Below are positions 1 to 64,000 of a stretch of DNA of 64,000 nt, in pieces (the first letter of the stretch is position 1; each line of letters starts with the position of its first letter). Under the pieces are notes generated by a model that was not told where the DNA came from, did not search any database, and saw only the letters and a program-made list of their open reading frames with translations. The position numbers and the translations under genes were made by a program. The stretch comes from Rhizosphaericola mali. Its GTDB lineage: Bacteria; Bacteroidota; Bacteroidia; Chitinophagales; Chitinophagaceae. The stretch is taken from contig NZ_CP044016.1 in assembly GCF_004337365.2 (NCBI RefSeq), positions 4,569,507 through 4,633,506 on the forward strand, written 5' to 3'.

Positions 1-202
1 TATTGCATTAACTTATAAATTAGAAAAATCAATAGTAGATAAGCTCGATATATCCAGCTGTGTATTCAATTTTACAATCGAGAATTTGGCGACATTTACT
101 AAGTTAAGAGGAATGGATCCGCAACAATCTTTTGACGGAAACAACTATAATTATTTTATGACACCACGAGTTTTTTCTCTTGGAGTAAACGTTGGACTAT
201 AA
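1..202 (+). CDS. SusC-family TonB-dependent outer membrane receptor, C-terminal end only
   Basis: Only the last 66 codons are in the window; the gene begins to the left. The open frame runs from base 2 to the TAA at 200-202. It reads through LRGMDPQ and ends in short alternating polar/hydrophobic strands with SLGVNVGL at the C-terminus, the usual last beta-strand of a SusC/RagA barrel. SusC proteins import oligosaccharides or peptides across the outer membrane, powered by TonB, with a SusD lipoprotein as the lid. The SusD gene follows at once, which supports the call. The substrate cannot be judged from this fragment. Confidence 0.88.
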   Translation, partial: IALTYKLEKSIVDKLDISSCVFNFTIENLATFTKLRGMDPQQSFDGNNYNYFMTPRVFSLGVNVGL

Positions 203-212
203 AAATTTAATG

Positions 213-1748
213 ATGAAACGATTACAATATATCACTATAATATTACTTTGTTCTTTGTTTGTATCCTCATGCTCAAAATCCTATCTTGATACAACTCCTA
301 CAGATAGAACAAGTACTACAACAGTTTTTGCAACAACAGATAATGTCGCGTTGGCAGTGAATGGTTTAGCCAAAATGATGACCATTCAATATCTCGGATC
401 ACAAGGTTTTAATGGGGAAGGTACCATAAAAATGTACTATGGAAACTATCCAGGAAATGATTTCTACGTTTATTTGACAGGATGGGCTCCTATAATAAAT
501 AGTTTATATAACGTAAACACATCTTCAATATATGACTATTATCCATGGTATTATTACTATAAAATTATTGGAAATGCTAATTCAATAATCTTACGTGTAG
601 ATGCTGCTGAAGGGACAGAGGCAGAAAAAGCGTTTTTAAAAGCACAAGCGTTGACATATAGAGCTTATAGCTACATGATGTTAGCTCAATTATATTCTTA
701 CAGGTGGAGTGATTCAAATAATGGGGCTACAGATGGTGTTGTTTTAAGATTAGATGAGTCAATTGGGGACTTGCCGTTATCAACACTTTCTGAAACTTAT
801 AGTCAGATTTATGCGGACTTGGATCAAGCAATTTCCTTATACTCATCTTCTGGATTGACAAGATCTAATAATTTTGATCCTGATATAAATGTGGCATATT
901 CAGTATATGCGAGAGCTGCTTTAAATAGACAAGATTATGCCAATGCAGAAAGTAATGCAGTAAAAGCAAGAAATGGATATGCTTTAATGGATACAACAAA
1001 TTATAAAGCAGGGTTTGCCAATGCTACATCCGAATGGATATGGAGTAGTTATGGAGCTTCTGATGAAACCTTATACTATTATTCTTATTTCGCTTATATC
1101 GCATACAACTCAAGTGCTAGTGCTGTTAGAACATATCCGAAATGTATAAGTAAAACATTATATAATAAAATACCCTCTACTGATATTAGAAAAAGTATGT
1201 TTTTAGATCCAACAGGTTATACATATACGGCCTCTTCTGGTGTAGCGGGAACGGCTTTAGCGGCTCATGCAAGATCTCTTTATCCTGATATACAATCTAA
1301 TGCAACAGTTTATGCATATATGAATTTTAAAGTAAAAGCAAATGATCAACCAGGAGTTGGTAATTTAAATCATTTTAGAAGTTCGGAAATGTATTTAATC
1401 GAGGCAGAGGCGAAATATTTTCAAAATAAACCTGCGTCAGAAATACAAGCGTTACTTATTGCTCTAAATAAAACATCAGGTCGTGATCCTAATTATACAA
1501 ATACTAAGACTGGTACAGATTTACTGACTGAAATTAAGCTTTACAGATCAATAGAGCTTTGGGGTGAAGGATTTGATTGGTTTGATATGAAACGTTGGGG
1601 AGATACTATTGTGAGATATAGTACAACTAATGGAGGAAATTACCCTGCTACATTAGCAATGACGATTAAACCAGAAGATAACAATAAGTGGACTTGGATG
1701 ATTCCACTGAAAGAATCAGATTATAATTCATCCATATTAGCAGAATAA
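213..1748 (+). CDS. SusD/RagB family nutrient-binding outer membrane lipoprotein
   Basis: About 511 residues, the normal size for SusD. The N-terminus is a lipoprotein signal (hydrophobic stretch, then FVSSC, with Cys as lipidation site), followed by KSYLDTTPTD, the opening typical of mature SusD proteins. The C-terminal part has RSIELWGEGFDWFDMKRWG, the hallmark of the SusD C-terminal domain. It is expected to cap the SusC barrel encoded just upstream and bind a glycan or peptide at the cell surface. An in-frame TTG at 192 overlaps the susC stop; ATG at 210 or 213 places the signal peptide correctly, and I chose 213. No glycosidase sits next to the pair on this side, so the substrate is unknown. 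Confidence 0.9.
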   Translation: MKRLQYITIILLCSLFVSSCSKSYLDTTPTDRTSTTTVFATTDNVALAVNGLAKMMTIQYLGSQGFNGEGTIKMYYGNYPGNDFYVYLTGWAPIINSLYNVNTSSIYDYYPWYYYYKIIGNANSIILRVDAAEGTEAEKAFLKAQALTYRAYSYMMLAQLYSYRWSDSNNGATDGVVLRLDESIGDLPLSTLSETYSQIYADLDQAISLYSSSGLTRSNNFDPDINVAYSVYARAALNRQDYANAESNAVKARNGYALMDTTNYKAGFANATSEWIWSSYGASDETLYYYSYFAYIAYNSSASAVRTYPKCISKTLYNKIPSTDIRKSMFLDPTGYTYTASSGVAGTALAAHARSLYPDIQSNATVYAYMNFKVKANDQPGVGNLNHFRSSEMYLIEAEAKYFQNKPASEIQALLIALNKTSGRDPNYTNTKTGTDLLTEIKLYRSIELWGEGFDWFDMKRWGDTIVRYSTTNGGNYPATLAMTIKPEDNNKWTWMIPLKESDYNSSILAE

Positions 1749-1753
1749 AAGAT

Positions 1754-1790
1754 AAAGAGAGTTCTATTTTTAGGACTCTCTTTATTTTTA
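1754..1790. terminator. Bidirectional hairpin between susD and the YigZ gene
   Basis: Arms AAAGAGAGTTC (1754-1764) and GGACTCTCTTT (1773-1783) pair with one G-U; the plus strand continues into a T-rich run. It lies between convergent genes and can serve both. Confidence 0.75.
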
Positions 1791-2390
1791 CAACCACTTC
1801 CATTCCATATCATGCCAATCACTCAAAAGCGATTCCGCAAGTGCTAATTTGGATTTTGGAATAGAGCATTTAATGGTACAAAAAAGCTGCATCTCTTGAT
1901 AATCAATTACACCGTCCAATTTTTTGATCCAATTCATAACGTCATTGAGTTTGGTATAATCAAAATCAAATTGAATGGACTTGTAAATAGGCTTTTTGAT
2001 GCCAGGAACAACTTGTAATGCCAGTGCGGCTGCAGTTTTATAAGCATTTATCAGACCAGGAACACCCAATAACGTACCACCGAAATATCTAATTACAATG
2101 ATCAGAATATTCGTATATTCTTTAGAATCTATTTGTCCTAAAATTGGACGTCCCGCCGTTCCTGCCGGTTCGCCTGCATCACTGGCTCGGAAATTATTTC
2201 CGTCTGTACCGAGTCTATATGCAAAACAATAATGGTTGGCTTTTGGGTGTTCTTTTTTTAATTCGGATAAATGATTTTTGAAATCTTTTTCGTCATTAAT
2301 AGGAAATGCATAAGCTATGAATTTACTTCCCTTATCCTTGAATTCTGCTGTGGACGGACCTTGTATTGAACTGTAAAAATCATTTTCCAT
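1788..2390 (-). CDS. YigZ/IMPACT family protein
   Basis: 200 residues, the standard length for the YigZ (UPF0029/IMPACT) family. Key segments visible are FKDKGSKFIAYAFP near residue 17, HYCFAYRLG near residue 53, the signature DAGEPAGTAGRPIL near residue 71, and VIRYFGGTLLGVPGL near residue 98. The C-terminal third matches the EF-G domain-IV-like DUF1949 part. Members are linked to translation control by homology to IMPACT, but the bacterial biochemical role is not settled. The start overlaps the last 11 bases of ribD, so the two are probably co-transcribed and translationally coupled. Confidence 0.9.
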   Translation of the reverse strand: MENDFYSSIQGPSTAEFKDKGSKFIAYAFPINDEKDFKNHLSELKKEHPKANHYCFAYRLGTDGNNFRASDAGEPAGTAGRPILGQIDSKEYTNILIIVIRYFGGTLLGVPGLINAYKTAAALALQVVPGIKKPIYKSIQFDFDYTKLNDVMNWIKKLDGVIDYQEMQLFCTIKCSIPKSKLALAESLLSDWHDMEWKWL

Positions 2391-3459
2391 CGTCTGATAA
2401 AAGGTAAGGATTTAAAGATGATTTGAAATAAGTTAGCGTATCATTTTCCAATACAATCTGATTAAGTTGGGAAATTTCTCCTTTTAAAAGTGGCGCATGC
2501 GTGCCATTTTGGATATATAAATGTGAATTTTCAATGACCAAAGCCTCATCCCAAAGACTTTCGTCAATAAAAGATTGCAATAATTTTTGTCCGCCCTCCA
2601 CCAATATGCTGGTGATATTTTTCTGATAACAATATTCTAATATTTGCTGAATGGTCGAAGTATGAGCTTCTATTTTTACAAATTCAACATTTCCAATTGT
2701 TGCCGCTTTTTTCAAATTAAAAACCACGGTTGGAGCTTCTGCATTGAAAATCTGATGATCATTTGGTATGGATAATTGCTTATCAATGACCAATCTAATT
2801 GGATTTTTGCCCGTCCATAATCTATTGGTAAGTGAAGGATTATCTTTTAATGCGGTATTCGTACCGATTAAAATAGCCGAATATTCTGATCTTAATTTGT
2901 GTACTTCTCTATTGCTTAATTCATTTGAAATCAATATTCTTTTATCCGAATTGCTCCCAATAAAATGATCGGCAGATTGCGCCCATTTCAATAAAACAAA
3001 AGGTCTTTTCTTTATATGAAAAGTAAAAAAGCGTTTATTTAAAGCGATACATTGTTGTGAGTACGCATACATTTCCACTTCAATTCCTGCCGCTTTTAAT
3101 TTTTCAATACCTTTTCCATTCACCGATTCAAATGGATCACGACAGCCGACAACCACTTTTGGAATTTGCTTGCGAATAATCAAATCTGCGCATGGTGGCG
3201 TTTTTCCATAATGGGCACATGGTTCCAAAGAAACATATATAGTGCTTTGCGCAATTAAATGCTCGTCCTCAGGTTGGACGCTATTGATACAATTGACTTC
3301 TGCATGCGGTTCGCCATATTTTTGATGGTAACCTTCTCCGATAATTCTATTCTGATAAACTAATACTGCGCCGACCATTGGATTCGGAGCCGCATGATTT
3401 ATTCCCAATTTTGCCAGTTCTAAGCATCTGGTCATGTATAAAACATGGTTGTCCTGCAT
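2380..3459 (-). CDS. ribD: Bifunctional riboflavin biosynthesis protein RibD (deaminase/reductase)
   Basis: 359 residues. The N-terminal half is a zinc cytidine-deaminase-like domain: HAEVN at residues 52-56 and PCAHYGKTPPC at 80-90 hold the zinc ligands and the catalytic Glu. The C-terminal half (about 150-359) is the dihydrofolate-reductase-like reductase domain. RibD deaminates diaminohydroxyphosphoribosylaminopyrimidine and then reduces the ribose side chain, two early steps of riboflavin synthesis in the cytoplasm. The gene is divergent from prmC across only 55 bases. A minus-strand TAACTTTG box (3471-3464) ends 4 nt before the ATG, so the mRNA may be leaderless. It overlaps the YigZ gene downstream. 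Confidence 0.95.
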   Translation of the reverse strand: MQDNHVLYMTRCLELAKLGINHAAPNPMVGAVLVYQNRIIGEGYHQKYGEPHAEVNCINSVQPEDEHLIAQSTIYVSLEPCAHYGKTPPCADLIIRKQIPKVVVGCRDPFESVNGKGIEKLKAAGIEVEMYAYSQQCIALNKRFFTFHIKKRPFVLLKWAQSADHFIGSNSDKRILISNELSNREVHKLRSEYSAILIGTNTALKDNPSLTNRLWTGKNPIRLVIDKQLSIPNDHQIFNAEAPTVVFNLKKAATIGNVEFVKIEAHTSTIQQILEYCYQKNITSILVEGGQKLLQSFIDESLWDEALVIENSHLYIQNGTHAPLLKGEISQLNQIVLENDTLTYFKSSLNPYLLSDDGK

Positions 3460-3463
3460 GTGA

Positions 3464-3471
3464 CAAAGTTA
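3464..3471 (-). promoter_or_regulatory. -7 box of ribD, 4 nt before the start codon
   Basis: TAACTTTG on the minus strand fits the Bacteroidota -7 consensus TAnnTTTG. Only 4 nt separate it from the ATG at 3459, so transcription would start at or next to the start codon. I see no clear TTTG -33 element. Confidence 0.5.
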
Positions 3472-3481
3472 ACACAACGAA

Positions 3482-3510
3482 TTGTAATTTGAGGTAAGTA
3501 AGTATTTTTG
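3482..3510 (+). promoter_or_regulatory. prmC promoter (TTG, 18 nt, TATTTTTG), 4 nt before the start codon
   Basis: TTG at 3482-3484, an 18-nt spacer, and TATTTTTG at 3503-3510. The prmC ATG is at 3515, leaving 4 nt, so a leaderless transcript is predicted. Confidence 0.6.
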
Positions 3511-3514
3511 CAAA

Positions 3515-4375
3515 ATGACATTTCAAGAGGTGCAGGCACGATTCATTCAAGATTTGGAAGTAATATACGATCGTAGAGAATCCGAACAAATCACACAATT
3601 AGTATTGGAAAAACTGACAGGATGGGATCGAATCAAGTTTTCTTTATTCAAAAATGACGTTTTATCAGATCGTCAAATGACAATTTTGGATAAATGGAGA
3701 CAAGAATTGTTATATAATCGCCCAGTTCAATATGTGATTGGTGAGGCATGGTTTGTGCATTATCCTTTCTATGTAAATGAAAATGTATTGATTCCTCGCC
3801 CAGAGACAGAGGAATTGGTGGATTGGGTTTACAACGATTTTAAGGAGCAACAAGTTTCTATTTTGGATATTGGCACCGGATCGGGTTGTATAGCGATTAG
3901 TTTGAAAAAACTATTACCTAAAGACCATGTTTTTGGATTGGATATTTCGGATAAGGCGTTGAATGTCGCTATGAAAAATGCAATAAATCTGGATGCGGAT
4001 GTTCAATTTTTACAAAGAAATATTTTGGAATTCAATGTTTTAGAAAATGAAAAATGGGATATTATTGTCAGTAATCCTCCATATATCCGACCAAGCGAAC
4101 AATTAGAAATGCGCGGCAATGTTTTAGATTTTGAACCACATTTGGCACTATTTATCGAAGAAAATGATCCATTACTTTTTTATCGGAAAATAGCAGCTTT
4201 GGGAACGAAACATTTGTATAAAAATGGCACATTATATTTTGAAATAAATGAAATTTTTGGACAAGATGTAGTAAGTTTACTTCAAGATTTGGGATACACA
4301 AATGTTGAATTGAAAAAAGATCTCCAAGGGAAGGATAGAATGACAAAAGCCGTTTGGATAGGTATTGTTAATTAA
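3515..4375 (+). CDS. prmC: Peptide chain release factor N5-glutamine methyltransferase
   Basis: 286 residues, normal for PrmC/HemK. A helical N-terminal domain (1-85) includes the RPVQYVIGEAWF segment used to dock release factors. A class I SAM-dependent methyltransferase domain follows, with DIGTGSGCIA (118-127) as the SAM-binding loop and NPPY (187-190) as the catalytic motif that holds the target glutamine. PrmC methylates the GGQ glutamine of release factors RF1 and RF2, which improves termination. It is transcribed divergently from ribD. No gene follows closely enough to suggest an operon. Confidence 0.95.
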   Translation: MTFQEVQARFIQDLEVIYDRRESEQITQLVLEKLTGWDRIKFSLFKNDVLSDRQMTILDKWRQELLYNRPVQYVIGEAWFVHYPFYVNENVLIPRPETEELVDWVYNDFKEQQVSILDIGTGSGCIAISLKKLLPKDHVFGLDISDKALNVAMKNAINLDADVQFLQRNILEFNVLENEKWDIIVSNPPYIRPSEQLEMRGNVLDFEPHLALFIEENDPLLFYRKIAALGTKHLYKNGTLYFEINEIFGQDVVSLLQDLGYTNVELKKDLQGKDRMTKAVWIGIVN

Positions 4376-4451
4376 CATATCGATACGAGGAAATAAGATG
4401 AGATTTGTACCAAGTTCGAAAGGACTTGTATTAAAAAAGAAAGGATAATTA

Positions 4452-5120
4452 ATGGAGTTGAGATTGATTTTTAATGCAGCAATTTTTAGCTTGGTATCCA
4501 TGGCATCATTTTCATGTATCGAACAAAAAAAGCAAAAGAAGAATATGAATGATGAATTAGCAGATGCGCAAGTAATAACTGAAGGTTTGGATACAGCAAC
4601 TTTTGGAACAGGATGTTTTTGGTGTACAGAAGCTATTTTTCAAAGGTTAAAAGGCGTAACAAAAGTAACGAGTGGATATAGCGGTGGTACGATTGGAAAT
4701 CCGACTTACGAGGAAGTGTGTAAAGGTACTTCAGGATATGCGGAAGTGTGTCAAGTGGTATATGATCCAGCAACGATTTCTTACGATGAATTGTTGAAAG
4801 TTTTTTGGAAAGTGCACGATCCGACAACTTTGAACAGACAAGGTAATGACGTAGGACCACAATATAGAAGCGTAATATTTTACCACTCTGATGATCAAAA
4901 AGAAAAGGCGGAACACTACAAAGAGGAATTAAACAAAATTGAAGCGTATAATAGTCCGGTGGTGACTGCGGTAGAACCTTATTCTAATTTCTATGCAGCA
5001 GAAGATTACCATCAAAATTATTATAACGAAAATGGTGGCCAAGCATATTGCCACTTCGTAATACAACCGAAGATTAAAAAATTCGAAGAAGTATTTAGAG
5101 ATAAATTAAAAACATTCTAA
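4452..5120 (+). CDS. msrA: Peptide-methionine (S)-S-oxide reductase MsrA, predicted lipoprotein
   Basis: 222 residues. The catalytic motif GCFWC is at residues 54-58, followed by the MsrA core including GYSGG, VVYDP, FWKVHDPT, NRQGNDVGPQYRS and the C-terminal HQNYY region. MsrA reduces methionine-S-sulfoxide in damaged proteins. The N-terminus is a hydrophobic signal ending MASFSC with Cys22, then a lysine-rich linker; this reads as a lipoprotein signal, so the enzyme should act outside the cytoplasm, anchored in a membrane. An exported MsrA needs an extracytoplasmic electron donor, which I do not see next to it. The gene stands alone. Confidence 0.93.
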   Translation: MELRLIFNAAIFSLVSMASFSCIEQKKQKKNMNDELADAQVITEGLDTATFGTGCFWCTEAIFQRLKGVTKVTSGYSGGTIGNPTYEEVCKGTSGYAEVCQVVYDPATISYDELLKVFWKVHDPTTLNRQGNDVGPQYRSVIFYHSDDQKEKAEHYKEELNKIEAYNSPVVTAVEPYSNFYAAEDYHQNYYNENGGQAYCHFVIQPKIKKFEEVFRDKLKTF

Positions 5121-5135
5121 TAACTTCCTTCTATC

Positions 5136-5169
5136 AAAAAAGCCTTCCAAGATTTTGGAAGGCTTTTTT
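5136..5169. terminator. Bidirectional terminator between msrA and the gene at 5190
   Basis: Perfect 15-bp stem: AAAAAAGCCTTCCAA (5136-5150) and TTGGAAGGCTTTTTT (5155-5169) with a 4-nt loop. It has A and T runs on both sides and lies between convergent genes. Confidence 0.9.
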
Positions 5170-5189
5170 ATATATTTCTAATTCAATGA

Positions 5190-5624
5190 TTATTTGAATA
5201 ATAGAGATAATGGGCTAGAGGAACTAGTAGAGGATTGCAATCCTAAAAATTTGTTCATTTGTTGTTTCAATAAGATTCCAGCTAACTTAGTTTTCAAACT
5301 AGAAAATAATGAATTTTGTTTTGTTGTGTAAGCGCTCTTATCTGTTTGTGCCAAAGACAAAATTGATTTTTTCTTTGTTAAAAAATCAGAAACGGCAGAT
5401 GTAACACCTGGTGTCTGGGCACTTGTCAAACTCAATTTTGGAGTTAATGATTTTTCAACAATTGTTTTTGTTAAAGAACTAACACTTGTGCCACCAGAAA
5501 GCATAGACAATGCACTTCCTCCGCTGATTGCAGATTCTGCTTTAGATAATAAAGAACTTTGTGCAAATGTTGCGCTTGATAATCCCAAACCTAATACAAA
5601 TAATACTAAAAATCTTTTTTTCAT
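5190..5624 (-). CDS. Small secreted protein of unknown function
   Basis: 144 residues. I do not recognise the family. It starts with a clear signal peptide (KKRFLVLFVLGLGLSSATFAQ; likely cut after FAQ or before it). The mature part is rich in Ser, Leu and Lys, with a low-complexity Ser/Gly stretch (SGGSALSMLSGG) near residue 33 and a Ser run close to the C-terminus (SSTSSSSPLSLLF). There are no cysteines, no lipobox and no membrane segment after the signal. It is convergent with msrA and shares its terminator. Periplasmic or secreted location is the only safe inference. Confidence 0.7.
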   Translation of the reverse strand: MKKRFLVLFVLGLGLSSATFAQSSLLSKAESAISGGSALSMLSGGTSVSSLTKTIVEKSLTPKLSLTSAQTPGVTSAVSDFLTKKKSILSLAQTDKSAYTTKQNSLFSSLKTKLAGILLKQQMNKFLGLQSSTSSSSPLSLLFK

Positions 5625-5687
5625 TTTCCTTAGATTAAATTTTCTATATGCAAACTTAGACTAAAAATATGATGTCAAAGTTTAATT

Positions 5688-7013
5688 TTACATCTCATTG
5701 ACCCAAGCGTCTCTGTCATCTGGAGAAAATTTCCAAGGAGCGAAATTGGTCTCGGTATTGCTGAACATACCATTCCATTCTGCAGGAGCATTACTTTCTT
5801 CCATCACAAGGTAACGGCGCATTTGTAAGATAATATCTAATGGAGAAATACTTACTGGACACTCTTCTACACATGCATTACAGGTCGTACATGCACGTAA
5901 TTCTTCTTCAGAAATATAATCTCTCAATAAAGATTTATTATCCTCTTCAAATTTTCCGTTTTTATCAATATTTTCTCCCACAGAAGTAAGACGATCTCTC
6001 GTTTGCATCATGATATTGCGCGGACTCAATAATTTGCCTGTTTGATTTGCTGGACACGCCGCGGAGCAGCGACCACATTCGGTACAAGAATATGCATCCA
6101 AAAGATTTTTCCAACTAAGATCAAAAACATCTTTCGCTCCAAAATTCGTTTTCTCAGATGGCGCTTCTGTTGGTGCTAATTCCGGTTGCATCGCATACAA
6201 AACTTCATTTTGAATATCTTTCATATTCTTCATTTCGCCTTCTGGAATCAAGCGAGAATAATACGCATTTGGAAAAGCCAATATGATATGTAAATGTTTG
6301 GAATAAGGTAAATAATTTAAAAATGCCAATATACCTACAATGTGCAACCACCAGCAAGTACGTTCAATACCTTCTAATGCTGGGCTGCTTAATCCACTTA
6401 ATAACGGATGTAAGAACTGAGAAAGTACAAAATTACCGGTAATTGTTTCGCCATATTCGCCAAAACCTCTTTGTTGCAATAAGGTATCGCAACCATTCAT
6501 CAAAAGGAATAAACTCATCAATATGATTTCCGTACACAAGATGGCATTTGCATCTGTTTTAGGCCAACCATTCAGATCTTTATTATTTAACCTTTTGATT
6601 TTTAATATATTACGTCTTACTAAAAATATCGCACAACTTGCTAAAACTAAGAAAGCAAGTATTTCAAAACAATCAATTAGAAATGTATACAAACCGCCAG
6701 CGAAGGAAAATAAGCGATGTTTTCCTAAAATACCGTCCAACAATATCTCCATCACTTCTATATTGATGATGATGAAACCCGCGTATACTAAAAAGTGAAG
6801 CACGCCGACAACCGGTTTTTTGAACATTTTCTTTTGTCCAAATGCCAATAAAAGTACATTTTTCCATCGAAGATCTTTATGGTCATTGATCTCATCTTTT
6901 CTGCCTAATTGGATATTACGGCTAATTTTCTTCACGTTTTTTGCAAAGAACCAAATGGCAAACGCGAGAATAGCAATAAATATAATTTCTAATAGTAAAT
7001 GCATAATATTCAA
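5688..7013 (-). CDS. Membrane-bound Fe-S/haem oxidoreductase, HdrC/NarI-like plus two 4Fe-4S clusters
   Basis: 441 residues. The first 250 hold about five transmembrane helices in a nitrate-reductase-gamma-like arrangement, with histidines at about 73, 224, 240 and 242 that could ligate b haem. The cytoplasmic C-terminal part has two 4Fe-4S motifs: SCTECGRCSAACP (Cys 310, 313, 316, 320) and CTTCNACVEECP (Cys 375, 378, 381, 385). This layout is known from heterodisulfide-reductase/GlpC-type subunits that pass electrons between a soluble dehydrogenase and the quinone pool. The usual CCG-domain (HdrB-like) partner is not adjacent in this window. Its physiological donor is unknown. Confidence 0.8.
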   Translation of the reverse strand: MNIMHLLLEIIFIAILAFAIWFFAKNVKKISRNIQLGRKDEINDHKDLRWKNVLLLAFGQKKMFKKPVVGVLHFLVYAGFIIINIEVMEILLDGILGKHRLFSFAGGLYTFLIDCFEILAFLVLASCAIFLVRRNILKIKRLNNKDLNGWPKTDANAILCTEIILMSLFLLMNGCDTLLQQRGFGEYGETITGNFVLSQFLHPLLSGLSSPALEGIERTCWWLHIVGILAFLNYLPYSKHLHIILAFPNAYYSRLIPEGEMKNMKDIQNEVLYAMQPELAPTEAPSEKTNFGAKDVFDLSWKNLLDAYSCTECGRCSAACPANQTGKLLSPRNIMMQTRDRLTSVGENIDKNGKFEEDNKSLLRDYISEEELRACTTCNACVEECPVSISPLDIILQMRRYLVMEESNAPAEWNGMFSNTETNFAPWKFSPDDRDAWVNEM

Positions 7014-7304
7014 GGATATATTGCGAAGATAATAGATTTGTCATTTTTCTGTCAACATCAAATTGGGTTGCAAGATATTTTGTAAAAATGAAAACAAATA
7101 ATTGTTAGTTTATGTGTTTTATTTTTATTTAAAATATTGAAATTCAATTAGTTAGATTGATTGTTGATTTACGTCAAAAAAAGGAAAGTGAACTCTTTTA
7201 TTTTGCGCATTGTTTAGGAGGTAAATGATTTTTAGGTAAATGACCATTTTGCCTTTTGTCAAAATATAATTTTAGCTTAGGTTTGAGTTCTTATTAAATG
7301 TAGA
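7014..7304. other. Intergenic region without a visible gene
   Basis: 291 bases of AT-rich DNA between the divergent Fe-S oxidoreductase and phosphoribosyltransferase genes. It must hold both promoters, but I find no convincing TAnnTTTG box and no small open frame or stable hairpin. Confidence 0.4.
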
Positions 7305-7811
7305 ATGGAAGAGAACAACAAAATTCTGACGAAAGAGGAAGCATTGGAAAAAATGCACCGCATGGCATTGGAAATTGCTGAAAGTATCGAAGATGAAAAA
7401 TCACTTTTGTTTATCGGTATCAAAAATAGTGGAATGGTTATTGCGTCCAAAATCGCAGAATTTCTGAAAAATTATATTCAAATTCCAATTTCTATAGCTC
7501 AATTAAAATTTGATAAGGAGGATTTGCGCATTTCTAATATTCAACCAGAAATAAATATTACTGATCAAGAAATTATCTTGGTGGATGACGTTAGTAATAG
7601 TGGTCGCACGCTGCTATATGCCTTGAAACCTCTATTAGAATTTTTACCTAAAAAAATACAAACATTGGTAATGGTGGAGCGCATGCATAAAATATATCCT
7701 GTAAAATCTGATTTTGTAGGATTATCTATTGCCACGACTAAAAATGATTTTGTCAAATTATCAATAGAAAAAGAAGAAGTTGTCGGAGCATATATTATTT
7801 CAAATAATTAA
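7305..7811 (+). CDS. PyrR-like phosphoribosyltransferase family protein
   Basis: 168 residues. The PRPP-binding motif IILVDDVSNSGRT lies at residues 90-102 after a Rossmann-like type I phosphoribosyltransferase fold. The overall length and the position of the motif resemble PyrR or hypoxanthine phosphoribosyltransferases. The substrate base cannot be told from the sequence. PyrR in other phyla regulates pyr operons by RNA binding, but there is no pyr gene next to it here and no attenuator that I can see. It is followed after 26 nt by the phosphohexose mutase, probably in one transcript. Confidence 0.75.
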   Translation: MEENNKILTKEEALEKMHRMALEIAESIEDEKSLLFIGIKNSGMVIASKIAEFLKNYIQIPISIAQLKFDKEDLRISNIQPEINITDQEIILVDDVSNSGRTLLYALKPLLEFLPKKIQTLVMVERMHKIYPVKSDFVGLSIATTKNDFVKLSIEKEEVVGAYIISNN

Positions 7812-7837
7812 TAAAAGAAAATTTTAATACTTAAACT

Positions 7838-9568
7838 ATGGATGCAGCTATTAAAGCAAAAGTAGGTTCTTGGTTATCAGGTAGTTATGACCAAGATACG
7901 AAAAATGAAATTACTAAATTACAAGAAAGTGCTCCCGATGATTTAGTGGATGCATTTTATAAAGATTTGGAATTTGGAACAGGTGGTTTGCGTGGATTGA
8001 TGGGCGTAGGTACCAATCGTATGAATAAATATACGGTCGGCATGGCGACACAAGGATTCGCCAATTATTTGAAAAAAACATACGGAGATATTGAAATCAG
8101 TGTTGCGATTGCCCACGATTGTCGTAATAATAGTCGTTTTTTTGCTGAAACCACTGCTAACGTATTTGCATCTAATGGTATTAAAGTATTTTTATTTGAT
8201 TCATTGCGTCCTACACCAGAATTGTCTTTCGCAATTCGTACCCTTGGTTGTAAAGGTGGTGTGGTGTGCACAGCTTCCCATAATCCAAAAGAATATAATG
8301 GTTATAAAGCCTATTGGGATGATGGTGGTCAATTAGTGCCGCCACATGACAAAAATGTCATCAAAGAAGTAGAATTGATTCAAAGTATTGATGAAGTAAA
8401 ATGGTCTGGAGGCGAAGCAAATATTACGATCATCGGTGCCGAAATGGATGAGAAATACATCGCTATGGTAAAAGGCTTGAGCGTATATCCTGATGTCGTT
8501 GCGCGCCAACATGATTTGAAAATTGTCTATACGCCAATCCACGGAAGTGGTATCAAATTGGTGCCGCCGGTATTGAAAGCATTTGGTTTTGATAATGTAC
8601 ATATTGTAAAAGAACAAGAGGTTCCAGACGGTAATTTTCCTACAGTAATTTATCCAAATCCTGAAGAATCTGAAGCAATGACTTTAGGTTTGAATTTGGC
8701 GAAAGAATTGGATGCAGATATTTTGTTGGGAACGGATCCAGATGCGGATCGTGTTGCAGTTGCGATTAAAAATAACAAAGGCGAATGGCAATTGATGAAC
8801 GGTAATCAAACTGCGGTTCTGGCATTTTCTTATTTGATAGAAGCTAGGAAAGCAAAAGGAATTAATCAACCTAATGATATGATCATTAAGACGATTGTTA
8901 CCTCAGAAATGATTGACAGTGTTGCCGCTAAGAATGGTTTGAGTTGTTATAATGTTTTGACCGGATTCAAATGGATCGCTGAAAAAATTAGAGAATTAGA
9001 AGGTAAAGAAAATTATATCGTAGGAGGAGAGGAGAGCTTTGGTTTGATGATCGGCGATCAAGTGAGAGATAAAGATTCCGTTTCTGCGGTGGCAATTCTT
9101 TGTGAAATGGCGGCCTATGAAAAAGATAAAGGTCGTACGCTTTTCGATAAATTGATTGACTTGTATATCCAATACGGATTGTACCAGGAAAAATTGATTT
9201 ACATCGTGAAAAAAGGAATGCATGGTCAAGAAGAAATCGCTCAGATGATGGCAGATTTCCGTGCAAATCCGCCACAAGAAATCAACGGAAGCAAAGTGGC
9301 TAAAATTATTGATTATCAATTAGGTGAAGGTAAAAACCTATTGACTGGCGAAAGTTGGGCAATCGATCTTCCAAAGAGCAATGTACTACAATTCTACACA
9401 GAAGATGGCGTAAAAATATCTGCACGTCCATCAGGTACAGAGCCTAAGATCAAATTTTACTTTAGCGTAAATACGACTTTAGAAAACAAAGAAGCATATG
9501 ATGAAAAAGTAAAAGCTTTGCATGACAAAATAGATGCAACTGTTACAAGTTTGGGTTGGGATAAATAA
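7838..9568 (+). CDS. Phospho-sugar mutase (phosphoglucomutase/phosphomannomutase family)
   Basis: 576 residues, matching the long alpha-D-phosphohexomutase form of Firmicutes and Bacteroidota (PgcA-like). All four family signatures are present: active-site TASHNP (145-150) with the phosphoserine at 147, the metal loop GTDPDADR near residue 300, the sugar-binding GGEESFG near residue 395, and the phosphate-binding RPSGTEPKIKF near residue 531. It interconverts hexose 1-phosphates and 6-phosphates, linking central carbon metabolism to glycogen and envelope sugar nucleotides. Glucose or mannose preference cannot be read from sequence. A strong terminator follows the stop. Confidence 0.92.
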   Translation: MDAAIKAKVGSWLSGSYDQDTKNEITKLQESAPDDLVDAFYKDLEFGTGGLRGLMGVGTNRMNKYTVGMATQGFANYLKKTYGDIEISVAIAHDCRNNSRFFAETTANVFASNGIKVFLFDSLRPTPELSFAIRTLGCKGGVVCTASHNPKEYNGYKAYWDDGGQLVPPHDKNVIKEVELIQSIDEVKWSGGEANITIIGAEMDEKYIAMVKGLSVYPDVVARQHDLKIVYTPIHGSGIKLVPPVLKAFGFDNVHIVKEQEVPDGNFPTVIYPNPEESEAMTLGLNLAKELDADILLGTDPDADRVAVAIKNNKGEWQLMNGNQTAVLAFSYLIEARKAKGINQPNDMIIKTIVTSEMIDSVAAKNGLSCYNVLTGFKWIAEKIRELEGKENYIVGGEESFGLMIGDQVRDKDSVSAVAILCEMAAYEKDKGRTLFDKLIDLYIQYGLYQEKLIYIVKKGMHGQEEIAQMMADFRANPPQEINGSKVAKIIDYQLGEGKNLLTGESWAIDLPKSNVLQFYTEDGVKISARPSGTEPKIKFYFSVNTTLENKEAYDEKVKALHDKIDATVTSLGWDK

Positions 9569-9581
9569 ATCACCTTCTTTT

Positions 9582-9626
9582 AAATAAAAAAGCCGAATTG
9601 CAATTTGCAATTCGGCTTTTTTATTT
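9582..9626. terminator. Long bidirectional terminator
   Basis: Inverted repeat of about 22 bp centred at 9604 (GCCGAATTGCAA pairing with TTGCAATTCGGC), flanked by A and T runs on both sides. It separates the convergent mutase and GH28 genes. Confidence 0.9.
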
Positions 9627-9634
9627 AGATGCAT

Positions 9635-11251
9635 TTAATAAAGAATGACTGCATTTTTGGAAACTTCGTTATTTATTTGAATAGGGTCTTTATTTTTTAA
9701 ACCATCAATTGTAATCCCTGTGCTTTTTGCTCCTGTAATTTGATATCCAATTTTTGTGTCATTAGGTAATATTACTTTTTTAAAAGTTAGATTTTGACTA
9801 TTATTTAATTGAATAACTGGTTTATTGGTGGGCGTGATGAATTGACAATTATCCAAATGAATATTCTTGGCTTCTGTGCATTCCATGCCATTTTGCGCTT
9901 CAATCGTCATATTTGAAAGTTGAATATCTTGTATGGGCATTTCTGGCAAACCTCTAACGAATAATGCTCGTCGCGCTCCTTTTACTCGAATATTATTTAT
10001 ACGGAAATGTTTAAATTGAGGTGTGGATGCATCTACTTTTACGCTTTCAATTTTAGGTGCTTTTTCCTTATCAGAAGGAGATATTGCGGTATAATACATA
10101 TCAAATAAAACAGCGTCATAACGTATATTCAACATATTGCAATTATCTACAAATATATTTTGAACAATGCCACCACGACCACGTGTTGTTTTGAACCGCA
10201 GTCCGATATCTGTTCCCATAAATGTATTATTTGTTGCTCGTAGATTCTTAACACCTCCGCTCATTTCACTTCCAATCACAATACCGCCATGAGCACGATA
10301 GACCGTACAATTTGCTATAATAACATTTTCTGTTGGGATATTTGGAGACCAATCGGTTACTTTTTTCCCAGATTTTATGCAAATACCATCATCACCATCT
10401 TCAAATATGGAGTGTAATATTTGTACATTTTTGCAAGCTTCTACATCGATACCATCCGTATTTTGCGCATTCCAATTGTTTTTTACATGTATATCTCTCA
10501 ATGTTACATCAGAACAATTATAAGGATGAATTGTCCATGCCGGAGAGTTTTGAATAGTTACACCTTCAATTAGAATATTGCTACAATGATTTAAGGTGAT
10601 CAATTTGGGACGAAGATAATCTTTGATATCCTCGTAAGTTTTCGCAGTTTCTCCATGTAAAGCATCGCCTGCATTTTGGGTATGACTTCCTTTTTCTGCG
10701 GAAATAGTTGGATACCAGGTATTGCCATCGCTACTCAATATGCCAGTTTGGACTAAATTATTCCAATCAGTCGGCAGCATTTTATCTTTTTTCATCATAC
10801 GCCAGTAATTGCCATTGCCGTCAATTACTCCATTACCAGTAATTGCAATATTAGACAAATTTTTACCCCAGATTAATGGTTGGTTTCGCCATTCTGGCAT
10901 TCCTTCATACATATCCTTTACGATTTTATATTGGGAAAAATCATGTGTAAATAATAGTAATGCATTCTGATTAAGTTGTAACCGAATGTTGTTTTGTAAT
11001 TCTATTGGCCCAGTTAGCCAAATACCTTCCGGAATGATTATTGTTCCCCCTCCTAATTTGCTGATAGAATCAATTGCATCTTGTAAGATGGATGTATTTA
11101 AATATTGACCATTACCAACAGCTCCTTTTGCTGCTATGTTTACATTGTTTTTGGAAAAAATGGGTTCGGTTACATGAAAAGGAACAAAATTTTGCGCTTG
11201 TATGTGTGTAGCTGCGGTAAAAATGCCAATGGTGAATAAAAATTTCTTCAT
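9635..11251 (-). CDS. Secreted glycoside hydrolase family 28 protein (polygalacturonase-like)
   Basis: 538 residues with a signal peptide (cut near HIQAQ, residues 16-20). The right-handed beta-helix carries the GH28 active-site motifs in order: NTDGID (264-269), GDDGICIKSG (286-295) with the paired Asp, AHGG (320-323), and RFKTTRG (352-358), the last equivalent to the RIK substrate-binding motif. GH28 enzymes cleave galacturonans or rhamnogalacturonans by inversion, so a role in plant pectin breakdown is likely. The pairing of a SusC/D locus with this enzyme is not supported by position, as they are 8 kb apart. Exo or endo action cannot be decided. Confidence 0.9.
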   Translation of the reverse strand: MKKFLFTIGIFTAATHIQAQNFVPFHVTEPIFSKNNVNIAAKGAVGNGQYLNTSILQDAIDSISKLGGGTIIIPEGIWLTGPIELQNNIRLQLNQNALLLFTHDFSQYKIVKDMYEGMPEWRNQPLIWGKNLSNIAITGNGVIDGNGNYWRMMKKDKMLPTDWNNLVQTGILSSDGNTWYPTISAEKGSHTQNAGDALHGETAKTYEDIKDYLRPKLITLNHCSNILIEGVTIQNSPAWTIHPYNCSDVTLRDIHVKNNWNAQNTDGIDVEACKNVQILHSIFEDGDDGICIKSGKKVTDWSPNIPTENVIIANCTVYRAHGGIVIGSEMSGGVKNLRATNNTFMGTDIGLRFKTTRGRGGIVQNIFVDNCNMLNIRYDAVLFDMYYTAISPSDKEKAPKIESVKVDASTPQFKHFRINNIRVKGARRALFVRGLPEMPIQDIQLSNMTIEAQNGMECTEAKNIHLDNCQFITPTNKPVIQLNNSQNLTFKKVILPNDTKIGYQITGAKSTGITIDGLKNKDPIQINNEVSKNAVILY

Positions 11252-11380
11252 TTATCAGGGAAATTAGATGTCTGACAAATGTAATGGACTAATGTTTCCG
11301 ATTTTGTCAAATGAATGCAAATGTTTTAACAGCTGCAGTGTTTGATATTCAGGCTAGATAATGTATCGAATGATGTATCA

Positions 11381-11419
11381 AATAAAAAAGAAGTTATGAA
11401 TTAAACTTCATAACTTCTT
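11381..11419 (-). terminator. Terminator of tRNA-Asn
   Basis: Perfect 13-bp stem, AAGAAGTTATGAA (11388-11400) with TTCATAACTTCTT (11407-11419), and a 6-nt loop. On the minus strand it is followed by a T run. It lies 9 nt past the tRNA 3' end. Confidence 0.85.
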
Positions 11420-11428
11420 GATTTTCAG

Positions 11429-11502
11429 CTCCCCCTGTTGGACTTGAACCAACGACCCTCTGATTAACAGTCAGATGCTCTAACCAACTGAGCTAAGGAG
11501 GA
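11429..11502 (-). tRNA. tRNA-Asn (anticodon GTT)
   Basis: Full cloverleaf on the minus strand. The acceptor stem TCCTCCT pairs with AGGGGGA (one G-U), with discriminator G. The anticodon arm is TCTGA-CTGTTAA-TCAGA, giving GTT for asparagine. The T arm has GGTTCAAGTCC. The 3' CCA is not encoded. A good promoter lies upstream and a strong terminator downstream, so it is a single-gene unit. Confidence 0.96.
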
Positions 11503-11523
11503 ATGTCTATTCTGACAGGGCGG

Positions 11524-11554
11524 CAAAGATAATATTTGAAAAATTATATCCAAA
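11524..11554 (-). promoter_or_regulatory. tRNA-Asn promoter
   Basis: On the minus strand, TTTG (11554-11551), a 19-nt spacer, and TATCTTTG (11531-11524). This fits the Bacteroidota consensus exactly. The tRNA 5' end is 21 nt downstream. Confidence 0.75.
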
Positions 11555-11573
11555 TATTTCTATTCCTTTTTTC

Positions 11574-13166
11574 TTATTTTTTTGAAATGACATTTATGGC
11601 CTGTTGTATAAATGGATCCTGTGGATTCATTACTCTATAGAAACCTTCTCCTTGCCATTTCAATTTAGCGATATAAGCCTTGATATGTAGTAACAAGTCT
11701 GCCTTTGCTTTGGGTTTTACATTTTGGATAAATATGTTATGTTGTTGAGCAAATTGTACTAATTCTGTCCATGCTCTTTCATTCAGATTAAATTGTTGAA
11801 CATATTGTTGGATATTACCATACTGATCAATTTGAGTTTTATTTTCAGAATAATATTTGAAGACAAATTGATTCATCAACCCATTTATATAAAGCATGTA
11901 AACTTCCGTAGGTAAAATTTCTGGGTTATATGGAATAAATATATCAGGAGTTATACCTCCTCCTCCGTAAACTACTTTGCCATGAGGTGTTTTATATGCT
12001 TTGCCTCGATTTTTGCTTGTATCTCCTTTTTCCACTTCTCCGTCAGCAAATCTATGAGTTACTTCTTCATCATAGTCAGCTAAGTTTTTATCATAAGGTT
12101 TTTGGATACTACGCCCCAATGGTGTGTAATAACGTGCAATAGTCAAGCGAAGCGCTCCATTATTAGTCAGATTATATTGTTCCTGTACCAATCCTTTGCC
12201 AAAAGTTCTTCTGCCGATAATGGTTCCCCTATCCCAATCTTGTATGGCTCCAGATAACACTTCGCTAGCCGATGCAGTTTCCTCATCTACCAATAAGACT
12301 ACTTTCCCTTTTTCAAATAAGCCATCTCTCTTGGTATAATATTCCTTTTTGCCAACTTTATTCCCTTCCGTATATACTACTAATTTACTATCTGCAAGGA
12401 ATTCATCACACAAGTCAACCGCTTGTTGAAAGGCTCCTCCACCATTTCCTCTCAAATCTAAAATGATATTTTGCACTCCTTGCTTTTTCAATCGCTCCGC
12501 TTGTACCATAAATTCAGGGTAAGTAGTCTCCGCAAATCGATCTATTCTAACAAAGGCTGTTTGATTATCCAACATAAACGCAGCAGGAACAGATATAAGT
12601 GGTACAATGCTTTTCTCAACTTCGACCGTACCTATTTTATCATCTTTTAGAATCTTTAATTGTATCTTATTGCCAGGAGCATTTGCGATAATTTTGTAAA
12701 TACTATCCATATTATATCTCTTATTAATCAATGAGATATTGTCATTAATGGACAAAAGGCGATCTCCTAATTTTAGACCAGCTTTTGCCGCTGGACCATT
12801 TGGAATAGAATAAAGGACGGTTGCTGTATCTTGATACATCATAAATTCAAGACCCATTCCTTTAAACTCTCCATTCAATTCCTCATTTAATAATTTTATT
12901 TTTTCGGGCGTTATATATTTAGAATGTGGGTCAAGTTGAGACAGTAAGTCATCAATTGCCTTCAATTGCAAACTGTCAGGATTTACAGGATCGACATAAT
13001 CTTTATTAATTAATGATAATATTTCCTCTGTAGGCGTTTTTTGTTCGTTATTAAAAAAAGAAGCACCATTGCGTTCTTTTTTAAGTTTAAAACCGACGAA
13101 CATCCCTACAATCATAACTAGGGAAAATAAAATAGGATTTAAAATAGATAACTTTTTATTTTTCAT
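11574..13166 (-). CDS. S41 family C-terminal processing protease (CtpA/Prc type)
   Basis: 530 residues. An N-terminal hydrophobic segment (about 8-26) acts as signal or anchor. A PDZ domain (about 100-185; GDRLLSIND) selects substrates by their C-termini. The S41 catalytic domain has LDLRGNGGG (237-244), TASASEV with the likely nucleophile Ser299, and FGKGLVQ with the general base Lys324; the 25-residue Ser-Lys gap is the one found in CtpA and Prc. Such enzymes trim or degrade periplasmic and envelope proteins. The gene lies between tRNA-Asn and the rRNA operon and is transcribed away from the latter. Confidence 0.93.
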   Translation of the reverse strand: MKNKKLSILNPILFSLVMIVGMFVGFKLKKERNGASFFNNEQKTPTEEILSLINKDYVDPVNPDSLQLKAIDDLLSQLDPHSKYITPEKIKLLNEELNGEFKGMGLEFMMYQDTATVLYSIPNGPAAKAGLKLGDRLLSINDNISLINKRYNMDSIYKIIANAPGNKIQLKILKDDKIGTVEVEKSIVPLISVPAAFMLDNQTAFVRIDRFAETTYPEFMVQAERLKKQGVQNIILDLRGNGGGAFQQAVDLCDEFLADSKLVVYTEGNKVGKKEYYTKRDGLFEKGKVVLLVDEETASASEVLSGAIQDWDRGTIIGRRTFGKGLVQEQYNLTNNGALRLTIARYYTPLGRSIQKPYDKNLADYDEEVTHRFADGEVEKGDTSKNRGKAYKTPHGKVVYGGGGITPDIFIPYNPEILPTEVYMLYINGLMNQFVFKYYSENKTQIDQYGNIQQYVQQFNLNERAWTELVQFAQQHNIFIQNVKPKAKADLLLHIKAYIAKLKWQGEGFYRVMNPQDPFIQQAINVISKK

Positions 13167-13263
13167 GCGACCATTTAAGTTGTGCGAATATCTATATAAA
13201 TATATAAACAGCGTCCAATCTTGCCTATTTTCGAAAAAAAACTAAAAAAACTTCTCAAAATAT

Positions 13264-13293
13264 TTTGCCAGATGAAAAAAGTTTGTATTTTTG
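13264..13293 (+). promoter_or_regulatory. rRNA operon promoter P1
   Basis: TTTG (13264-13267), an 18-nt spacer, TATTTTTG (13286-13293). It is the first of three consensus promoters before 16S. Confidence 0.75.
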
Positions 13294-13355
13294 CGCCCCC
13301 TTACGGAAGTGGGGGAAGAGTTCTAAGAAAGAGGTGAAAAAAGATTTAAATAAAA

Positions 13356-13387
13356 TTTGTTTAAGTTAAATATTTGGTTTACTTTTG
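13356..13387 (+). promoter_or_regulatory. rRNA operon promoter P2
   Basis: TTTG (13356-13359), a 20-nt spacer, TACTTTTG (13380-13387), then CAACCCGTTAAACGGAAGCG. The bases after the box nearly repeat after P3. Confidence 0.78.
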
Positions 13388-13464
13388 CAACCCGTTAAAC
13401 GGAAGCGAATAACGAGATAAGTTCTTGAAAATGAGTAAGTTAGAAAAATAAATAAAAAATAAAT

Positions 13465-13496
13465 TTTGTTTAAATAAAAATAATCACTTACCTTTG
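13465..13496 (+). promoter_or_regulatory. rRNA operon promoter P3
   Basis: TTTG (13465-13468), a 20-nt spacer, TACCTTTG (13489-13496), then CAACCCGCTAAGCGGAACGG. It is about 109 bp after P2 and shares its initially transcribed sequence. Confidence 0.78.
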
Positions 13497-13569
13497 CAAC
13501 CCGCTAAGCGGAACGGATGATTGGCTGAGAGGTTAACATTTGGCAATAAGATTACTAGAGAGTAGTTTT

Positions 13570-13595
13570 AAAAGATCTTTGAAAGACAGTAAAAC
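13570..13595 (+). other. 16S leader box, left arm of the 16S processing stem
   Basis: AAAAGATCTTTGA (13570-13582) recurs before 23S at 15595-15607. TTTGAAAGACAGTAAAAC (13578-13595) pairs with GTTTTATTGTCTTTTAAA (15239-15256) after 16S, with two G-U pairs. This would form the double-stranded stem that frees pre-16S. Confidence 0.7.
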
Positions 13596-13686
13596 GAAGG
13601 GTAAAAAGAACCTGAAGTATAAACGAAAAAACAACAAGAACCGAATAGATTTCGAGAGAAGCTAGTCGGGTCAAACAACAACATTT

Positions 13687-15208
<1,522 letters not shown>

Positions 15209-15238
15209 TAGAGATACGAAGGTTTTTAATATTTAGTA

Positions 15239-15256
15239 GTTTTATTGTCTTTTAAA
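15239..15256 (+). other. Right arm of the 16S processing stem
   Basis: GTTTTATTGTCTTTTAAA is complementary to 13578-13595 over 18 bp with two G-U pairs. It lies 30 nt after the 16S 3' end. Confidence 0.65.
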
Positions 15257-15355
15257 AATATTGTACGAGAGTACAGAAGAAAAGTTCTTATAGATAAGAA
15301 GAAAGGGCGTAAGGGATGCAGCTCATGCCTCAGGGCGAAGAGTCGCTATATAGAC

Positions 15356-15429
15356 AGACTCGTAGCTCAGTTGGTTAGAGCGCTACACTGATAATGTAGA
15401 GGTCCCCAGTTCAAATCTGGGCGGGTCTA
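15356..15429 (+). tRNA. tRNA-Ile (anticodon GAT)
   Basis: Cloverleaf in the 16S-23S spacer. The acceptor AGACTCG pairs with CGGGTCT; the anticodon arm CTACA-CTGATAA-TGTAG gives GAT; the T arm CCCAGTTCAAATCTGGG is complete; discriminator A. CCA is not encoded. It is the usual first spacer tRNA. Confidence 0.97.
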
Positions 15430-15444
15430 CGAGTTAAATAACTC

Positions 15445-15518
15445 GGGGGATTAGCTCAGTTGACTAGAGCACCTGCTTTGCACGCAGGGGGTCAACGGTT
15501 TGAATCCGTTATCCTCCA
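15445..15518 (+). tRNA. tRNA-Ala (anticodon TGC)
   Basis: Second spacer tRNA. The acceptor GGGGGAT pairs with ATCCTCC; the anticodon loop is TTTGCAC within CCTGC/GCAGG, giving TGC; the T arm AACGGTTTGAATCCGTT is complete; discriminator A. CCA is not encoded. It starts 15 nt after tRNA-Ile. Confidence 0.97.
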
Positions 15519-15559
15519 CAGTGAGTAAGAAGTAGTCAGTCTTAAGTCGTAAGTATTCA

Positions 15560-15595
15560 ATTACTTATAACTCATCACTTATTACTTATAACTCA
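15560..15595 (+). repeat. Two direct copies of ATTACTTATAACTCA in the spacer
   Basis: Identical 15-mers at 15560-15574 and 15581-15595, 6 nt apart, just before the 23S leader box. Function unknown; copy number may vary between rRNA operons. Confidence 0.7.
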
Positions 15596-15665
15596 AAAGA
15601 TCTTTGACATATTGGAAAACGAAATCAATGCTGTTTAATAGTGTGATCACCACACTATTAGACAG
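15595..15665 (+). other. 23S leader: box, left processing arm and a strong hairpin
   Basis: AAAAGATCTTTGA (15595-15607) repeats the 16S leader box. TGACATATTGGAAAA (15605-15619) pairs with TTTTTCAATATGTCA (18505-18519) after 23S, with one G-U. A separate hairpin, CTGTTTAATAGTGTG with CACACTATTAGACAG (15631-15665), stands 15 nt before the 23S start. Confidence 0.65.
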
Positions 15666-15679
15666 GGTAAATAAAGAAA

Positions 15680-18488
<2,809 letters not shown>

Positions 18489-18504
18489 ATTAAAAAGAGA
18501 GTAG

Positions 18505-18519
18505 TTTTTCAATATGTCA
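18505..18519 (+). other. Right arm of the 23S processing stem
   Basis: TTTTTCAATATGTCA is complementary to 15605-15619 over 15 bp with one G-U pair, as expected for an RNase III-type processing stem. Confidence 0.65.
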
Positions 18520-18596
18520 CGATATTAAATATGGAGTAGTTATGAATTAAGGATTATAATAAATTATAATTTATGATTTACGAAGTATAACCTTTT

Positions 18597-18709
18597 TATG
18601 GTGGTCTTACCAAGGGTGTTCACCTCTTCCCATACCGAACAGAGAAGTTAAGCCCCTTATGGCCGATGGTACTTGGGCCTTGTCCCTGGGAGAGTAGGTA
18701 ACTGCCATA
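18597..18709 (+). rRNA. rrf: 5S ribosomal RNA
   Basis: About 113 nt. The ends TATGG and CCATA pair. The internal CCATACCGAACAGAGAAGTTAAG is the conserved 5S loop B/C core. It lies 108 nt after 23S and is followed by a terminator. Confidence 0.96.
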
Positions 18710-18717
18710 TTTATTTT

Positions 18718-18757
18718 ACAGCCTTTGTGAGAAATCACAAAGGCTGTTTTGTTTTAC
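18718..18757 (+). terminator. Terminator of the rRNA operon
   Basis: Perfect 13-bp stem ACAGCCTTTGTGA (18718-18730) with TCACAAAGGCTGT, a GAAA tetraloop, then a T-rich run. Confidence 0.92.
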
Positions 18758-18912
18758 ACATACTTCCCCATCTTTGTCGGTAAAAGTATTGTACTCGAAT
18801 ACTAGAAGTAAAATATCCCTATATTTTTATTATATAATTAATACCACTATTTCTATATATACTTAAAATGGTATAGTTCTTCTTGCTTATTGAAAATAAT
18901 TAATTAATTAAT
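18758..18912. other. AT-rich intergenic DNA, no gene seen
   Basis: Between the rRNA terminator and the LON-domain gene. No open frame, tRNA or promoter that I can support. Confidence 0.4.
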
Positions 18913-18949
18913 ATAAGGCAGGCTAAAGATGGACTTTGGCCTGCCTTAT
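18913..18949 (-). terminator. Hairpin after the LON-domain gene
   Basis: ATAAGGCAGGCTAAAG (18913-18928) pairs with CTTTGGCCTGCCTTAT (18934-18949), 16 bp with one G-U. The T run on the minus strand is poor. Confidence 0.6.
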
Positions 18950-18956
18950 ATCTTTA

Positions 18957-19586
18957 TTAGATCCCCGAATATTCTTTAAATATTTTATTGTTTTTAGTAA
19001 ATAGTTCGGAGCGTTGAATGGCTTCTACTACAGGTAACAGTTTTTCTAAATGTATTCTGATGTATTCTAGTCGTTGGCTCTCAAATAGTAATTGGATAAA
19101 TTCTTGCTGTTGTGAATCTTGTAATCCTATTCTATTGGCTAGTTTATAGCTTGGTATTGTCTGTGGTGATAATTTGTCAATTTCATATTTAAAAATACCT
19201 GTTTGATTTATTTTAGCAAGTAGATCTATGACCCTTGGTAGTACTGGTATTGTGGTCTCTAATACATTATCAGGATAAGTTACTATTGCTCCATTATATA
19301 ATTTGTTTGGAATATGAGATATTTCTTCTAATGTTTTAAAAATAGATTTCCCTTTTAACGTAATATTCATTTTTTGGTCATTCCATACTTCATGTATTGT
19401 TTCAATTTCTACCAATGTTCCATAATTACCCTTTCCTTCATTTATTGGTATAATTCCAAATGGTTTATTTTCTCCATAGCAATCGGTAATTAGATGTTTA
19501 ACTGTATCTAATTTTATATGAATATTTAACATTTCGCCTGGATATACATAATCAGGTAGATGTATAATAGGAATGAAATTGATCAT
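18957..19586 (-). CDS. LON N-terminal substrate-binding domain protein
   Basis: 209 residues. The start FIPIIHLPDYVYPGEMLNIH matches the opening of LON substrate-binding domains (hydrophobic strand, then PG, then L.IH), and FGIIPINEGKGNYGTLVEI fits the second strand pair. There is no ATPase or protease domain, so it is the stand-alone LON-like (YcaC/UPF-type) form found in many bacteria. Its role is unknown; protein binding is inferred from the fold. It starts 9 nt after fmt on the same strand and is probably co-transcribed with it. Confidence 0.78.
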   Translation of the reverse strand: MINFIPIIHLPDYVYPGEMLNIHIKLDTVKHLITDCYGENKPFGIIPINEGKGNYGTLVEIETIHEVWNDQKMNITLKGKSIFKTLEEISHIPNKLYNGAIVTYPDNVLETTIPVLPRVIDLLAKINQTGIFKYEIDKLSPQTIPSYKLANRIGLQDSQQQEFIQLLFESQRLEYIRIHLEKLLPVVEAIQRSELFTKNNKIFKEYSGI

Positions 19587-19595
19587 TTATATAGT

Positions 19596-20525
19596 TTATA
19601 ATTCAAATTTATTTCCTCTTAGGTAATCTTGGATATTCATTGCTTTTTTACCAAGTTGTTGTAGTTCTAAAATGGATGCATATCCATTTTTTGTTTTGAT
19701 TTTTAAATATGTCTTATTATCGCACAATATTTTTGGATTAGTTGTATCAACTTGTGTTATTTCTTTTTCTATTTTGTAAATTTTGAATTGCCTATCTAAA
19801 ATTGTAGTCGTTGCGGCTGGATAAGGTGCTAAACCTCTAATAAAATTGTGTATTTTATCCAAATCGCTGTTCCAATTGATTTCACAATCTTCTTTGAATA
19901 TTTTAGGTGCTGGATAACCTTCTATATCATCTTGTGGTTGTGGAGATATTGTATTAGTAATTAATCCTTGGATAGTTTCAACCAAAACTTTTCCTCCCAA
20001 TACCATCATTTGATCATGTAATTCACCAGCAGTCTCATTTTCAGTTATAGGCAAAATTCCTTTTACTAATATGTTTCCTGTATCTATTTCATGTTTCAGT
20101 TGAAATGTAGTTACACCAGTTTCCTTTTCTCCATTTATAATTGCCCAATTGATTGGTGCGGCTCCACGATATTTTGGTAATAAGGAACCATGTAAATTTA
20201 TAGTACCCATGGGTGGCATATCCCAAACGATTTCTGGTAGCATCTTAAATGCAACAACTATTTGAACATCTGCGTTCCATTTTTTTAATTCTTCTAAAAA
20301 GATTGGATTGCGTAATTTTTCTGGTTGCAATAATGGTAGTTTATGATTGACGGCATATTTTTTTACGGCAGTTTCTGTGTACTTCATACCTCGACCTGCT
20401 TGTTTGTCAGGGCCTGTTACAACACCAACTATATTAGCACCAGCTTTGACTAATGCGTCTAAAGAAGCCACGGCAAAGTCGGGAGTTCCCATAAAAACAA
20501 CACGTAAATCTTTTAATTCAACCAT
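19596..20525 (-). CDS. fmt: Methionyl-tRNA formyltransferase
   Basis: 309 residues, normal for Fmt. The N-terminal formyl-transferase fold shows VVFMGTPDFAV (9-19), the formyl-donor loop NLHGSLLPKYRGAAP, and the active-site EIDTGNIL region. The C-terminal OB-like domain (about 205-309) is present. It formylates the initiator Met-tRNA from 10-formyl-tetrahydrofolate. A minus-strand TATATTTG box ends 4 nt before the ATG, predicting a leaderless mRNA. The LON-domain gene follows 9 nt after the stop. tRNA-Gly is divergent from its start. Confidence 0.96.
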   Translation of the reverse strand: MVELKDLRVVFMGTPDFAVASLDALVKAGANIVGVVTGPDKQAGRGMKYTETAVKKYAVNHKLPLLQPEKLRNPIFLEELKKWNADVQIVVAFKMLPEIVWDMPPMGTINLHGSLLPKYRGAAPINWAIINGEKETGVTTFQLKHEIDTGNILVKGILPITENETAGELHDQMMVLGGKVLVETIQGLITNTISPQPQDDIEGYPAPKIFKEDCEINWNSDLDKIHNFIRGLAPYPAATTTILDRQFKIYKIEKEITQVDTTNPKILCDNKTYLKIKTKNGYASILELQQLGKKAMNIQDYLRGNKFEL

Positions 20526-20529
20526 ATTG

Positions 20530-20537
20530 CAAATATA
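20530..20537 (-). promoter_or_regulatory. -7 box of fmt, 4 nt before the start codon
   Basis: TATATTTG on the minus strand (20537-20530) fits TAnnTTTG; the ATG is at 20525. The spacing equals that of ribD, prmC and the GbsR gene. No clear -33 element. Confidence 0.5.
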
Positions 20538-20580
20538 TAGTTTATGTATTGAAAGATTGGTTACATTTGAAATGTCAATT

Positions 20581-20653
20581 GCGGAAATAGCTCATCTGGT
20601 AGAGCATCAGTTTCCCAAACTGAAGGTGGCGGGTCCGAGTCCCGTTTTCCGCT
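20581..20653 (+). tRNA. tRNA-Gly (anticodon CCC)
   Basis: 73-nt cloverleaf. The acceptor GCGGAAA pairs with TTTCCGC, with discriminator T as usual for glycine. The anticodon arm TCAGT-TTCCCAA-ACTGA gives CCC. The T arm is GCGGGTCCGAGTCCCGT. CCA is not encoded. A TACATTTG box at 20562-20569 could be its -7 element. Its 3' end is 3 nt from the yidD stop on the other strand. Confidence 0.95.
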
Positions 20654-20656
20654 CAA

Positions 20657-20887
20657 CTAAGGTACTGGATCGTATCCACTTCCTCCGCCAGGATGACATG
20701 TGGATAAACGCTTGATTCCTAGTTTTAATCCTTTTAATATTCCATATTTTTCGATAGCTTCAATCGTATATTGGGAACAAGTAGGAGTGTAACGGCATTT
20801 TGGACCTATCATTGGTGAAATTCCAAATTGATAGAATTTGATCATTAGAATGAATGGAAAACGTATCATTTTATGCCAAAGGTTCAT
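20657..20887 (-). CDS. yidD: Membrane protein insertion efficiency factor YidD
   Basis: 76 residues. The amphipathic N-terminus is followed by the family signature [20 protein letters not shown] and the C-terminal [12 protein letters not shown]. YidD is a small membrane-associated protein that aids YidC-dependent insertion. The start lies 17 bases inside the end of rnpA, so translation is coupled, as in the conserved rpmH-rnpA-yidD order. yidC itself is not in the window. Confidence 0.94.
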
Positions 20888-21269
20888 GCAATAAAGCTAC
20901 TATTTTATTAATGCCCAATTCCATTTTTTTGTGCAATTCAGTTTGGCTTAAAATATTTCTGCTATAATAGTGGAAGAATACAATTAAGTGAATGTTTTTT
21001 TCTTGTACAATTTTGTGTAATGGTAATTTGTATAGGCGATAAGATTCTCTCAATAGACGTTTAACTCTATTACGATCAATGGCTTTTTTAAAATTACGTT
21101 TCGATGTGCCGACACCAACTTTTAATGAATTGGCCTCTATCTCTTCATTGACTTGTAGATAGGAAATACGTATTGGATATATAGATATTGATTGCTTTTT
21201 TATAAATAGCAATTCAATTTGTTTTCTACTTTTCAGTTTTTCAGATCTCTTATATGTAAATCTTTCCAT
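20871..21269 (-). CDS. rnpA: Ribonuclease P protein component
   Basis: 132 residues. Basic protein with the RNase P signature [26 protein letters not shown] (the RNR loop at about 73-78), preceded by the aromatic/basic [16 protein letters not shown]. It binds the catalytic RNA and the 5' leader of pre-tRNA. It lies between rpmH and yidD and overlaps the latter. The start codon follows directly after the T run of an intrinsic terminator that ends the rpmH transcript, so only read-through RNA, or a transcript starting inside that region, can make it. Confidence 0.95.
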
Positions 21270-21271
21270 CT

Positions 21272-21301
21272 ATAAAAAAAGCTCCAATTATATTGGAGCT
21301 T
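21272..21301 (-). terminator. Terminator between rpmH and rnpA, touching the rnpA start
   Basis: On the minus strand AAGCTCCAAT, a 3-nt loop, ATTGGAGCTT, then a run of seven T. The rnpA ATG begins 3-4 nt after the T run. This can set a high rpmH to rnpA ratio. Confidence 0.82.
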
Positions 21302-21331
21302 AAAGTATTATTAGCGAATATAATCTAAATA

Positions 21332-21487
21332 TTATTTCAAAGTTTTTTCGCTTGATACGGTCAATTTTTTACGACCTTTTGCACGACGGCGAGCTAAAAC
21401 TTTACGACCGTTTGCAGTAGACATACGCTCACGAAAACCATGGATTGATTTACGACGGCGATTATGTGGTTGAAATGTACGTTTCAT
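21332..21487 (-). CDS. rpmH: 50S ribosomal protein L34
   Basis: 51 residues, read directly from the minus strand: it begins [19 protein letters not shown], continues [20 protein letters not shown] and ends [11 protein letters not shown]. This is the canonical L34 sequence with a short Bacteroidota-type tail. It is the first gene of the rpmH-rnpA-yidD cluster. A minus-strand TACCTTTG box at 21575-21568 is a candidate promoter, giving a leader of about 75 nt. The usual downstream genes are there, but a terminator separates it from rnpA. Confidence 0.96.
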
Positions 21488-21567
21488 CGTTAAATGATTT
21501 TATAAAAATAAATTATTTTAAAAATTCAGGAAACAGTTACCATTACTGCCGCCCGGTGAAAGGACTG

Positions 21568-21575
21568 CAAAGGTA
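21568..21575 (-). promoter_or_regulatory. Candidate -7 box of rpmH
   Basis: TACCTTTG on the minus strand, the same box as in the rpsL and rRNA P3 promoters. No -33 element at the proper distance is clear. Confidence 0.45.
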
Positions 21576-21615
21576 AAGTAAAAAAATCAATTACTTATAT
21601 TTTTTTTATAAAAAA

Positions 21616-22023
21616 TTAATGATTTGGATTTGACGGAGCCTTCATGAATGGAAGTGGATTATGACTTGCAGGTATTCTATATTTGTAGTCATAAATATAT
21701 ACATTATTTCCTTTTTGAATTCTCACTGGAGTAGTTATTTCTACAATGCCCGCAGGAGAGTTGTTGAGGATATCGACATTAAGCCCATCAATAGACCTAT
21801 CGGCAAAATTATAATTGTAATTATAATCCTTGTCTTTTTTTAGAGAATTCAAAGAAAAAGGAGAGTATTTATTACCGTGTGAAAGAGATTTAAGATTGTA
21901 TTTATTGTTGCTATTCGCTTTTTTAGAACTACCATCTTCTATGATAGCAGCAAACGTAGTTTGTAAACCAAAGCTTACAAGTGTTAACGCGATTAGGGCA
22001 ATATTTTTTGATACTCTTAACAT
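21616..22023 (-). CDS. Small secreted protein of unknown function
   Basis: 135 residues. I do not recognise the family. A signal peptide (hydrophobic ALIALTLVSFGLQTTFA, likely cut before AIIEDG) leads to a polar mature region rich in Asn, Lys, Ser and Tyr, with a YNYNYNF stretch near residue 67 and a DGLNVDILNNSPAGIVEI segment. There is no lipobox, Cys or second membrane segment. The gene stands alone between rpmH and the TPR gene. Periplasmic or surface location is inferred only from the signal. Confidence 0.68.
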   Translation of the reverse strand: MLRVSKNIALIALTLVSFGLQTTFAAIIEDGSSKKANSNNKYNLKSLSHGNKYSPFSLNSLKKDKDYNYNYNFADRSIDGLNVDILNNSPAGIVEITTPVRIQKGNNVYIYDYKYRIPASHNPLPFMKAPSNPNH

Positions 22024-22213
22024 CTATTTGCAAAGTTAGGTGATTTACAATTAATTATTTAAAAAATATTTTACGATTTTGGTAAAAAAAATGTAATAAT
22101 TGAATTCTTTTCTTATTTTGGTAAAAATGTGAACTAAATTATTTTTATTCTTATTGGTTTTTAATTAGCTTTCAATTTGAACTCAATTTATTTATATTTT
22201 AAAATGATATAGT

Positions 22214-23641
22214 ATGTCTGATGATTTCTTTGAAGATGAAGAGGATGATGCTGTGGGTTCAATAGAAGATATATTATTGAAGTTTACATCTTTTGAAAAT
22301 GGAAATAAAGATGATCTTTTACACGAATTTGAATGGGAGTTATTAATTGATTACTATGATGAAGCGCAAGATTTATCTAAGGCAATTGAAATGTCTAAAA
22401 TCGCTTTAGAATATTATCCATTTTCTTCTGAATTGTTGATAAAAAGAGCTGATTTACTCATAGCAAATGGAAACTATAATTTTGCTTTGGATTTTTTAAA
22501 TAAAGTGGAAGTATATAATCCTAATGATATCAATCTTTATGTCTTGAAGATGGACGCATTTTTGGGATTGAAAAATACCGATGCTGCGTCCAAATCATTT
22601 GATCAAGCAATTCAGCTTTTTAATGGCGAGGAGTTAGTTGATTTTCTATTTGAAGCAATTGATGTCTATGATGATTATGAAGATTTTGAAAGAGTTTTTG
22701 ATTGTTTAGTTTTATTATTAGAAAGGGTTCCTCTCGATGAATCGGCCTTATACAAAATGTGTTATTGGACAGATTTTACTGGTCGGTATGAAGAATCTAT
22801 CTCTTTGCATCAAAAAATTATAGATGAATATCCATATTGCGAATTGGCCTGGTTTAATTTGGCTACTGCATATCAAGGAATTAAATTATATGAGAAGGCT
22901 ATTGATTGCTATCAATATGTAACGGCTATTAACGACAAATTTGATTTTGCTTATCGTAATATGGCAGATGCTTTAATACGTATCAGAAAATATAAAGAAG
23001 GAATAGAAGCGTTAGAAAAAGTGCTAGAATTATCTAAACCAGAGGATGTTGTTTTGGAAGCAATAGGTCATTGTTATCACAAATTATTGGAATTCAAAAA
23101 AGCGCGGCTATATTATAGAAAGGCTGCTTATATGCAGCCAGAAGATAGTAAACTAGTGTACAAAATAGCGTTGACTTATATTGATGAGGATAATTGGGCC
23201 GCGGCTTTGAAACCGTTGGAAAAATCGGTAAATATGTATCCCTCAGCAGAATACAAATTGGCATTGGGAGAGTGTTTGCTTCAATTGGAAAGATTGGATG
23301 ATGCGTTAGTTTATTTTTCGGAAGTGGTACAATCGAAGCCTAAACAAGGTTCCGCTTGGGAATCTTTTTTGAAAGGATTGTATTTGGCAAATAATTTTGA
23401 AGAAATGGAAATCGCCGCTAAGGAAGCATTTGATATTACAGGGGGGAAGTCTATATTTTATTTTTACTTAGCCATTGCGTTATTTGGTCAAAATAAAATG
23501 AAAGAAGGCTATGTTCAATTGGAAAATGGTATGGCAGAAAATCCAAAACATTTCAAAAAAATATTCGAATTAACTCCAGGTCTTTTACAAAATAGAAATA
23601 TCGTCGATATTTTGGCTCGATATAAGAAAGCAAAACGCTAA
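22214..23641 (+). CDS. Tetratricopeptide repeat protein
   Basis: 475 residues, cytoplasmic (no signal peptide). After an acidic N-terminus (DDFFEDEEDDAV) the protein is built of helix pairs of about 34 residues with TPR spacing, for example AWFNLATAYQGIKLYEKAID near residue 215 and FAYRNMADALIRIRKYKEGI near residue 249; I count roughly ten repeats. TPR arrays bind other proteins, but no partner is suggested by the neighbours. It is well conserved in character with Bacteroidota TPR proteins of this length. It precedes the phosphosulfolactate synthase gene by 105 nt, which has its own candidate promoter. Confidence 0.82.
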   Translation: MSDDFFEDEEDDAVGSIEDILLKFTSFENGNKDDLLHEFEWELLIDYYDEAQDLSKAIEMSKIALEYYPFSSELLIKRADLLIANGNYNFALDFLNKVEVYNPNDINLYVLKMDAFLGLKNTDAASKSFDQAIQLFNGEELVDFLFEAIDVYDDYEDFERVFDCLVLLLERVPLDESALYKMCYWTDFTGRYEESISLHQKIIDEYPYCELAWFNLATAYQGIKLYEKAIDCYQYVTAINDKFDFAYRNMADALIRIRKYKEGIEALEKVLELSKPEDVVLEAIGHCYHKLLEFKKARLYYRKAAYMQPEDSKLVYKIALTYIDEDNWAAALKPLEKSVNMYPSAEYKLALGECLLQLERLDDALVYFSEVVQSKPKQGSAWESFLKGLYLANNFEEMEIAAKEAFDITGGKSIFYFYLAIALFGQNKMKEGYVQLENGMAENPKHFKKIFELTPGLLQNRNIVDILARYKKAKR

Positions 23642-23675
23642 TATATTCTTCATTTTCTAATTAGAATAGGTTTGT

Positions 23676-23683
23676 TATTTTTG
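23676..23683 (+). promoter_or_regulatory. Candidate -7 box for the phosphosulfolactate synthase gene
   Basis: TATTTTTG followed by GCGC, as in rRNA P1. It would give a leader of about 55-60 nt. The -33 element is weak. Confidence 0.4.
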
Positions 23684-23746
23684 CGCGTCAATTTTGGTGA
23701 AATATTTCATCGAGAGAATTTTTAGGTGAGGTAAAAAGAAGCATAA

Positions 23747-24520
23747 ATGAATTTTGAATTATCGCAAATGCCAGACCGTAATGTAAAACCACGCACAGAT
23801 GGAATTACAATGGTGATGGACAAAGGACTAAGTATTAATGAAGTAGAAAATTTTTTAAGCGTTTCTGGTCCACATGTAGATATCGTTAAATTAGGTTTCG
23901 GTACTTCTTATGTTACTCCCAACCTGAGAGAAAAAATCGAGGTTTATCATAAGCACAAAATTCCACTATATTTCGGTGGTACTTTGTTTGAAGCATTTTT
24001 AGTGAGAGATCAGATTGAGGAATATATCGCTGTTTGCCAAGATTATGGCGTTCAATATATGGAAGTTAGCGATGGCTCGATCAATATTCCTCACGTGGAA
24101 AAGTGCAAATACATTGAAAAATTAACAAAATATGGCACTGTACTAAGTGAAGTTGGTAGTAAAGATGCAACCAATATCATGGCTCCATATAAATGGATTG
24201 AATTGATGCAGGGCGAGCTAAATGCTGGTGCATCTTATGTCATTGCCGAGGCTAGAGAATCGGGCAACGTGGGTATCTATCGAGGTACGGGCGAAGTTAG
24301 ACAAGGCCTTGTGCATGAAATACTTACGCAAATTCCTGGAGAAAAAGTATTGTGGGAAGCTCCGCAAAAAGAACAACAATTATATTTTATCCAATTATTA
24401 GGGTGCAATTGTAATTTGGGAAATATTGCTCCAAATGAAGTTATTCCTTTAGAAGCAATGCGTGTCGGTCTGCGTGGAGATACGTTTCACATGTTTTTGG
24501 AAAAAAGTGCGCAATATTAA
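23747..24520 (+). CDS. Phosphosulfolactate synthase family protein (ComA-like)
   Basis: 257 residues, the family's normal size. The TIM-barrel segments are recognisable: GITMVMDKGLS (19-29), VDIVKLGFGTSY (44-55), YFGGTLFEAF (75-84), EVSDGSINIP, a basic SEVGSKD loop and the GLRGDT motif near the C-terminus. Known ComA adds sulfite to phosphoenolpyruvate, forming phosphosulfolactate, the first step to coenzyme M in methanogens. Bacteroidota do not make coenzyme M, so the product here must serve something else; sulfolactate or cysteate for sulfonolipids is one possibility (inference). aroE starts 16 nt after the stop, so the two are likely co-transcribed. Confidence 0.85.
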   Translation: MNFELSQMPDRNVKPRTDGITMVMDKGLSINEVENFLSVSGPHVDIVKLGFGTSYVTPNLREKIEVYHKHKIPLYFGGTLFEAFLVRDQIEEYIAVCQDYGVQYMEVSDGSINIPHVEKCKYIEKLTKYGTVLSEVGSKDATNIMAPYKWIELMQGELNAGASYVIAEARESGNVGIYRGTGEVRQGLVHEILTQIPGEKVLWEAPQKEQQLYFIQLLGCNCNLGNIAPNEVIPLEAMRVGLRGDTFHMFLEKSAQY

Positions 24521-24536
24521 AATGGAGACAATTTAG

Positions 24537-25274
24537 ATGGGAAAAAATTATGGTATTTTGGGATTTCCGTTAGGGCATTCTTTCTCGAAGAAATATTTTG
24601 AAAATAAATTCATTCAAGAAGGCATTGAAAAAGAAGCCTCTTTTATCAATTTTGAATTAGATAATATAGAAAAAGTTCCCTCTGATATTTTAAATACACT
24701 TGATTTACAAGGATTTTGCATTACCATTCCTTACAAAAAAGCGATTATTTCCTATTTGAATGAGGTTTCTCCGGAAGTTGCCAAAATGGGCGCTTGTAAT
24801 TGCGTGCAGATTCGCAATGGTTATTTAAAAGGATTTAATACCGATGTCGTTGGATTTGAAAAATCATTTGTTCCTCATCTAAAACCTAACCATAAAAAAG
24901 CGTTGATCTTAGGGACTGGTGGTGCGTCCTCAGCGGTCGCTTTTGTTTTGGAAAAATTGGGGATAGAATACAAATATGTTTCGCGTAACGCGGCAGACGG
25001 ACAATTTACTTATGAAAATATCGATGCGAATATTCTATCTGAATATACCATCTTAATTAATTCAACGCCTTTGGGTATGTATCCAAAAGTAGATGCTGCT
25101 CCAGAGATTCCTTACCAATTTATTACTGATCAACACTATTTATACGATTTAATTTATAATCCCGAAGAGACTAAATTCATGCGTTTAGGACGTGAGAAAG
25201 GCGCTTTTGCGGAAAATGGATTGTTGATGTTGGAATTACAAGCAGAGGAAAATTGGCGTATTTGGAATGAATAG
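24537..25274 (+). CDS. aroE: Shikimate dehydrogenase
   Basis: 245 residues, a little shorter than E. coli AroE. N-terminal substrate domain: GFPLGHSFSKKYF (9-21) and the catalytic Lys in TIPYKKAI near residue 64. The NADP-binding domain has LGTGGASSAVAF. The segments FNTDVVGFE and INSTPLGMYP are further signatures. It reduces 3-dehydroshikimate to shikimate in aromatic amino acid synthesis. It follows the ComA-like gene by 16 nt; both use phosphoenolpyruvate-derived metabolites, but a functional link is not known. Confidence 0.94.
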   Translation: MGKNYGILGFPLGHSFSKKYFENKFIQEGIEKEASFINFELDNIEKVPSDILNTLDLQGFCITIPYKKAIISYLNEVSPEVAKMGACNCVQIRNGYLKGFNTDVVGFEKSFVPHLKPNHKKALILGTGGASSAVAFVLEKLGIEYKYVSRNAADGQFTYENIDANILSEYTILINSTPLGMYPKVDAAPEIPYQFITDQHYLYDLIYNPEETKFMRLGREKGAFAENGLLMLELQAEENWRIWNE

Positions 25275-25293
25275 AAACGAGGTGAAGGTGTGA

Positions 25294-25346
25294 GGTATGA
25301 GGTAAAAGAAAATTAAATTATTTTCTCCTACCTCAAACCGTAAGCC
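25294..25346. terminator. Imperfect inverted repeat between aroE and rdgB
   Basis: GAGGTAAAAGAAAAT pairs with TATTTTCTCCTACCTC with bulges. It sits between convergent genes and may stop both, but the stem is irregular. Confidence 0.35.
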
Positions 25347-25353
25347 TTACTTA

Positions 25354-25926
25354 CTACTTTAGAAGAAATGCAATTAATTTTTCCATAGCTTTTTTGCGAT
25401 GACTGTAACTATTTTTTTCTTCCATAGTCATTTGTGCAAATGTGCGATCGCTACCTTCTGGAATAAAAATAGGATCGTATCCAAATCCATCTTCACCTTG
25501 CGTTGCTTGCGCAATATGTCCTTTGCAAATACCTTCAAATGTATGATGGCGACCTTCGTAAATCAAATAGATAATTGTGTGAAATTGCGCCGAACGGTCT
25601 TCTTTTCCTGCTAGATTTTGTAATAGCAATGCAATATTTTTCGCATCATCTTTTTCTTCGCCTGCATATCTCGCGGTATGTACTCCTGGTGCGCCATCTA
25701 GTGCTGTTACTTCCAATCCTGTATCTTCACTGAAACAATCTTCGCGTGTTAATTTAAATATCGTTTTAGCCTTCGTTTCTGCATTTTCAACCAAAGTATC
25801 ATATGGTTCGGGTATATCGATATCAATTCCCGCTTGTTTCAAGGTTAAAATTTCCAATCTATGTCCCGTGGATTTCTTGATTTCTTTGACTTTATTTTGA
25901 TTGTTAGTCGCAAAAATGATTTTCAT
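25354..25926 (-). CDS. rdgB: RdgB/HAM1 non-canonical purine NTP pyrophosphatase
   Basis: 190 residues. Family motifs: FATNNQNKVKEI at the N-terminus, EDTGLEV near residue 65 with the metal-binding Asp, PGVHTARYAG, the GEDGFGYDPIFIPEG loop and SHRKKAM at the end. It hydrolyses ITP, dITP and XTP to monophosphates, keeping deaminated purines out of nucleic acids. It begins 12 nt after the gene at 25939, with which it should share a transcript. Confidence 0.94.
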   Translation of the reverse strand: MKIIFATNNQNKVKEIKKSTGHRLEILTLKQAGIDIDIPEPYDTLVENAETKAKTIFKLTREDCFSEDTGLEVTALDGAPGVHTARYAGEEKDDAKNIALLLQNLAGKEDRSAQFHTIIYLIYEGRHHTFEGICKGHIAQATQGEDGFGYDPIFIPEGSDRTFAQMTMEEKNSYSHRKKAMEKLIAFLLK

Positions 25927-25938
25927 TTATATAAATAT

Positions 25939-26502
25939 TTAAATACCAAAAAGTTGTTTAAGGCTTATCCAAAATCTACCCTTTTCTTGTTTGGATGCAT
26001 CGCTGCCGTCATTCATTTTGTCTAAATCTCCTGCTAATAAATACGAACAACCATTTTTTCGATTGGGTTGATATAATTTAATATCATCGTTCAATCCAAT
26101 AGTGTTGAATTTAATATGAAAGGAAAGTAAAAATTTGGGTTGTATATATTGTTGTATTTGTTCCAAATTAACGGGCGTTCTCGCCATATTAATAATCGCA
26201 GTATCTGCAATATTTAATTGGCATGCGCTCAATATTTTACCCAAAAAATCCAAACTATGCTCGCTGATAAATACATTATTCCTATCATGCAAAATGATAC
26301 AAACTTGCTTTTTGTTTTCACCTAACCAAAAGGGAACGGACAATTCGGGTGCTGCAGCAATTTTATTATTGGGAAATTGGTCAATATCCCTACCTTTATC
26401 TTCCGTTTTGTTCACGGCATTTGCAGAGGCGTCTTCAGGAAGTACGACTATGCTTTCTGGAAATAAATGAGCCAAGACTAAATCGGGTAACTTTTTATCC
26501 AT
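25939..26502 (-). CDS. Conserved-looking cytoplasmic protein of unknown function
   Basis: 187 residues. I do not recognise the family with confidence. There is no signal or membrane segment. The middle has short hydrophobic strands alternating with helices: VCIILHDRNNVFISEHSLDF near residue 68, then an amphipathic helix and NIADTAIINMAR, then PKFLLSFHI. This strand-helix layout and the preceding flexible, Ala/Glu/Asp-rich linker (35-60) loosely recall DNA polymerase III psi-subunit-like folds, but that is only an impression. It precedes rdgB by 12 nt, so a link with nucleotide quality or replication is possible but unproven. Confidence 0.6.
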   Translation of the reverse strand: MDKKLPDLVLAHLFPESIVVLPEDASANAVNKTEDKGRDIDQFPNNKIAAAPELSVPFWLGENKKQVCIILHDRNNVFISEHSLDFLGKILSACQLNIADTAIINMARTPVNLEQIQQYIQPKFLLSFHIKFNTIGLNDDIKLYQPNRKNGCSYLLAGDLDKMNDGSDASKQEKGRFWISLKQLFGI

Positions 26503-26591
26503 CGTGATTTGTTATATACCAAAATTCTTTGATATAAAGTTATTAATTGTAAGAGTTTGAATGTGCTCTACACATTCGCAAATTTAATATT

Positions 26592-27656
26592 ATGTCACAA
26601 GCTTTCAAGATTGAAGTAAAAAAAACAGAAAAAAGTCGTCTGAGCGAGACGGATTTGAATCATTTGCCTTTCGGTAAAGTATTTACCGATCACATGCTCG
26701 TTGCTGATTATAAGAATGGTAATTGGGAAAAAATTGAGATTTTACCTTATGGTCCGATTGCTTTAGATCCATCAGCAACGGTCTTTCATTATGGACAAGA
26801 GATTTTCGAAGGGATTAAAGCTTTCCATAATCAAGATGGCAATGATTACATTTTCCGACCAGATATGAACTGGAAGCGTTTCAATACTTCTGCGGAAAGA
26901 TTGTGTATGCCAACTGTACCTCAAGAAATATTTATTGATGGTTTGCGTCAATTGATTGATGTAGATCGTGCGTGGATCCCAACAGCGGCGGAACATTCCT
27001 TATATATTCGTCCATTTATGATCGCTACGCAAGCATTTTTGGGTGTGCATCCAGCGCAAGAATATAAATTTATCATCATTTTAAGTCCTTCAGGACCATA
27101 TTTCGCAAAACCTGCAGCCATAAAAATTGAAAAACATTTTACACGTGCGGCAAAAGGTGGTGTAGGTTTTTCTAAAAATGGGGGAAATTATGCAGCTAGT
27201 TTGAAAGCAACAGAAGTCGCTGAGGCGGAAGGTTATGATCAAGTTCTTTGGACTGCTCCAAACGAACATGAATATGTACAAGAAGTAGGGGCTATGAATG
27301 TAATGTTCGTTATTGATGGCAAAGTTGTAACTCCTGAATTGGACGGAACAATCTTGGCGGGTGTTACTAGAGATAGCGTTATTACTGTTTTAAAAGAATT
27401 GGGATATACCGTTGAGGAAAGAAAAGTAAGTGTACAAGAATTGATTGACGCATACAAAAATGGACATTTGACAGAAGCTTTCGGGACAGGTACTGCGGCC
27501 GTAATTTCACCTATAGGAAAATTGGGATTGGCAGAGGATGCAATTGTAAATTTTGATGTTGAAAAATTCAAAATTGCCAATGAAATCAAAGCAAAAATGA
27601 ATGAAATCCGCTTAGGATTGGTTCCTGATAGCCATAATTGGTTAGTGAAAATATAG
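26592..27656 (+). CDS. ilvE: Branched-chain amino acid aminotransferase
   Basis: 354 residues, the long (BCAT type II) class IV aminotransferase form. Signatures are FHYGQEIFEGIKAF near residue 58, the PLP lysine in NYAASLKATEVA near residue 205, and EVGAMNVMFV followed by LAGVTRDSVI. It transfers the amino group between glutamate and the keto acids of leucine, isoleucine and valine. It is divergent from the gene at 25939. Its terminator has a partial second copy 1.2 kb downstream, on the far side of the thioredoxin-like gene. Confidence 0.94.
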   Translation: MSQAFKIEVKKTEKSRLSETDLNHLPFGKVFTDHMLVADYKNGNWEKIEILPYGPIALDPSATVFHYGQEIFEGIKAFHNQDGNDYIFRPDMNWKRFNTSAERLCMPTVPQEIFIDGLRQLIDVDRAWIPTAAEHSLYIRPFMIATQAFLGVHPAQEYKFIIILSPSGPYFAKPAAIKIEKHFTRAAKGGVGFSKNGGNYAASLKATEVAEAEGYDQVLWTAPNEHEYVQEVGAMNVMFVIDGKVVTPELDGTILAGVTRDSVITVLKELGYTVEERKVSVQELIDAYKNGHLTEAFGTGTAAVISPIGKLGLAEDAIVNFDVEKFKIANEIKAKMNEIRLGLVPDSHNWLVKI

Positions 27657-27684
27657 TGTTACAAATTATTTCAAAATAAAAAAG

Positions 27685-27717
27685 AGGCGTTGAATGGATT
27701 ATTTCAACGCCTTTTTT
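27685..27717 (+). terminator. Terminator of ilvE
   Basis: AGGCGTTGAA (27685-27694) pairs with TTCAACGCCT (27703-27712), followed by T6. It is bidirectional enough to serve the convergent gene at 27723. Confidence 0.88.
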
Positions 27718-27718
27718 A
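27699..27718 (+). repeat. 20-bp direct repeat, copy 1 (within the ilvE terminator)
   Basis: TTATTTCAACGCCTTTTTTA, identical to 28934-28953. The pair brackets the thioredoxin-like gene. Confidence 0.9.
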
Positions 27719-27722
27719 TGCA

Positions 27723-28862
27723 TTAAAAATAATTTTTACTAAAATCAACATTCATTTCTAGTATTTTACCATTTTTGTCGATTAGAATAGCATGTGGAAT
27801 GGAATTAATATAATAATCATCAACAATTTTAGATTTCCATTCCTTTATATCTGAAACATTTATCCAGGTAAGTCCAAATTTTTTAATCCCTTTCAACCAC
27901 GCAATTCTATTATTATCAAGGGAAATGCTAACAATTTTAAGCCCTTTATTTTTATTTTTTTCTGCAAAGTTTTTTAATTCGGGTATTTGGGATATACAAG
28001 GTATACACCATGATGCCCAAAAGTCAAGAAGCACGTAATGACCTTTGAATTCTGATAGTTTTACAATCTTGCCGCTTGTGTCTGGTATGGCGAAATCTGG
28101 AGCGAAGGCTCCATTTATGAGTTTTGTTATCTTATAAAATTTTTCTTTTAATTTTAGTCCTTCTGGTAACCTCTTTAAATTTGGAGATAAGGACTCATAC
28201 ATTAAATAAAGACCAGTCGAATCGTGTTTCCAATCGCCCATAAAATAGGAAACGGCGTATAGACTAAAATACTCGTTTGGGTGGTTGAGAATATATTGTT
28301 TTTGTTTTCTGATTTCTTCTCCTGCTAAAGAATCTTTAACATGATACATATATGCAAAATTAGAATCTGGAAAAGCTTTTTTTAAACTGTCAATTTTGTA
28401 TGAAAGGTAAGATTTAGTTTCAGTGAATGGTATTATATTTTCCCACTTTTTCCATTGTTCATTGATATGAGCATTTTTTATTTTTACGGCATTTGGATTT
28501 TCCCATTCATACCATACCGAATCTGTTATTTTGATATTTATTTTACCGGGATTTAGCATTAACTGTATACTTGTAGGCGGAATTTTACTATGCCCGTCTC
28601 GTATATACAATGTTGTGAGTAGTCCTGGAGTATGTAACTTTTCAGTAAAGGAGAATTTGCCATTATGAATTCGTGTGGAGTCTATAATACGCTTGTTTAA
28701 ACTTGAATAATCGATTCCAAATAAGTAAATAAATTTGTTGTCATATCTTTTTATAATACGTCCTTTGATATAACAAATCTGCTTAGCATTAATGTTATTC
28801 GTTATACATGTAAGAAAAATTAATATCGTTATTATTTTAATTCGAATCAGATATTGTCTCAT
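27723..28862 (-). CDS. Exported thioredoxin-like (TlpA-type) protein with DUF4369-like N-terminus
   Basis: 379 residues. The signal peptide covers about 1-26. The N-terminal 110 residues read as a DUF4369-like beta domain (IKGRIIKRYDNKFIYLFG; DSTRIHNGKFSF). The C-terminal domain (about 250-379) is a TlpA-type thioredoxin: APDFAIPDTSGK, then FWASWCIPC with the redox CxxC, and SIPHAILIDKNGK with the cis-proline. Such proteins handle disulfide exchange outside the cytoplasm and are abundant in Bacteroidota. Its AT content is higher than that of its neighbours by eye, and a repeat of the ilvE terminator arm on its other side suggests that it was inserted here. Confidence 0.86.
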   Translation of the reverse strand: MRQYLIRIKIITILIFLTCITNNINAKQICYIKGRIIKRYDNKFIYLFGIDYSSLNKRIIDSTRIHNGKFSFTEKLHTPGLLTTLYIRDGHSKIPPTSIQLMLNPGKINIKITDSVWYEWENPNAVKIKNAHINEQWKKWENIIPFTETKSYLSYKIDSLKKAFPDSNFAYMYHVKDSLAGEEIRKQKQYILNHPNEYFSLYAVSYFMGDWKHDSTGLYLMYESLSPNLKRLPEGLKLKEKFYKITKLINGAFAPDFAIPDTSGKIVKLSEFKGHYVLLDFWASWCIPCISQIPELKNFAEKNKNKGLKIVSISLDNNRIAWLKGIKKFGLTWINVSDIKEWKSKIVDDYYINSIPHAILIDKNGKILEMNVDFSKNYF

Positions 28863-28933
28863 GGCTTTATTAAAAAATGAAATACTAGAATCTGCATTTC
28901 AAGTTAATTAAAAAAGATCATGAGTTAACAAAT

Positions 28934-28953
28934 TTATTTCAACGCCTTTTTTA
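28934..28953 (+). repeat. 20-bp direct repeat, copy 2 (terminator half-arm)
   Basis: TTATTTCAACGCCTTTTTTA, the right arm and T run of the ilvE terminator without the left arm. It cannot form the hairpin by itself. Confidence 0.9.
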
Positions 28954-29164
28954 CATATCCTTTTCTCGCTCGGGAAATATACGTTTAACTGTTTTATTTA
29001 AAATAATATTTGTAATTCTCACTTTGATCGATTTTATACGGATGTGGCTTTACTTGATTGCGTTTTTTTATATTCGAATTCAGCATATGTAAAAAAGAAT
29101 TCGGGAAGGTACCGATAGTGTTCGTATATTTGATGCTCATTTATTCAAGTAAAATAAAAAATAT

Positions 29165-29196
29165 TTTGTTGATTGCGAAAAAACTAGTTACCTTTG
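29165..29196 (+). promoter_or_regulatory. rpsL-rpsG promoter
   Basis: TTTG (29165-29168), a 20-nt spacer, TACCTTTG (29189-29196), then CAGTCC. Same geometry as rRNA P2 and P3. The leader to the rpsL ATG is about 25 nt. Confidence 0.78.
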
Positions 29197-29226
29197 CAGT
29201 CCTAAAAAAAATAATAGTATTTTAGA

Positions 29227-29607
29227 ATGCCTACAATACAACAATTAGTAAGAAAAGGCCGTGAAATTATCAAGGCTAAAAGTAAATCCAGAGCTTTGGA
29301 CGCATGTCCTCAGCGTCGTGGCGTATGTACTCGTGTGTACACAACTACTCCTAAAAAGCCAAACTCTGCGTTACGTAAAGTAGCGAAAGTTCGTTTGACT
29401 AACAAAGTAGAAGTTATCGCATATATTCCAGGTGAAGGTCACAACTTACAAGAGCACTCTATCGTATTGATACGTGGTGGTCGTGTAAAAGATTTGCCAG
29501 GTGTACGTTATCATATCGTTCGTGGTAGCTTGGATACTGCGGGTGTAAAAGGTCGTAAACAAAGTCGTTCTAAATACGGTGCTAAAATGGAAAAAGCTAA
29601 AAGCTAG
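29227..29607 (+). CDS. rpsL: 30S ribosomal protein S12
   Basis: 126 residues. Canonical S12: [13 protein letters not shown] at the start, [20 protein letters not shown] with Lys in the streptomycin-contact loop, and [16 protein letters not shown]. It lies in the decoding centre. It is the first gene of the str operon and has a consensus promoter. The codon at the classic resistance position ([11 protein letters not shown]) is the sensitive Lys type. Confidence 0.98.
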
Positions 29608-29656
29608 TTCTTAAGCACTAATTAATATATTTCAAAAGTTTTTAATTTAATATATA

Positions 29657-30124
29657 ATGAGAAAAGCACAAGCGAAGAAGCTTCCTTTAGCTCCTGATTC
29701 TCGTTTTAATGATAAATTGGTTACACGTTTTGTAAACAATATCATGTGGGAAGGTAAAAAAAGCATTGCATTTACTATATTTTATGATGCTATCGACAAA
29801 GTGAGCAAAATCACTGGTGAAGATGGTTATGAAGTATGGAAAAAAGCATTATCTAATGTAACTCCTGCGGTTGAAGTACGTAGCCGTCGTATCGGTGGTG
29901 CTACTTTCCAAATCCCAACAGAAGTTCGTTTGGATAGAAAAATTTCTTTAAGTATCAAATGGATTGTACGTTATAGCCGTGAAAGAAACGGACGTACAAT
30001 GGCAGATAAATTAGCGAATGAATTAGTAGCTGCAAGCAAAGGTGAAGGTGCTGCTTTCAAAAAGAAAGAAGATACGCATCGTATGGCTGAAGCTAATAAA
30101 GCATTCTCTCACTTTAGAGTTTAA
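29657..30124 (+). CDS. rpsG: 30S ribosomal protein S7
   Basis: 155 residues. Canonical S7: MRKAQAKK start, MWEGKKSIAFTIFYDA, RSRRIGGATFQIPTEVR, and the AFSHFRV tail. It nucleates the 30S head. It follows rpsL by 49 nt. A strong terminator comes 25 nt after the stop, so the usual next gene fusA is not part of this unit; comEC follows instead. Confidence 0.98.
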   Translation: MRKAQAKKLPLAPDSRFNDKLVTRFVNNIMWEGKKSIAFTIFYDAIDKVSKITGEDGYEVWKKALSNVTPAVEVRSRRIGGATFQIPTEVRLDRKISLSIKWIVRYSRERNGRTMADKLANELVAASKGEGAAFKKKEDTHRMAEANKAFSHFRV

Positions 30125-30149
30125 TTTCTTAGAAATAATACTATATTTT

Positions 30150-30176
30150 AAGCGGCTTTTCCAAGCCGCTTTTTTG
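30150..30176 (+). terminator. Terminator of rpsL-rpsG
   Basis: AAGCGGCTT, loop TTCC, AAGCCGCTT (30150-30171), then T run. Perfect 9-bp stem. Confidence 0.9.
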
Positions 30177-30217
30177 CATTTGATCTAATTGATGTAATTT
30201 TAATGAGCTAATAACTT

Positions 30218-31768
30218 ATGAAATTACCGATAACCAAACAACTACCTTTATTATTACCATTAATCTGTTTGATTATTGGTATATATGTTTCTTCAATTAT
30301 TACGATTCCGATATTTTGGGTGTTGATTTTGCTAGTTTTGGGTTTGGCAATAGCGGCGATAAGTAATATTGCTATTTCTGTACTTAAATTTCCACTATTC
30401 AAAAATCTACTTTTTCTTATCGGGATATTATTGTGTTTTATAGCTCTTGGTTTTATTTCTAGGGAAAAATATCAACTATCAAAGTATCTAAATACAAATA
30501 TTCCGCTTAAAAATTGCGAAATAATCTTACAGGAAAATGCCATCAAAACGACCAAATACTACCGTGCAAAAGCTTACTTAAGCTCCAAAGAAACTCCGAT
30601 TTTAATTTACCTCAATAAAGATTTACGTAAAGGAGATACAATCATAACTTCTCAATTAAAAATAAGAACGATTGCAAATTTTAATTCGGAATATGATATT
30701 AAGACGTTTTATAACCGACAAGGCTATTTCTACAATGTATTTATAGATGTTAATCATTGTAATATTTATCCGAAAAAATTGAATTTATTTGAGAGACTTA
30801 TTTCTTTTATGCGGAATAATATTCTCGCCACATATTCTGAAACTTTAAATGATAGTTTGGATGTAGGATTGTCTATGGCATTGATTTTAGGGGAAACTTC
30901 CTTATTGGAGCCGAAAATCTATCAAGCGTATATCAATACAGGGACAGTACATGTAATTGCCGTGAGTGGAATGCATTTGACTTTATTATTTGGATTTTTG
31001 GAAATAATATTAGGACGGATTCCAATTGTAAAGTATAAGAAAGGTATTCGTTTTTCTATTGTCTTGCTTTTCATTTGGCTATTTACTTTTTTGGTGGGAA
31101 TGGGGCCTTCGATTTTAAGAGCGGCTGTTATGTTAACATTTTCCTTAATTGGCAATTTGCTTGGTCGACGCAATGGAGCCTTAAATGGTTTGCTATTCTC
31201 CGCATTTATTTTGTTGCTTATTGATCCTAATTGGTTGTGGAACATTGGATTTCTTTTGTCTTACAGTTCGCTCGTCGGTATTTTATTATGGTCGCCGATT
31301 TTGGAAAAATGGTTGAAAGTTGAAAATCCCATTTTACAATTTTTCATGAAAATGATTGCGATAACCCTCGCTGCACAATTAGGAACCATCCCGATTGTAT
31401 TGTACTGTTTTCATCAATTTCCCATTTGGTTTTTATTTTTCAATATTTGGATGGTGCCTTTATCATCCGTCGGGATATTTCTACTTTTAAGCATATTACT
31501 ATTTTCCAAAATTCCAATTATTTCCGATGCTATTATATTTTTCTCCAAATATGTGCTCCAATGGATGAATTGGTTGGCTATTTATTCCAATGATTTGCCA
31601 ATTTCAGTTTGGAAATTAAAGATCAATTGGGAACAAGCAATTGTTTTGTATGGAATAATCGGTTTGAGTTATTGTATGGTCATTTTTAGAAAAAAGATAT
31701 ATTTCTGGTATTTGACATTGCTGATTTTTGTATTTATTTTAAATGAATGCTTATTCTTTTCAAAATAG
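30218..31768 (+). CDS. ComEC/Rec2-family competence membrane protein, short form
   Basis: 516 residues with about ten membrane helices. The N-terminal two helices and following soluble part (about 70-185) match the DUF4131 region. The competence core starts near residue 225 with VIAVSGMHLTLLFGF, the family signature, followed by FLVGMGPSILRAAVM. ComEC forms the inner-membrane channel for single-stranded DNA during natural transformation. The C-terminal metallo-beta-lactamase-like nuclease domain of many ComEC proteins is absent; the protein ends shortly after the last helix. It is the gene after the rpsG terminator. Confidence 0.88.
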   Translation: MKLPITKQLPLLLPLICLIIGIYVSSIITIPIFWVLILLVLGLAIAAISNIAISVLKFPLFKNLLFLIGILLCFIALGFISREKYQLSKYLNTNIPLKNCEIILQENAIKTTKYYRAKAYLSSKETPILIYLNKDLRKGDTIITSQLKIRTIANFNSEYDIKTFYNRQGYFYNVFIDVNHCNIYPKKLNLFERLISFMRNNILATYSETLNDSLDVGLSMALILGETSLLEPKIYQAYINTGTVHVIAVSGMHLTLLFGFLEIILGRIPIVKYKKGIRFSIVLLFIWLFTFLVGMGPSILRAAVMLTFSLIGNLLGRRNGALNGLLFSAFILLLIDPNWLWNIGFLLSYSSLVGILLWSPILEKWLKVENPILQFFMKMIAITLAAQLGTIPIVLYCFHQFPIWFLFFNIWMVPLSSVGIFLLLSILLFSKIPIISDAIIFFSKYVLQWMNWLAIYSNDLPISVWKLKINWEQAIVLYGIIGLSYCMVIFRKKIYFWYLTLLIFVFILNECLFFSK

Positions 31769-31825
31769 AAAAATATGTGCATCAAATTGTGGAAAATACT
31801 GACCATGAATCCCAATATAAGGGGT

Positions 31826-31833
31826 TAACTTTG
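31826..31833 (+). promoter_or_regulatory. -7 box of purH
   Basis: TAACTTTG, then CATCC. It gives a leader of about 60 nt to the chosen ATG. No -33 element at proper spacing is obvious. Confidence 0.5.
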
Positions 31834-31896
31834 CATCCTCAATTAACTGAAAAACATGTATAAAATGAGATGTTTTTCAATACAAATAATTTCAGA

Positions 31897-33411
31897 ATGC
31901 AAAAGAAAATCAAATCAGCATTAATTTCCGTTTTTTACAAAGATGGTTTGGAACCGATTGTAAAAGAGTTGGATCGTCTAGGTGTAACGATTTATTCTAC
32001 TGGCGGTACACAGAAATTTATTGAAAATCTAGGTATAAAATGTATTCCTGTTGAGGACTTGACAACTTACCCATCCATCCTTGGTGGCCGTGTTAAGATC
32101 CTTCATCCTGCCGTTTTTGGGGGTATCTTGGGACGTCGTGATTTGGAAGAGGATCGTGCAGAAATGGCGAAATACAATATTCCTGAGATCGATTTGGTGA
32201 TCATTGATTTGTATCCTTTCGAAGAAACTTTGAAAAGTACAGATGATGAAGCTGCAATTATTGAAAAAATTGATATTGGTGGTCCTTCTGCCATTCGTGC
32301 TGCTGCGAAAAATTTCAAAGATGAAGTCGTATTAGCTTCTCGAGATGAATATACTTGGTTATTGAAAGTGTTGCAAGAGCAAGATGGGGAAACTTCTTTG
32401 GAAGAAAGAAAAGCGTTCGCTGCAAAATCATTTGAAGTAGTAATGAACTATGATATAGCCATTAATAACTTTTTCAACGGAACGATTCTTCAACCATTAA
32501 CCAATAAAAAAGTATTGCGTTATGGGGAAAATCCAGATCAAAAAGCCGCATTCTATGGTGATTTGGATGAGGATTTTGAAAAATTAAACGGAAAAGAACT
32601 TTCTTATAATAATTTAGTAGATGTTGATTCTGCAATGGCATTGATCAAAGATTTCAAAGACGAAAAAGATGTCGTTTTTGGAATTATAAAACATACCAAT
32701 GTCTGTGGTGTTGCGGTTCGTCCAACAGTGAAAGAAGCCTATGACGCAGCAGATGCGGGAGATCCAGAAAGTGCTTTTGGTGGTATCTTGATTTGCTCTG
32801 GTACAATTGATAAAGTTACTGCGGAGAAAATACAAGAAGTTTTCTTTGAAGTATTGATCGCAGCGGATTTCGATGCGGATGCATTGGACGTATTGAAAGC
32901 AAAGAAAAACCGTATCTTATTAAAATTAAAACCAAACAATAAAGAGAATAACGTACAATTCAAATCTGTTTTGAATGGCGTTTTGGTTCAAGATACGGAT
33001 CAAGGTAATTATACAGAATGGAAAGAAGTGGGTGGACGCGAAACAACTGCGGAAGAAAAAGCAGCGCTTTCATTTGCCAATATTATCTGTAAACATTTGA
33101 AATCCAATGCAATTGCGCTTGTAAAAGATCGTCAATTGATCGGAAAAGGTTGTGGACAGACAAGCCGTGTAGATGCGTTGCGTCAGGCAATTGCCAAAGC
33201 AGAACAATTTAATTTTGATTTGAAAGATGCTGTTTTAGCTTCTGATGCATTTTTCCCATTTAATGACTGTGTGAAATTAGCGCACGAAGCGGGCATTACT
33301 TCTTTCATTCAACCCGGAGGTTCTATCAGAGATAAAGATAGTATTGAATATTGCGTAGAAAATAATTTACCCATGGTATTAACTGGAAAACGTCATTTCC
33401 GCCACGGATAA
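31897..33411 (+). CDS. purH: Bifunctional AICAR transformylase/IMP cyclohydrolase
   Basis: 504 residues. I chose ATG 31897 because MQKKIKSALISVFYKDGLEPIV is the conserved PurH N-terminus; a frame opening at 31870 adds nine residues with no match. IMP cyclohydrolase domain (about 1-190): STGGTQKFIENLG and HPAVFGGILGRRD. Transformylase domain: LRYGENPDQKAAFYG, KHTNVCGVAV, the ESAFGGIL loop, and the C-terminal [12 protein letters not shown] and GKRHFRHG. It performs the last two steps of IMP synthesis. A diverged second copy of the last 132 bases lies at 34505-34636, beyond the Mrr gene. Confidence 0.97.
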   Translation: MQKKIKSALISVFYKDGLEPIVKELDRLGVTIYSTGGTQKFIENLGIKCIPVEDLTTYPSILGGRVKILHPAVFGGILGRRDLEEDRAEMAKYNIPEIDLVIIDLYPFEETLKSTDDEAAIIEKIDIGGPSAIRAAAKNFKDEVVLASRDEYTWLLKVLQEQDGETSLEERKAFAAKSFEVVMNYDIAINNFFNGTILQPLTNKKVLRYGENPDQKAAFYGDLDEDFEKLNGKELSYNNLVDVDSAMALIKDFKDEKDVVFGIIKHTNVCGVAVRPTVKEAYDAADAGDPESAFGGILICSGTIDKVTAEKIQEVFFEVLIAADFDADALDVLKAKKNRILLKLKPNNKENNVQFKSVLNGVLVQDTDQGNYTEWKEVGGRETTAEEKAALSFANIICKHLKSNAIALVKDRQLIGKGCGQTSRVDALRQAIAKAEQFNFDLKDAVLASDAFFPFNDCVKLAHEAGITSFIQPGGSIRDKDSIEYCVENNLPMVLTGKRHFRHG

Positions 33412-33420
33412 GTCTTATTT

Positions 33421-33453
33421 ATTCCTAGTGAGCAATGCTCATTAGGAATTTTT
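33421..33453 (+). terminator. Terminator of purH
   Basis: ATTCCTAGTGAGC (33421-33433) pairs with GCTCATTAGGAAT (33437-33449), one G-U, then T5. The in-frame ATG at 33435 of the next gene lies in its loop, which argues against that start. Confidence 0.85.
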
Positions 33454-33476
33454 ATTTATACTATAATCAATGGTTA

Positions 33477-34367
33477 ATGGCTCATTTCTATTTAGATGCA
33501 GAAACATCATTAAATCCCATTTTTTCAGACTTTTTTTTTGATTTCCCAAAACAAAATCCAGTTCTTGAATTATACAACCAAACAATTCAGAAAAGCAATC
33601 TAAGAGAAAATCTACAAGATAATTTTGGCTTGATTAAAAAATTAGGGACTGTTGATACTATACTTGCTAATAAAATTCTTTTATATGATATTCAAAAGAA
33701 TTTTAAAAACCATATAAAAGACTATCAGAAAACAATTGGAAAATCTCCTATACTCAATACGTTATCAATCCGTTCTAATAAAAGTACGAAAGCACCTTCT
33801 TATATTAATGTAGCAAAGAACGAAGTCAATTCAACCGAAATTCAATACAACTTAGAAAATATTTTGGATGATATTGAAGGTTCGGTTAGTCAAGATTTAT
33901 TTAAAGAAATTATTTTTTCCGAAACTCAAAGAGTAAAAAAGGTAATCTCTGATATTTATTTCAACAATCAGGATTTATATAATCTAAATCCTAGAGACTT
34001 TGAAATAATGATTGCAGAGCTATTATCTTCTCAAGGTTTTGATGTTGAACTTACACAGCAAACAAGAGATGGAGGTAAAGACATAATTGCAATCAAGCCG
34101 CAGGGACCTCTATTAAGACCAATAAAGTATCTAGTAGAGTGTAAGAAGTACGCCGAAACAAATAAAGTTGATGTTCAAATTATGAGATCATTTAGTTATG
34201 TTGTCCAGCAAAGTGCTAATAAGGGAATATTAGTAACAACTTCATATTTTACAAAAGATGTCCAAAAACAACATGATCCACAACTTTTAGATTTGATAGA
34301 CAAAAATGCACTTCTTCAATGGATTCATATTTATATATTGCAACTGAAAGGTATTCTTGCTATTTAA
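33477..34367 (+). CDS. Mrr-like restriction endonuclease-fold protein
   Basis: 296 residues from ATG 33477; the earlier ATG at 33435 lies in the purH terminator loop. The C-terminal 110 residues are an Mrr_cat domain with the PD-(D/E)XK core: FEIMIAELLSSQGF with the first Glu, GGKD with the Asp, and VECKKY with E-x-K. The N-terminal 170 residues have no recognised DNA-binding fold and are rich in Asn, Lys and Ile. Mrr-type nucleases cut methylated or foreign DNA; no methyltransferase or specificity gene is adjacent, so a solitary type IV-like enzyme is the best guess. The position between two purH 3' ends marks it as acquired. Confidence 0.82.
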   Translation: MAHFYLDAETSLNPIFSDFFFDFPKQNPVLELYNQTIQKSNLRENLQDNFGLIKKLGTVDTILANKILLYDIQKNFKNHIKDYQKTIGKSPILNTLSIRSNKSTKAPSYINVAKNEVNSTEIQYNLENILDDIEGSVSQDLFKEIIFSETQRVKKVISDIYFNNQDLYNLNPRDFEIMIAELLSSQGFDVELTQQTRDGGKDIIAIKPQGPLLRPIKYLVECKKYAETNKVDVQIMRSFSYVVQQSANKGILVTTSYFTKDVQKQHDPQLLDLIDKNALLQWIHIYILQLKGILAI

Positions 34368-34388
34368 TATCCAACTGAGAATAATAAC

Positions 34389-34420
34389 AAAAAAGCCTTC
34401 GAAATTTCGGAGGCTTTTTT
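34389..34420 (+). terminator. Terminator of the Mrr-like gene
   Basis: AAAAAAGCCTTCGAAA pairs with TTTCGGAGGCTTTTTT, with one G-U and a tight turn. Near-perfect 16-bp inverted repeat. Confidence 0.85.
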
Positions 34421-34501
34421 GTTAACTTTTTATTATCAATGCAACAATCCCATTTGTAGGTGTAAAGAGGGATTTTTGCGAACAAATTTTTTCAAGGTCT
34501 T

Positions 34502-34636
34502 TATGCACACAAGAAAGGAATCAAATCGTTTATCCAACCCGGCGGTTCCATCCGTGACAAAGATATTATTGACTACGCAGTAGAAAACAAGCTAGCTATG
34601 GGCATCACCGATAAAAGACATTTCAGACACGGATAA
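34502..34636 (+). pseudogene. Remnant of a second purH 3' end
   Basis: Translates to 43 residues starting [14 protein letters not shown] and ending KRHFRHG-stop. By hand alignment 32 of 43 residues equal the C-terminus of the intact PurH, with no gap; the 132 bases match 33280-33411 in length. Both copies also share TCTTATTT just after the stop. Third positions use more C than the intact gene. The rest of PurH is missing upstream, so it cannot be functional. It looks like the displaced end of an earlier purH, or flanking DNA carried in with the Mrr gene. Confidence 0.88.
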
Positions 34637-34655
34637 TATCTTATTTGAATACGTG

Positions 34656-34692
34656 AAAACTCCCAACAATTCAATTGTTGGGAGTTTTTATT
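34656..34692. terminator. Bidirectional terminator after the purH remnant
   Basis: AAAACTCCCAACAA (34656-34669), loop TTCAA, TTGTTGGGAGTTTT (34675-34688). A and T runs flank it. It serves the PAP2 gene on the minus strand and may be the original purH terminator. Confidence 0.88.
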
Positions 34693-35278
34693 TTTTCATA
34701 AATCCAAAACCTAAAGCGGTTCCAGATCCTAATACTGCACCTGCAATGACGTCGGAAGGATTGTGTACACCCAAGTACATCCTAGAGTATCCCACAGTGC
34801 CTGCCCATAAATAGGAGGGGACGATCACATACCATTTCGGATATGCGCGTGACAATGCGGTCGCTGTGCTGAATGATAAGGAGGTATGTCCAGATGGGAA
34901 TGAGTAACTTTTGGGCATATAAACTGGAGACAAACTTACATGTACATTGAAGGGGCGTTTTCGTTTGAATATTTTTTTTAATGCAAAATTGAAAACTGCA
35001 GTACTTGCCGAGCTTGTGGCAACATAAAGTGCATTCTGTCGCATGGCTTTGTCATCATGCACCGTTCCTGCAATGAGTAAACCCAAGGGAATTGCAGCAT
35101 TTACATAATTGTTCGCATCAGAAATTGTCTTTAGAATATGCGTTTTTTCATCTGTTCTGGTCGTTTCCAAATATTGTAATGTTTGATAATCCCAATGATC
35201 TACTTTTTGCAAAATCTGCGCATTCCCTTTTGGAATAAGGAATGTTAGGTAAAAAAAAAGGAAGACTAGTTTTTGCAT
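34688..35278 (-). CDS. PAP2-superfamily phosphatase
   Basis: 196 residues with a signal peptide (about 1-20, ending GNAQ). The three phosphatase motifs are present: KRKRPF near residue 117, PSGHTS near residue 141, and SRMYLGVHNPSDVIAG near residue 170. The protein has few hydrophobic segments and may be periplasmic or membrane-associated. PAP2 enzymes remove phosphate from phosphatidate, undecaprenyl pyrophosphate or similar lipids; the substrate is unknown here. Convergent with the purH remnant. Confidence 0.9.
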   Translation of the reverse strand: MQKLVFLFFYLTFLIPKGNAQILQKVDHWDYQTLQYLETTRTDEKTHILKTISDANNYVNAAIPLGLLIAGTVHDDKAMRQNALYVATSSASTAVFNFALKKIFKRKRPFNVHVSLSPVYMPKSYSFPSGHTSLSFSTATALSRAYPKWYVIVPSYLWAGTVGYSRMYLGVHNPSDVIAGAVLGSGTALGFGFMKK

Positions 35279-35355
35279 GAGATTAAAAGTAGGGAATCAT
35301 ATTTAACAATATTTATTCAAACTTATAAATATTTTTATTTAATCAAAATACTTTT

Positions 35356-37617
35356 ATGAAATACCTGTCCTTAATTTTAGCACAACTACTAGCATTTATC
35401 GTACATGCCCAAAACAAACAAGAAATAAGAAATGTGGAGGCTTTCACTAAATTGTATGGTTATATTAGATATTTCCATCCTTCAGATGAAGCTGCATCTT
35501 TGAACTGGGATAAATTTGCCATTTATGGAATTTCCAAGGTAAAAAATGTTACTTCAGATGTGGAATTGAAGAAGACCTTATATGAACTATTTAAACCGAT
35601 AGCTCCCTCAATTCGCATTGCTAAATCTCCTAAGTTTGATATACAAACTATAACGCCTAAAGACAAAAATATAAACAAAAATATTTTTTGGTTTCATCAA
35701 GGAGTTGGGATAAATAATACAGGAGAGACCTATTTTAGTCAACGTTTTAATCGGAAATATACGACTGAAAAGGAAAGTAAAGGTGCACAATTCTTTCCTA
35801 TAAGTTATGATTTAGATTCTAAAGGGTTAAATGGAAAATTTATCAAACTTGTTGGTAAAATGAAAGCGGATGTAGAGGACGGAAGTAGCGGTCATTTTTG
35901 GCTAAGAGTGGATAAAAAAAATGGTATGGGATTCTTTAATAATATGAATAATAATCCAATAGTTAGTAATAAATGGCAGAATTATAGTATCGAAGGAAAG
36001 GTGGATAATGACGCACTGAATATCTATTTTGGCGCTTTTTTGGCAGGAAAAGGTAAGATTTGGATAGACTCAATTAAAATTTTTAAGAGATCAAATAATA
36101 ATGAGAATTGGAGCTTGTTGCCAGTTGAAAATGCTGATTTGAAACTGAAAAATGCGGAAGGTTTGCCTGATAAGTGGTTTTATAATAAAAAAGATAATTA
36201 TTCCTACTCTTATTATAAAGATTCGATTGGACCTGTTATTCAGATCGCAAGGGTCAAACCTATTGATAATTCAAAAATTATAGATAGTATTGACTATAAA
36301 AATATTCCGAAGCCGTTATCGTTATATAATGCCGAGTTGGTAAAGGGGGTGAACGTAATTTTTCCTATATCGGTATATGGTGATGCAAGCCATACTTACC
36401 CAAAAGGAGATTCCAATGCTTATAATAATTTATACAATGCATTAATTCACGTAAACGTGAATAATAAAACAGGAGATAATCTTAATGTACGCTTCGCCGA
36501 TATTGTTATTACTTGGAATATCTTTAAGCATTTTTTCCCTTATTGGCAAGATGCTTCGTCAGATCCGATATCAATTTTGCATACAGCTGTAGTGCATGCT
36601 TATAATGTTAAGAATAGTTTAGATTTTGAAAAAACTTTAATGCAATTGACAGCTTCATTAAATGATGGACATATCTGGGTAAGTTATAAAGGAGATACCT
36701 TAAACAGATGGCAGTTGCCAATTTCTTTAACTATTGTTGACGATCATATAGTTGTCGATAAAATCTTTGATTCGACATTTTCGGATTTACAATCGGGAGA
36801 TGTAATTGAAAAAATTAATGGTATAGTAGCAATACAGTATTTAGATCGAATTATGGCAGAAATATCAGGGTCTAAACAATGGAAACAATATCGAGCACTT
36901 AATATTTTTACAAATGGAGCAAAACAAAATCCGATTGTGCTTAAAATTGATAGAATGGAGAATCCGATTACAATGAATCGTAATATGGATAGCTACACTT
37001 ATTATACTAGAACAAAAAAAGCGTTTAAACCGAGTGGAGAAATTAAGCCAGGTATATTTTATCTGAATTTAAATACCATATCCAAGGATACGATAGACCA
37101 ATGGATGCCTAAATTAAGTACAGCAAAGGGTATTATTTGCGATTTAAGAGGATATCCAAACGGAAATCATAATTTAATCAATCATTTATTGACTCAGAAA
37201 GAAGATACAAAATGGATGTTTATACCTAAAACGACTTATCCAGATCAGAAAAATATAGAGTATTTAGAGTTAGGTTGGAATATGGATACTACAAATCCGC
37301 ATATAAATGCTAAAGTGATATTTTTAATAGATGGTAGATCTATCAGTTATGCAGAAAGTTACATGGGATTCATCAAAGACTTTAAACTTGCAACTATAAT
37401 TGGTCAGCCCACGGCAGGTACCAATGGCGATATTAACCCTTTTAATCTTCCTGGTGGTTATACAATTTCTTGGACAGGAATGATGGTGAAAAATCATGAC
37501 GGATCCAAACATCATTTGTTAGGCATACTACCTGATATTTATGTAAATAGGTCCATAGATGGCATTAAACAAGGTAAAGATGAATATTTAGATAAAGCCT
37601 TAGATTTATTAAATTAG
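35356..37617 (+). CDS. Exported S41-family peptidase, large form
   Basis: 753 residues with a signal peptide (cut near FIVHAQ, residues 14-19). The N-terminal third holds a beta-rich region (about 100-300) often seen in Bacteroidota S41 proteins. A PDZ-like segment (GDVIEKINGI) follows LNDGHIWV. The protease core has GIICDLRGYPNGN, DGRSISYAES with the presumed nucleophilic Ser before YAE, and IIGQPTAGTNGD. The canonical FGKG lysine motif of CtpA is not obvious, so it belongs to the tricorn-like/S41B side if active. Substrate unknown; location extracytoplasmic. It ends with a strong terminator. Confidence 0.85.
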   Translation: MKYLSLILAQLLAFIVHAQNKQEIRNVEAFTKLYGYIRYFHPSDEAASLNWDKFAIYGISKVKNVTSDVELKKTLYELFKPIAPSIRIAKSPKFDIQTITPKDKNINKNIFWFHQGVGINNTGETYFSQRFNRKYTTEKESKGAQFFPISYDLDSKGLNGKFIKLVGKMKADVEDGSSGHFWLRVDKKNGMGFFNNMNNNPIVSNKWQNYSIEGKVDNDALNIYFGAFLAGKGKIWIDSIKIFKRSNNNENWSLLPVENADLKLKNAEGLPDKWFYNKKDNYSYSYYKDSIGPVIQIARVKPIDNSKIIDSIDYKNIPKPLSLYNAELVKGVNVIFPISVYGDASHTYPKGDSNAYNNLYNALIHVNVNNKTGDNLNVRFADIVITWNIFKHFFPYWQDASSDPISILHTAVVHAYNVKNSLDFEKTLMQLTASLNDGHIWVSYKGDTLNRWQLPISLTIVDDHIVVDKIFDSTFSDLQSGDVIEKINGIVAIQYLDRIMAEISGSKQWKQYRALNIFTNGAKQNPIVLKIDRMENPITMNRNMDSYTYYTRTKKAFKPSGEIKPGIFYLNLNTISKDTIDQWMPKLSTAKGIICDLRGYPNGNHNLINHLLTQKEDTKWMFIPKTTYPDQKNIEYLELGWNMDTTNPHINAKVIFLIDGRSISYAESYMGFIKDFKLATIIGQPTAGTNGDINPFNLPGGYTISWTGMMVKNHDGSKHHLLGILPDIYVNRSIDGIKQGKDEYLDKALDLLN

Positions 37618-37628
37618 ATTAAGTAAGA

Positions 37629-37664
37629 AACGATCTAGCTAATACATAAACTAGATCGTTTTTT
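37629..37664 (+). terminator. Terminator between the S41 and multicopper oxidase genes
   Basis: AACGATCTAG (37629-37638) pairs with CTAGATCGTT (37651-37660), 12-nt loop, then T4-5. Lies between convergent genes. Confidence 0.8.
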
Positions 37665-37667
37665 ATA

Positions 37668-39971
37668 TTAATAATTCAAAGAAATACCTGCACCAACACC
37701 GATATTACTATCATAGTGCGCAGAAATACCCCAATATTTTCCCATAATGTAACGAACACCTGCAGACCATTCTTTGTCCGTATCCCACATTGCTTCACCT
37801 CTTATTTTTTCGGTGATGGCTATGTCATTTTTAGAAAATTGGACGCGTAATTTACCTTCGGTATCAATTCTAGTATCGGCAGTAATTAACATGGGTAATG
37901 TGTATTGAAATCCCATACAAAAAACACGACGATCATTTTTGGTATTCGATTGACCGAAAATATTTGTTTCCTTGAAATTGCCTGTACGATGTCTAAAATC
38001 CCAACCAACATAAGGTAAAAACCATTGCATTTTCCCAATATATCTACCGAAATGGGTTTCGGATGAATAACCTGCTTCACTATTATATCCAACTGCCCAA
38101 TCTGTCCAAAGACGATAACGCGTGTTAAATAATTCTGCTGTTCCATTGGTATTGTTGGACTGAAATTCGGCATCTACATGTGGATAGATTTTTTGATCAT
38201 CTTTTCCGGCAATTTTGTACGCCTTATCTGGATCCGGAACTTGCGGATTATAAGGCGAATTTTCATATCGGAAAATACGTCCCATGCCACTCATCATATG
38301 ATACAAAATGTGACAATGGAAAAACCAATCGCCATATTCGGATCCATGAAATTCCAAAGTATCGGTTTCCATTGGCATAATGTCCAATGTGTTTTTCAAA
38401 GGAGAATATTCCCCCGAACCGTTCAATACTCTAAAAAAATGACCATGCAAATGCATCGGATGACGCATCATTGATTGATTTTTTAAAATAATACGGATAT
38501 TTTCACCTCTTTTGATCAAAATCGCATCCGATTCAGAAACTGTTTTATTGTTGATTGTCCAAACATAGCGATTCATATTACCCCATAGTTCGAATGTCAA
38601 TGTTTTCCATTTTCCTTCAGGTAAAGTTGTCGGTGTCGGAGACTCTAGCATGGCGTAGTTTAGTACGACGGGTTCATTTTTAGAATCGGACATTTTCATT
38701 CCACTCATTCCTTGCATATGATCCATGTGCGACATATCCATTTTTCTCATAGAAGAAGACATCGACGTGTCTTTGGTCATGGTAGAGGATTTTGTTTTTT
38801 TCAACTCGGGATACATGACTTTATTCATATCCATTTTTTGCAAACTCATATCCATGCCCATATCATTCATGGTACCATTCATGTTCATCATCTTATTCAT
38901 CATCTTCATCCCAGCGAAATAATCTAGTCTGCCAAGATTCGGAGCTTCCATTTTCATTCCTTTGCCAAACCATGTGGATGTGTGACCAATCCGATCTTCC
39001 GAAGTAGCTCTTAATTCATATTGCATATTTTCGGGAATGGTCAATTCGATATCGTAGGTTTCTGCCGTTCCGATAATCATTTTGTCCACGGGAACAGGTT
39101 TGACTGGCATCCCGTCGTTGGCCACTACAGACATTTTTCCGCCTGCCCAAGTCAGCCAAAAATAAGTAGAGGAGGAACCATTCACCACATGAATATGTAC
39201 TTTGTCCCCTTTGTGATATTGGGATAAATATTGATTGATTTTTCCATTGGAGGTAAATGCGTCGTAGGCAACATCGCTCACGTCCATCGCCTCCATTCTT
39301 TTCCACTCATTTCCAATTTTAGTTCCCAAATGTCCAGAAACTATTGCTTCTCCATAGCTTTGAACTGCATGTTTTTTGATGGCATACCAGTCATTTCCTT
39401 GATGTAAAAAACGATTCACTTGCTCAGGTTTATCATTGGTCCAATCACTCAAAACTAAAGTATAGTCATGCGAACGATCGTCGTCTTTTTTTCGAACGAT
39501 AAATGCGCCATACAATCCGCTTTGTTGTTGTAACATATCATGACTATGATACCAATATGTACCTGTATGCGTTATGGGAAATTTGTATAAATGTGTCCCG
39601 TGTGCTTTGACTGGCGCGGTGGTTAAGTAAGGAACGCCATCTTCTTCATTGGGTAAAATTAATCCATGCCAATGAATAGAAGTTTCCATATCTGTCAGAT
39701 TGTGAACATAAATCCATGCAGTATCTCCTAGTGTAAAATTGAGTGCTGGACCAGGAATTGCGCCATTAATTGCCATGCCCATAACAGGCTTGTGCTTATT
39801 GTAACTTACCATGGTATCTGTGACATATAAGTGATACGTTACATTAGTACCATGTTGCATTCTTTCTGGTAATCTTGCGGAGTCTGTATAGTTCGCCATG
39901 TGATGATGCTGTGCATGGCTATAATTAATTATAGTAAATAGAGCTAAAATTGTAGCTAAAATCTTGTACAT
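37668..39971 (-). CDS. Multicopper oxidase fused to a CopB-like beta-barrel domain
   Basis: 767 residues with a signal peptide (cut near SHAQ, 18-21). Copper sites: HWHG (100-103) and HSH (142-144) in domain 1, HPMHLHGHFF near residue 500 and FFHCHILYHMMSGM in the last cupredoxin domain. A Met- and His-rich stretch (about 345-440; MDMSHMDHMQGMSGMKM) is typical of CopA-type Cu(I) oxidases. Residues 600-767 form an extra domain of amphipathic strands (RYRLWTDWAVGYN; VRYIMGKYWGISA) ending in an aromatic residue, resembling the CopB outer-membrane protein. It is the last gene of the copper cluster and would oxidise periplasmic Cu(I). Confidence 0.9.
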   Translation of the reverse strand: MYKILATILALFTIINYSHAQHHHMANYTDSARLPERMQHGTNVTYHLYVTDTMVSYNKHKPVMGMAINGAIPGPALNFTLGDTAWIYVHNLTDMETSIHWHGLILPNEEDGVPYLTTAPVKAHGTHLYKFPITHTGTYWYHSHDMLQQQSGLYGAFIVRKKDDDRSHDYTLVLSDWTNDKPEQVNRFLHQGNDWYAIKKHAVQSYGEAIVSGHLGTKIGNEWKRMEAMDVSDVAYDAFTSNGKINQYLSQYHKGDKVHIHVVNGSSSTYFWLTWAGGKMSVVANDGMPVKPVPVDKMIIGTAETYDIELTIPENMQYELRATSEDRIGHTSTWFGKGMKMEAPNLGRLDYFAGMKMMNKMMNMNGTMNDMGMDMSLQKMDMNKVMYPELKKTKSSTMTKDTSMSSSMRKMDMSHMDHMQGMSGMKMSDSKNEPVVLNYAMLESPTPTTLPEGKWKTLTFELWGNMNRYVWTINNKTVSESDAILIKRGENIRIILKNQSMMRHPMHLHGHFFRVLNGSGEYSPLKNTLDIMPMETDTLEFHGSEYGDWFFHCHILYHMMSGMGRIFRYENSPYNPQVPDPDKAYKIAGKDDQKIYPHVDAEFQSNNTNGTAELFNTRYRLWTDWAVGYNSEAGYSSETHFGRYIGKMQWFLPYVGWDFRHRTGNFKETNIFGQSNTKNDRRVFCMGFQYTLPMLITADTRIDTEGKLRVQFSKNDIAITEKIRGEAMWDTDKEWSAGVRYIMGKYWGISAHYDSNIGVGAGISLNY

Positions 39972-40022
39972 ATTTGTATTCTTTCATTTTTGGAAATATA
40001 TTTTCTAGTAAAATGAATAGGA

Positions 40023-40424
40023 TCAAATACGCCACTGATTTATTGGGATAAATAATTTATTTGGATAAATATGATCTGGTGGTTTCCACGCGAGTCTTAA
40101 TTTTTGTTCTTTGGCATATTGTACTATTGTATAATCATAACTATGAAAAATAGCAGGAACTATCGTTACTATTTGAGTGAGTTGTGATTTTTCATAATTA
40201 GAATGAAAATAGGAGTGATCGGTATGAATCTGATAAATTTCATCTTTACAACAACTACAATTCTGGTCAAATTGGATGGCACTGCTTTTGAGGTCAGAAT
40301 GTTGTCCATTCAGTGCAAAATTCCAATGACTAAATTTATGCATGCAAAAGTGCAACCGGAATCCCGCTCCGGTTGCAGTAAGGCAATACAATACCAATAG
40401 AAATATGGAAACGATTTTCCTCAA
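40023..40424 (-). CDS. HYC_CC_PP-like small exported protein of the copper cluster
   Basis: 133 residues. An N-terminal signal (about 1-20) is followed by LHFCMH, then CSCCKDE near residue 57, then WKPPDHI near residue 112. These three islands in this order match the Bacteroidota HYC_CC_PP family, with HFC in place of HYC. The Cys and His residues are suitable for Cu(I) binding. It sits 10 nt after the HMA gene and 51 nt before the multicopper oxidase gene, so a role in periplasmic copper handling is likely by context. No biochemical function is established to my knowledge. Confidence 0.7.
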   Translation of the reverse strand: MRKIVSIFLLVLYCLTATGAGFRLHFCMHKFSHWNFALNGQHSDLKSSAIQFDQNCSCCKDEIYQIHTDHSYFHSNYEKSQLTQIVTIVPAIFHSYDYTIVQYAKEQKLRLAWKPPDHIYPNKLFIPINQWRI

Positions 40425-40434
40425 TGAATTGCTA

Positions 40435-40653
40435 TTAATTTTCTGAAATTAAATCACCTTTATATCCTGACTTTTGTAGCAAAACTTGAATTTCCTCTGG
40501 TTTTAAACTATCCGTTTCTACGGTCAATACTTTAGGATTACTATTTAGATCTACTTCCCAATTTTGGATAGATTTTTCATTATCAAAATTTGGTTTGATT
40601 GTATTGACGCAACCTGAACATTTCAAGGTTGTATTGAATTTTAATGTTGACAT
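40435..40653 (-). CDS. Heavy-metal-associated (HMA) domain protein, CopZ-like
   Basis: 72 residues, one ferredoxin-like HMA domain. The metal site is KCSGC at residues 11-15, near the N-terminus as in CopZ and Atx1, followed by the long helix VNTIKPNFD and a SGYKG C-terminal loop. It is cytoplasmic and probably carries Cu(I) to the CopA ATPase encoded 21 nt upstream. The HYC_CC_PP-like gene follows after 10 nt. Confidence 0.88.
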   Translation of the reverse strand: MSTLKFNTTLKCSGCVNTIKPNFDNEKSIQNWEVDLNSNPKVLTVETDSLKPEEIQVLLQKSGYKGDLISEN

Positions 40654-40674
40654 AATTCTAAATTTTAAATTAAA

Positions 40675-42918
40675 TTATAAAAGTTTTCTTGATTTTAACA
40701 ATAAACTATTGCAAACTACACTTACACTACTAAATGCCATCGCAGCTCCTGCAATCATCGGATTGAGTAAATAATGATTGATGGGATACAATGCTCCTGC
40801 TGCAATTGGGATGCCAATTACATTGTAAATAAATGCCCAAAATAAATTCGTACGAATTGTTTTTTCTGTTTGTTTGGATAGTTGGATTGCCTGATGGATT
40901 TTTTTCAAACCCGAACTCAAAATAGTCATTTGAGCAACATCCATAGCAATATCACTACCATTACCCATTGCGATACTTACGTCAGCTTGTGCCAAAGCAT
41001 TACTGTCGTTGATGCCATCGCCAACCATGGCAACCACTTTCCCTTGTTTTTGAATACTTTTTATGTAATCTAATTTGTTACTTGGTAGTGCATTCGCAAC
41101 TACATTTTTTATCCCCAATTGTTTAGCAACGGCTTCGGCTGTTTGACTATTGTCGCCTGTTAATAAATGTATTTGAATATGAAAATTATTTTGCAAAATT
41201 TCAATGGCTTCTTTACTACTTGGTTTGATTGCATCTGCAATCGCCATTCCTGCCAAAACCTTATTTTTACCAAGGAGAAATACGACAGTTCTCGCTAATT
41301 CAAATTGTGCTACACTCCATTTTTCTATATTTTCCGGCAATTGAATTTCTAATGAATCTAATAGTGTTTTATTGCCAATATAATATTTCGCTGATTCAAA
41401 TATTCCCTCGATGCCTTTGCCTTCTATATTGGAAATTTGTACTTTTAATAATTGCGCATTTTTACCCAAACTATTCGTTATCGCTTTAGCTAATGGATGT
41501 TGAGAATTTGCTTCAATAGAATAAAAAATGTTTTTTTCTGTTTCTGATAAATTTTCCAATGCGATACTATCCACTACAGACGGATTACCTTGAGTAATCG
41601 TTCCTGTTTTATCCAAAACGATATCTGTAATTTTTTCTGCTTTCTCTAGTATAACTGCGTCTTTTATTAGAATTCCATTTTCCGCACCTTTCCCAATTCC
41701 TACCATAATGGCTGTTGGTGTCGCTAATCCCAATGCACAAGGGCACGCAATAACCAAAACTGTTACAAAAGCAGAAAATGCCATGGAAATATTATTGCTA
41801 GGGGCAAAGAAATACCAAAGGATAAAACTAATAACTGCTATAATCAACACTATAGGAACAAATATGCTCGCAATTTTATCTACTAGTTTCTGTACGGGAG
41901 CTTTGCTTCCTTGTGCATCTTGTACAGACTGTATAATCTGCGCAAGAACAGTGTCGGATCCAATTTTTTCTGCTTTGTACTGTAATGTCCCATTTTGATT
42001 AATGGTGCCTGCAAGAACTTTACTGGCCTTGTCTTTCTTTACTGCAATAGGTTCGCCAGAAAGCATGCTCTCATCAATGTATGATGATCCTTCAACAACA
42101 ATACCATCAACTGCAATTTTTTCTCCTGGTTTGACTAAGAGAATATTACCCAAACTAATATTTTGAATAGGACTTTCGATCGGTTGTCCATTTTGGATAA
42201 TAGTGACAGTTTTAGGTTGTAAACCCATTAATTTTTTTATCGCACTACTCGTATTATTTTTTGCTTTTTCTTCTAATATTCGACCTAGTAACACAAATGT
42301 GATGACCACTGCCGATGCTTCGAAATATACATGCGGCTCCAAGTGATTTCTCAACCAAATATTGGGAAAAAATAAACTTATTACACTATAAATATATGCA
42401 ACTTCAGTACTCAACGCAACTAGTGTATCCATGTTAGCGGACTTATGTTGTAGTTGTTTCCACGCGTTAATATAAAACTGTTTTCCAAAATAGAAAACTA
42501 CCGGCGTTGCTAATAACCACATGATTACCCTTGCCCATTGCTGATGCATGAGTGATGGTATCATAGCTAATAGGAATAGAGGAAAGGAACAAATTAAGGC
42601 GCCAATTGCTTTTCTTTTTAACGCAAGGGCATTGTTTTCCTTTATTTTTTCTAAATCTTCTTTTGCTTTTTCAGAATCATCTATCATCAAGTCGTAACCA
42701 ATGGATTGGACGGCTGATTTTAATTTATTAGAATTAGTGAGTGAGTTGTTATACTCTACATTGGCGGTAGCATTTGCAAAATTAACTGTTGCATTTACAA
42801 CGCCTGGTTGGGATTGTAAGATAGTTTCCACACTATTAGCACAGGCAGCACAAGACATTTCCAATACAGGAAATGTCTTTTTTGTCTTTTCGTCTATTCT
42901 ATCTTCTACCATTGCCAT
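40675..42918 (-). CDS. copA: Copper-translocating P1B-type ATPase
   Basis: 747 residues. One N-terminal HMA domain with CAAC at 23-26. Eight membrane helices with the CPC motif (CPCALGLATP) in the transport helix mark the Cu(I) subgroup. The catalytic parts are complete: the TGE-like SGEP loop, DKTGTIT with the phosphorylated Asp, the SQHPLAKAI motif, and MVGDGINDSNAL. It pumps Cu(I) from cytoplasm to periplasm at the cost of ATP. First gene of the four-gene copper cluster, with a candidate promoter 18 nt upstream. No regulator (CueR, CsoR) is adjacent. Confidence 0.95.
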   Translation of the reverse strand: MAMVEDRIDEKTKKTFPVLEMSCAACANSVETILQSQPGVVNATVNFANATANVEYNNSLTNSNKLKSAVQSIGYDLMIDDSEKAKEDLEKIKENNALALKRKAIGALICSFPLFLLAMIPSLMHQQWARVIMWLLATPVVFYFGKQFYINAWKQLQHKSANMDTLVALSTEVAYIYSVISLFFPNIWLRNHLEPHVYFEASAVVITFVLLGRILEEKAKNNTSSAIKKLMGLQPKTVTIIQNGQPIESPIQNISLGNILLVKPGEKIAVDGIVVEGSSYIDESMLSGEPIAVKKDKASKVLAGTINQNGTLQYKAEKIGSDTVLAQIIQSVQDAQGSKAPVQKLVDKIASIFVPIVLIIAVISFILWYFFAPSNNISMAFSAFVTVLVIACPCALGLATPTAIMVGIGKGAENGILIKDAVILEKAEKITDIVLDKTGTITQGNPSVVDSIALENLSETEKNIFYSIEANSQHPLAKAITNSLGKNAQLLKVQISNIEGKGIEGIFESAKYYIGNKTLLDSLEIQLPENIEKWSVAQFELARTVVFLLGKNKVLAGMAIADAIKPSSKEAIEILQNNFHIQIHLLTGDNSQTAEAVAKQLGIKNVVANALPSNKLDYIKSIQKQGKVVAMVGDGINDSNALAQADVSIAMGNGSDIAMDVAQMTILSSGLKKIHQAIQLSKQTEKTIRTNLFWAFIYNVIGIPIAAGALYPINHYLLNPMIAGAAMAFSSVSVVCNSLLLKSRKLL

Positions 42919-42935
42919 GATACCTAATTTTCCTA

Positions 42936-42943
42936 CAAAGTTA
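42936..42943 (-). promoter_or_regulatory. -7 box of the copper operon
   Basis: TAACTTTG on the minus strand, 17 nt before the copA ATG. It is in the 82-nt gap after the nitroreductase gene, so the copper genes are a separate unit from the Rnf-like operon. Confidence 0.55.
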
Positions 42944-43000
42944 GATTGTGGAAATGGAAATTATGTTATACAATTATGGCAAATTGTTATAAGATTATGG

Positions 43001-43657
43001 TTATTCAACATATTTCACCTTATCTGAAAATCTTTCTTTTGGAAGAGGATTTTCATTTGGGTAACCTAAGGCAATAGTCAAACATGGTTCGAAATTATCT
43101 GAAAAATTCAATGGTTTGATGATATCTTGATTGTCTGGATTGGTAAAAATCGTTACTAATGAACCTAATGGACAAGTGCCCAATCCCAATGCATGTGCAC
43201 TTAATAGGATATTTTCTGTAATTAGACCAGCGTCAAGCAAACTATAAGGATTGGTTTTATCATGTGCCAAAACTAGCAAAACTGGCGCTTTATAGAAGGA
43301 GTGAAAACCAGAACCTGGAACATTTGCCAACGCTGCATGACCAGATAATTTTTTGGTTTTTGCATACGTAAGGAAATGGTCATTTACCTTATCTAAAAGT
43401 TGTTTGTTTTTAATAATTCTTAATTCCCATGATTGATTATTATTAGCGCTTGGTGCATAAATGGCACACTTCATAATGGAGTCAATCAGCTTGTTGGGAA
43501 CTGGTTGGTCCGTATATTCTCGGATGGAACGTCTCGTTAGAATATTGTTGATAATTGCTTCTTTGGCGGTGCCATTGTACACTTCGCGTGATTTTTTCTC
43601 AGCGCAAGAAGAAAGAATGATTGTGATAAATGCAAAAAGAAATATTGACTTATTCAT
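43001..43657 (-). CDS. Exported nitroreductase-family flavoprotein (predicted lipoprotein)
   Basis: 218 residues from ATG 43657, one base after the rnfD stop codon; a longer frame from 43681 would run 23 bases into rnfD. The N-terminus is a lipoprotein signal (FLFAFITIILSSC). The nitroreductase fold follows, with RRSIREYTD near residue 42, APSANNNQSW near residue 69 and AHALGLGTCPLGS near residue 155, all FMN-contact regions. Nitroreductases are nearly always cytoplasmic and use NAD(P)H; an exported one needs another electron source. Its position as last gene of the ApbE-RnfC-RnfD unit suggests that it receives electrons from that membrane module. Confidence 0.83.
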   Translation of the reverse strand: MNKSIFLFAFITIILSSCAEKKSREVYNGTAKEAIINNILTRRSIREYTDQPVPNKLIDSIMKCAIYAPSANNNQSWELRIIKNKQLLDKVNDHFLTYAKTKKLSGHAALANVPGSGFHSFYKAPVLLVLAHDKTNPYSLLDAGLITENILLSAHALGLGTCPLGSLVTIFTNPDNQDIIKPLNFSDNFEPCLTIALGYPNENPLPKERFSDKVKYVE

Positions 43658-43658
43658 A

Positions 43659-44747
43659 TTAAATAGTTTGATCGATTTCACGTTGTGATTTATTGGTAAA
43701 TTGAAGAATGATGTACACTATAAAAAGGTAAACTGCCCATTGTGTGAGTTTGAAATAAAATAAACTCATCACGGCGAGTGTGGTTATTAATATTTGAATT
43801 GTTAAGTTACTAATATTATTAAACCTTGATTGATAGTCCAATTTTTTTGACCAAGGTCTGGGGGTAAAAATATCGTTTATTTTTCTAGAAAAAATATTCA
43901 GTAAGATGATCGAAAAAGACATGTATTCGTGACTTATTTTGTCTTTTAACAAGATAAAGGCAACTATGCCAATCAGACAACCATAATAAGCTTTACCACT
44001 ATTAGTAACTGGGCTAGATGGCATATCGGTAGCCATATATATTGCTCCAAGAACAATGCCTCCAAATGCAATGTTTTCAGATATGGGAAAGATTAGATTT
44101 AATGCGGTAAAACATAAAGCCAAACATAGTGGAATATGCCAAGAAATACGTTTTCGGATAATTAAATAGAGTCCACCAAGCACTAAGAATAACACAGAAT
44201 ATTCTCCAATTGCGCCATAAGGCTTGTATATTATTGATTGTAGTGTTTTGTTGATAGGAATATTTTCGAAAAAATGTTGTGTGTCTACATTTACATAGTT
44301 TTTTCCAGACCAAAGACTTGAACTATTCATATCATCTGGAAAAAAAGCGCTCATAAATTCTCTCCCTAGTAGTGCCGGATTGATTAAATTTTTACCCAAA
44401 CCACCCCATAATATTTTACCAAAAAGAATCGCACAAAAGCTTCCAAAAACTACCACACCCCAATTGGTAAAAGGAGACAACGTAAAAGAAAGTAAAATTC
44501 CCGTTATAATGGATGAACCATCAAAAATAGTTGTCGTTTTATTCAAAAGTAAACAACTTCCTATCAAATCCGTTAAGAGAGAAGTGACAATACAGAGTAA
44601 TATTATAGTTAGTGACCACCAACCATGCGCCAAATATGCGAATATAATCATCGGTAATAATGCAATGATGACGTCCATCATAACTATATTTGCCGTTGAT
44701 TTATGACGAATAAATGGTGCTGTATTTAAATAAGTCGCATTAAGCAT
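43659..44747 (-). CDS. RnfD/NqrB-family membrane flavoprotein subunit
   Basis: 362 residues from ATG 44747, which overlaps the rnfC stop by 8 bases; a frame from 44789 would overlap 50 bases. About eight to nine membrane helices. RnfD features: DGSSIITGILLSF, the LGKNLINPALLGR loop, YGAIGEYSVLFLVLGGLYL, and FMATD-like YMATDMPSSP. Covalent FMN in known RnfD is bound to the Thr of an SGAT motif in the loop after NPA.LGR; here that stretch reads SSSLWSGKNYVNVDTQ and no SGAT is found anywhere. Other Rnf membrane subunits (A, E) are not present. Probably moves electrons across the membrane together with RnfC. Confidence 0.83.
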   Translation of the reverse strand: MLNATYLNTAPFIRHKSTANIVMMDVIIALLPMIIFAYLAHGWWSLTIILLCIVTSLLTDLIGSCLLLNKTTTIFDGSSIITGILLSFTLSPFTNWGVVVFGSFCAILFGKILWGGLGKNLINPALLGREFMSAFFPDDMNSSSLWSGKNYVNVDTQHFFENIPINKTLQSIIYKPYGAIGEYSVLFLVLGGLYLIIRKRISWHIPLCLALCFTALNLIFPISENIAFGGIVLGAIYMATDMPSSPVTNSGKAYYGCLIGIVAFILLKDKISHEYMSFSIILLNIFSRKINDIFTPRPWSKKLDYQSRFNNISNLTIQILITTLAVMSLFYFKLTQWAVYLFIVYIILQFTNKSQREIDQTI

Positions 44748-45987
44748 TGGCTTGTTTGAGTTTGTTTTTTCCAGATAATATTCCTTCAATCAATGGTACG
44801 TTGCTTGGACACACATAGGCGCAAGCACCGCATTCTATACAATCTGTAATTCTGTCTTCTTTAAATTTTTGCAAATCATTTTCGTAATTATCTAAGACGA
44901 AATTTAAGGGCATTAAATTCATTGGACACACATTGACACAATCTCCACATTTAATACAATTATAGTCTGTAGCGGAATGTTTTTGTAAAAAAAGCAAACC
45001 TCCATTTCCTTTCTTTATAGCATAATTCCTTTCTGTAATGATTTTTCCCATCATCGGTCCACCTGCAATAATGTTGAAATTACTTAAATCCGCATCAGGA
45101 AATAATTGATGTTGTATCTCGTTGAGAGACATTCCTATTGGGATTTTATAGTTACCAGTATTAGGAATGCTATCGCCTGCTATCGTTACAATCCTTTCTG
45201 TAAATGGAATATTTTGAAATAAAACATTGTGAATGGCTTGGATTGTCGCAATATTATTGACCATAATTCCTTTTTCAATTGGAAGCGTACCTCTTGCTAG
45301 CTCAATACCTATAACGGATTGAATCAATTGTAATTCGCCTCCTTGTGGGTAACTTTCGGGTAGCCATTTGATAATAATTGGAACTGAACTATTTGAGTTG
45401 ACTATAATTTCATTAAGTTGTTTGTGTAAATTTTTATGTGTTTTTTCAATGCCAATTACAATTTCTTTAAATTGAAATAGCTGCGCAATGAAGTCTACAG
45501 TCTTTATAATTTCCGAAAATTGATCTTGTAGTAAAATATAATCTGCTGTCAAATAAGGTTCGCATTCAGCAGCGTTGATAATAAAAGTTTTTACAGATTT
45601 ATCTCCGATATCGTATTTGATATGCGATGGGAACATAGCACCTCCTGCACCTACAATTCCATAGTCTTGCAATAATTGAACAAAATTATCTTTTGTAATT
45701 GTAGTTAAATTTATTTCTGAGAACGTGTATTCCTGATCTGAAAAGTTATTTTTGATTCTAACAAAATCTCCTTCAATAGCATCTATAGTTCCCGAAATCG
45801 AAGCATGGATGATCGATGCAAATTTTTGTGTAGTGGCTACAAGTGGCTGATACTTTAAAACGGTATCGCCTATTTCGACGATAGTAGATACATTTTTTCC
45901 AAAATTAATTTCTACAAATTCAGGTGCTGTCAAAGACCTTAATGGCACTGATTTGATTTTATTTTTTGGAGAAAATATCGATATCAT
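44740..45987 (-). CDS. RnfC-like electron transport subunit
   Basis: 415 residues. The N-terminal barrel-sandwich region is followed by the NADH/FMN-binding Rossmann-like domain: GIVGAGGAMFPSHIK near residue 110, INAAECEPYL near residue 140, and ESYPQGGELQLI near residue 225. A SLBB-like domain precedes two 4Fe-4S motifs, CIKCGDCVNVCP and CIECGACAYVCP. RnfC is the peripheral subunit that oxidises NADH (or the reverse) and feeds the membrane part. It starts 3 nt after apbE and overlaps rnfD by 8 bases. The C-terminal extension of proteobacterial RnfC is absent. Confidence 0.9.
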   Translation of the reverse strand: MISIFSPKNKIKSVPLRSLTAPEFVEINFGKNVSTIVEIGDTVLKYQPLVATTQKFASIIHASISGTIDAIEGDFVRIKNNFSDQEYTFSEINLTTITKDNFVQLLQDYGIVGAGGAMFPSHIKYDIGDKSVKTFIINAAECEPYLTADYILLQDQFSEIIKTVDFIAQLFQFKEIVIGIEKTHKNLHKQLNEIIVNSNSSVPIIIKWLPESYPQGGELQLIQSVIGIELARGTLPIEKGIMVNNIATIQAIHNVLFQNIPFTERIVTIAGDSIPNTGNYKIPIGMSLNEIQHQLFPDADLSNFNIIAGGPMMGKIITERNYAIKKGNGGLLFLQKHSATDYNCIKCGDCVNVCPMNLMPLNFVLDNYENDLQKFKEDRITDCIECGACAYVCPSNVPLIEGILSGKNKLKQANA

Positions 45988-45990
45988 AGA

Positions 45991-46935
45991 CTATAATTTA
46001 TAGGTTGAAAATTTACTGGAAGCATATTCTTTGTTCGTAGAATCAATTAATAAAGAAGAGGCTTGATATTTTTCTTCCAAATTTTCCATAGTATCCTTTA
46101 TGTTGTCCGTCATACAAAGTAATCCAGTCGAAAGCATATCACCCGAACAAGCATTTTCGGTAATTACTGCAACTTGTTTGTTGGTAGAAGGTTGTCCTGT
46201 TTTTGGATGAATAATATGTCCAAATTGGGTTGCATTTATTTCTACAAAAGATAGATTTTGCGCTGAAATATTGATACTTGTATTGGATAATTTGATAGTT
46301 GCGAGATTTTCTTTTTGATTGGAAATGTCTGGAATATTTACTTTCCAATAAGGATGTGTATCATCATTTATCGCATAGATCGTACTGCCACCAGCATTGA
46401 TTAACGCATCTGTTATTTTGTATTTGTTTTTGATTTGATCAACTATACAATCCACGGCAAATGACTTTAGAAAAGAACCGGTTGTTAATTCCATCCCTTT
46501 GGCAATCTTGACCTTATCATGATTAATTTCAATATTTTTATAGTTAACCTTATCCAAAATTTCTAAAATTTCGTATTCTTTAGGAATGTATTTTTTCTCC
46601 TCATCAAAAAAATGCCATAACCGCAAAAGCGGCGTGATTGAAATATCGTATTGACCGTTAAAATAATCCGACATTTCTATAGTTCTATTTAATAGCGCTA
46701 TAGTTGTTTGGTCTACATTTACCCAATCTCCAGCTTGTTGATTGACCTTCCAAAAATAGGATTGAGGTTGAAAAGAATTGTATAGTTTGTCGATTCGCTT
46801 TATTTCCTCAAATAATTCATCCAAAATATTTTCAGGATAGAATAGCGGAATTTTTATTTTGAAATGACAATGAAATAAAAATTCTGTTCTTGTCCAATAG
46901 AGTGGTCTAGCTGCTTGCTGTTGCGGTCTCTGCAT
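45991..46935 (-). CDS. apbE: FAD:protein FMN transferase (ApbE)
   Basis: 314 residues. ApbE motifs: SFQPQSYFWKVNQ and DISITPLLRLW in the N-terminal half, ALINAGGSTIYA near residue 185, FGHIIHPKTGQP near residue 240, and CSGDMLSTGL (the A/S-D-x-L-ST Mg site) near residue 262. It attaches FMN to Ser or Thr in acceptor proteins, typically outside the cytoplasm. No signal peptide is seen at this start; the first 28 bases overlap the gene at 46907, which in turn carries a membrane anchor. The neighbours RnfC and RnfD point to electron-transfer flavinylation. Confidence 0.88.
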   Translation of the reverse strand: MQRPQQQAARPLYWTRTEFLFHCHFKIKIPLFYPENILDELFEEIKRIDKLYNSFQPQSYFWKVNQQAGDWVNVDQTTIALLNRTIEMSDYFNGQYDISITPLLRLWHFFDEEKKYIPKEYEILEILDKVNYKNIEINHDKVKIAKGMELTTGSFLKSFAVDCIVDQIKNKYKITDALINAGGSTIYAINDDTHPYWKVNIPDISNQKENLATIKLSNTSINISAQNLSFVEINATQFGHIIHPKTGQPSTNKQVAVITENACSGDMLSTGLLCMTDNIKDTMENLEEKYQASSLLIDSTNKEYASSKFSTYKL

Positions 46936-47200
46936 GGTCAGATTCTATATGTGAACTCGTGGTTGCTTTTGTCGGATCGTAACGCATAATTTGAAAATAC
47001 GGCTCCTCGGAAGATAGGGAGTCGTTTTCTGGATGGTATTGCAAATGCATTACATCAAAAGAAATATTTTGTGGTTGTGCGTCCTTATTTTCTTCGTTTG
47101 CATCAGCTGGATGTAGAAGATCTTGTAAAAATTTTCTATTTCCCAATAAGAGTAAGCTGATTCCCAATATATAAAGACATACCTTTTTTAAGATATTCAT
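46907..47200 (-). CDS. Small membrane-anchored protein opening the Rnf-like operon
   Basis: 97 residues. I do not recognise it. One N-terminal hydrophobic helix (KVCLYILGISLLLLG, 6-20) is followed by an acidic, Asp/Glu/Ser/His-rich tail with no Cys. It could be a signal anchor with a periplasmic tail. No FMN-binding (RnfG/NqrC) domain and no SGAT motif is present. Its last 29 bases overlap the start of apbE, so it belongs to the same transcript. A weak TACCTTTA box lies about 40 nt upstream. Confidence 0.62.
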   Translation of the reverse strand: MNILKKVCLYILGISLLLLGNRKFLQDLLHPADANEENKDAQPQNISFDVMHLQYHPENDSLSSEEPYFQIMRYDPTKATTSSHIESDHAETATASS

Positions 47201-47388
47201 AATTGATAATCAATAAGTTATTTGATTTCTTATCTAGTATAAAGGTAGAAATAAAAATTGTTGTTGTAACATTTAAAATTTGTTAAACTTTTTTCGTCAA
47301 AAAATTAAATGCTTAATATGTTGGTAATAAACGAGATAGAATAAATATTTTTTTTATCTTACGACAATAACAATAATGCAATTCACAT

Positions 47389-48705
47389 ATGAAAAATAAG
47401 GTTTTTGGATGGAGTTTTATTGTCGCCCTTGGCGGCTTTTTGTTTGGTTTCGATACTGCCGTGATTTCCGGTGCTGAGCAAGCGATTCAACAATTTTGGC
47501 ATTTATCACCAGAGAAACATGGATTTACCATTTCTGTCGCCTTGATAGGTACGGTTGTCGGTGCGGCATTGGGAAGTATTCCTTCGGAAAAATATGGAAG
47601 ACGCAAGACGCTTTCTGCTATTGCATTCTTGTTTTTGATCACTTCTATTGGTACTGCGATGTCGACTAATTGGTATTTATTTATATTATGTCGCTTCTTG
47701 GGAGGCATCGCTGTGGGTGGTTCATCTGTTACGGCGCCTATTTATATATCCGAAATTGCGCCTGCGAAATCTCGTGGTAAAATGGTCGGAATGTTTCAGT
47801 TTATGGTGATTTTGGGTATTTTAATCTCTTATTTTTCCAATTATATTTTGGGAAGAATGGGGGAAAATTCTTGGCGTTTCATGTTGGGAATTCAAGCTGT
47901 GCCATCTTTGATCTATTTGATTTTATTGAGATTCGTTCCTCGCAGTCCACGTTGGTTAATTAATCGATTGGACGAAGTGGATGAGGCGCGTACCGTATTG
48001 CAGATTATCAATCCAGAAGATTATAATAATGATGTAGAGAAAATTATTTCTGATCGAGATAGAACAAAACAGTCTGGTGTCAATGAAAAATTATTCCAAA
48101 AAAAATATGCAAAACCCATCTTATTGGCATTTGCAATGGCGATGTTTAACCAATTTTCTGGAGTAAATGCCATCTTGTATTTTGCACCAAGAATATTTGA
48201 GATTGCTCATTTTGGACGAGATAATGCGTTGCTCTCCAGCGTCGGTGTGGGAATTGTCAATTTCATGTTTACCTTAATTGCGATTTTGATTATCGACCGT
48301 ATCGGAAGACGGACTTTGATGATTATCGGTTCGGTTGGCTTGATTGTTTCTTTGGGTTTGGTAACCTATTCTTTTTATAGCCAAAGTCCAGCGTTTTTAT
48401 CACAGATTCATATTTTCTTGTTCATGTATGTAGCATTTTTTGCTTTGTCTTTAGGTTCCGTTATTTGGGTATTTATTTCTGAAATATTTCCCAATTCTGT
48501 ACGTGCGCAGGGGCAAACTTTGGGTAGTTTGACACATTGGGGTTTGGATACGATTATCACATTTTTATTTCCAGTAATAGCCAATATGGCGGGAGGTGCA
48601 ACTTATGCCTTTGGATTTTTCTTTGTGATGATGTTTTTCTTATTGGGTTGGGCTATATTCAAAATGCCAGAAACAAAAGGACGTTCATTGGAAGATAATA
48701 TTTAA
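47389..48705 (+). CDS. Sugar porter family MFS transporter
   Basis: 438 residues with 12 membrane helices. Sugar-porter motifs: GFLFGFDTAVISGAE in helix 1, EKYGRRKTL and its second-half counterpart DRIGRRTLM, RFLGGIAVGG, PRSPRWLI at the middle loop, the QFSGVNAILYFAPRIF motif in helix 7, and PETKGRSLE at the C-terminus. It is an inner-membrane proton symporter for a hexose or pentose; xylose, arabinose and glucose members share these motifs and cannot be told apart here. It is divergent from the Rnf-like operon. Confidence 0.94.
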   Translation: MKNKVFGWSFIVALGGFLFGFDTAVISGAEQAIQQFWHLSPEKHGFTISVALIGTVVGAALGSIPSEKYGRRKTLSAIAFLFLITSIGTAMSTNWYLFILCRFLGGIAVGGSSVTAPIYISEIAPAKSRGKMVGMFQFMVILGILISYFSNYILGRMGENSWRFMLGIQAVPSLIYLILLRFVPRSPRWLINRLDEVDEARTVLQIINPEDYNNDVEKIISDRDRTKQSGVNEKLFQKKYAKPILLAFAMAMFNQFSGVNAILYFAPRIFEIAHFGRDNALLSSVGVGIVNFMFTLIAILIIDRIGRRTLMIIGSVGLIVSLGLVTYSFYSQSPAFLSQIHIFLFMYVAFFALSLGSVIWVFISEIFPNSVRAQGQTLGSLTHWGLDTIITFLFPVIANMAGGATYAFGFFFVMMFFLLGWAIFKMPETKGRSLEDNI

Positions 48706-48706
48706 A

Positions 48707-48776
48707 GTCACTTTTCAATTCAAGGAAAAAGTGACCAAAAGAGAAAAGTACGATAATTATCGCCCTTTTCTCTTTT
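48707..48776. terminator. Two tandem hairpins between the MFS and plsC genes
   Basis: Hairpin 1: GTCACTTTT (48707-48715) with AAAAGTGAC (48727-48735). Hairpin 2: AAAAGAGAAAAG (48737-48748) with CTTTTCTCTTTT (48765-48776), whose loop holds the palindrome CGATAATTATCG. The second arm covers the last codons of plsC. Probable bidirectional stop. Confidence 0.65.
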
Positions 48777-49500
48777 CAATAAAAGTATACATTGCTTGAT
48801 AACTTTCCTCTTTCAATTGACGAAAATCTTTCCCTTTAGCAATAATTACGGGTAAAAAATGAATTTCCAATTTATGTGGCATGAGAAAAAATGGTTTGCT
48901 CGCGGGCAACACTTTACGTGCATTAAGTAATACACTTGGTAAAATATTTTTTCCCGTTTTTTCAGCTAATTTGAACGCACCATCGTAAAATTTACCCAAA
49001 GGTTTGTCCGATTTATTTCTCGTTCCTTCTGGATAAATGACCATATCAATATGCCAATCCATCAAAACTTTGACCATGCCCTCAAAACTTTCGGACTTAC
49101 TTTTTATACTTTTCCGATCTACTAAAATGCTTCCCCACGCATAAATCCATCCAAAAAAGGGAACTTTTGCAAAACTATTTTTGGCAATTGTCTTATTAGG
49201 ATTGGGTAAAAAAGGTGTAGTTACGGGAATATCAATCAGGCTATTGTGATTGCAAATAACGATGTAATTTTCTCCTTTTTTAAATACGTCTTTATTGTAA
49301 ATTTTTAAAGGACAGCCGATCAAATTCAGATAAATCGTCATCCAAACTTTCGAAACAGACTTGTGCCAAAATGCTTTTTTCGGTTCAGGTAAAATAGCAC
49401 ATGGTAGGAAAAATAGGAGTGCAATGAACATCGTTGCTACAAAAAGCAACAATCCCCATAATGCCCAAATTCTTCCAAATATTTCTTTTAAAATCTTCAT
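48757..49500 (-). CDS. 1-acyl-sn-glycerol-3-phosphate acyltransferase (PlsC family)
   Basis: 247 residues from ATG 49500, which gives MKILKEIFGRIWALWG and a first membrane segment, and starts 10 nt after ung; a frame from 49608 would overlap ung by almost 100 bases. Acyltransferase blocks are NHNSLID (the NHx4D motif) near residue 78 and YPEGTRNKSDKPLG near residue 150. It makes phosphatidate from lysophosphatidate at the inner membrane. Likely co-transcribed with ung. Confidence 0.9.
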   Translation of the reverse strand: MKILKEIFGRIWALWGLLLFVATMFIALLFFLPCAILPEPKKAFWHKSVSKVWMTIYLNLIGCPLKIYNKDVFKKGENYIVICNHNSLIDIPVTTPFLPNPNKTIAKNSFAKVPFFGWIYAWGSILVDRKSIKSKSESFEGMVKVLMDWHIDMVIYPEGTRNKSDKPLGKFYDGAFKLAEKTGKNILPSVLLNARKVLPASKPFFLMPHKLEIHFLPVIIAKGKDFRQLKEESYQAMYTFIEKRKGR

Positions 49501-49510
49501 AAATAATATG

Positions 49511-50185
49511 TTATGCAGGATTCCAATCAATCGCTTCTTTGCCTTGTAATGCCAGTAATTGATTGGTTTTACTGAAATGTTTGCATCCGAAAAAACCATT
49601 ATACGCACTTAATGGAGATGGGTGTGCTGATTTCAAAATATGATGTTTGGATGCGTCGATCATAGCGGCTTTGGATTGTGCAAATTTTCCCCATAAAAGA
49701 AATACAACGCCAGATTTTTCATCAGAAATCTTTTTAATAACAGCATCTGTAAAATTACCCCAGCCGATTTGTGCATGACTATTGGCTTCGCCAGCGCGTA
49801 CGGTCAATGTTGCATTGAGCATGAAAACACCTTGTTGCGCCCAGCTTGTTAGATCGCCTGTTTTGGGGATATTCATGCCGATATCTGTATTTAATTCTTT
49901 GTACATATTGACCAAAGACGGTGGCGTAGGAATTCCTTTCGCTACAGAAAAACACAATCCCATCGCCTGATCTGGTCCATGATAGGGATCTTGTCCGATG
50001 ATAACCACTTTTACTTGGTCAAATGGTGTCTGATTAAATGCATTGAAAATCAGATTCCCTTTCGGATAAATGATCTTATGTTGTTCCTTTTCTGTTTTGA
50101 GAAATTGAACAATATTTTTGAAATAAGGTTTCTCAAATTCCACTTTCAATACATTTTTCCAACTGGATTCCATTTGTACATTCAT
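49511..50185 (-). CDS. ung: Uracil-DNA glycosylase
   Basis: 224 residues, family 1 UDG. The water-activating loop GQDPYHGPDQA lies near residue 64, MGLCFSV follows, and the Leu-loop HPSPLSAYNGFFG lies near residue 187. It excises uracil from DNA in base-excision repair. Two Met codons (1 and 5) are possible starts. It is divergent from pyrB and is followed by plsC. Confidence 0.96.
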   Translation of the reverse strand: MNVQMESSWKNVLKVEFEKPYFKNIVQFLKTEKEQHKIIYPKGNLIFNAFNQTPFDQVKVVIIGQDPYHGPDQAMGLCFSVAKGIPTPPSLVNMYKELNTDIGMNIPKTGDLTSWAQQGVFMLNATLTVRAGEANSHAQIGWGNFTDAVIKKISDEKSGVVFLLWGKFAQSKAAMIDASKHHILKSAHPSPLSAYNGFFGCKHFSKTNQLLALQGKEAIDWNPA

Positions 50186-50239
50186 GGCTCAAAAATAGGC
50201 AGTTATCCAAATTTTACTACAGAATAGTGCAATTAAAAA

Positions 50240-50269
50240 TTTGAGATTTGAGAATATCTATTAACTTCG
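50240..50269 (+). promoter_or_regulatory. pyrB promoter
   Basis: TTTG (50240-50243), an 18-nt spacer, TAACTTCG (50262-50269), one base off the TAnnTTTG consensus. The ATG is 8 nt downstream. Confidence 0.5.
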
Positions 50270-50276
50270 CCTTTTA

Positions 50277-51218
50277 ATGAAACTGTCCACGCGTAATCTT
50301 TTAGGCATTAAGGATTTAACGAAAGAAGACATTGAGTTAATCCTCGACACGGCTTCTCAATTTAAAGAAGTATTACAACGACCCGTAAAAAAAGTTCCCT
50401 CTTTACGTGATGTAACCATCGTCAATTTATTTTTCGAAAACTCAACTAGGACACGTATGTCTTTTGAGTTGGCGGAAAAAAGATTGTCAGCGGATACATT
50501 GAACTTTACAGCAAGTGCCTCTTCTGTTAAAAAAGGAGAAACCTTATTAGATACAGTAAATAACATCTTAAGCATGAAGGTAGATATGGTGGTGATGCGC
50601 CATTCTGCAAGTGGTGCGCCGCATTTTTTGGCGAAGCATATTCCTGCAGCTATTGTTAATGCTGGAGATGGTATCAATGAACATCCGACACAAGCTTTGT
50701 TGGAAGCATTTTCTATCCAACAGAAATTTGGAAGAGATTTGAAAGGCTTGAAAGTGGCTATTTTGGGAGATATTTCGCATAGTCGTGTAGCGATGAGTGA
50801 TATGTATCTTTTGAATAAAATGGGCGCAGAAGTGATGCTTGCCGGTCCGCCTACATTGATTCCAAAATATATAGAACAAGCATTTCCTGTAAAAGTAGAA
50901 TACGATATCAAAAAAGCATTACAATGGTGCGATGTTGCTAATGTATTGCGTATTCAATTGGAAAGATTGGATCAGCCATTATTCTCTTCCTTGAGAGAGT
51001 ATAGTTTGCAATTTGGGGTAAATAGTAAATTGTTGGATAGTTTGAATAAAGATATTACGATCATGCATCCAGGTCCGATCAATCGAGGCGTGGAATTGGA
51101 TAGTGATGTGGCAGATGGTCCGCATTCAATCATTTTACCTGAAGTAGAAAACGGTGTAGCAGTAAGAATGTCTGTTTTATATTTATTAGCAGATCGTACC
51201 AATGCATCGAACAATTAG
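50277..51218 (+). CDS. pyrB: Aspartate carbamoyltransferase catalytic subunit
   Basis: 313 residues. Carbamoyl-phosphate site FFENSTRTRMSFE near residue 55, the NAGDGINEHPTQALLEAF segment near residue 130, and the aspartate loop and HPGPINRGVE near residue 265. It makes carbamoyl aspartate, the committed step of pyrimidine synthesis. No pyrI regulatory subunit follows; coaD starts 35 nt downstream and may be co-transcribed. Confidence 0.96.
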   Translation: MKLSTRNLLGIKDLTKEDIELILDTASQFKEVLQRPVKKVPSLRDVTIVNLFFENSTRTRMSFELAEKRLSADTLNFTASASSVKKGETLLDTVNNILSMKVDMVVMRHSASGAPHFLAKHIPAAIVNAGDGINEHPTQALLEAFSIQQKFGRDLKGLKVAILGDISHSRVAMSDMYLLNKMGAEVMLAGPPTLIPKYIEQAFPVKVEYDIKKALQWCDVANVLRIQLERLDQPLFSSLREYSLQFGVNSKLLDSLNKDITIMHPGPINRGVELDSDVADGPHSIILPEVENGVAVRMSVLYLLADRTNASNN

Positions 51219-51253
51219 CGTTTTCTTTTGTAATTCCTACTTACGCTTATAAA

Positions 51254-51727
51254 ATGGAAAAAATAGCCTTATTTCCCGGAACTTTTGATCCTATTACACT
51301 TGGTCATATTGATATAGCCAAAAGAGCTTTGAATATTTTTGACAAAGTAATTATTGGCATTGGTACCAATATCGCCAAAGTGCCGATGTATAGTGTGGAG
51401 CAGAGAATTGATTGGTTAAATGAAATCTTTAAAGATGAAAAACGAATCGTTCCTAGTGTATACGAAGGTCTTACCGTAAAATTTTGTCAAGAGTTGAATG
51501 CCAAATATATTGTTCGTGGCATCCGATTCGTCAGTGATTTTGAATACGAAAAAATGATTGCTGATATGAATCGTAGTTTGGATGCGGAGATTGAAACTGT
51601 GTTTCTTACTTGCCTTCCTATATACAATTCTGTAGCTTCTACGATGGTACGCGACGTAATCAAAAATAATGGCGACGCGAGTATGTTTTTGCCTGATGTC
51701 GTACGAAAGACAATCTACAATAAATAA
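51254..51727 (+). CDS. coaD: Phosphopantetheine adenylyltransferase
   Basis: 157 residues. The nucleotidyltransferase T/HxGH motif is in FPGTFDPITLGHIDI (7-21), and the C-terminal SSTMVRD-like motif reads VASTMVRDVI. It converts 4'-phosphopantetheine and ATP to dephospho-CoA, the penultimate step of CoA synthesis. Its stop codon abuts the stop of the convergent AraC gene with no room for a terminator. Confidence 0.96.
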   Translation: MEKIALFPGTFDPITLGHIDIAKRALNIFDKVIIGIGTNIAKVPMYSVEQRIDWLNEIFKDEKRIVPSVYEGLTVKFCQELNAKYIVRGIRFVSDFEYEKMIADMNRSLDAEIETVFLTCLPIYNSVASTMVRDVIKNNGDASMFLPDVVRKTIYNK

Positions 51728-52585
51728 TTAGACTTTTACACGTTCTCTATTTCGGATTTTATATTCTTTGGGAGAGTGGTCAAATTTATTTCTAAAAAAT
51801 CTACTCAAATGGCTTTCGTCTGTAAAGCCAAATTCTGCGGCAATTTGTTTTAAAGATAGATTGTCGCTGATAATACGTTTTTCAATCAATTTTGCACGAT
51901 AATTATTGACATAATTTCTAAAACTTATTTCGAATGTACGTTTGAAATAGGCGCTGAAATAATTCTCCGCAACATGAAATTGTTCGGATATATGTTTGAT
52001 TTGTAGTGCATGAGGTGTATATATTTTCTCATGAATATAGGCCAATATATTGTCGGCATTGTCTTTAGCAGAATTCAAATAGAAACCCTCACTGTGTTTT
52101 ATATTTTCTTTTACCAAGGAGAATATAGAAAGTATTTGTAAAAATATGACAGCAGAGTTACTTAAATTATCGTTGCATTTATAATTGAGAATATTTTCAA
52201 TTACGTTTCTTAATATTAATTTACAATCAGGTCCAAACGATAATACCCTTTCTTTCAATAAAGGATAACGCATCATTTCTTTGGGACTTAATGCAAAATC
52301 ATTTTGATTATCTAAATATTTATTTTGGTTGAAGTAGGCATCGGTGAATTTAATAAATACGAATCGAGTTTTTTCTTCTATTTTGAAATGATGTTTATTT
52401 TCTGGTGATACAAAAAATATGCTGCTCGGCTCATAATCAAATTCCATATTGTCCAAAACGTGCTTACCTTTTCCTGAAACAATATAGATGATCTCAAAGT
52501 AAGTGTGATTGTGCATAGGCAAATGATATACACGTTCTTCAAATGCACTTATGATTAATGGCTCGAATTGCTTCAGTCTTTTCAT
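51728..52585 (-). CDS. AraC-family transcriptional regulator
   Basis: 285 residues. The N-terminal 110 residues form a cupin-type sensing domain (YHLPMHNHTYFEIIYIVSGKG, then a beta-rich stretch). The C-terminal 100 residues are two helix-turn-helix units; the second is marked by LSLKQIAAEFGFTDESHLSRFFR and the SPKEYK end. It binds DNA as an activator, probably of a carbohydrate or stress gene; the ligand is unknown. It is divergent from the hydroxyacid dehydrogenase gene across 92 bases, which makes that gene a candidate target. Confidence 0.92.
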   Translation of the reverse strand: MKRLKQFEPLIISAFEERVYHLPMHNHTYFEIIYIVSGKGKHVLDNMEFDYEPSSIFFVSPENKHHFKIEEKTRFVFIKFTDAYFNQNKYLDNQNDFALSPKEMMRYPLLKERVLSFGPDCKLILRNVIENILNYKCNDNLSNSAVIFLQILSIFSLVKENIKHSEGFYLNSAKDNADNILAYIHEKIYTPHALQIKHISEQFHVAENYFSAYFKRTFEISFRNYVNNYRAKLIEKRIISDNLSLKQIAAEFGFTDESHLSRFFRNKFDHSPKEYKIRNRERVKV

Positions 52586-52677
52586 ATATTAAAGTTACAA
52601 TAATATGTTCTAAAAGTACAGACAATTTTCTTATAAAATGTGTAAACTTTGCCACTAGGATATTCAAAACAAACAAC

Positions 52678-53637
52678 ATGAAAGTATTCGTTACTAGAAA
52701 TCTGCCTGAAAAAGGAATAAAAATTTTAGAGTCCAAAGGGATCAAATTAACCATTTGGAAAAAGAAAGAGCATCTTTCAACTCCTGATTTAATTGAAAAA
52801 TTGAAAGGCTTTGACGGGCTAATCTGTGTCGGACCATATAAAATTGATGAAAATTTTCTTAGTCAAGTTGGACATTTAAACGTGATTTCTTTATTATCTG
52901 TTGGTTTTGATAATGTTGATGTAGATGCTGCGAAAAAAGCGCAGATGCCAATTGGAAATACGCCTGGCGTATTGAGTAAAGCGACAGCAGATACTGCATT
53001 TTTATTAATGCAGATGACAGCGAGAAAAGCGATTTATAATTATAATAGAATTGTCAATAGTGACTGGGGATTTTATGATCCGACAGCTTATTTGGGACAG
53101 GATTTGGAAGGGAAAACATTAGGTGTTTTTGGACTTGGTCGAATCGGGATGGAAATGGCTAATCGTTGTAAGAATGCATTTGGAATGAAAGTCATTTATC
53201 ACAATCGCAAAAAAAATGAAGAAGCTGAAAAGGAATTAGGTGCTAAAAAGGTAAGTTTTAATAAACTGTTGAAAGATAGTGACGTGTTGACTTTGCATGC
53301 GGCATTGACACCTGCAACAACGGGTCTTTTTGGAACGGAGCAATTTGAGTTAATGAAACCAACTAGTATTTTGGTCAATACCGCTCGAGGTGCAATGGTT
53401 GATGAAAAAGCATTGATCCAAGCCTTAAAGAAAAAAACAATTTGGGGTGCTGGTTTGGATGTTACCCATCCTGAACCAATGGATGCAAAAAATCCATTGT
53501 TGTTTATGGAAAATGTTGCGGTATTACCACATATTGGATCGGCTACGGAAGATACCAGAAATGAAATGGCAAGATTAGCAGCCGAAAATATTCTAGCTGG
53601 ATTAAAAGGGGAGAAGCTTCCTTATAGTATTTATTAG
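52678..53637 (+). CDS. D-2-hydroxyacid dehydrogenase (glyoxylate/hydroxypyruvate reductase type)
   Basis: 319 residues from ATG 52678 (MKVFVTRNLPEKGIKIL), the conserved start; the frame is open further upstream without family match. NAD-binding GLGRIGMEMA near residue 153, NTARGAMVDE with the catalytic Arg near residue 235, the Glu in THPEPMD, and LPHIGSATEDTR with the catalytic His near residue 285. The sequence is nearest D-glycerate dehydrogenases, which reduce hydroxypyruvate or glyoxylate; the exact substrate is inferred. Next to a divergent AraC regulator. Confidence 0.9.
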   Translation: MKVFVTRNLPEKGIKILESKGIKLTIWKKKEHLSTPDLIEKLKGFDGLICVGPYKIDENFLSQVGHLNVISLLSVGFDNVDVDAAKKAQMPIGNTPGVLSKATADTAFLLMQMTARKAIYNYNRIVNSDWGFYDPTAYLGQDLEGKTLGVFGLGRIGMEMANRCKNAFGMKVIYHNRKKNEEAEKELGAKKVSFNKLLKDSDVLTLHAALTPATTGLFGTEQFELMKPTSILVNTARGAMVDEKALIQALKKKTIWGAGLDVTHPEPMDAKNPLLFMENVAVLPHIGSATEDTRNEMARLAAENILAGLKGEKLPYSIY

Positions 53638-53751
53638 AAAATATTATTAAAAAAGAAACAAGGAATTATTTCTCCATATATAGAAATTGGAGTTTATATA
53701 AATGAGGTAGCCATTTAAGTAATTAAATGTCTTTTTCATAGTTTGTTTTGG

Positions 53752-53782
53752 GCCGATGATTGTCTAATCATTGGCTTTTTTT
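53752..53782. terminator. Terminator before the nucleotidyltransferase gene end
   Basis: GCCGATGATT (53752-53761), loop GTCT, AATCATTGGC (53766-53775), one G-U, then T7. Serves the dehydrogenase gene; the A run on the other side is weak. Confidence 0.75.
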
Positions 53783-54773
53783 ATCCAAAATCAATCTCCG
53801 TATTATCGCCGATATTCAAACTTCTACTCATTCCTTTGACACTGGCATCACTTCCAATTATTGAATTGTCAATAACAATTTCATATAAGGTTGCATAGGT
53901 ATTTATAATGCTATCTTTTATGACAGAGTGAGAAACTCGGGTATTTTCTCCAATTGAGACATTGGGTCCGATAATAGAATTTTCAATAATACATCCTGCA
54001 GCGATATCCACAGGAGGAATGATGATCGTATTGTTTTGCGCTACGCTGGTGTGTACTTTTCCTCCAAATCTCTCCAATAACAAAGCATTGGTCGCAATAA
54101 TCGAATCTTTTCTACCGCAGTCATACCAGTATTTTACTTTGAATGGAATCAATAACGATTCCTTTTCTCTCATTAGTTCCAAGGCGTCAGTTAAAGAGTA
54201 TTCTTTATTTTCTGTAATATTTCTTTCGATAAGTTGTTTAATACATTCAAATAAAGTCTGTGTGTCTTGTATTTTATAAACACCAACTAACGCTTTATTA
54301 CTTTTCGGAATAGATGGTTTTTCCACCAATTTTGTAATTTCTCCATTCTCATTCATTTCCACAATCCCAAAACGACGCGGATCTTCTACTTTCATGATCC
54401 CAATAAAATTGCCTTGTTTGTGTAAAACATTTTCTATGTCAAAATCGCAAATCGTATCTCCCAATGCGATTAAGATTTGATCCTCCCCAACAATCTGCTC
54501 TACCATTAAGATCGCGTGTGCAATACCATTTCTATCTTTTTGTAAGACAAAGTGACTGGTGACTTCGGGATAAGATGTGGTCACATATTCTTGAATTTTT
54601 TCTCCTAAATAACCAATGATGAATACAAATTCCGTAATGCCGGCAGCTTTCAGTCGGTCGATGATATACCCAAGAATTGTCTTCCCTGCCAAGGGCATTA
54701 AAGCCTTTGGCTGTGTGTAAGTATGTGGTCTCAATTTGGCTCCTGTACCGGCAACTGGTATGATTGCTTTCAT
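53781..54773 (-). CDS. Sugar-phosphate nucleotidyltransferase with left-handed beta-helix tail
   Basis: 330 residues. The N-terminal pyrophosphorylase domain opens AIIPVAGTGAKLRPHTYTQPK with the GxGxxLxP loop and the catalytic Lys region, and has LIALGDTICDFD with the metal-binding Asp. Residues about 240-330 are hexapeptide repeats (IIENSIIGPNVSIGENTRV) forming a left-handed beta-helix. It resembles glucose-1-phosphate thymidylyl- or uridylyltransferases that make NDP-sugars for surface polysaccharides. Substrates cannot be fixed from the sequence. It stands alone, divergent from glyA. Confidence 0.85.
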   Translation of the reverse strand: MKAIIPVAGTGAKLRPHTYTQPKALMPLAGKTILGYIIDRLKAAGITEFVFIIGYLGEKIQEYVTTSYPEVTSHFVLQKDRNGIAHAILMVEQIVGEDQILIALGDTICDFDIENVLHKQGNFIGIMKVEDPRRFGIVEMNENGEITKLVEKPSIPKSNKALVGVYKIQDTQTLFECIKQLIERNITENKEYSLTDALELMREKESLLIPFKVKYWYDCGRKDSIIATNALLLERFGGKVHTSVAQNNTIIIPPVDIAAGCIIENSIIGPNVSIGENTRVSHSVIKDSIINTYATLYEIVIDNSIIGSDASVKGMSRSLNIGDNTEIDFG

Positions 54774-54835
54774 GCGTAATTGATTTACTGTAAAAGTTAT
54801 TCGTTGTGAAAGTAGTAAAATTCAACATCAAGGTA

Positions 54836-54843
54836 TAAATTTG
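54836..54843 (+). promoter_or_regulatory. -7 box of glyA
   Basis: TAAATTTG followed by GCGC, 19 nt before the ATG. -33 element unclear. Confidence 0.45.
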
Positions 54844-54862
54844 CGCTAAAAATTTTACATCC

Positions 54863-56143
54863 ATGCAAAAAGATACGCAGATTTTTGATTTAATACATCA
54901 AGAATTAGGGAGACAAAGATCTGGTTTAGAGCTAATTGCGTCAGAGAATTTTACGAGTTTACAATCCATTCAAGCGATGGGAAGTGTACTTACTAATAAG
55001 TATGCAGAAGGATATCCTGGGCATAGATATTATGCAGGTTGTGAGATTGTCGATCAAGTAGAACAATTAGCTATAGATAGATTGAAAGCTATTTTCAATA
55101 TCGAATTTGCCAATGTACAACCACACAGTGGTGCACAAGCAAATGCAGCCGTTGCATTGGCCGTTTTAAATCCTGGGGATAAAATTTTGGGATTGGATCT
55201 TAGCATGGGTGGTCACTTGACACATGGTTCTGCAGTAAATTATAGTGGTAAAATATACGAACCTCATTTCTACGGTGTAAAAAAAGAAACAGGTTATGTG
55301 GATTACGAACAAATGGAGTCACAAGCGCAAGCTGTAAAACCTAAAATGATCATTTGCGGTGCAAGTGCTTATAGCCGTGACTGGGATTATAAAAGAATTA
55401 GAGAAATCGCTGATAGCGTAGGTGCTATTGTCATGGCAGATATTGCGCATCCAGCGGGTTTGATTGCAAAACAATTATTAAACGATCCATTTGACTATTG
55501 TCATATTGTAACCTCTACAACGCACAAAACATTGCGCGGACCAAGAGGTGGTATTATCATGATGCGTAAAGATTTCGAAAATCCTTGGGGTGTAAAAGAC
55601 AACAAAGGAAATTTGAAGACGATGAGCAGCATGATTAATTTGGCCGTTTTCCCTGGTATCCAAGGTGGTCCATTGGAACACGTAATTGCAGGTAAAGCCG
55701 TTGCTTTCGGTGAAGTTTTGTCTGATGATTACACAGAATACGCTTTGCAAATTCAAAAAAATGCACAAGAATTAGCAAAATTATTGGTAGCTAAAGATTA
55801 CAATATCATCAGTGGTGGTACGGATAATCATTTGGTCTTGATCGATTTGAGAAATAAAAATATCTCGGGTAAAAAAGCAGAACAAGCACTTGTAAAAGCA
55901 GAAATTACTTGTAATAAAAATATGGTTCCTTTTGATGATAAGAGCGCATTCATTACTTCTGGTGTACGTATCGGTGTCCCTGCTGTTACGACAAGAGGTT
56001 TGAAAGAAAAAGATATGCAATTCATCGTGGATTCGTTTGATAAAATTATCAGAAATCCTGAAGATGAAAATGTAATTGCGGGTATTAAAGGGGATGTAAA
56101 TGCATTTATGAAAGATTTCCCTCTTTATCCTGAATTGGGATAA
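54863..56143 (+). CDS. glyA: Serine hydroxymethyltransferase
   Basis: 426 residues, normal bacterial length. Signatures: [14 protein letters not shown] (19-32), [17 protein letters not shown] near residue 50, and the PLP lysine in [14 protein letters not shown] near residue 225. It interconverts serine and glycine and loads the folate one-carbon pool. Downstream is a perfect terminator; upstream a TAAATTTG box. Confidence 0.97.
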
Positions 56144-56160
56144 TTTGAATCTAGATGTAA

Positions 56161-56190
56161 AAAAGCGTAAGTTTTCACTTACGCTTTTTT
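56161..56190. terminator. Terminator of glyA
   Basis: AAGCGTAAGT (56163-56172), loop TTTC, ACTTACGCTT (56177-56186), with A and T runs on both sides. Also serves the convergent gene at 56190. Confidence 0.9.
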
Positions 56191-56522
56191 TATGCAATTA
56201 AGAATTGACCAATTATCTTATCCAAATCTGGAGGTAGATTTTCCATTTTTTGTAGTTCAAATTTTCCCTCTTCATTTTCAAATATTGCGGTAGTATTATT
56301 GAAATGCAAACGCCCCTTTTGAAATTGCCGAAATTGTTCTTTCTCATTTTGAGACATGGATACAAAACTCAATCTTTTCAGCGCGTAATTACCATTTGAA
56401 TTTTTAATTTGAATCCAATAATAGATATCTTCTTTTCTGTCAGAGTTGATATCCAATCTTTTGATTTCCACTACACTAAATTGCCCTGATTGAAAACCAA
56501 ATAATAAAGCAAATGCGCTCAT
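56190..56522 (-). CDS. Small protein of unknown function
   Basis: 110 residues. I do not recognise the family. The first 13 residues are mildly hydrophobic but do not form a clear signal. A segment DINSDRKEDIYYWIQI resembles the calcium-loop-like repeats of FG-GAP/EF-hand-type proteins, but only one copy exists. The rest is polar and Gln/Lys/Glu-rich with a hydrophobic C-terminus (IIGQFLIA). It starts 3 nt after the receiver-like gene, so the two form a unit. Confidence 0.55.
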   Translation of the reverse strand: MSAFALLFGFQSGQFSVVEIKRLDINSDRKEDIYYWIQIKNSNGNYALKRLSFVSMSQNEKEQFRQFQKGRLHFNNTTAIFENEEGKFELQKMENLPPDLDKIIGQFLIA

Positions 56523-56525
56523 AAT

Positions 56526-56837
56526 TTATATTTGTTGACCGTCAAAGGTATCTACAAAATTTAATTGTTCGCGTCGAACCGTTTGCCAAATATCTGTTGC
56601 TATTTCAATGGATTTGTCTAAATCTTCCGTTTCTTGACGCATGACAATATAGGATTGTTGCAATGTATTGATGACTGCTTTCAATTTCTTTTCATCCATT
56701 TCAGAAACATTATTATCCAAAATGATTACATCTATATCTTTTTGATACAATTTTTCAATTGCATTGTCGATAGAAATTGTTGTCATTATATTTTCTTGTT
56801 CGAATTGTCTGTCTGTGTTTGTAATTAAAATGTTCAT
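56526..56837 (-). CDS. Degenerate receiver-like protein
   Basis: 103 residues from ATG 56837 (MNILITNTDRQFE); the frame is open upstream but those residues look non-coding. The pattern resembles a CheY-type receiver: a first strand NILIT, DVIILDN with an Asp at the phospho-acceptor place near residue 45, and a following helix. However, the N-terminal Asp pair is replaced by NTD and I find no conserved Thr/Ser or Lys near the end, so it is probably not a normal phospho-switch. No histidine kinase is adjacent. Co-transcribed with the 110-residue gene. Confidence 0.55.
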   Translation of the reverse strand: MNILITNTDRQFEQENIMTTISIDNAIEKLYQKDIDVIILDNNVSEMDEKKLKAVINTLQQSYIVMRQETEDLDKSIEIATDIWQTVRREQLNFVDTFDGQQI

Positions 56838-56930
56838 TTTATTTCTTTTATTTGTTAAAACTATATTTGTAATAACAAACAATTATCCAAAATTATTTTC
56901 AGACAAAATGACAGATTTTTTAGAGAAATA

Positions 56931-57320
56931 CTAAACGATCTTGGTAGAATGTCCGTTTTCGTCTACTGCAACCATCTTAAATATACCTTCGATCGCTTTT
57001 TCTCTTTTAGTTGAGTACATTTCTTCAACGAAAATTACAACCTTAATGCTGATGCTAGAATTACCAACATGATCCACTCGTCCGATTGCTTCAATAATAG
57101 AGGAATTAGGAATAGGTTTTTCGAAACTCACTTTATCCGTAGAAACGGTGACAAAACGTTGTCTGCAAAAACGTGTCGCAGTAACAAATGCCACATCGTC
57201 CATAATTGCTAAAGCTGCGCCGCCAAATAATGTATTGTGATGATTTGTTTGGCTTGTGAATATAGTTTTGAATGAATGCGTTTCGGATGCATTGATTCGC
57301 TCTTCTTGATTTTCTACCAT
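56931..57320 (-). CDS. Hotdog-fold acyl-CoA thioesterase
   Basis: 129 residues. Hotdog thioesterase signature N-x-x-N-T-LFGG-x-x-L-x-x-MD appears as HHNTLFGGAALAIMDD near residue 27, followed by SFEKPIPNSSIIEA and GNSSISIKV strands. This matches YciA-type acyl-CoA hydrolases, which act as hexamers on acyl-CoA esters; chain-length preference is unknown. A TACATTTG box lies 22 nt upstream. It is divergent from the GbsR-type gene, and the putative GbsR operator lies between them. Confidence 0.85.
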   Translation of the reverse strand: MVENQEERINASETHSFKTIFTSQTNHHNTLFGGAALAIMDDVAFVTATRFCRQRFVTVSTDKVSFEKPIPNSSIIEAIGRVDHVGNSSISIKVVIFVEEMYSTKREKAIEGIFKMVAVDENGHSTKIV

Positions 57321-57342
57321 TTCTTAAATTCTTCTAAGGACA

Positions 57343-57350
57343 CAAATGTA
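57343..57350 (-). promoter_or_regulatory. -7 box of the thioesterase gene
   Basis: TACATTTG on the minus strand (57350-57343), 22 nt before the ATG. Its -33 position would fall near 57370, next to operator site A. Confidence 0.5.
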
Positions 57351-57373
57351 TAAAATTCGTCATAGAAATAAAG

Positions 57374-57391
57374 TTTCAGAAAGTATTGAAA
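57374..57391. promoter_or_regulatory. Putative operator site A (TTTCA-N8-TGAAA)
   Basis: Palindrome TTTCA GAAAGTAT TGAAA preceded by AATAAAG. It overlaps the -33 TTG of the GbsR-type gene. The same arrangement recurs at 57943-57960 before the next gene. Confidence 0.5.
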
Positions 57392-57415
57392 GTATAAAAT
57401 GTTTATATATATTTG
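57386..57415 (+). promoter_or_regulatory. Promoter of the GbsR-type gene
   Basis: TTG (57386-57388), a 19-nt spacer, TATATTTG (57408-57415). The ATG at 57420 follows after 4 nt, predicting a leaderless mRNA. Confidence 0.6.
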
Positions 57416-57419
57416 TGTT

Positions 57420-57926
57420 ATGAATCTACAAGAAGGACAAATAAAATTTATAGAAACTTGGGGTAAATTAGGTTCGGAGTGGGGGATCAATAGAACTATG
57501 GCGAGTATTCATGCCTTGCTATTAATCACTCCGGAAGAATTGAGCGCTGAAGAAATAATGGAAAAATTGCAGATCAGTCGTGGCAATGCGAATATGAACT
57601 TAAGAGATTTGATTGGTTGGGGCTTGGTTGATAAAATTTTAAAGCCGGGAGATCGAAAAGAATATTTTTTTGCTGATAAAGATATTTGGAACATCGCAAA
57701 GCAAGTTGCTAAAGAAAGACGTAAACGTGAATTAGATCCTGTGACTAAGGTTTTGAGTGAATTATCTGTAATAGAGGGAGACATGAAAGATCCTGAATAT
57801 GCAACGTTTATGAACTCTATAAATGGAATTCAAAAATTTACCAATAATATGTCCAAAACTTTGGATACTATGTTCAAGGCTGAGGAGAATTGGTTTTGGG
57901 GTTCTCTATTTAAAATGTTCAAATAA
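57420..57926 (+). CDS. GbsR/MarR-family transcriptional regulator
   Basis: 168 residues from ATG 57420; a frame from 57399 would start upstream of the predicted transcription start. The N-terminal winged helix-turn-helix has FIETWGKLGSEWGINRTMASIHALLL, LSAEEIMEKLQISRGNANMNLRDLI with the recognition helix, and a wing ending KEYFFADKD. This is the GbsR type. The C-terminus is a coiled helix for dimerisation. GbsR proteins often repress envelope or osmolyte genes. A palindrome shared with the next gene suggests that it controls itself and the two genes downstream. Confidence 0.87.
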   Translation: MNLQEGQIKFIETWGKLGSEWGINRTMASIHALLLITPEELSAEEIMEKLQISRGNANMNLRDLIGWGLVDKILKPGDRKEYFFADKDIWNIAKQVAKERRKRELDPVTKVLSELSVIEGDMKDPEYATFMNSINGIQKFTNNMSKTLDTMFKAEENWFWGSLFKMFK

Positions 57927-57942
57927 TTTTTTTAAAATAAAG

Positions 57943-57960
57943 TTTCAAATATTTCTGAAA
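57943..57960. promoter_or_regulatory. Putative operator site B (TTTCA-N8-TGAAA)
   Basis: Palindrome TTTCA AATATTTC TGAAA preceded by AAATAAAG, 11 nt before the start of the lipoprotein gene. Same half-sites, spacing and left flank as site A. Confidence 0.5.
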
Positions 57961-57971
57961 ATACAATTATT

Positions 57972-58705
57972 ATGAATTATAAAAGAAAACTTTACTATAA
58001 AATTTTTGGTTTTTATGTATTGATGTTATTTATGAGTTCTTGTAAAGGACAAATTCCACATTTGCTAAAAGAAGGTTATAGTATCATAGTCCCAGACGGT
58101 GAAATTCATCAGATTAAGCAAGTGGAAGATTCATTATTTGAATATAGAGGAGAAACTGTTGGTCAATTTCCATACATGTTAGAGCGGATTTCTAAGATTA
58201 TTAAGCATGTCAGCCTAGGTAAATATGATCTACTTTATACGAAACCTATAGAGGAAAATTCACTACCAAGAAACCAATTAGGTAAAAATAACTATTTTAT
58301 AATTGCCTTATCTAAAATAACAGACAGACAACTTAAAAGTAGAGGTATATATAATGGATTAACAAAAGAACAATTAGATACTACACACATTACCGAACAA
58401 CAATTAGACTCTAGTTTTTTTATACATATTATTCGGACAAACAATTACAATATTTTTTCAAGCTAAATCCTATCAAAGATTCCATTGATGCACAAAAAAT
58501 ATTGGCAAGTTTGCAATCTCCACAAAATAAAAAAATAATTGATTTTTACATTCGATCAAATGAATCTCAACATGATATGTATGGCTCCGGTTTGCGCTCT
58601 GAATTATTTACTCAAGCATGCGTGGACAATAACTTTAGTCCAATTGGTGCGGGTTCTATAATCACTAAAATCATGAGAAATAAATCACCTCAAAATAATC
58701 AATAA
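57972..58705 (+). pseudogene. Lipoprotein gene split by a frameshift near 58455
   Basis: The first part (57972-58466) has a lipoprotein signal (LMLFMSSC) and 164 residues. Its frame ends NYNIFSS-stop soon after a run of six T (58453-58458). The reading frame one base back continues without stop from 58415 through FFKLNPIKDSIDAQKILASLQSP to 58705 (ending NKSPQNNQ). That second part has no ATG near its start, so it is not an independent gene. A one-base indel in the T run, real or from sequencing, best explains it; programmed slippage is less likely. Protein family not recognised. Placed between the GbsR-type regulator and a small membrane protein. Confidence 0.65.
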
Positions 58706-58727
58706 TCACCTTTAAAATTTCAAAACT

Positions 58728-59099
58728 ATGAACAATTATCTATTAACTTATTCTATCTATTTGATAGTAAGTATCAGTTTGACAATCTGGGTCGCAAAAG
58801 TTTTATTTACCAATGGACGTATTTTTTTAGTGGATATATTCCACGGAAATACAGCTTTGGCAGACTCCGTAAATAAACTTTTAGTCGTTGGTTTTTATTT
58901 AATCAATATTGGTTATATGAGTTTGGCACTAAAATCAACTAGTGAAATTGCTAACCCAAAAGAAGTGATGGAAGTATTGAGTCATAAATTAGGTTGGATT
59001 ATTCTCATTCTTGGAGGAATGCATTTTTTGAATTTGAGTATATTTTTTAAACTAAGAAAAAGAGCAAAAGAAGAAACTTTAAAAACTTCTGGTTATTAG
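58728..59099 (+). CDS. Small integral membrane protein of unknown function
   Basis: 123 residues with three likely membrane helices (about 8-28, 46-68 and 85-108). A cytoplasmic or periplasmic loop after helix 1 contains FHGNTALADSVNKLL, and the C-terminus is basic (KLRKRAKEETLK). I recall similar small proteins beside GbsR-type regulators in Bacteroidota, but no function. It starts 22 nt after the split lipoprotein gene and ends at a strong terminator, so the three genes likely form one unit. Confidence 0.72.
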   Translation: MNNYLLTYSIYLIVSISLTIWVAKVLFTNGRIFLVDIFHGNTALADSVNKLLVVGFYLINIGYMSLALKSTSEIANPKEVMEVLSHKLGWIILILGGMHFLNLSIFFKLRKRAKEETLKTSGY

Positions 59100-59104
59100 A
59101 AATA

Positions 59105-59140
59105 AAAGAAATGGCATTGTAATTACAATGCCATTTCTTT
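59105..59140. terminator. Perfect 36-bp palindromic bidirectional terminator
   Basis: AAAGAAATGGCATTGTAA (59105-59122) and its exact reverse complement (59123-59140). It lies between the convergent membrane-protein and fusion-permease genes. Confidence 0.9.
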
Positions 59141-60687
59141 TATTTCATAATTGCGCTCCAAATCACTTTAAGACTACAAAGAATTACTAGGGATCCGACA
59201 CAAATAAACATGGTTTTTAAATTAAGCTTTCCTGATAGTTTGGCAGCAATAGGTGCGGCAATCAAACCTCCAAATATCAAGCCGGCAATCACATTAAAAT
59301 GCGCTTCTCCCAATACAAATACAAATGTAGCTGTACTACAAATAGAGGTAAAAAATTTAGTCAAAGTGGACGTCCCGATGGTGTATTTGGGATCACGACC
59401 ACCTGAAATAAGGGTACTCGTCACTAGCGGTCCCCAACCTCCACCAAATGCATCTAAAAAACCTCCGGATAGAGCAACTGGTGTGACGTTGGTAAGTTTC
59501 TTTTTATCTTTATTTCTTTTTTTGAATGCTTTTTGAATGATGCGAATTCCTAAATACATCGTATAAACGGAGATAAATGGACGTAGCATTTTTCCATATT
59601 TATTACCAAAAGCCCCAATAAATAATGCTCCACAAATCGCTCCAATTGCGCCTGGAATCGCAAGACGTAAGAGTAGTTTTTTATTTACATGTTTGTATTT
59701 ATAGTGACTGATACCGGCAGCGCCTACAGAAAACATTTCAGCCATGTGTACGCTACTGCTCACTGCGGCGATACTCACACCAGACTGTAATAAAAATGTA
59801 GTGGACAATACGCCATAGCCCATACCCATTGCACCATCTACCAATTGCGCTAAAAATCCAGCCAACAACATCCAATAAAAATTGGTTTTGGATAGTTGAT
59901 CTGAATAAGATTGAATATTGGCAATCCAGGTAGGAGGTAAGTTGGAAATGATGGCATAACCTAATACCATGAAAAATATCGCTAACAAACTACCAAATAT
60001 GATGATCTTAGTCAAAGAAAGCGAACTCAGCCAATTGCTTTTTCCCATAGTCGTGGCTTTGCTTTCGCCTTCGATTAAAGTTTTTGTAATGGCGTTGAGC
60101 TGGATGATTTTTTGAGGAAGATTACCTGTTAATTTTTGCCGAATCGAGGACATATTTTCCAATGTCTGGTCAATTTCTTCAGGCAAAGTATCGGTCAATA
60201 TTTCTTTTAATCTTTTTGCAACAGTAGGGGATTTGCCATTTGTTGAAATTGCGATTTTTAAATTTCCTTTAGTTACGATAGAGCTAAGATAAAAATCACA
60301 ATATTCAGGTTTGTCTGCCGCATTGACGAGCAAGCCTTTGTCATGCGCATCGTCTGTAATTTGTTTACTTAAAGTAGAATCATTTACTGCTGAAATGGCA
60401 ATCTGAAAACCATTTAAGTCCGAATTTTCATAGGATTTAGTGATTAATAGAATTGTCGATTTATTTTTTGCAAAATGTAGTAGTTCGGGTGAAAACTTAT
60501 TTGCCAAAACGGTAATTTGCGTAGCCGGGGCATTTTTACATAGTGCGGTTAATTTTTCCAAGCCCACATTGCCACCACCAATGATTATGATTTTTAATTC
60601 CTCTAATTTTAGAAATATGGGAAATAGTTTATTCCCTATGGCTTCACCTTGATTAGATTGTATGATTTCTGGCAATGTTTCTTTCAT
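59140..60687 (-). CDS. Fusion of siroheme synthase N-domain (CysG-N/Met8-like) and TSUP sulfite permease
   Basis: 515 residues in two parts. Residues about 20-205 match precorrin-2 dehydrogenase/ferrochelatase: LFPIFLKLEELK, NAD loop IIGGGNVGLEKL (36-47), VNAADKPEYCDFYLSSIV (120-138) and ISTNGKSPTVAKRLKEIL. Residues about 225-515 form a TSUP (TauE/SafE) permease with eight to nine helices and its two repeats, LLAGFLAQLVDGAMGMGYG (274-292) and LSGGFLDAFGGGWGP. One protein would thus finish sirohaem and transport sulfite or sulfate. The cobA gene lies 6 nt upstream, supplying precorrin-2. TM topology places the sirohaem domain in the cytoplasm. Confidence 0.9.
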   Translation of the reverse strand: MKETLPEIIQSNQGEAIGNKLFPIFLKLEELKIIIIGGGNVGLEKLTALCKNAPATQITVLANKFSPELLHFAKNKSTILLITKSYENSDLNGFQIAISAVNDSTLSKQITDDAHDKGLLVNAADKPEYCDFYLSSIVTKGNLKIAISTNGKSPTVAKRLKEILTDTLPEEIDQTLENMSSIRQKLTGNLPQKIIQLNAITKTLIEGESKATTMGKSNWLSSLSLTKIIIFGSLLAIFFMVLGYAIISNLPPTWIANIQSYSDQLSKTNFYWMLLAGFLAQLVDGAMGMGYGVLSTTFLLQSGVSIAAVSSSVHMAEMFSVGAAGISHYKYKHVNKKLLLRLAIPGAIGAICGALFIGAFGNKYGKMLRPFISVYTMYLGIRIIQKAFKKRNKDKKKLTNVTPVALSGGFLDAFGGGWGPLVTSTLISGGRDPKYTIGTSTLTKFFTSICSTATFVFVLGEAHFNVIAGLIFGGLIAAPIAAKLSGKLNLKTMFICVGSLVILCSLKVIWSAIMK

Positions 60688-60693
60688 TCGATC

Positions 60694-61521
60694 CTATTTT
60701 GACTTGATAAAATCCACTTGTTTTAATTTTTTGCAATTATCTGCAGGTAAAAAATAATTGTCTTTCGTATGATCGGATTCAAACCATGCAAATTTGTTAT
60801 GCAGTCTTACGACATTACCAACTATAATTAAAGATGGAGACACAAATTGAATATAAGGTAACTCTTGCTTTAACTCCTCAAAACTATAGTTATACACTTT
60901 TTGAAAAGGCGTCGTCGCTTGCTCAATCACCGCAAGCCCTTTGGTGTTTCCAATATTATTTTCAATGAGTAAGTTTGCTAATTCATGCCAAGCTTCGCCT
61001 GCCATATAGAAAACTAAAGTGTCATCTGTTTTCGCTAATTCATCCCAATTATTAATATCAATATGATGTTTTTTGGAAAACGTTAAGAACCGAACGCCAC
61101 GTGAATAATCACGTGCGGTCAAAGGTATTCCCGCAAATGCAGATGCTCCGGATGCTGCAGTAATACCAGGGATGATTTCGTAAGGAATATCAAAGCGATT
61201 AAGAATTTCCAATTCATTCAAAACATTGGAAAAGAAAGCTACATCTCCACCTTTAAGGCGTGCGACAATTTTACCTTCCATCGCTTTAGAAAGTAATAGT
61301 TGGTCAATGTCTGCTTGAGCTACGGATTTTTGATTGTTGCATCCTTCTTTGCCAACTAAAAATATTTCTGCAATAGGATTAGCATAGTCTTCCAATATTT
61401 CTTGACTTACCAAGCGATCTGTAAGAATAACATCCGCTTTTTTTAGTGCTTTTACAGCTTTCACGGTTATTAATTCTGGATCGCCAGGACCTGCTCCGAT
61501 GATATATACTTTTCCTTGCAT
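60694..61521 (-). CDS. cobA: Uroporphyrinogen-III C-methyltransferase
   Basis: 275 residues. SAM-dependent tetrapyrrole methyltransferase: YIIGAGPGDPELITVKA (5-21), LKGGDVAFFSN near residue 90 (a variant of the GGDP.IFGRG loop), PGITAASGASAFAGIPLTARDYS near residue 118, and the FYMAGE segment. It adds two methyl groups to uroporphyrinogen III to give precorrin-2, the precursor used by the fused dehydrogenase/chelatase encoded 6 nt downstream. In this cluster the product serves sirohaem of sulfite reductase. Confidence 0.93.
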   Translation of the reverse strand: MQGKVYIIGAGPGDPELITVKAVKALKKADVILTDRLVSQEILEDYANPIAEIFLVGKEGCNNQKSVAQADIDQLLLSKAMEGKIVARLKGGDVAFFSNVLNELEILNRFDIPYEIIPGITAASGASAFAGIPLTARDYSRGVRFLTFSKKHHIDINNWDELAKTDDTLVFYMAGEAWHELANLLIENNIGNTKGLAVIEQATTPFQKVYNYSFEELKQELPYIQFVSPSLIIVGNVVRLHNKFAWFESDHTKDNYFLPADNCKKLKQVDFIKSK

Positions 61522-61529
61522 GAAAATGA

Positions 61530-61739
61530 TTAAATTTTTCTTTTCAAAAGAAATAAAATACTCGTAGTAGATGTTCCTGTAGGAAATCCATAGTCTTTCT
61601 CATTAATTCCTTCCAAAGAAATGACTTCCCAGCCTTGACTTCCCAAGTCATTTAATTTGCTAATTAATTCAGATTGAAAACTGGATTTATTTAATTTTGA
61701 CTTGTCTACGTCTAATATTTTATATTCAAATTTTTCCAT
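61530..61739 (-). CDS. DUF4177-like small protein
   Basis: 69 residues. It opens KFEYKILDVD, has LNDLGSQGWEVISLEGI in the middle and ends LFLLKRKI, the layout of DUF4177 proteins (strand, helix with GWE, two strands ending in a basic tail). Function unknown; members are small cytoplasmic proteins. It lies between cysN (15 nt) and cobA (8 nt), so it is part of the sulfate assimilation transcript. Confidence 0.75.
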   Translation of the reverse strand: MEKFEYKILDVDKSKLNKSSFQSELISKLNDLGSQGWEVISLEGINEKDYGFPTGTSTTSILFLLKRKI

Positions 61740-61754
61740 AGAAAAATGAGTCCT

Positions 61755-62996
61755 TTATTTAAACAACACCGCACCAACTGTTACAAAACTGGATTCATCA
61801 ATAAGGATCGCACCTCCATTAGTTCTTAGATCTTGATAAGCATCATAGGTCAATGGAGAAGCTGTTTTTATTGTAATCTCAACAACTTCATTTAACAATG
61901 CTTTTTCTGGATTTTCTTGCTTTTCTAACGTATTAACATCTAATTTATAAGCAATATTTCGAACGACTGCTGGAGTAACCTTACTATTGTGTTGAATTAA
62001 ATACCGTTTGCCTACGGTTAATGGTTTTTCATCCATCCAGCAAACAATTGCTTCAATCTCTTGATTAGTTTTTAATAGCGCATCTTTTTTAACAATAATA
62101 TCACCTCTACTGATATCGATATCTTCTGCCAAATGAATGACACCACTTTGTGGTGCAAATATTTCTGCTACAGAAGAACTATTCACCTCAATATCTGAAA
62201 TAGTTGCTTCTAATTCGGATGGATAAATAGTAACTTTTTCCCCTTTTTTGAAAATACCACTAGATACTTTGCCTGCATAACCTCTATAGTCTGGAAGTTC
62301 TGCTGTCTGAGGTCGTATAACTAATTGAACAGGGAAGCGACTATGTTCCAAATCAACAGTGTCATGTAGCTCCACAGACTCTAATAATTCTAATAGATTT
62401 TTGCCCTTGTACCAATCCATAAATTCAGATGGATCAACTATATTGTCACCATTTAGCGCGCTAATTGGGATATAAACCAAATTTTTTAAAGAAAGTGCTT
62501 CTGCAACTTCGTTATAGTCTTGAATAATATCTGTATAGATATCTTGATCATAGTCAACCAAATCCATTTTGTTGATGGCAACGACTACATTTGGAATATT
62601 AAGAAGAGACGCAATAATACTATGTCGTCTAGTTTGTTCGACCACACCATTTCTGGCATCGATTAGTATGATAATTAAGTCTGCATTAGATGCACCAGTT
62701 ACCATATTTCTAGTATACTGAATATGACCTGGAGCATCAGCAATTATGAATTTTCTTTTTGGGGTAGAGAAATATTTATACGCAACATCAATCGTAATGC
62801 CTTGCTCTCTTTCTGCACGCAAACCATCTGTTAATAGTGCTAGATCAATACTGCCATCACCTCTATTTTTACTGCTTCGTTCGATAGCATCTAATTGATC
62901 AACTAATATATTTTTACTATCATACAATAGTCGTCCGATTAATGTGCTTTTGCCATCATCGACACTGCCTGCTGTTATAAATCTTAATAAATCCAC
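61755..62996 (-). CDS. cysN: Sulfate adenylyltransferase subunit 1 (GTPase)
   Basis: 413 residues. EF-Tu-like GTPase: P-loop GSVDDGKST (9-17), the switch region EREQGITIDVAY, DAPGH (G3), NKMD (G4) and the ISALNGDN region (G5). Domains 2 and 3 (about 215-413) follow. CysN hydrolyses GTP to drive formation of adenosine phosphosulfate by CysD. No APS kinase (CysC) domain is fused at the C-terminus. It lies 68 nt after cysD. Confidence 0.96.
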   Translation of the reverse strand: MDLLRFITAGSVDDGKSTLIGRLLYDSKNILVDQLDAIERSSKNRGDGSIDLALLTDGLRAEREQGITIDVAYKYFSTPKRKFIIADAPGHIQYTRNMVTGASNADLIIILIDARNGVVEQTRRHSIIASLLNIPNVVVAINKMDLVDYDQDIYTDIIQDYNEVAEALSLKNLVYIPISALNGDNIVDPSEFMDWYKGKNLLELLESVELHDTVDLEHSRFPVQLVIRPQTAELPDYRGYAGKVSSGIFKKGEKVTIYPSELEATISDIEVNSSSVAEIFAPQSGVIHLAEDIDISRGDIIVKKDALLKTNQEIEAIVCWMDEKPLTVGKRYLIQHNSKVTPAVVRNIAYKLDVNTLEKQENPEKALLNEVVEITIKTASPLTYDAYQDLRTNGGAILIDESSFVTVGAVLFK

Positions 62997-63064
62997 GGTA
63001 CTTAGTTAATAGTTAATAATTTTTATGAATACGTTTTATAGTTATTTATGAAAGTTGTTATTAA

Positions 63065-63970
63065 CTAAAAATATCCATTTTTCTTTCGGTCTTCCATTGC
63101 TGCTTCCGAGACGCGGTCATCAATTCTAGTTTGACCTCTTTCGCTTGTATTCGTTGCAATGATTTCGTTGATAATATCATCCAATGTATGTGCCTCAGAT
63201 GCTACTGCTGCGGTACAAGTCATATCGCCAACAGTTCTGTAACGAACACTTTTAACTGAAATTGAATCTGATGGTTCGATTTGGATAAATGGAGAAACTG
63301 CGATTAATTGCTCTTGAAATTCCAATACTTCTCTATCATGTGAAAAGTAAATAGAAGGCAATTCAATTTTTTCTCTTTTTATATAATTCCAAATATCTAA
63401 TTCCGTCCAATTACTGATAGGAAATACGCGTACGTTTTCCCCTTTGTGAATTTTTCCATTATAAGTATTCCAAAGTTCTGGACGTTGCAATTTGGGATTC
63501 CATTGTCCGAAATCATCCCTTACGGAAAAAATTCTTTCTTTGGCTCTTGCTTTTTCCTCATCTCTTCTAGCGCCTCCAATACATGCATCGAATTCAAATT
63601 CTTGAATCGTATCCAAAAGGGTGTATGTTTGTAATGCATTTCTACTTGCAAATTTACCTTTCGGTTCGGTCAAGCCTTTTTCTTTGATGGTATCGCCCAC
63701 ATTGCGAACAATCAATTTTTCCCCAATATCATTCGCTAATTTATCTCTGAATTCTAAGGCTTCAGGAAAATTATGTCCTGTGTCAATATGAACTAATGGA
63801 AAAGGAAATTTTCCTGGACGAAAAGCTTTAAGCGCCAAATGAACTAAAACGATAGAATCTTTACCACCGCTAAATAATAAGGCTGGACGTTCAAACTGCC
63901 CAGCAACTTCTCTAAAAATGTGAATGGACTCAGACTCTAACTGATCCAAATAATCCAATTGATAACTCAT
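63065..63970 (-). CDS. cysD: Sulfate adenylyltransferase subunit 2
   Basis: 301 residues. PP-loop ATP pyrophosphatase fold with LLFSGGKDSIV (32-42), HIDTGHNFPE near residue 81, RRDEEKARAKERIFS near residue 135, and the C-terminal RYRTVGDMTCTAAV. With CysN it adenylates sulfate. First complete gene of the minus-strand sulfur cluster; upstream genes (such as cysH) may lie beyond the right edge, where only 30 bases remain. Confidence 0.97.
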   Translation of the reverse strand: MSYQLDYLDQLESESIHIFREVAGQFERPALLFSGGKDSIVLVHLALKAFRPGKFPFPLVHIDTGHNFPEALEFRDKLANDIGEKLIVRNVGDTIKEKGLTEPKGKFASRNALQTYTLLDTIQEFEFDACIGGARRDEEKARAKERIFSVRDDFGQWNPKLQRPELWNTYNGKIHKGENVRVFPISNWTELDIWNYIKREKIELPSIYFSHDREVLEFQEQLIAVSPFIQIEPSDSISVKSVRYRTVGDMTCTAAVASEAHTLDDIINEIIATNTSERGQTRIDDRVSEAAMEDRKKNGYF

Positions 63971-64000
63971 CCTACTTATATAAATTTCTTAAACTAATTG

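Follow-up and report, generated by a model that had tools for sequence, protein, structure and literature searches.

The purH locus of Rhizosphaericola mali (G000, the genome under study) carries a real, well-preserved scar of gene-end replacement, by which a probable defence gene seems to have come in. In the window (the whole stretch of DNA that was analysed, 64,000 nucleotides), two diverged purH 3′-ends lie with a nuclease gene as cargo between them, and the orphan end behind the cargo is the congener-like one. This orphan is probably the native purH end, displaced downstream of the cargo, while the working gene would carry an incoming end; the comparisons below support a foreign origin of the incoming end and the cargo. 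Events of this kind are known, but purH is an unusual gene for one; one-sided homologous plus one-sided illegitimate recombination (homology-facilitated illegitimate recombination, HFIR) is the route that we favour with moderate confidence.

The locus lies on a chromosome of 4.67 Mb in a whole genome of 4.70 Mb (two contigs). Its order, 5′ to 3′, is a comEC-like gene, purH, a terminator, the Mrr-type nuclease gene, a terminator, the orphan purH 3′-end and a further terminator (Table 1); the terminator scan found 3 terminators in the region vs. 0.8 expected. The comEC-like gene (window 30218–31768; called by Pfam in the window and by 30–36% identity in relatives) is directly 5′ of purH here and in 9 of 9 relatives covering that side, including G001, the sole congener compared (a draft, 81% complete). 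Because this neighbour is general among the relatives examined, it is uninformative on the entry route. When lengths were compared at the window locus and at L143, L144, and L146–L151, the comEC-like gene was 515–516 codons in G000 and G001 vs. 691–697 in seven other relatives, and it was split in L145; judged by these frames, the shorter form is that of this genus.

Table 1. Features of the purH locus in the window and of the second case in another family.
Feature	Position	Strand	Evidence
purH, working gene	31870–33411	+	513 codons + stop
purH codons 1–371, native part	31870..32982	+	SH-aLRT 100 with G001 for codons 9–371; 24/47 congener-rare residues common
purH codons 372–513 + stop, probable incoming 3′ part	32983..33411	+	0/14 congener-rare residues, codons 372–506
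Terminator of working purH	33421..33449	+	terminator scan
Mrr-type nuclease gene (predicted), cargo	33477..34367	+	PF04471 84.1 bits; PADLOC PDC-S02 E 9.4e-16
Terminator 3′ of nuclease gene	34385..34424	+	terminator scan
About 80 bases between nuclease terminator and far junction	34425..34504	.	no feature assigned
Orphan purH 3′-end, probably displaced native end	34505..34636	+	37/43 residues to G001; SH-aLRT 96
Terminator 3′ of orphan end, probably native purH terminator	34653..34691	+	terminator scan; native origin from context
G301 purH and orphan end	L181 (G301:C19:303500-318500), 931–2457 and 7674–7800

Aligned over 132 bases (33280–33411 vs. 34505–34636), the working and the orphan end share 92 bases and 32 of 43 residues, stop excluded, the coordinates and the residue count being those given in the sequence-only reading of this DNA. 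The 40 differing bases fall at third (25), first (9) and second (6) codon positions, a pattern as would be expected for a diverged coding end. That reading had named chance similarity as a possible refutation; the local alignment score was 56, whereas 300 mononucleotide shuffles reached 16 at most, which argues otherwise. Both ends carry the terminus KRHFRHG, and the similarity indeed reaches past the stop codons, since TCTTATTT is present after both of them, offset by one base. The longest identical stretch between the two ends is 9 bases, at the stop codon; the orphan start is not identical, and upstream of the far junction near 34504 windows match purH at only 2–9 of 20 bases. In the whole genome, no purH match at E ≤ 0.001 was found beyond these two places. 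The nuclease gene and its terminator do lie between the copies, as had been described, but not only these, because the purH terminator and about 80 further bases lie there too.

To compare the ends within the family (Chitinophagaceae), 114 purH loci were reduced to 78 distinct proteins; L076, L077, L092, and L098, which are incomplete, were omitted from the trees and the neighbour-rank check. Of 43 residues, the orphan end shares 37 with purH of G001 and the working end 33; of 129 bases, they share 100 and 86, respectively. The next best of the 78 family sequences matched the orphan at no more than 32 of 43 residues. D506 was found in the orphan and G001 and was absent from the other 77 family sequences. 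Consistently, in a tree of both 3′-ends, a check suggested by the sequence-only reading, the orphan grouped with G001 (SH-aLRT 96), and on a fixed backbone with 145 possible places its position at G001 was 10.6 log units better than the runner-up (p-AU 0.12 for the latter). A native end displaced behind cargo, as in an HFIR scar, is what these values (37/43 residues, SH-aLRT 96) point to. It is also probable that foreign purH DNA was involved, as had been claimed, through recombination rather than a plain tandem duplication. At two positions the orphan departs from the family, as an unused end in decay would be expected to: it has I491 (S in 77 of 78 sequences) and G503 (V in 72, I in 6). Because its frame remains open over 56 codons, the displacement should be younger than the split from G001.

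Another explanation would be that part of purH was duplicated in tandem long ago and that the nuclease gene was inserted there afterwards, and both the KRHFRHG terminus and TCTTATTT on each end fit such an origin. This we consider extremely unlikely, as the 25 of 40 differences at third positions would mean that both copies diverged largely under selection, unlike an orphan end, and as the orphan is nearer to another species (37/43) than to its neighbour (32/43).

The working purH itself appears mosaic. Congener-rare residues were defined as those present in under 20% of family sequences yet present in G001, and were counted up to codon 506; purH of G001 is split over two contigs, with sequence missing for about codons 141–248. 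The working gene had 24 of 47 such residues in common with G001 before codon 372, while it had none of 14 in codons 372–506. The best split was at codon 372, with p 0.00036 for that split and a permutation p of 0.0025 allowing for the choice of split. Codons 372–469, which are upstream of the orphan start, already had 0 of 11 (p 0.0016). Varying the rarity cut-off between 0.05 and 0.3 left the contrast in place (p from 0.035 to 0.00009), the right-hand count being 1 of 19 at 0.3. K507, beyond the counted range, was found in both ends and G001 and in no other family sequence, and the right-hand count with K507 is 1 of 15; the final G is common to both ends, G001 and one other sequence, L150. 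In the trees, codons 9–371 of the working gene grouped with G001 (Table 1), and codons 249–371 were placed with it by 45 log units.

As a control, 8 other family sequences with a clearly leading nearest neighbour in codons 249–371 were used, and that neighbour was re-ranked further 3′. In codons 382–513 the 8 ranks were 1, 1, 1, 1, 1, 1, 3, and 10, vs. 26 of 74 for the G000–G001 pair. Codons 405–513 gave a rank of 20 both for the pair and for one of the 8, and the last 43 codons put one of the 8 at 52 vs. 25 for the pair; when the demand for a clear lead was dropped, ranks up to 69–73 occurred among all 48 others. A sister relationship of the working gene and G001 was not rejected by clade tests (p-AU 0.61 for codons 372–513 and 0.64 for the last 43), the constrained trees having outscored the quick free ones. 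On the fixed backbone, the place at G001 trailed the best one by 2.4 log units for codons 372–513, by 2.9 for the end and by 26.9 for codons 405–513. Because placement log-likelihoods of overlapping stretches do not add up, the argument for a chimera rests mainly on the shared rare residues. These results support, but do not prove, that the working purH is chimeric, native to codon 371 and incoming from codon 372, with the breakpoint near codon 372.

Alternatively, the working purH would be wholly native and the downstream end foreign, having arrived with the nuclease from a G001-like relative and been joined behind the native gene. K507 common to the working end and G001, TCTTATTT behind both stops and the clade tests, which allow the working 3′ part with G001, agree with that explanation; we judge it unlikely, since the orphan and not the working end is congener-like, the likeness of the working gene to G001 is lost after codon 371, and beside purH of G001 there are neither the nuclease nor the genes that stand behind the orphan. 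G001 has one purH end, no nuclease match and different genes behind purH. The comparison with relatives that the sequence-only reading called for thus gives a single end without the nuclease in the sole congener compared, so that vertical descent of the same arrangement, its refuting case, is not what G001 presents. The gene directly behind purH in G001 (L142 11188–11808, G001:C3) is an unrelated 206-residue ORF, for which Pfam, PADLOC and NCBIfam gave no match. The PAP2 gene behind the orphan in G000 finds no close counterpart in G001, where its best match is 41% over 94 residues. Even with the nuclease left aside, then, what stands behind purH is not alike in the two species, which limits G001 as a guide to the empty site.

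The cargo encodes a predicted Mrr-type nuclease, for which the family makes a defence role likely; an enzyme of this type would cut modified DNA or protect against phage. Its protein matched Mrr_cat (PF04471) at 84.1 bits vs. a cut-off of 21, with the domain C-terminal, and the PADLOC model PDC-S02 at E 9.4e-16, with weaker matches to the mREase_II, mREase_IV, and ZorD models. The motifs DGGKD (34068–34082) and ECKK (34137–34148) are present, which we take to be the catalytic motifs; an Mrr_cat match above the curated cut-off together with a D and an ExK motif is the profile of an Mrr-type restriction endonuclease. The protein is thus like the Mrr-type restriction endonucleases (PF04471; PADLOC PDC-S02) in its C-terminal Mrr_cat, DGGKD and ECKK, and unlike them in its N-terminal part, about 160–180 residues without a Pfam match at E 0.001. 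NCBIfam gave no match, and no solved relative was found by sequence at E 0.01. The ATG at 33477 is the likelier start, because the listed ORF start at 33435 falls inside the purH terminator hairpin. The gene has a G+C content of 28.8% vs. 34.9% for the window. Nuclease matches were found in 44 of 294 genomes of the family sample, G000 included, with the best relative outside G000 at 48% over 171 residues; 70 plasmid and 3 phage records also matched the protein, all at <60% identity and none covering 80%.

From these results, we infer the route of entry, the order of the joins, the donor, and the function of the nuclease. In the HFIR route, a fragment from another bacterium of the family would have entered, consisting of a purH 3′ part, its terminator and the nuclease gene, and would have aligned with the gene already there. 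Crossing over by homology near codon 372 would have given the working purH a complete incoming 3′-end, so that it stayed whole, while the far side would have been joined illegitimately to the resident purH at about codon 470, a kind of join in which a few bases of microhomology are often seen. The last 132 bases of the native purH and their terminator would thereby have been stranded behind the cargo, decaying there. As K507 and the final G are in both ends and in G001, the donor should be a relative with such a terminus. The donor of the incoming part was not found, the best matches being 79–80%; a search of plasmid DNA gave no match, and 49 purH loci in the genome contig collection gave a best match of 74%, none of them from a congener. 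That K507 demands a donor sharing it, that G001 is the sole congener and that no donor was found are points against HFIR.

Entry by recombination or by a site-specific element had been left side by side in the sequence-only reading, and the first of these is what the evidence favours. On the site-specific reading, an element would have entered the 3′-end of purH and brought a substitute for it, and the nuclease would have stayed behind once the integrase had been lost. The succession of gene, cargo and displaced end is indeed the architecture of islands in gene 3′-ends, but no integrase lies between the ends in G000 or, as far as small ORFs without a Pfam match were examined, in G301 (a second case, see below), and a search of G000 for tyrosine integrases (PF00589; tyrosine family only) put the nearest about 250 kb away. 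The 9-base identity at the stop codon also falls short of an identical core at both ends. Further, site-specific rebuilding would have the incoming sequence begin at about codon 470, whereas it seems to start about 100 codons before the orphan start, codons 372–469 already having 0 of 11 congener-rare residues. HFIR is favoured over a site-specific integrase because of this upstream breakpoint, the lack of a long identical stretch and the lack of a nearby integrase, and the site-specific explanation appears quite unlikely. The G000 chromosome outside the window has 24 tyrosine-integrase matches in 4.7 Mb, several of them close opposite-strand pairs (e.g., near 1.15, 1.99, 2.07, and 2.18 Mb). 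Genomic islands integrate in protein genes, e.g., dusA, the dusA islands being at the 5′-end. The purH locus resembles these in having cargo beside a conserved gene whose end is rebuilt or kept, and differs in having no integrase, no core repeat and a breakpoint inside the gene away from the remnant start.

A genuine, independent second orphan purH end was found in G301, which belongs to another family of the same order (Table 1). Its distance from purH is 5.2 kb. Over their last 117 bases the two ends differ at 20 positions, of which 15 are third codon positions, and they share 17 identical bases, which would suit a site-specific element. The genes enclosed are on the opposite strand: some match ECF sigma factor, DUF4097, TM2, and DUF2752 domains, and others have no Pfam match. 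The remnant lengths, including the stop, are nearly equal at 127 bases in G301 and 132 in G000, so that the starts agree within about 5 bases; this also speaks for a site-specific element, and it counts against HFIR, as a random join does not predict similar junction lengths. The near-equal lengths are one hint of a preferred site, and a detection floor of about 35–40 codons may be a plain alternative. As two families show independent displaced ends of near-equal length, with unrelated cargo and no integrase found, the place about 125–132 bases before the stop-codon end of purH might be a preferred junction in an undescribed mode of cargo insertion in Bacteroidota, which we regard as very unlikely.

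The sequence-only reading had further proposed purH as a recurrent entry point for defence cargo; with one other genuine orphan, enclosing non-defence genes, purH as a general entry point is not supported. Overlapping samples of 294 family, 396 order and 395 class genomes were searched, from which strongly diverged remnants may escape the queries. In the family sample, 279 genomes matched the purH end and only G000 had two ends. In the order sample, 380 genomes matched; multiple matches were seen in G000 and in three others (G493, G377, and G301), of which only G301 is genuine. In the class sample, 367 matched and three others had two matches (G773, G887, and G695), none of which was a genuine further orphan end. 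When the own end of each locus was sought downstream at 90 loci (298 kb), only G000, G301, G493, and one 13-base match were recovered. The rejected candidates were as follows: the second end of G493, at 97% over the last 72 bases, is beside an N run with the same simple repeats behind it and was taken as a scaffolding artefact; G377 has purH split over two contig ends and a weak third match (E 9.4e-4) inside another frame; the second matches in G773 and G887 are at or beside contig ends, and that in G695 is within a 411-codon frame and is no orphan. G001, G060, G074, G128, G135, and G199 had two matches to whole purH yet one end each (in G001, the split over two contigs).

On viral contigs, 54 loci had a purH end, 49 in complete frames of 314–346 codons and 5 cut by contig edges, and none was an orphan, which also argues against a site-specific element. 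These viral purH-like frames (L188–L241) are about 315–346 codons vs. 513 in the bacterial gene, and are probably the transformylase part only. For background, 695 open frames, each 150 codons or longer and spurious frames among them, were scanned at 63 loci covering 807 kb, a rate biased by the choice of loci for purH. An orphan qualified if it reached the last residues of its gene and lay downstream on the same strand without overlapping the gene; only purH orphans qualified, namely those in the window, at L181, and at L182. The repeats in L041, L042, L058, and L063 did not, by reason of their strand, of an upstream or overlapping position, or of stopping before the gene end. Among the titles listed by a literature search, none was on purH as an integration site, which does not imply absence from print; a mobile-element hot spot in marine cyanobacteria is placed at a tRNA-Met near purH and not in it (PMC2784084).

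The HFIR reading has precedents. In Vibrio cholerae, the ends of type VI effector genes are displaced by effector-immunity modules, for which HFIR was proposed and described as rare, and C-terminal displacement in rhs genes is cited (Kirchberger et al., 2017, PMC5361080). The two cases are alike in a shared upstream anchor, a new 3′ part with a downstream gene and an old end shifted downstream. They differ in that the gene end itself is the changing toxin in the effectors, whereas purH is a housekeeping anchor that works with its new end as before, and what is gained is the gene behind the anchor. Naturally competent species have been shown to undergo HFIR, and it is also reported, with low efficiency, for conjugation in E. 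coli (PMC3240628). The likeness to that work is one homologous and one illegitimate join of linear incoming DNA; the difference is that at purH the event is deduced from sequence alone.

The purH case alone opens no long-standing question. From the scar one can read how a probable defence gene can come to sit behind a housekeeping gene with no mobile element involved: the incoming fragment brings its own end, and so the anchor gene stays whole. Displaced gene ends of this kind could flag such events genome-wide and reveal the direction of transfer.
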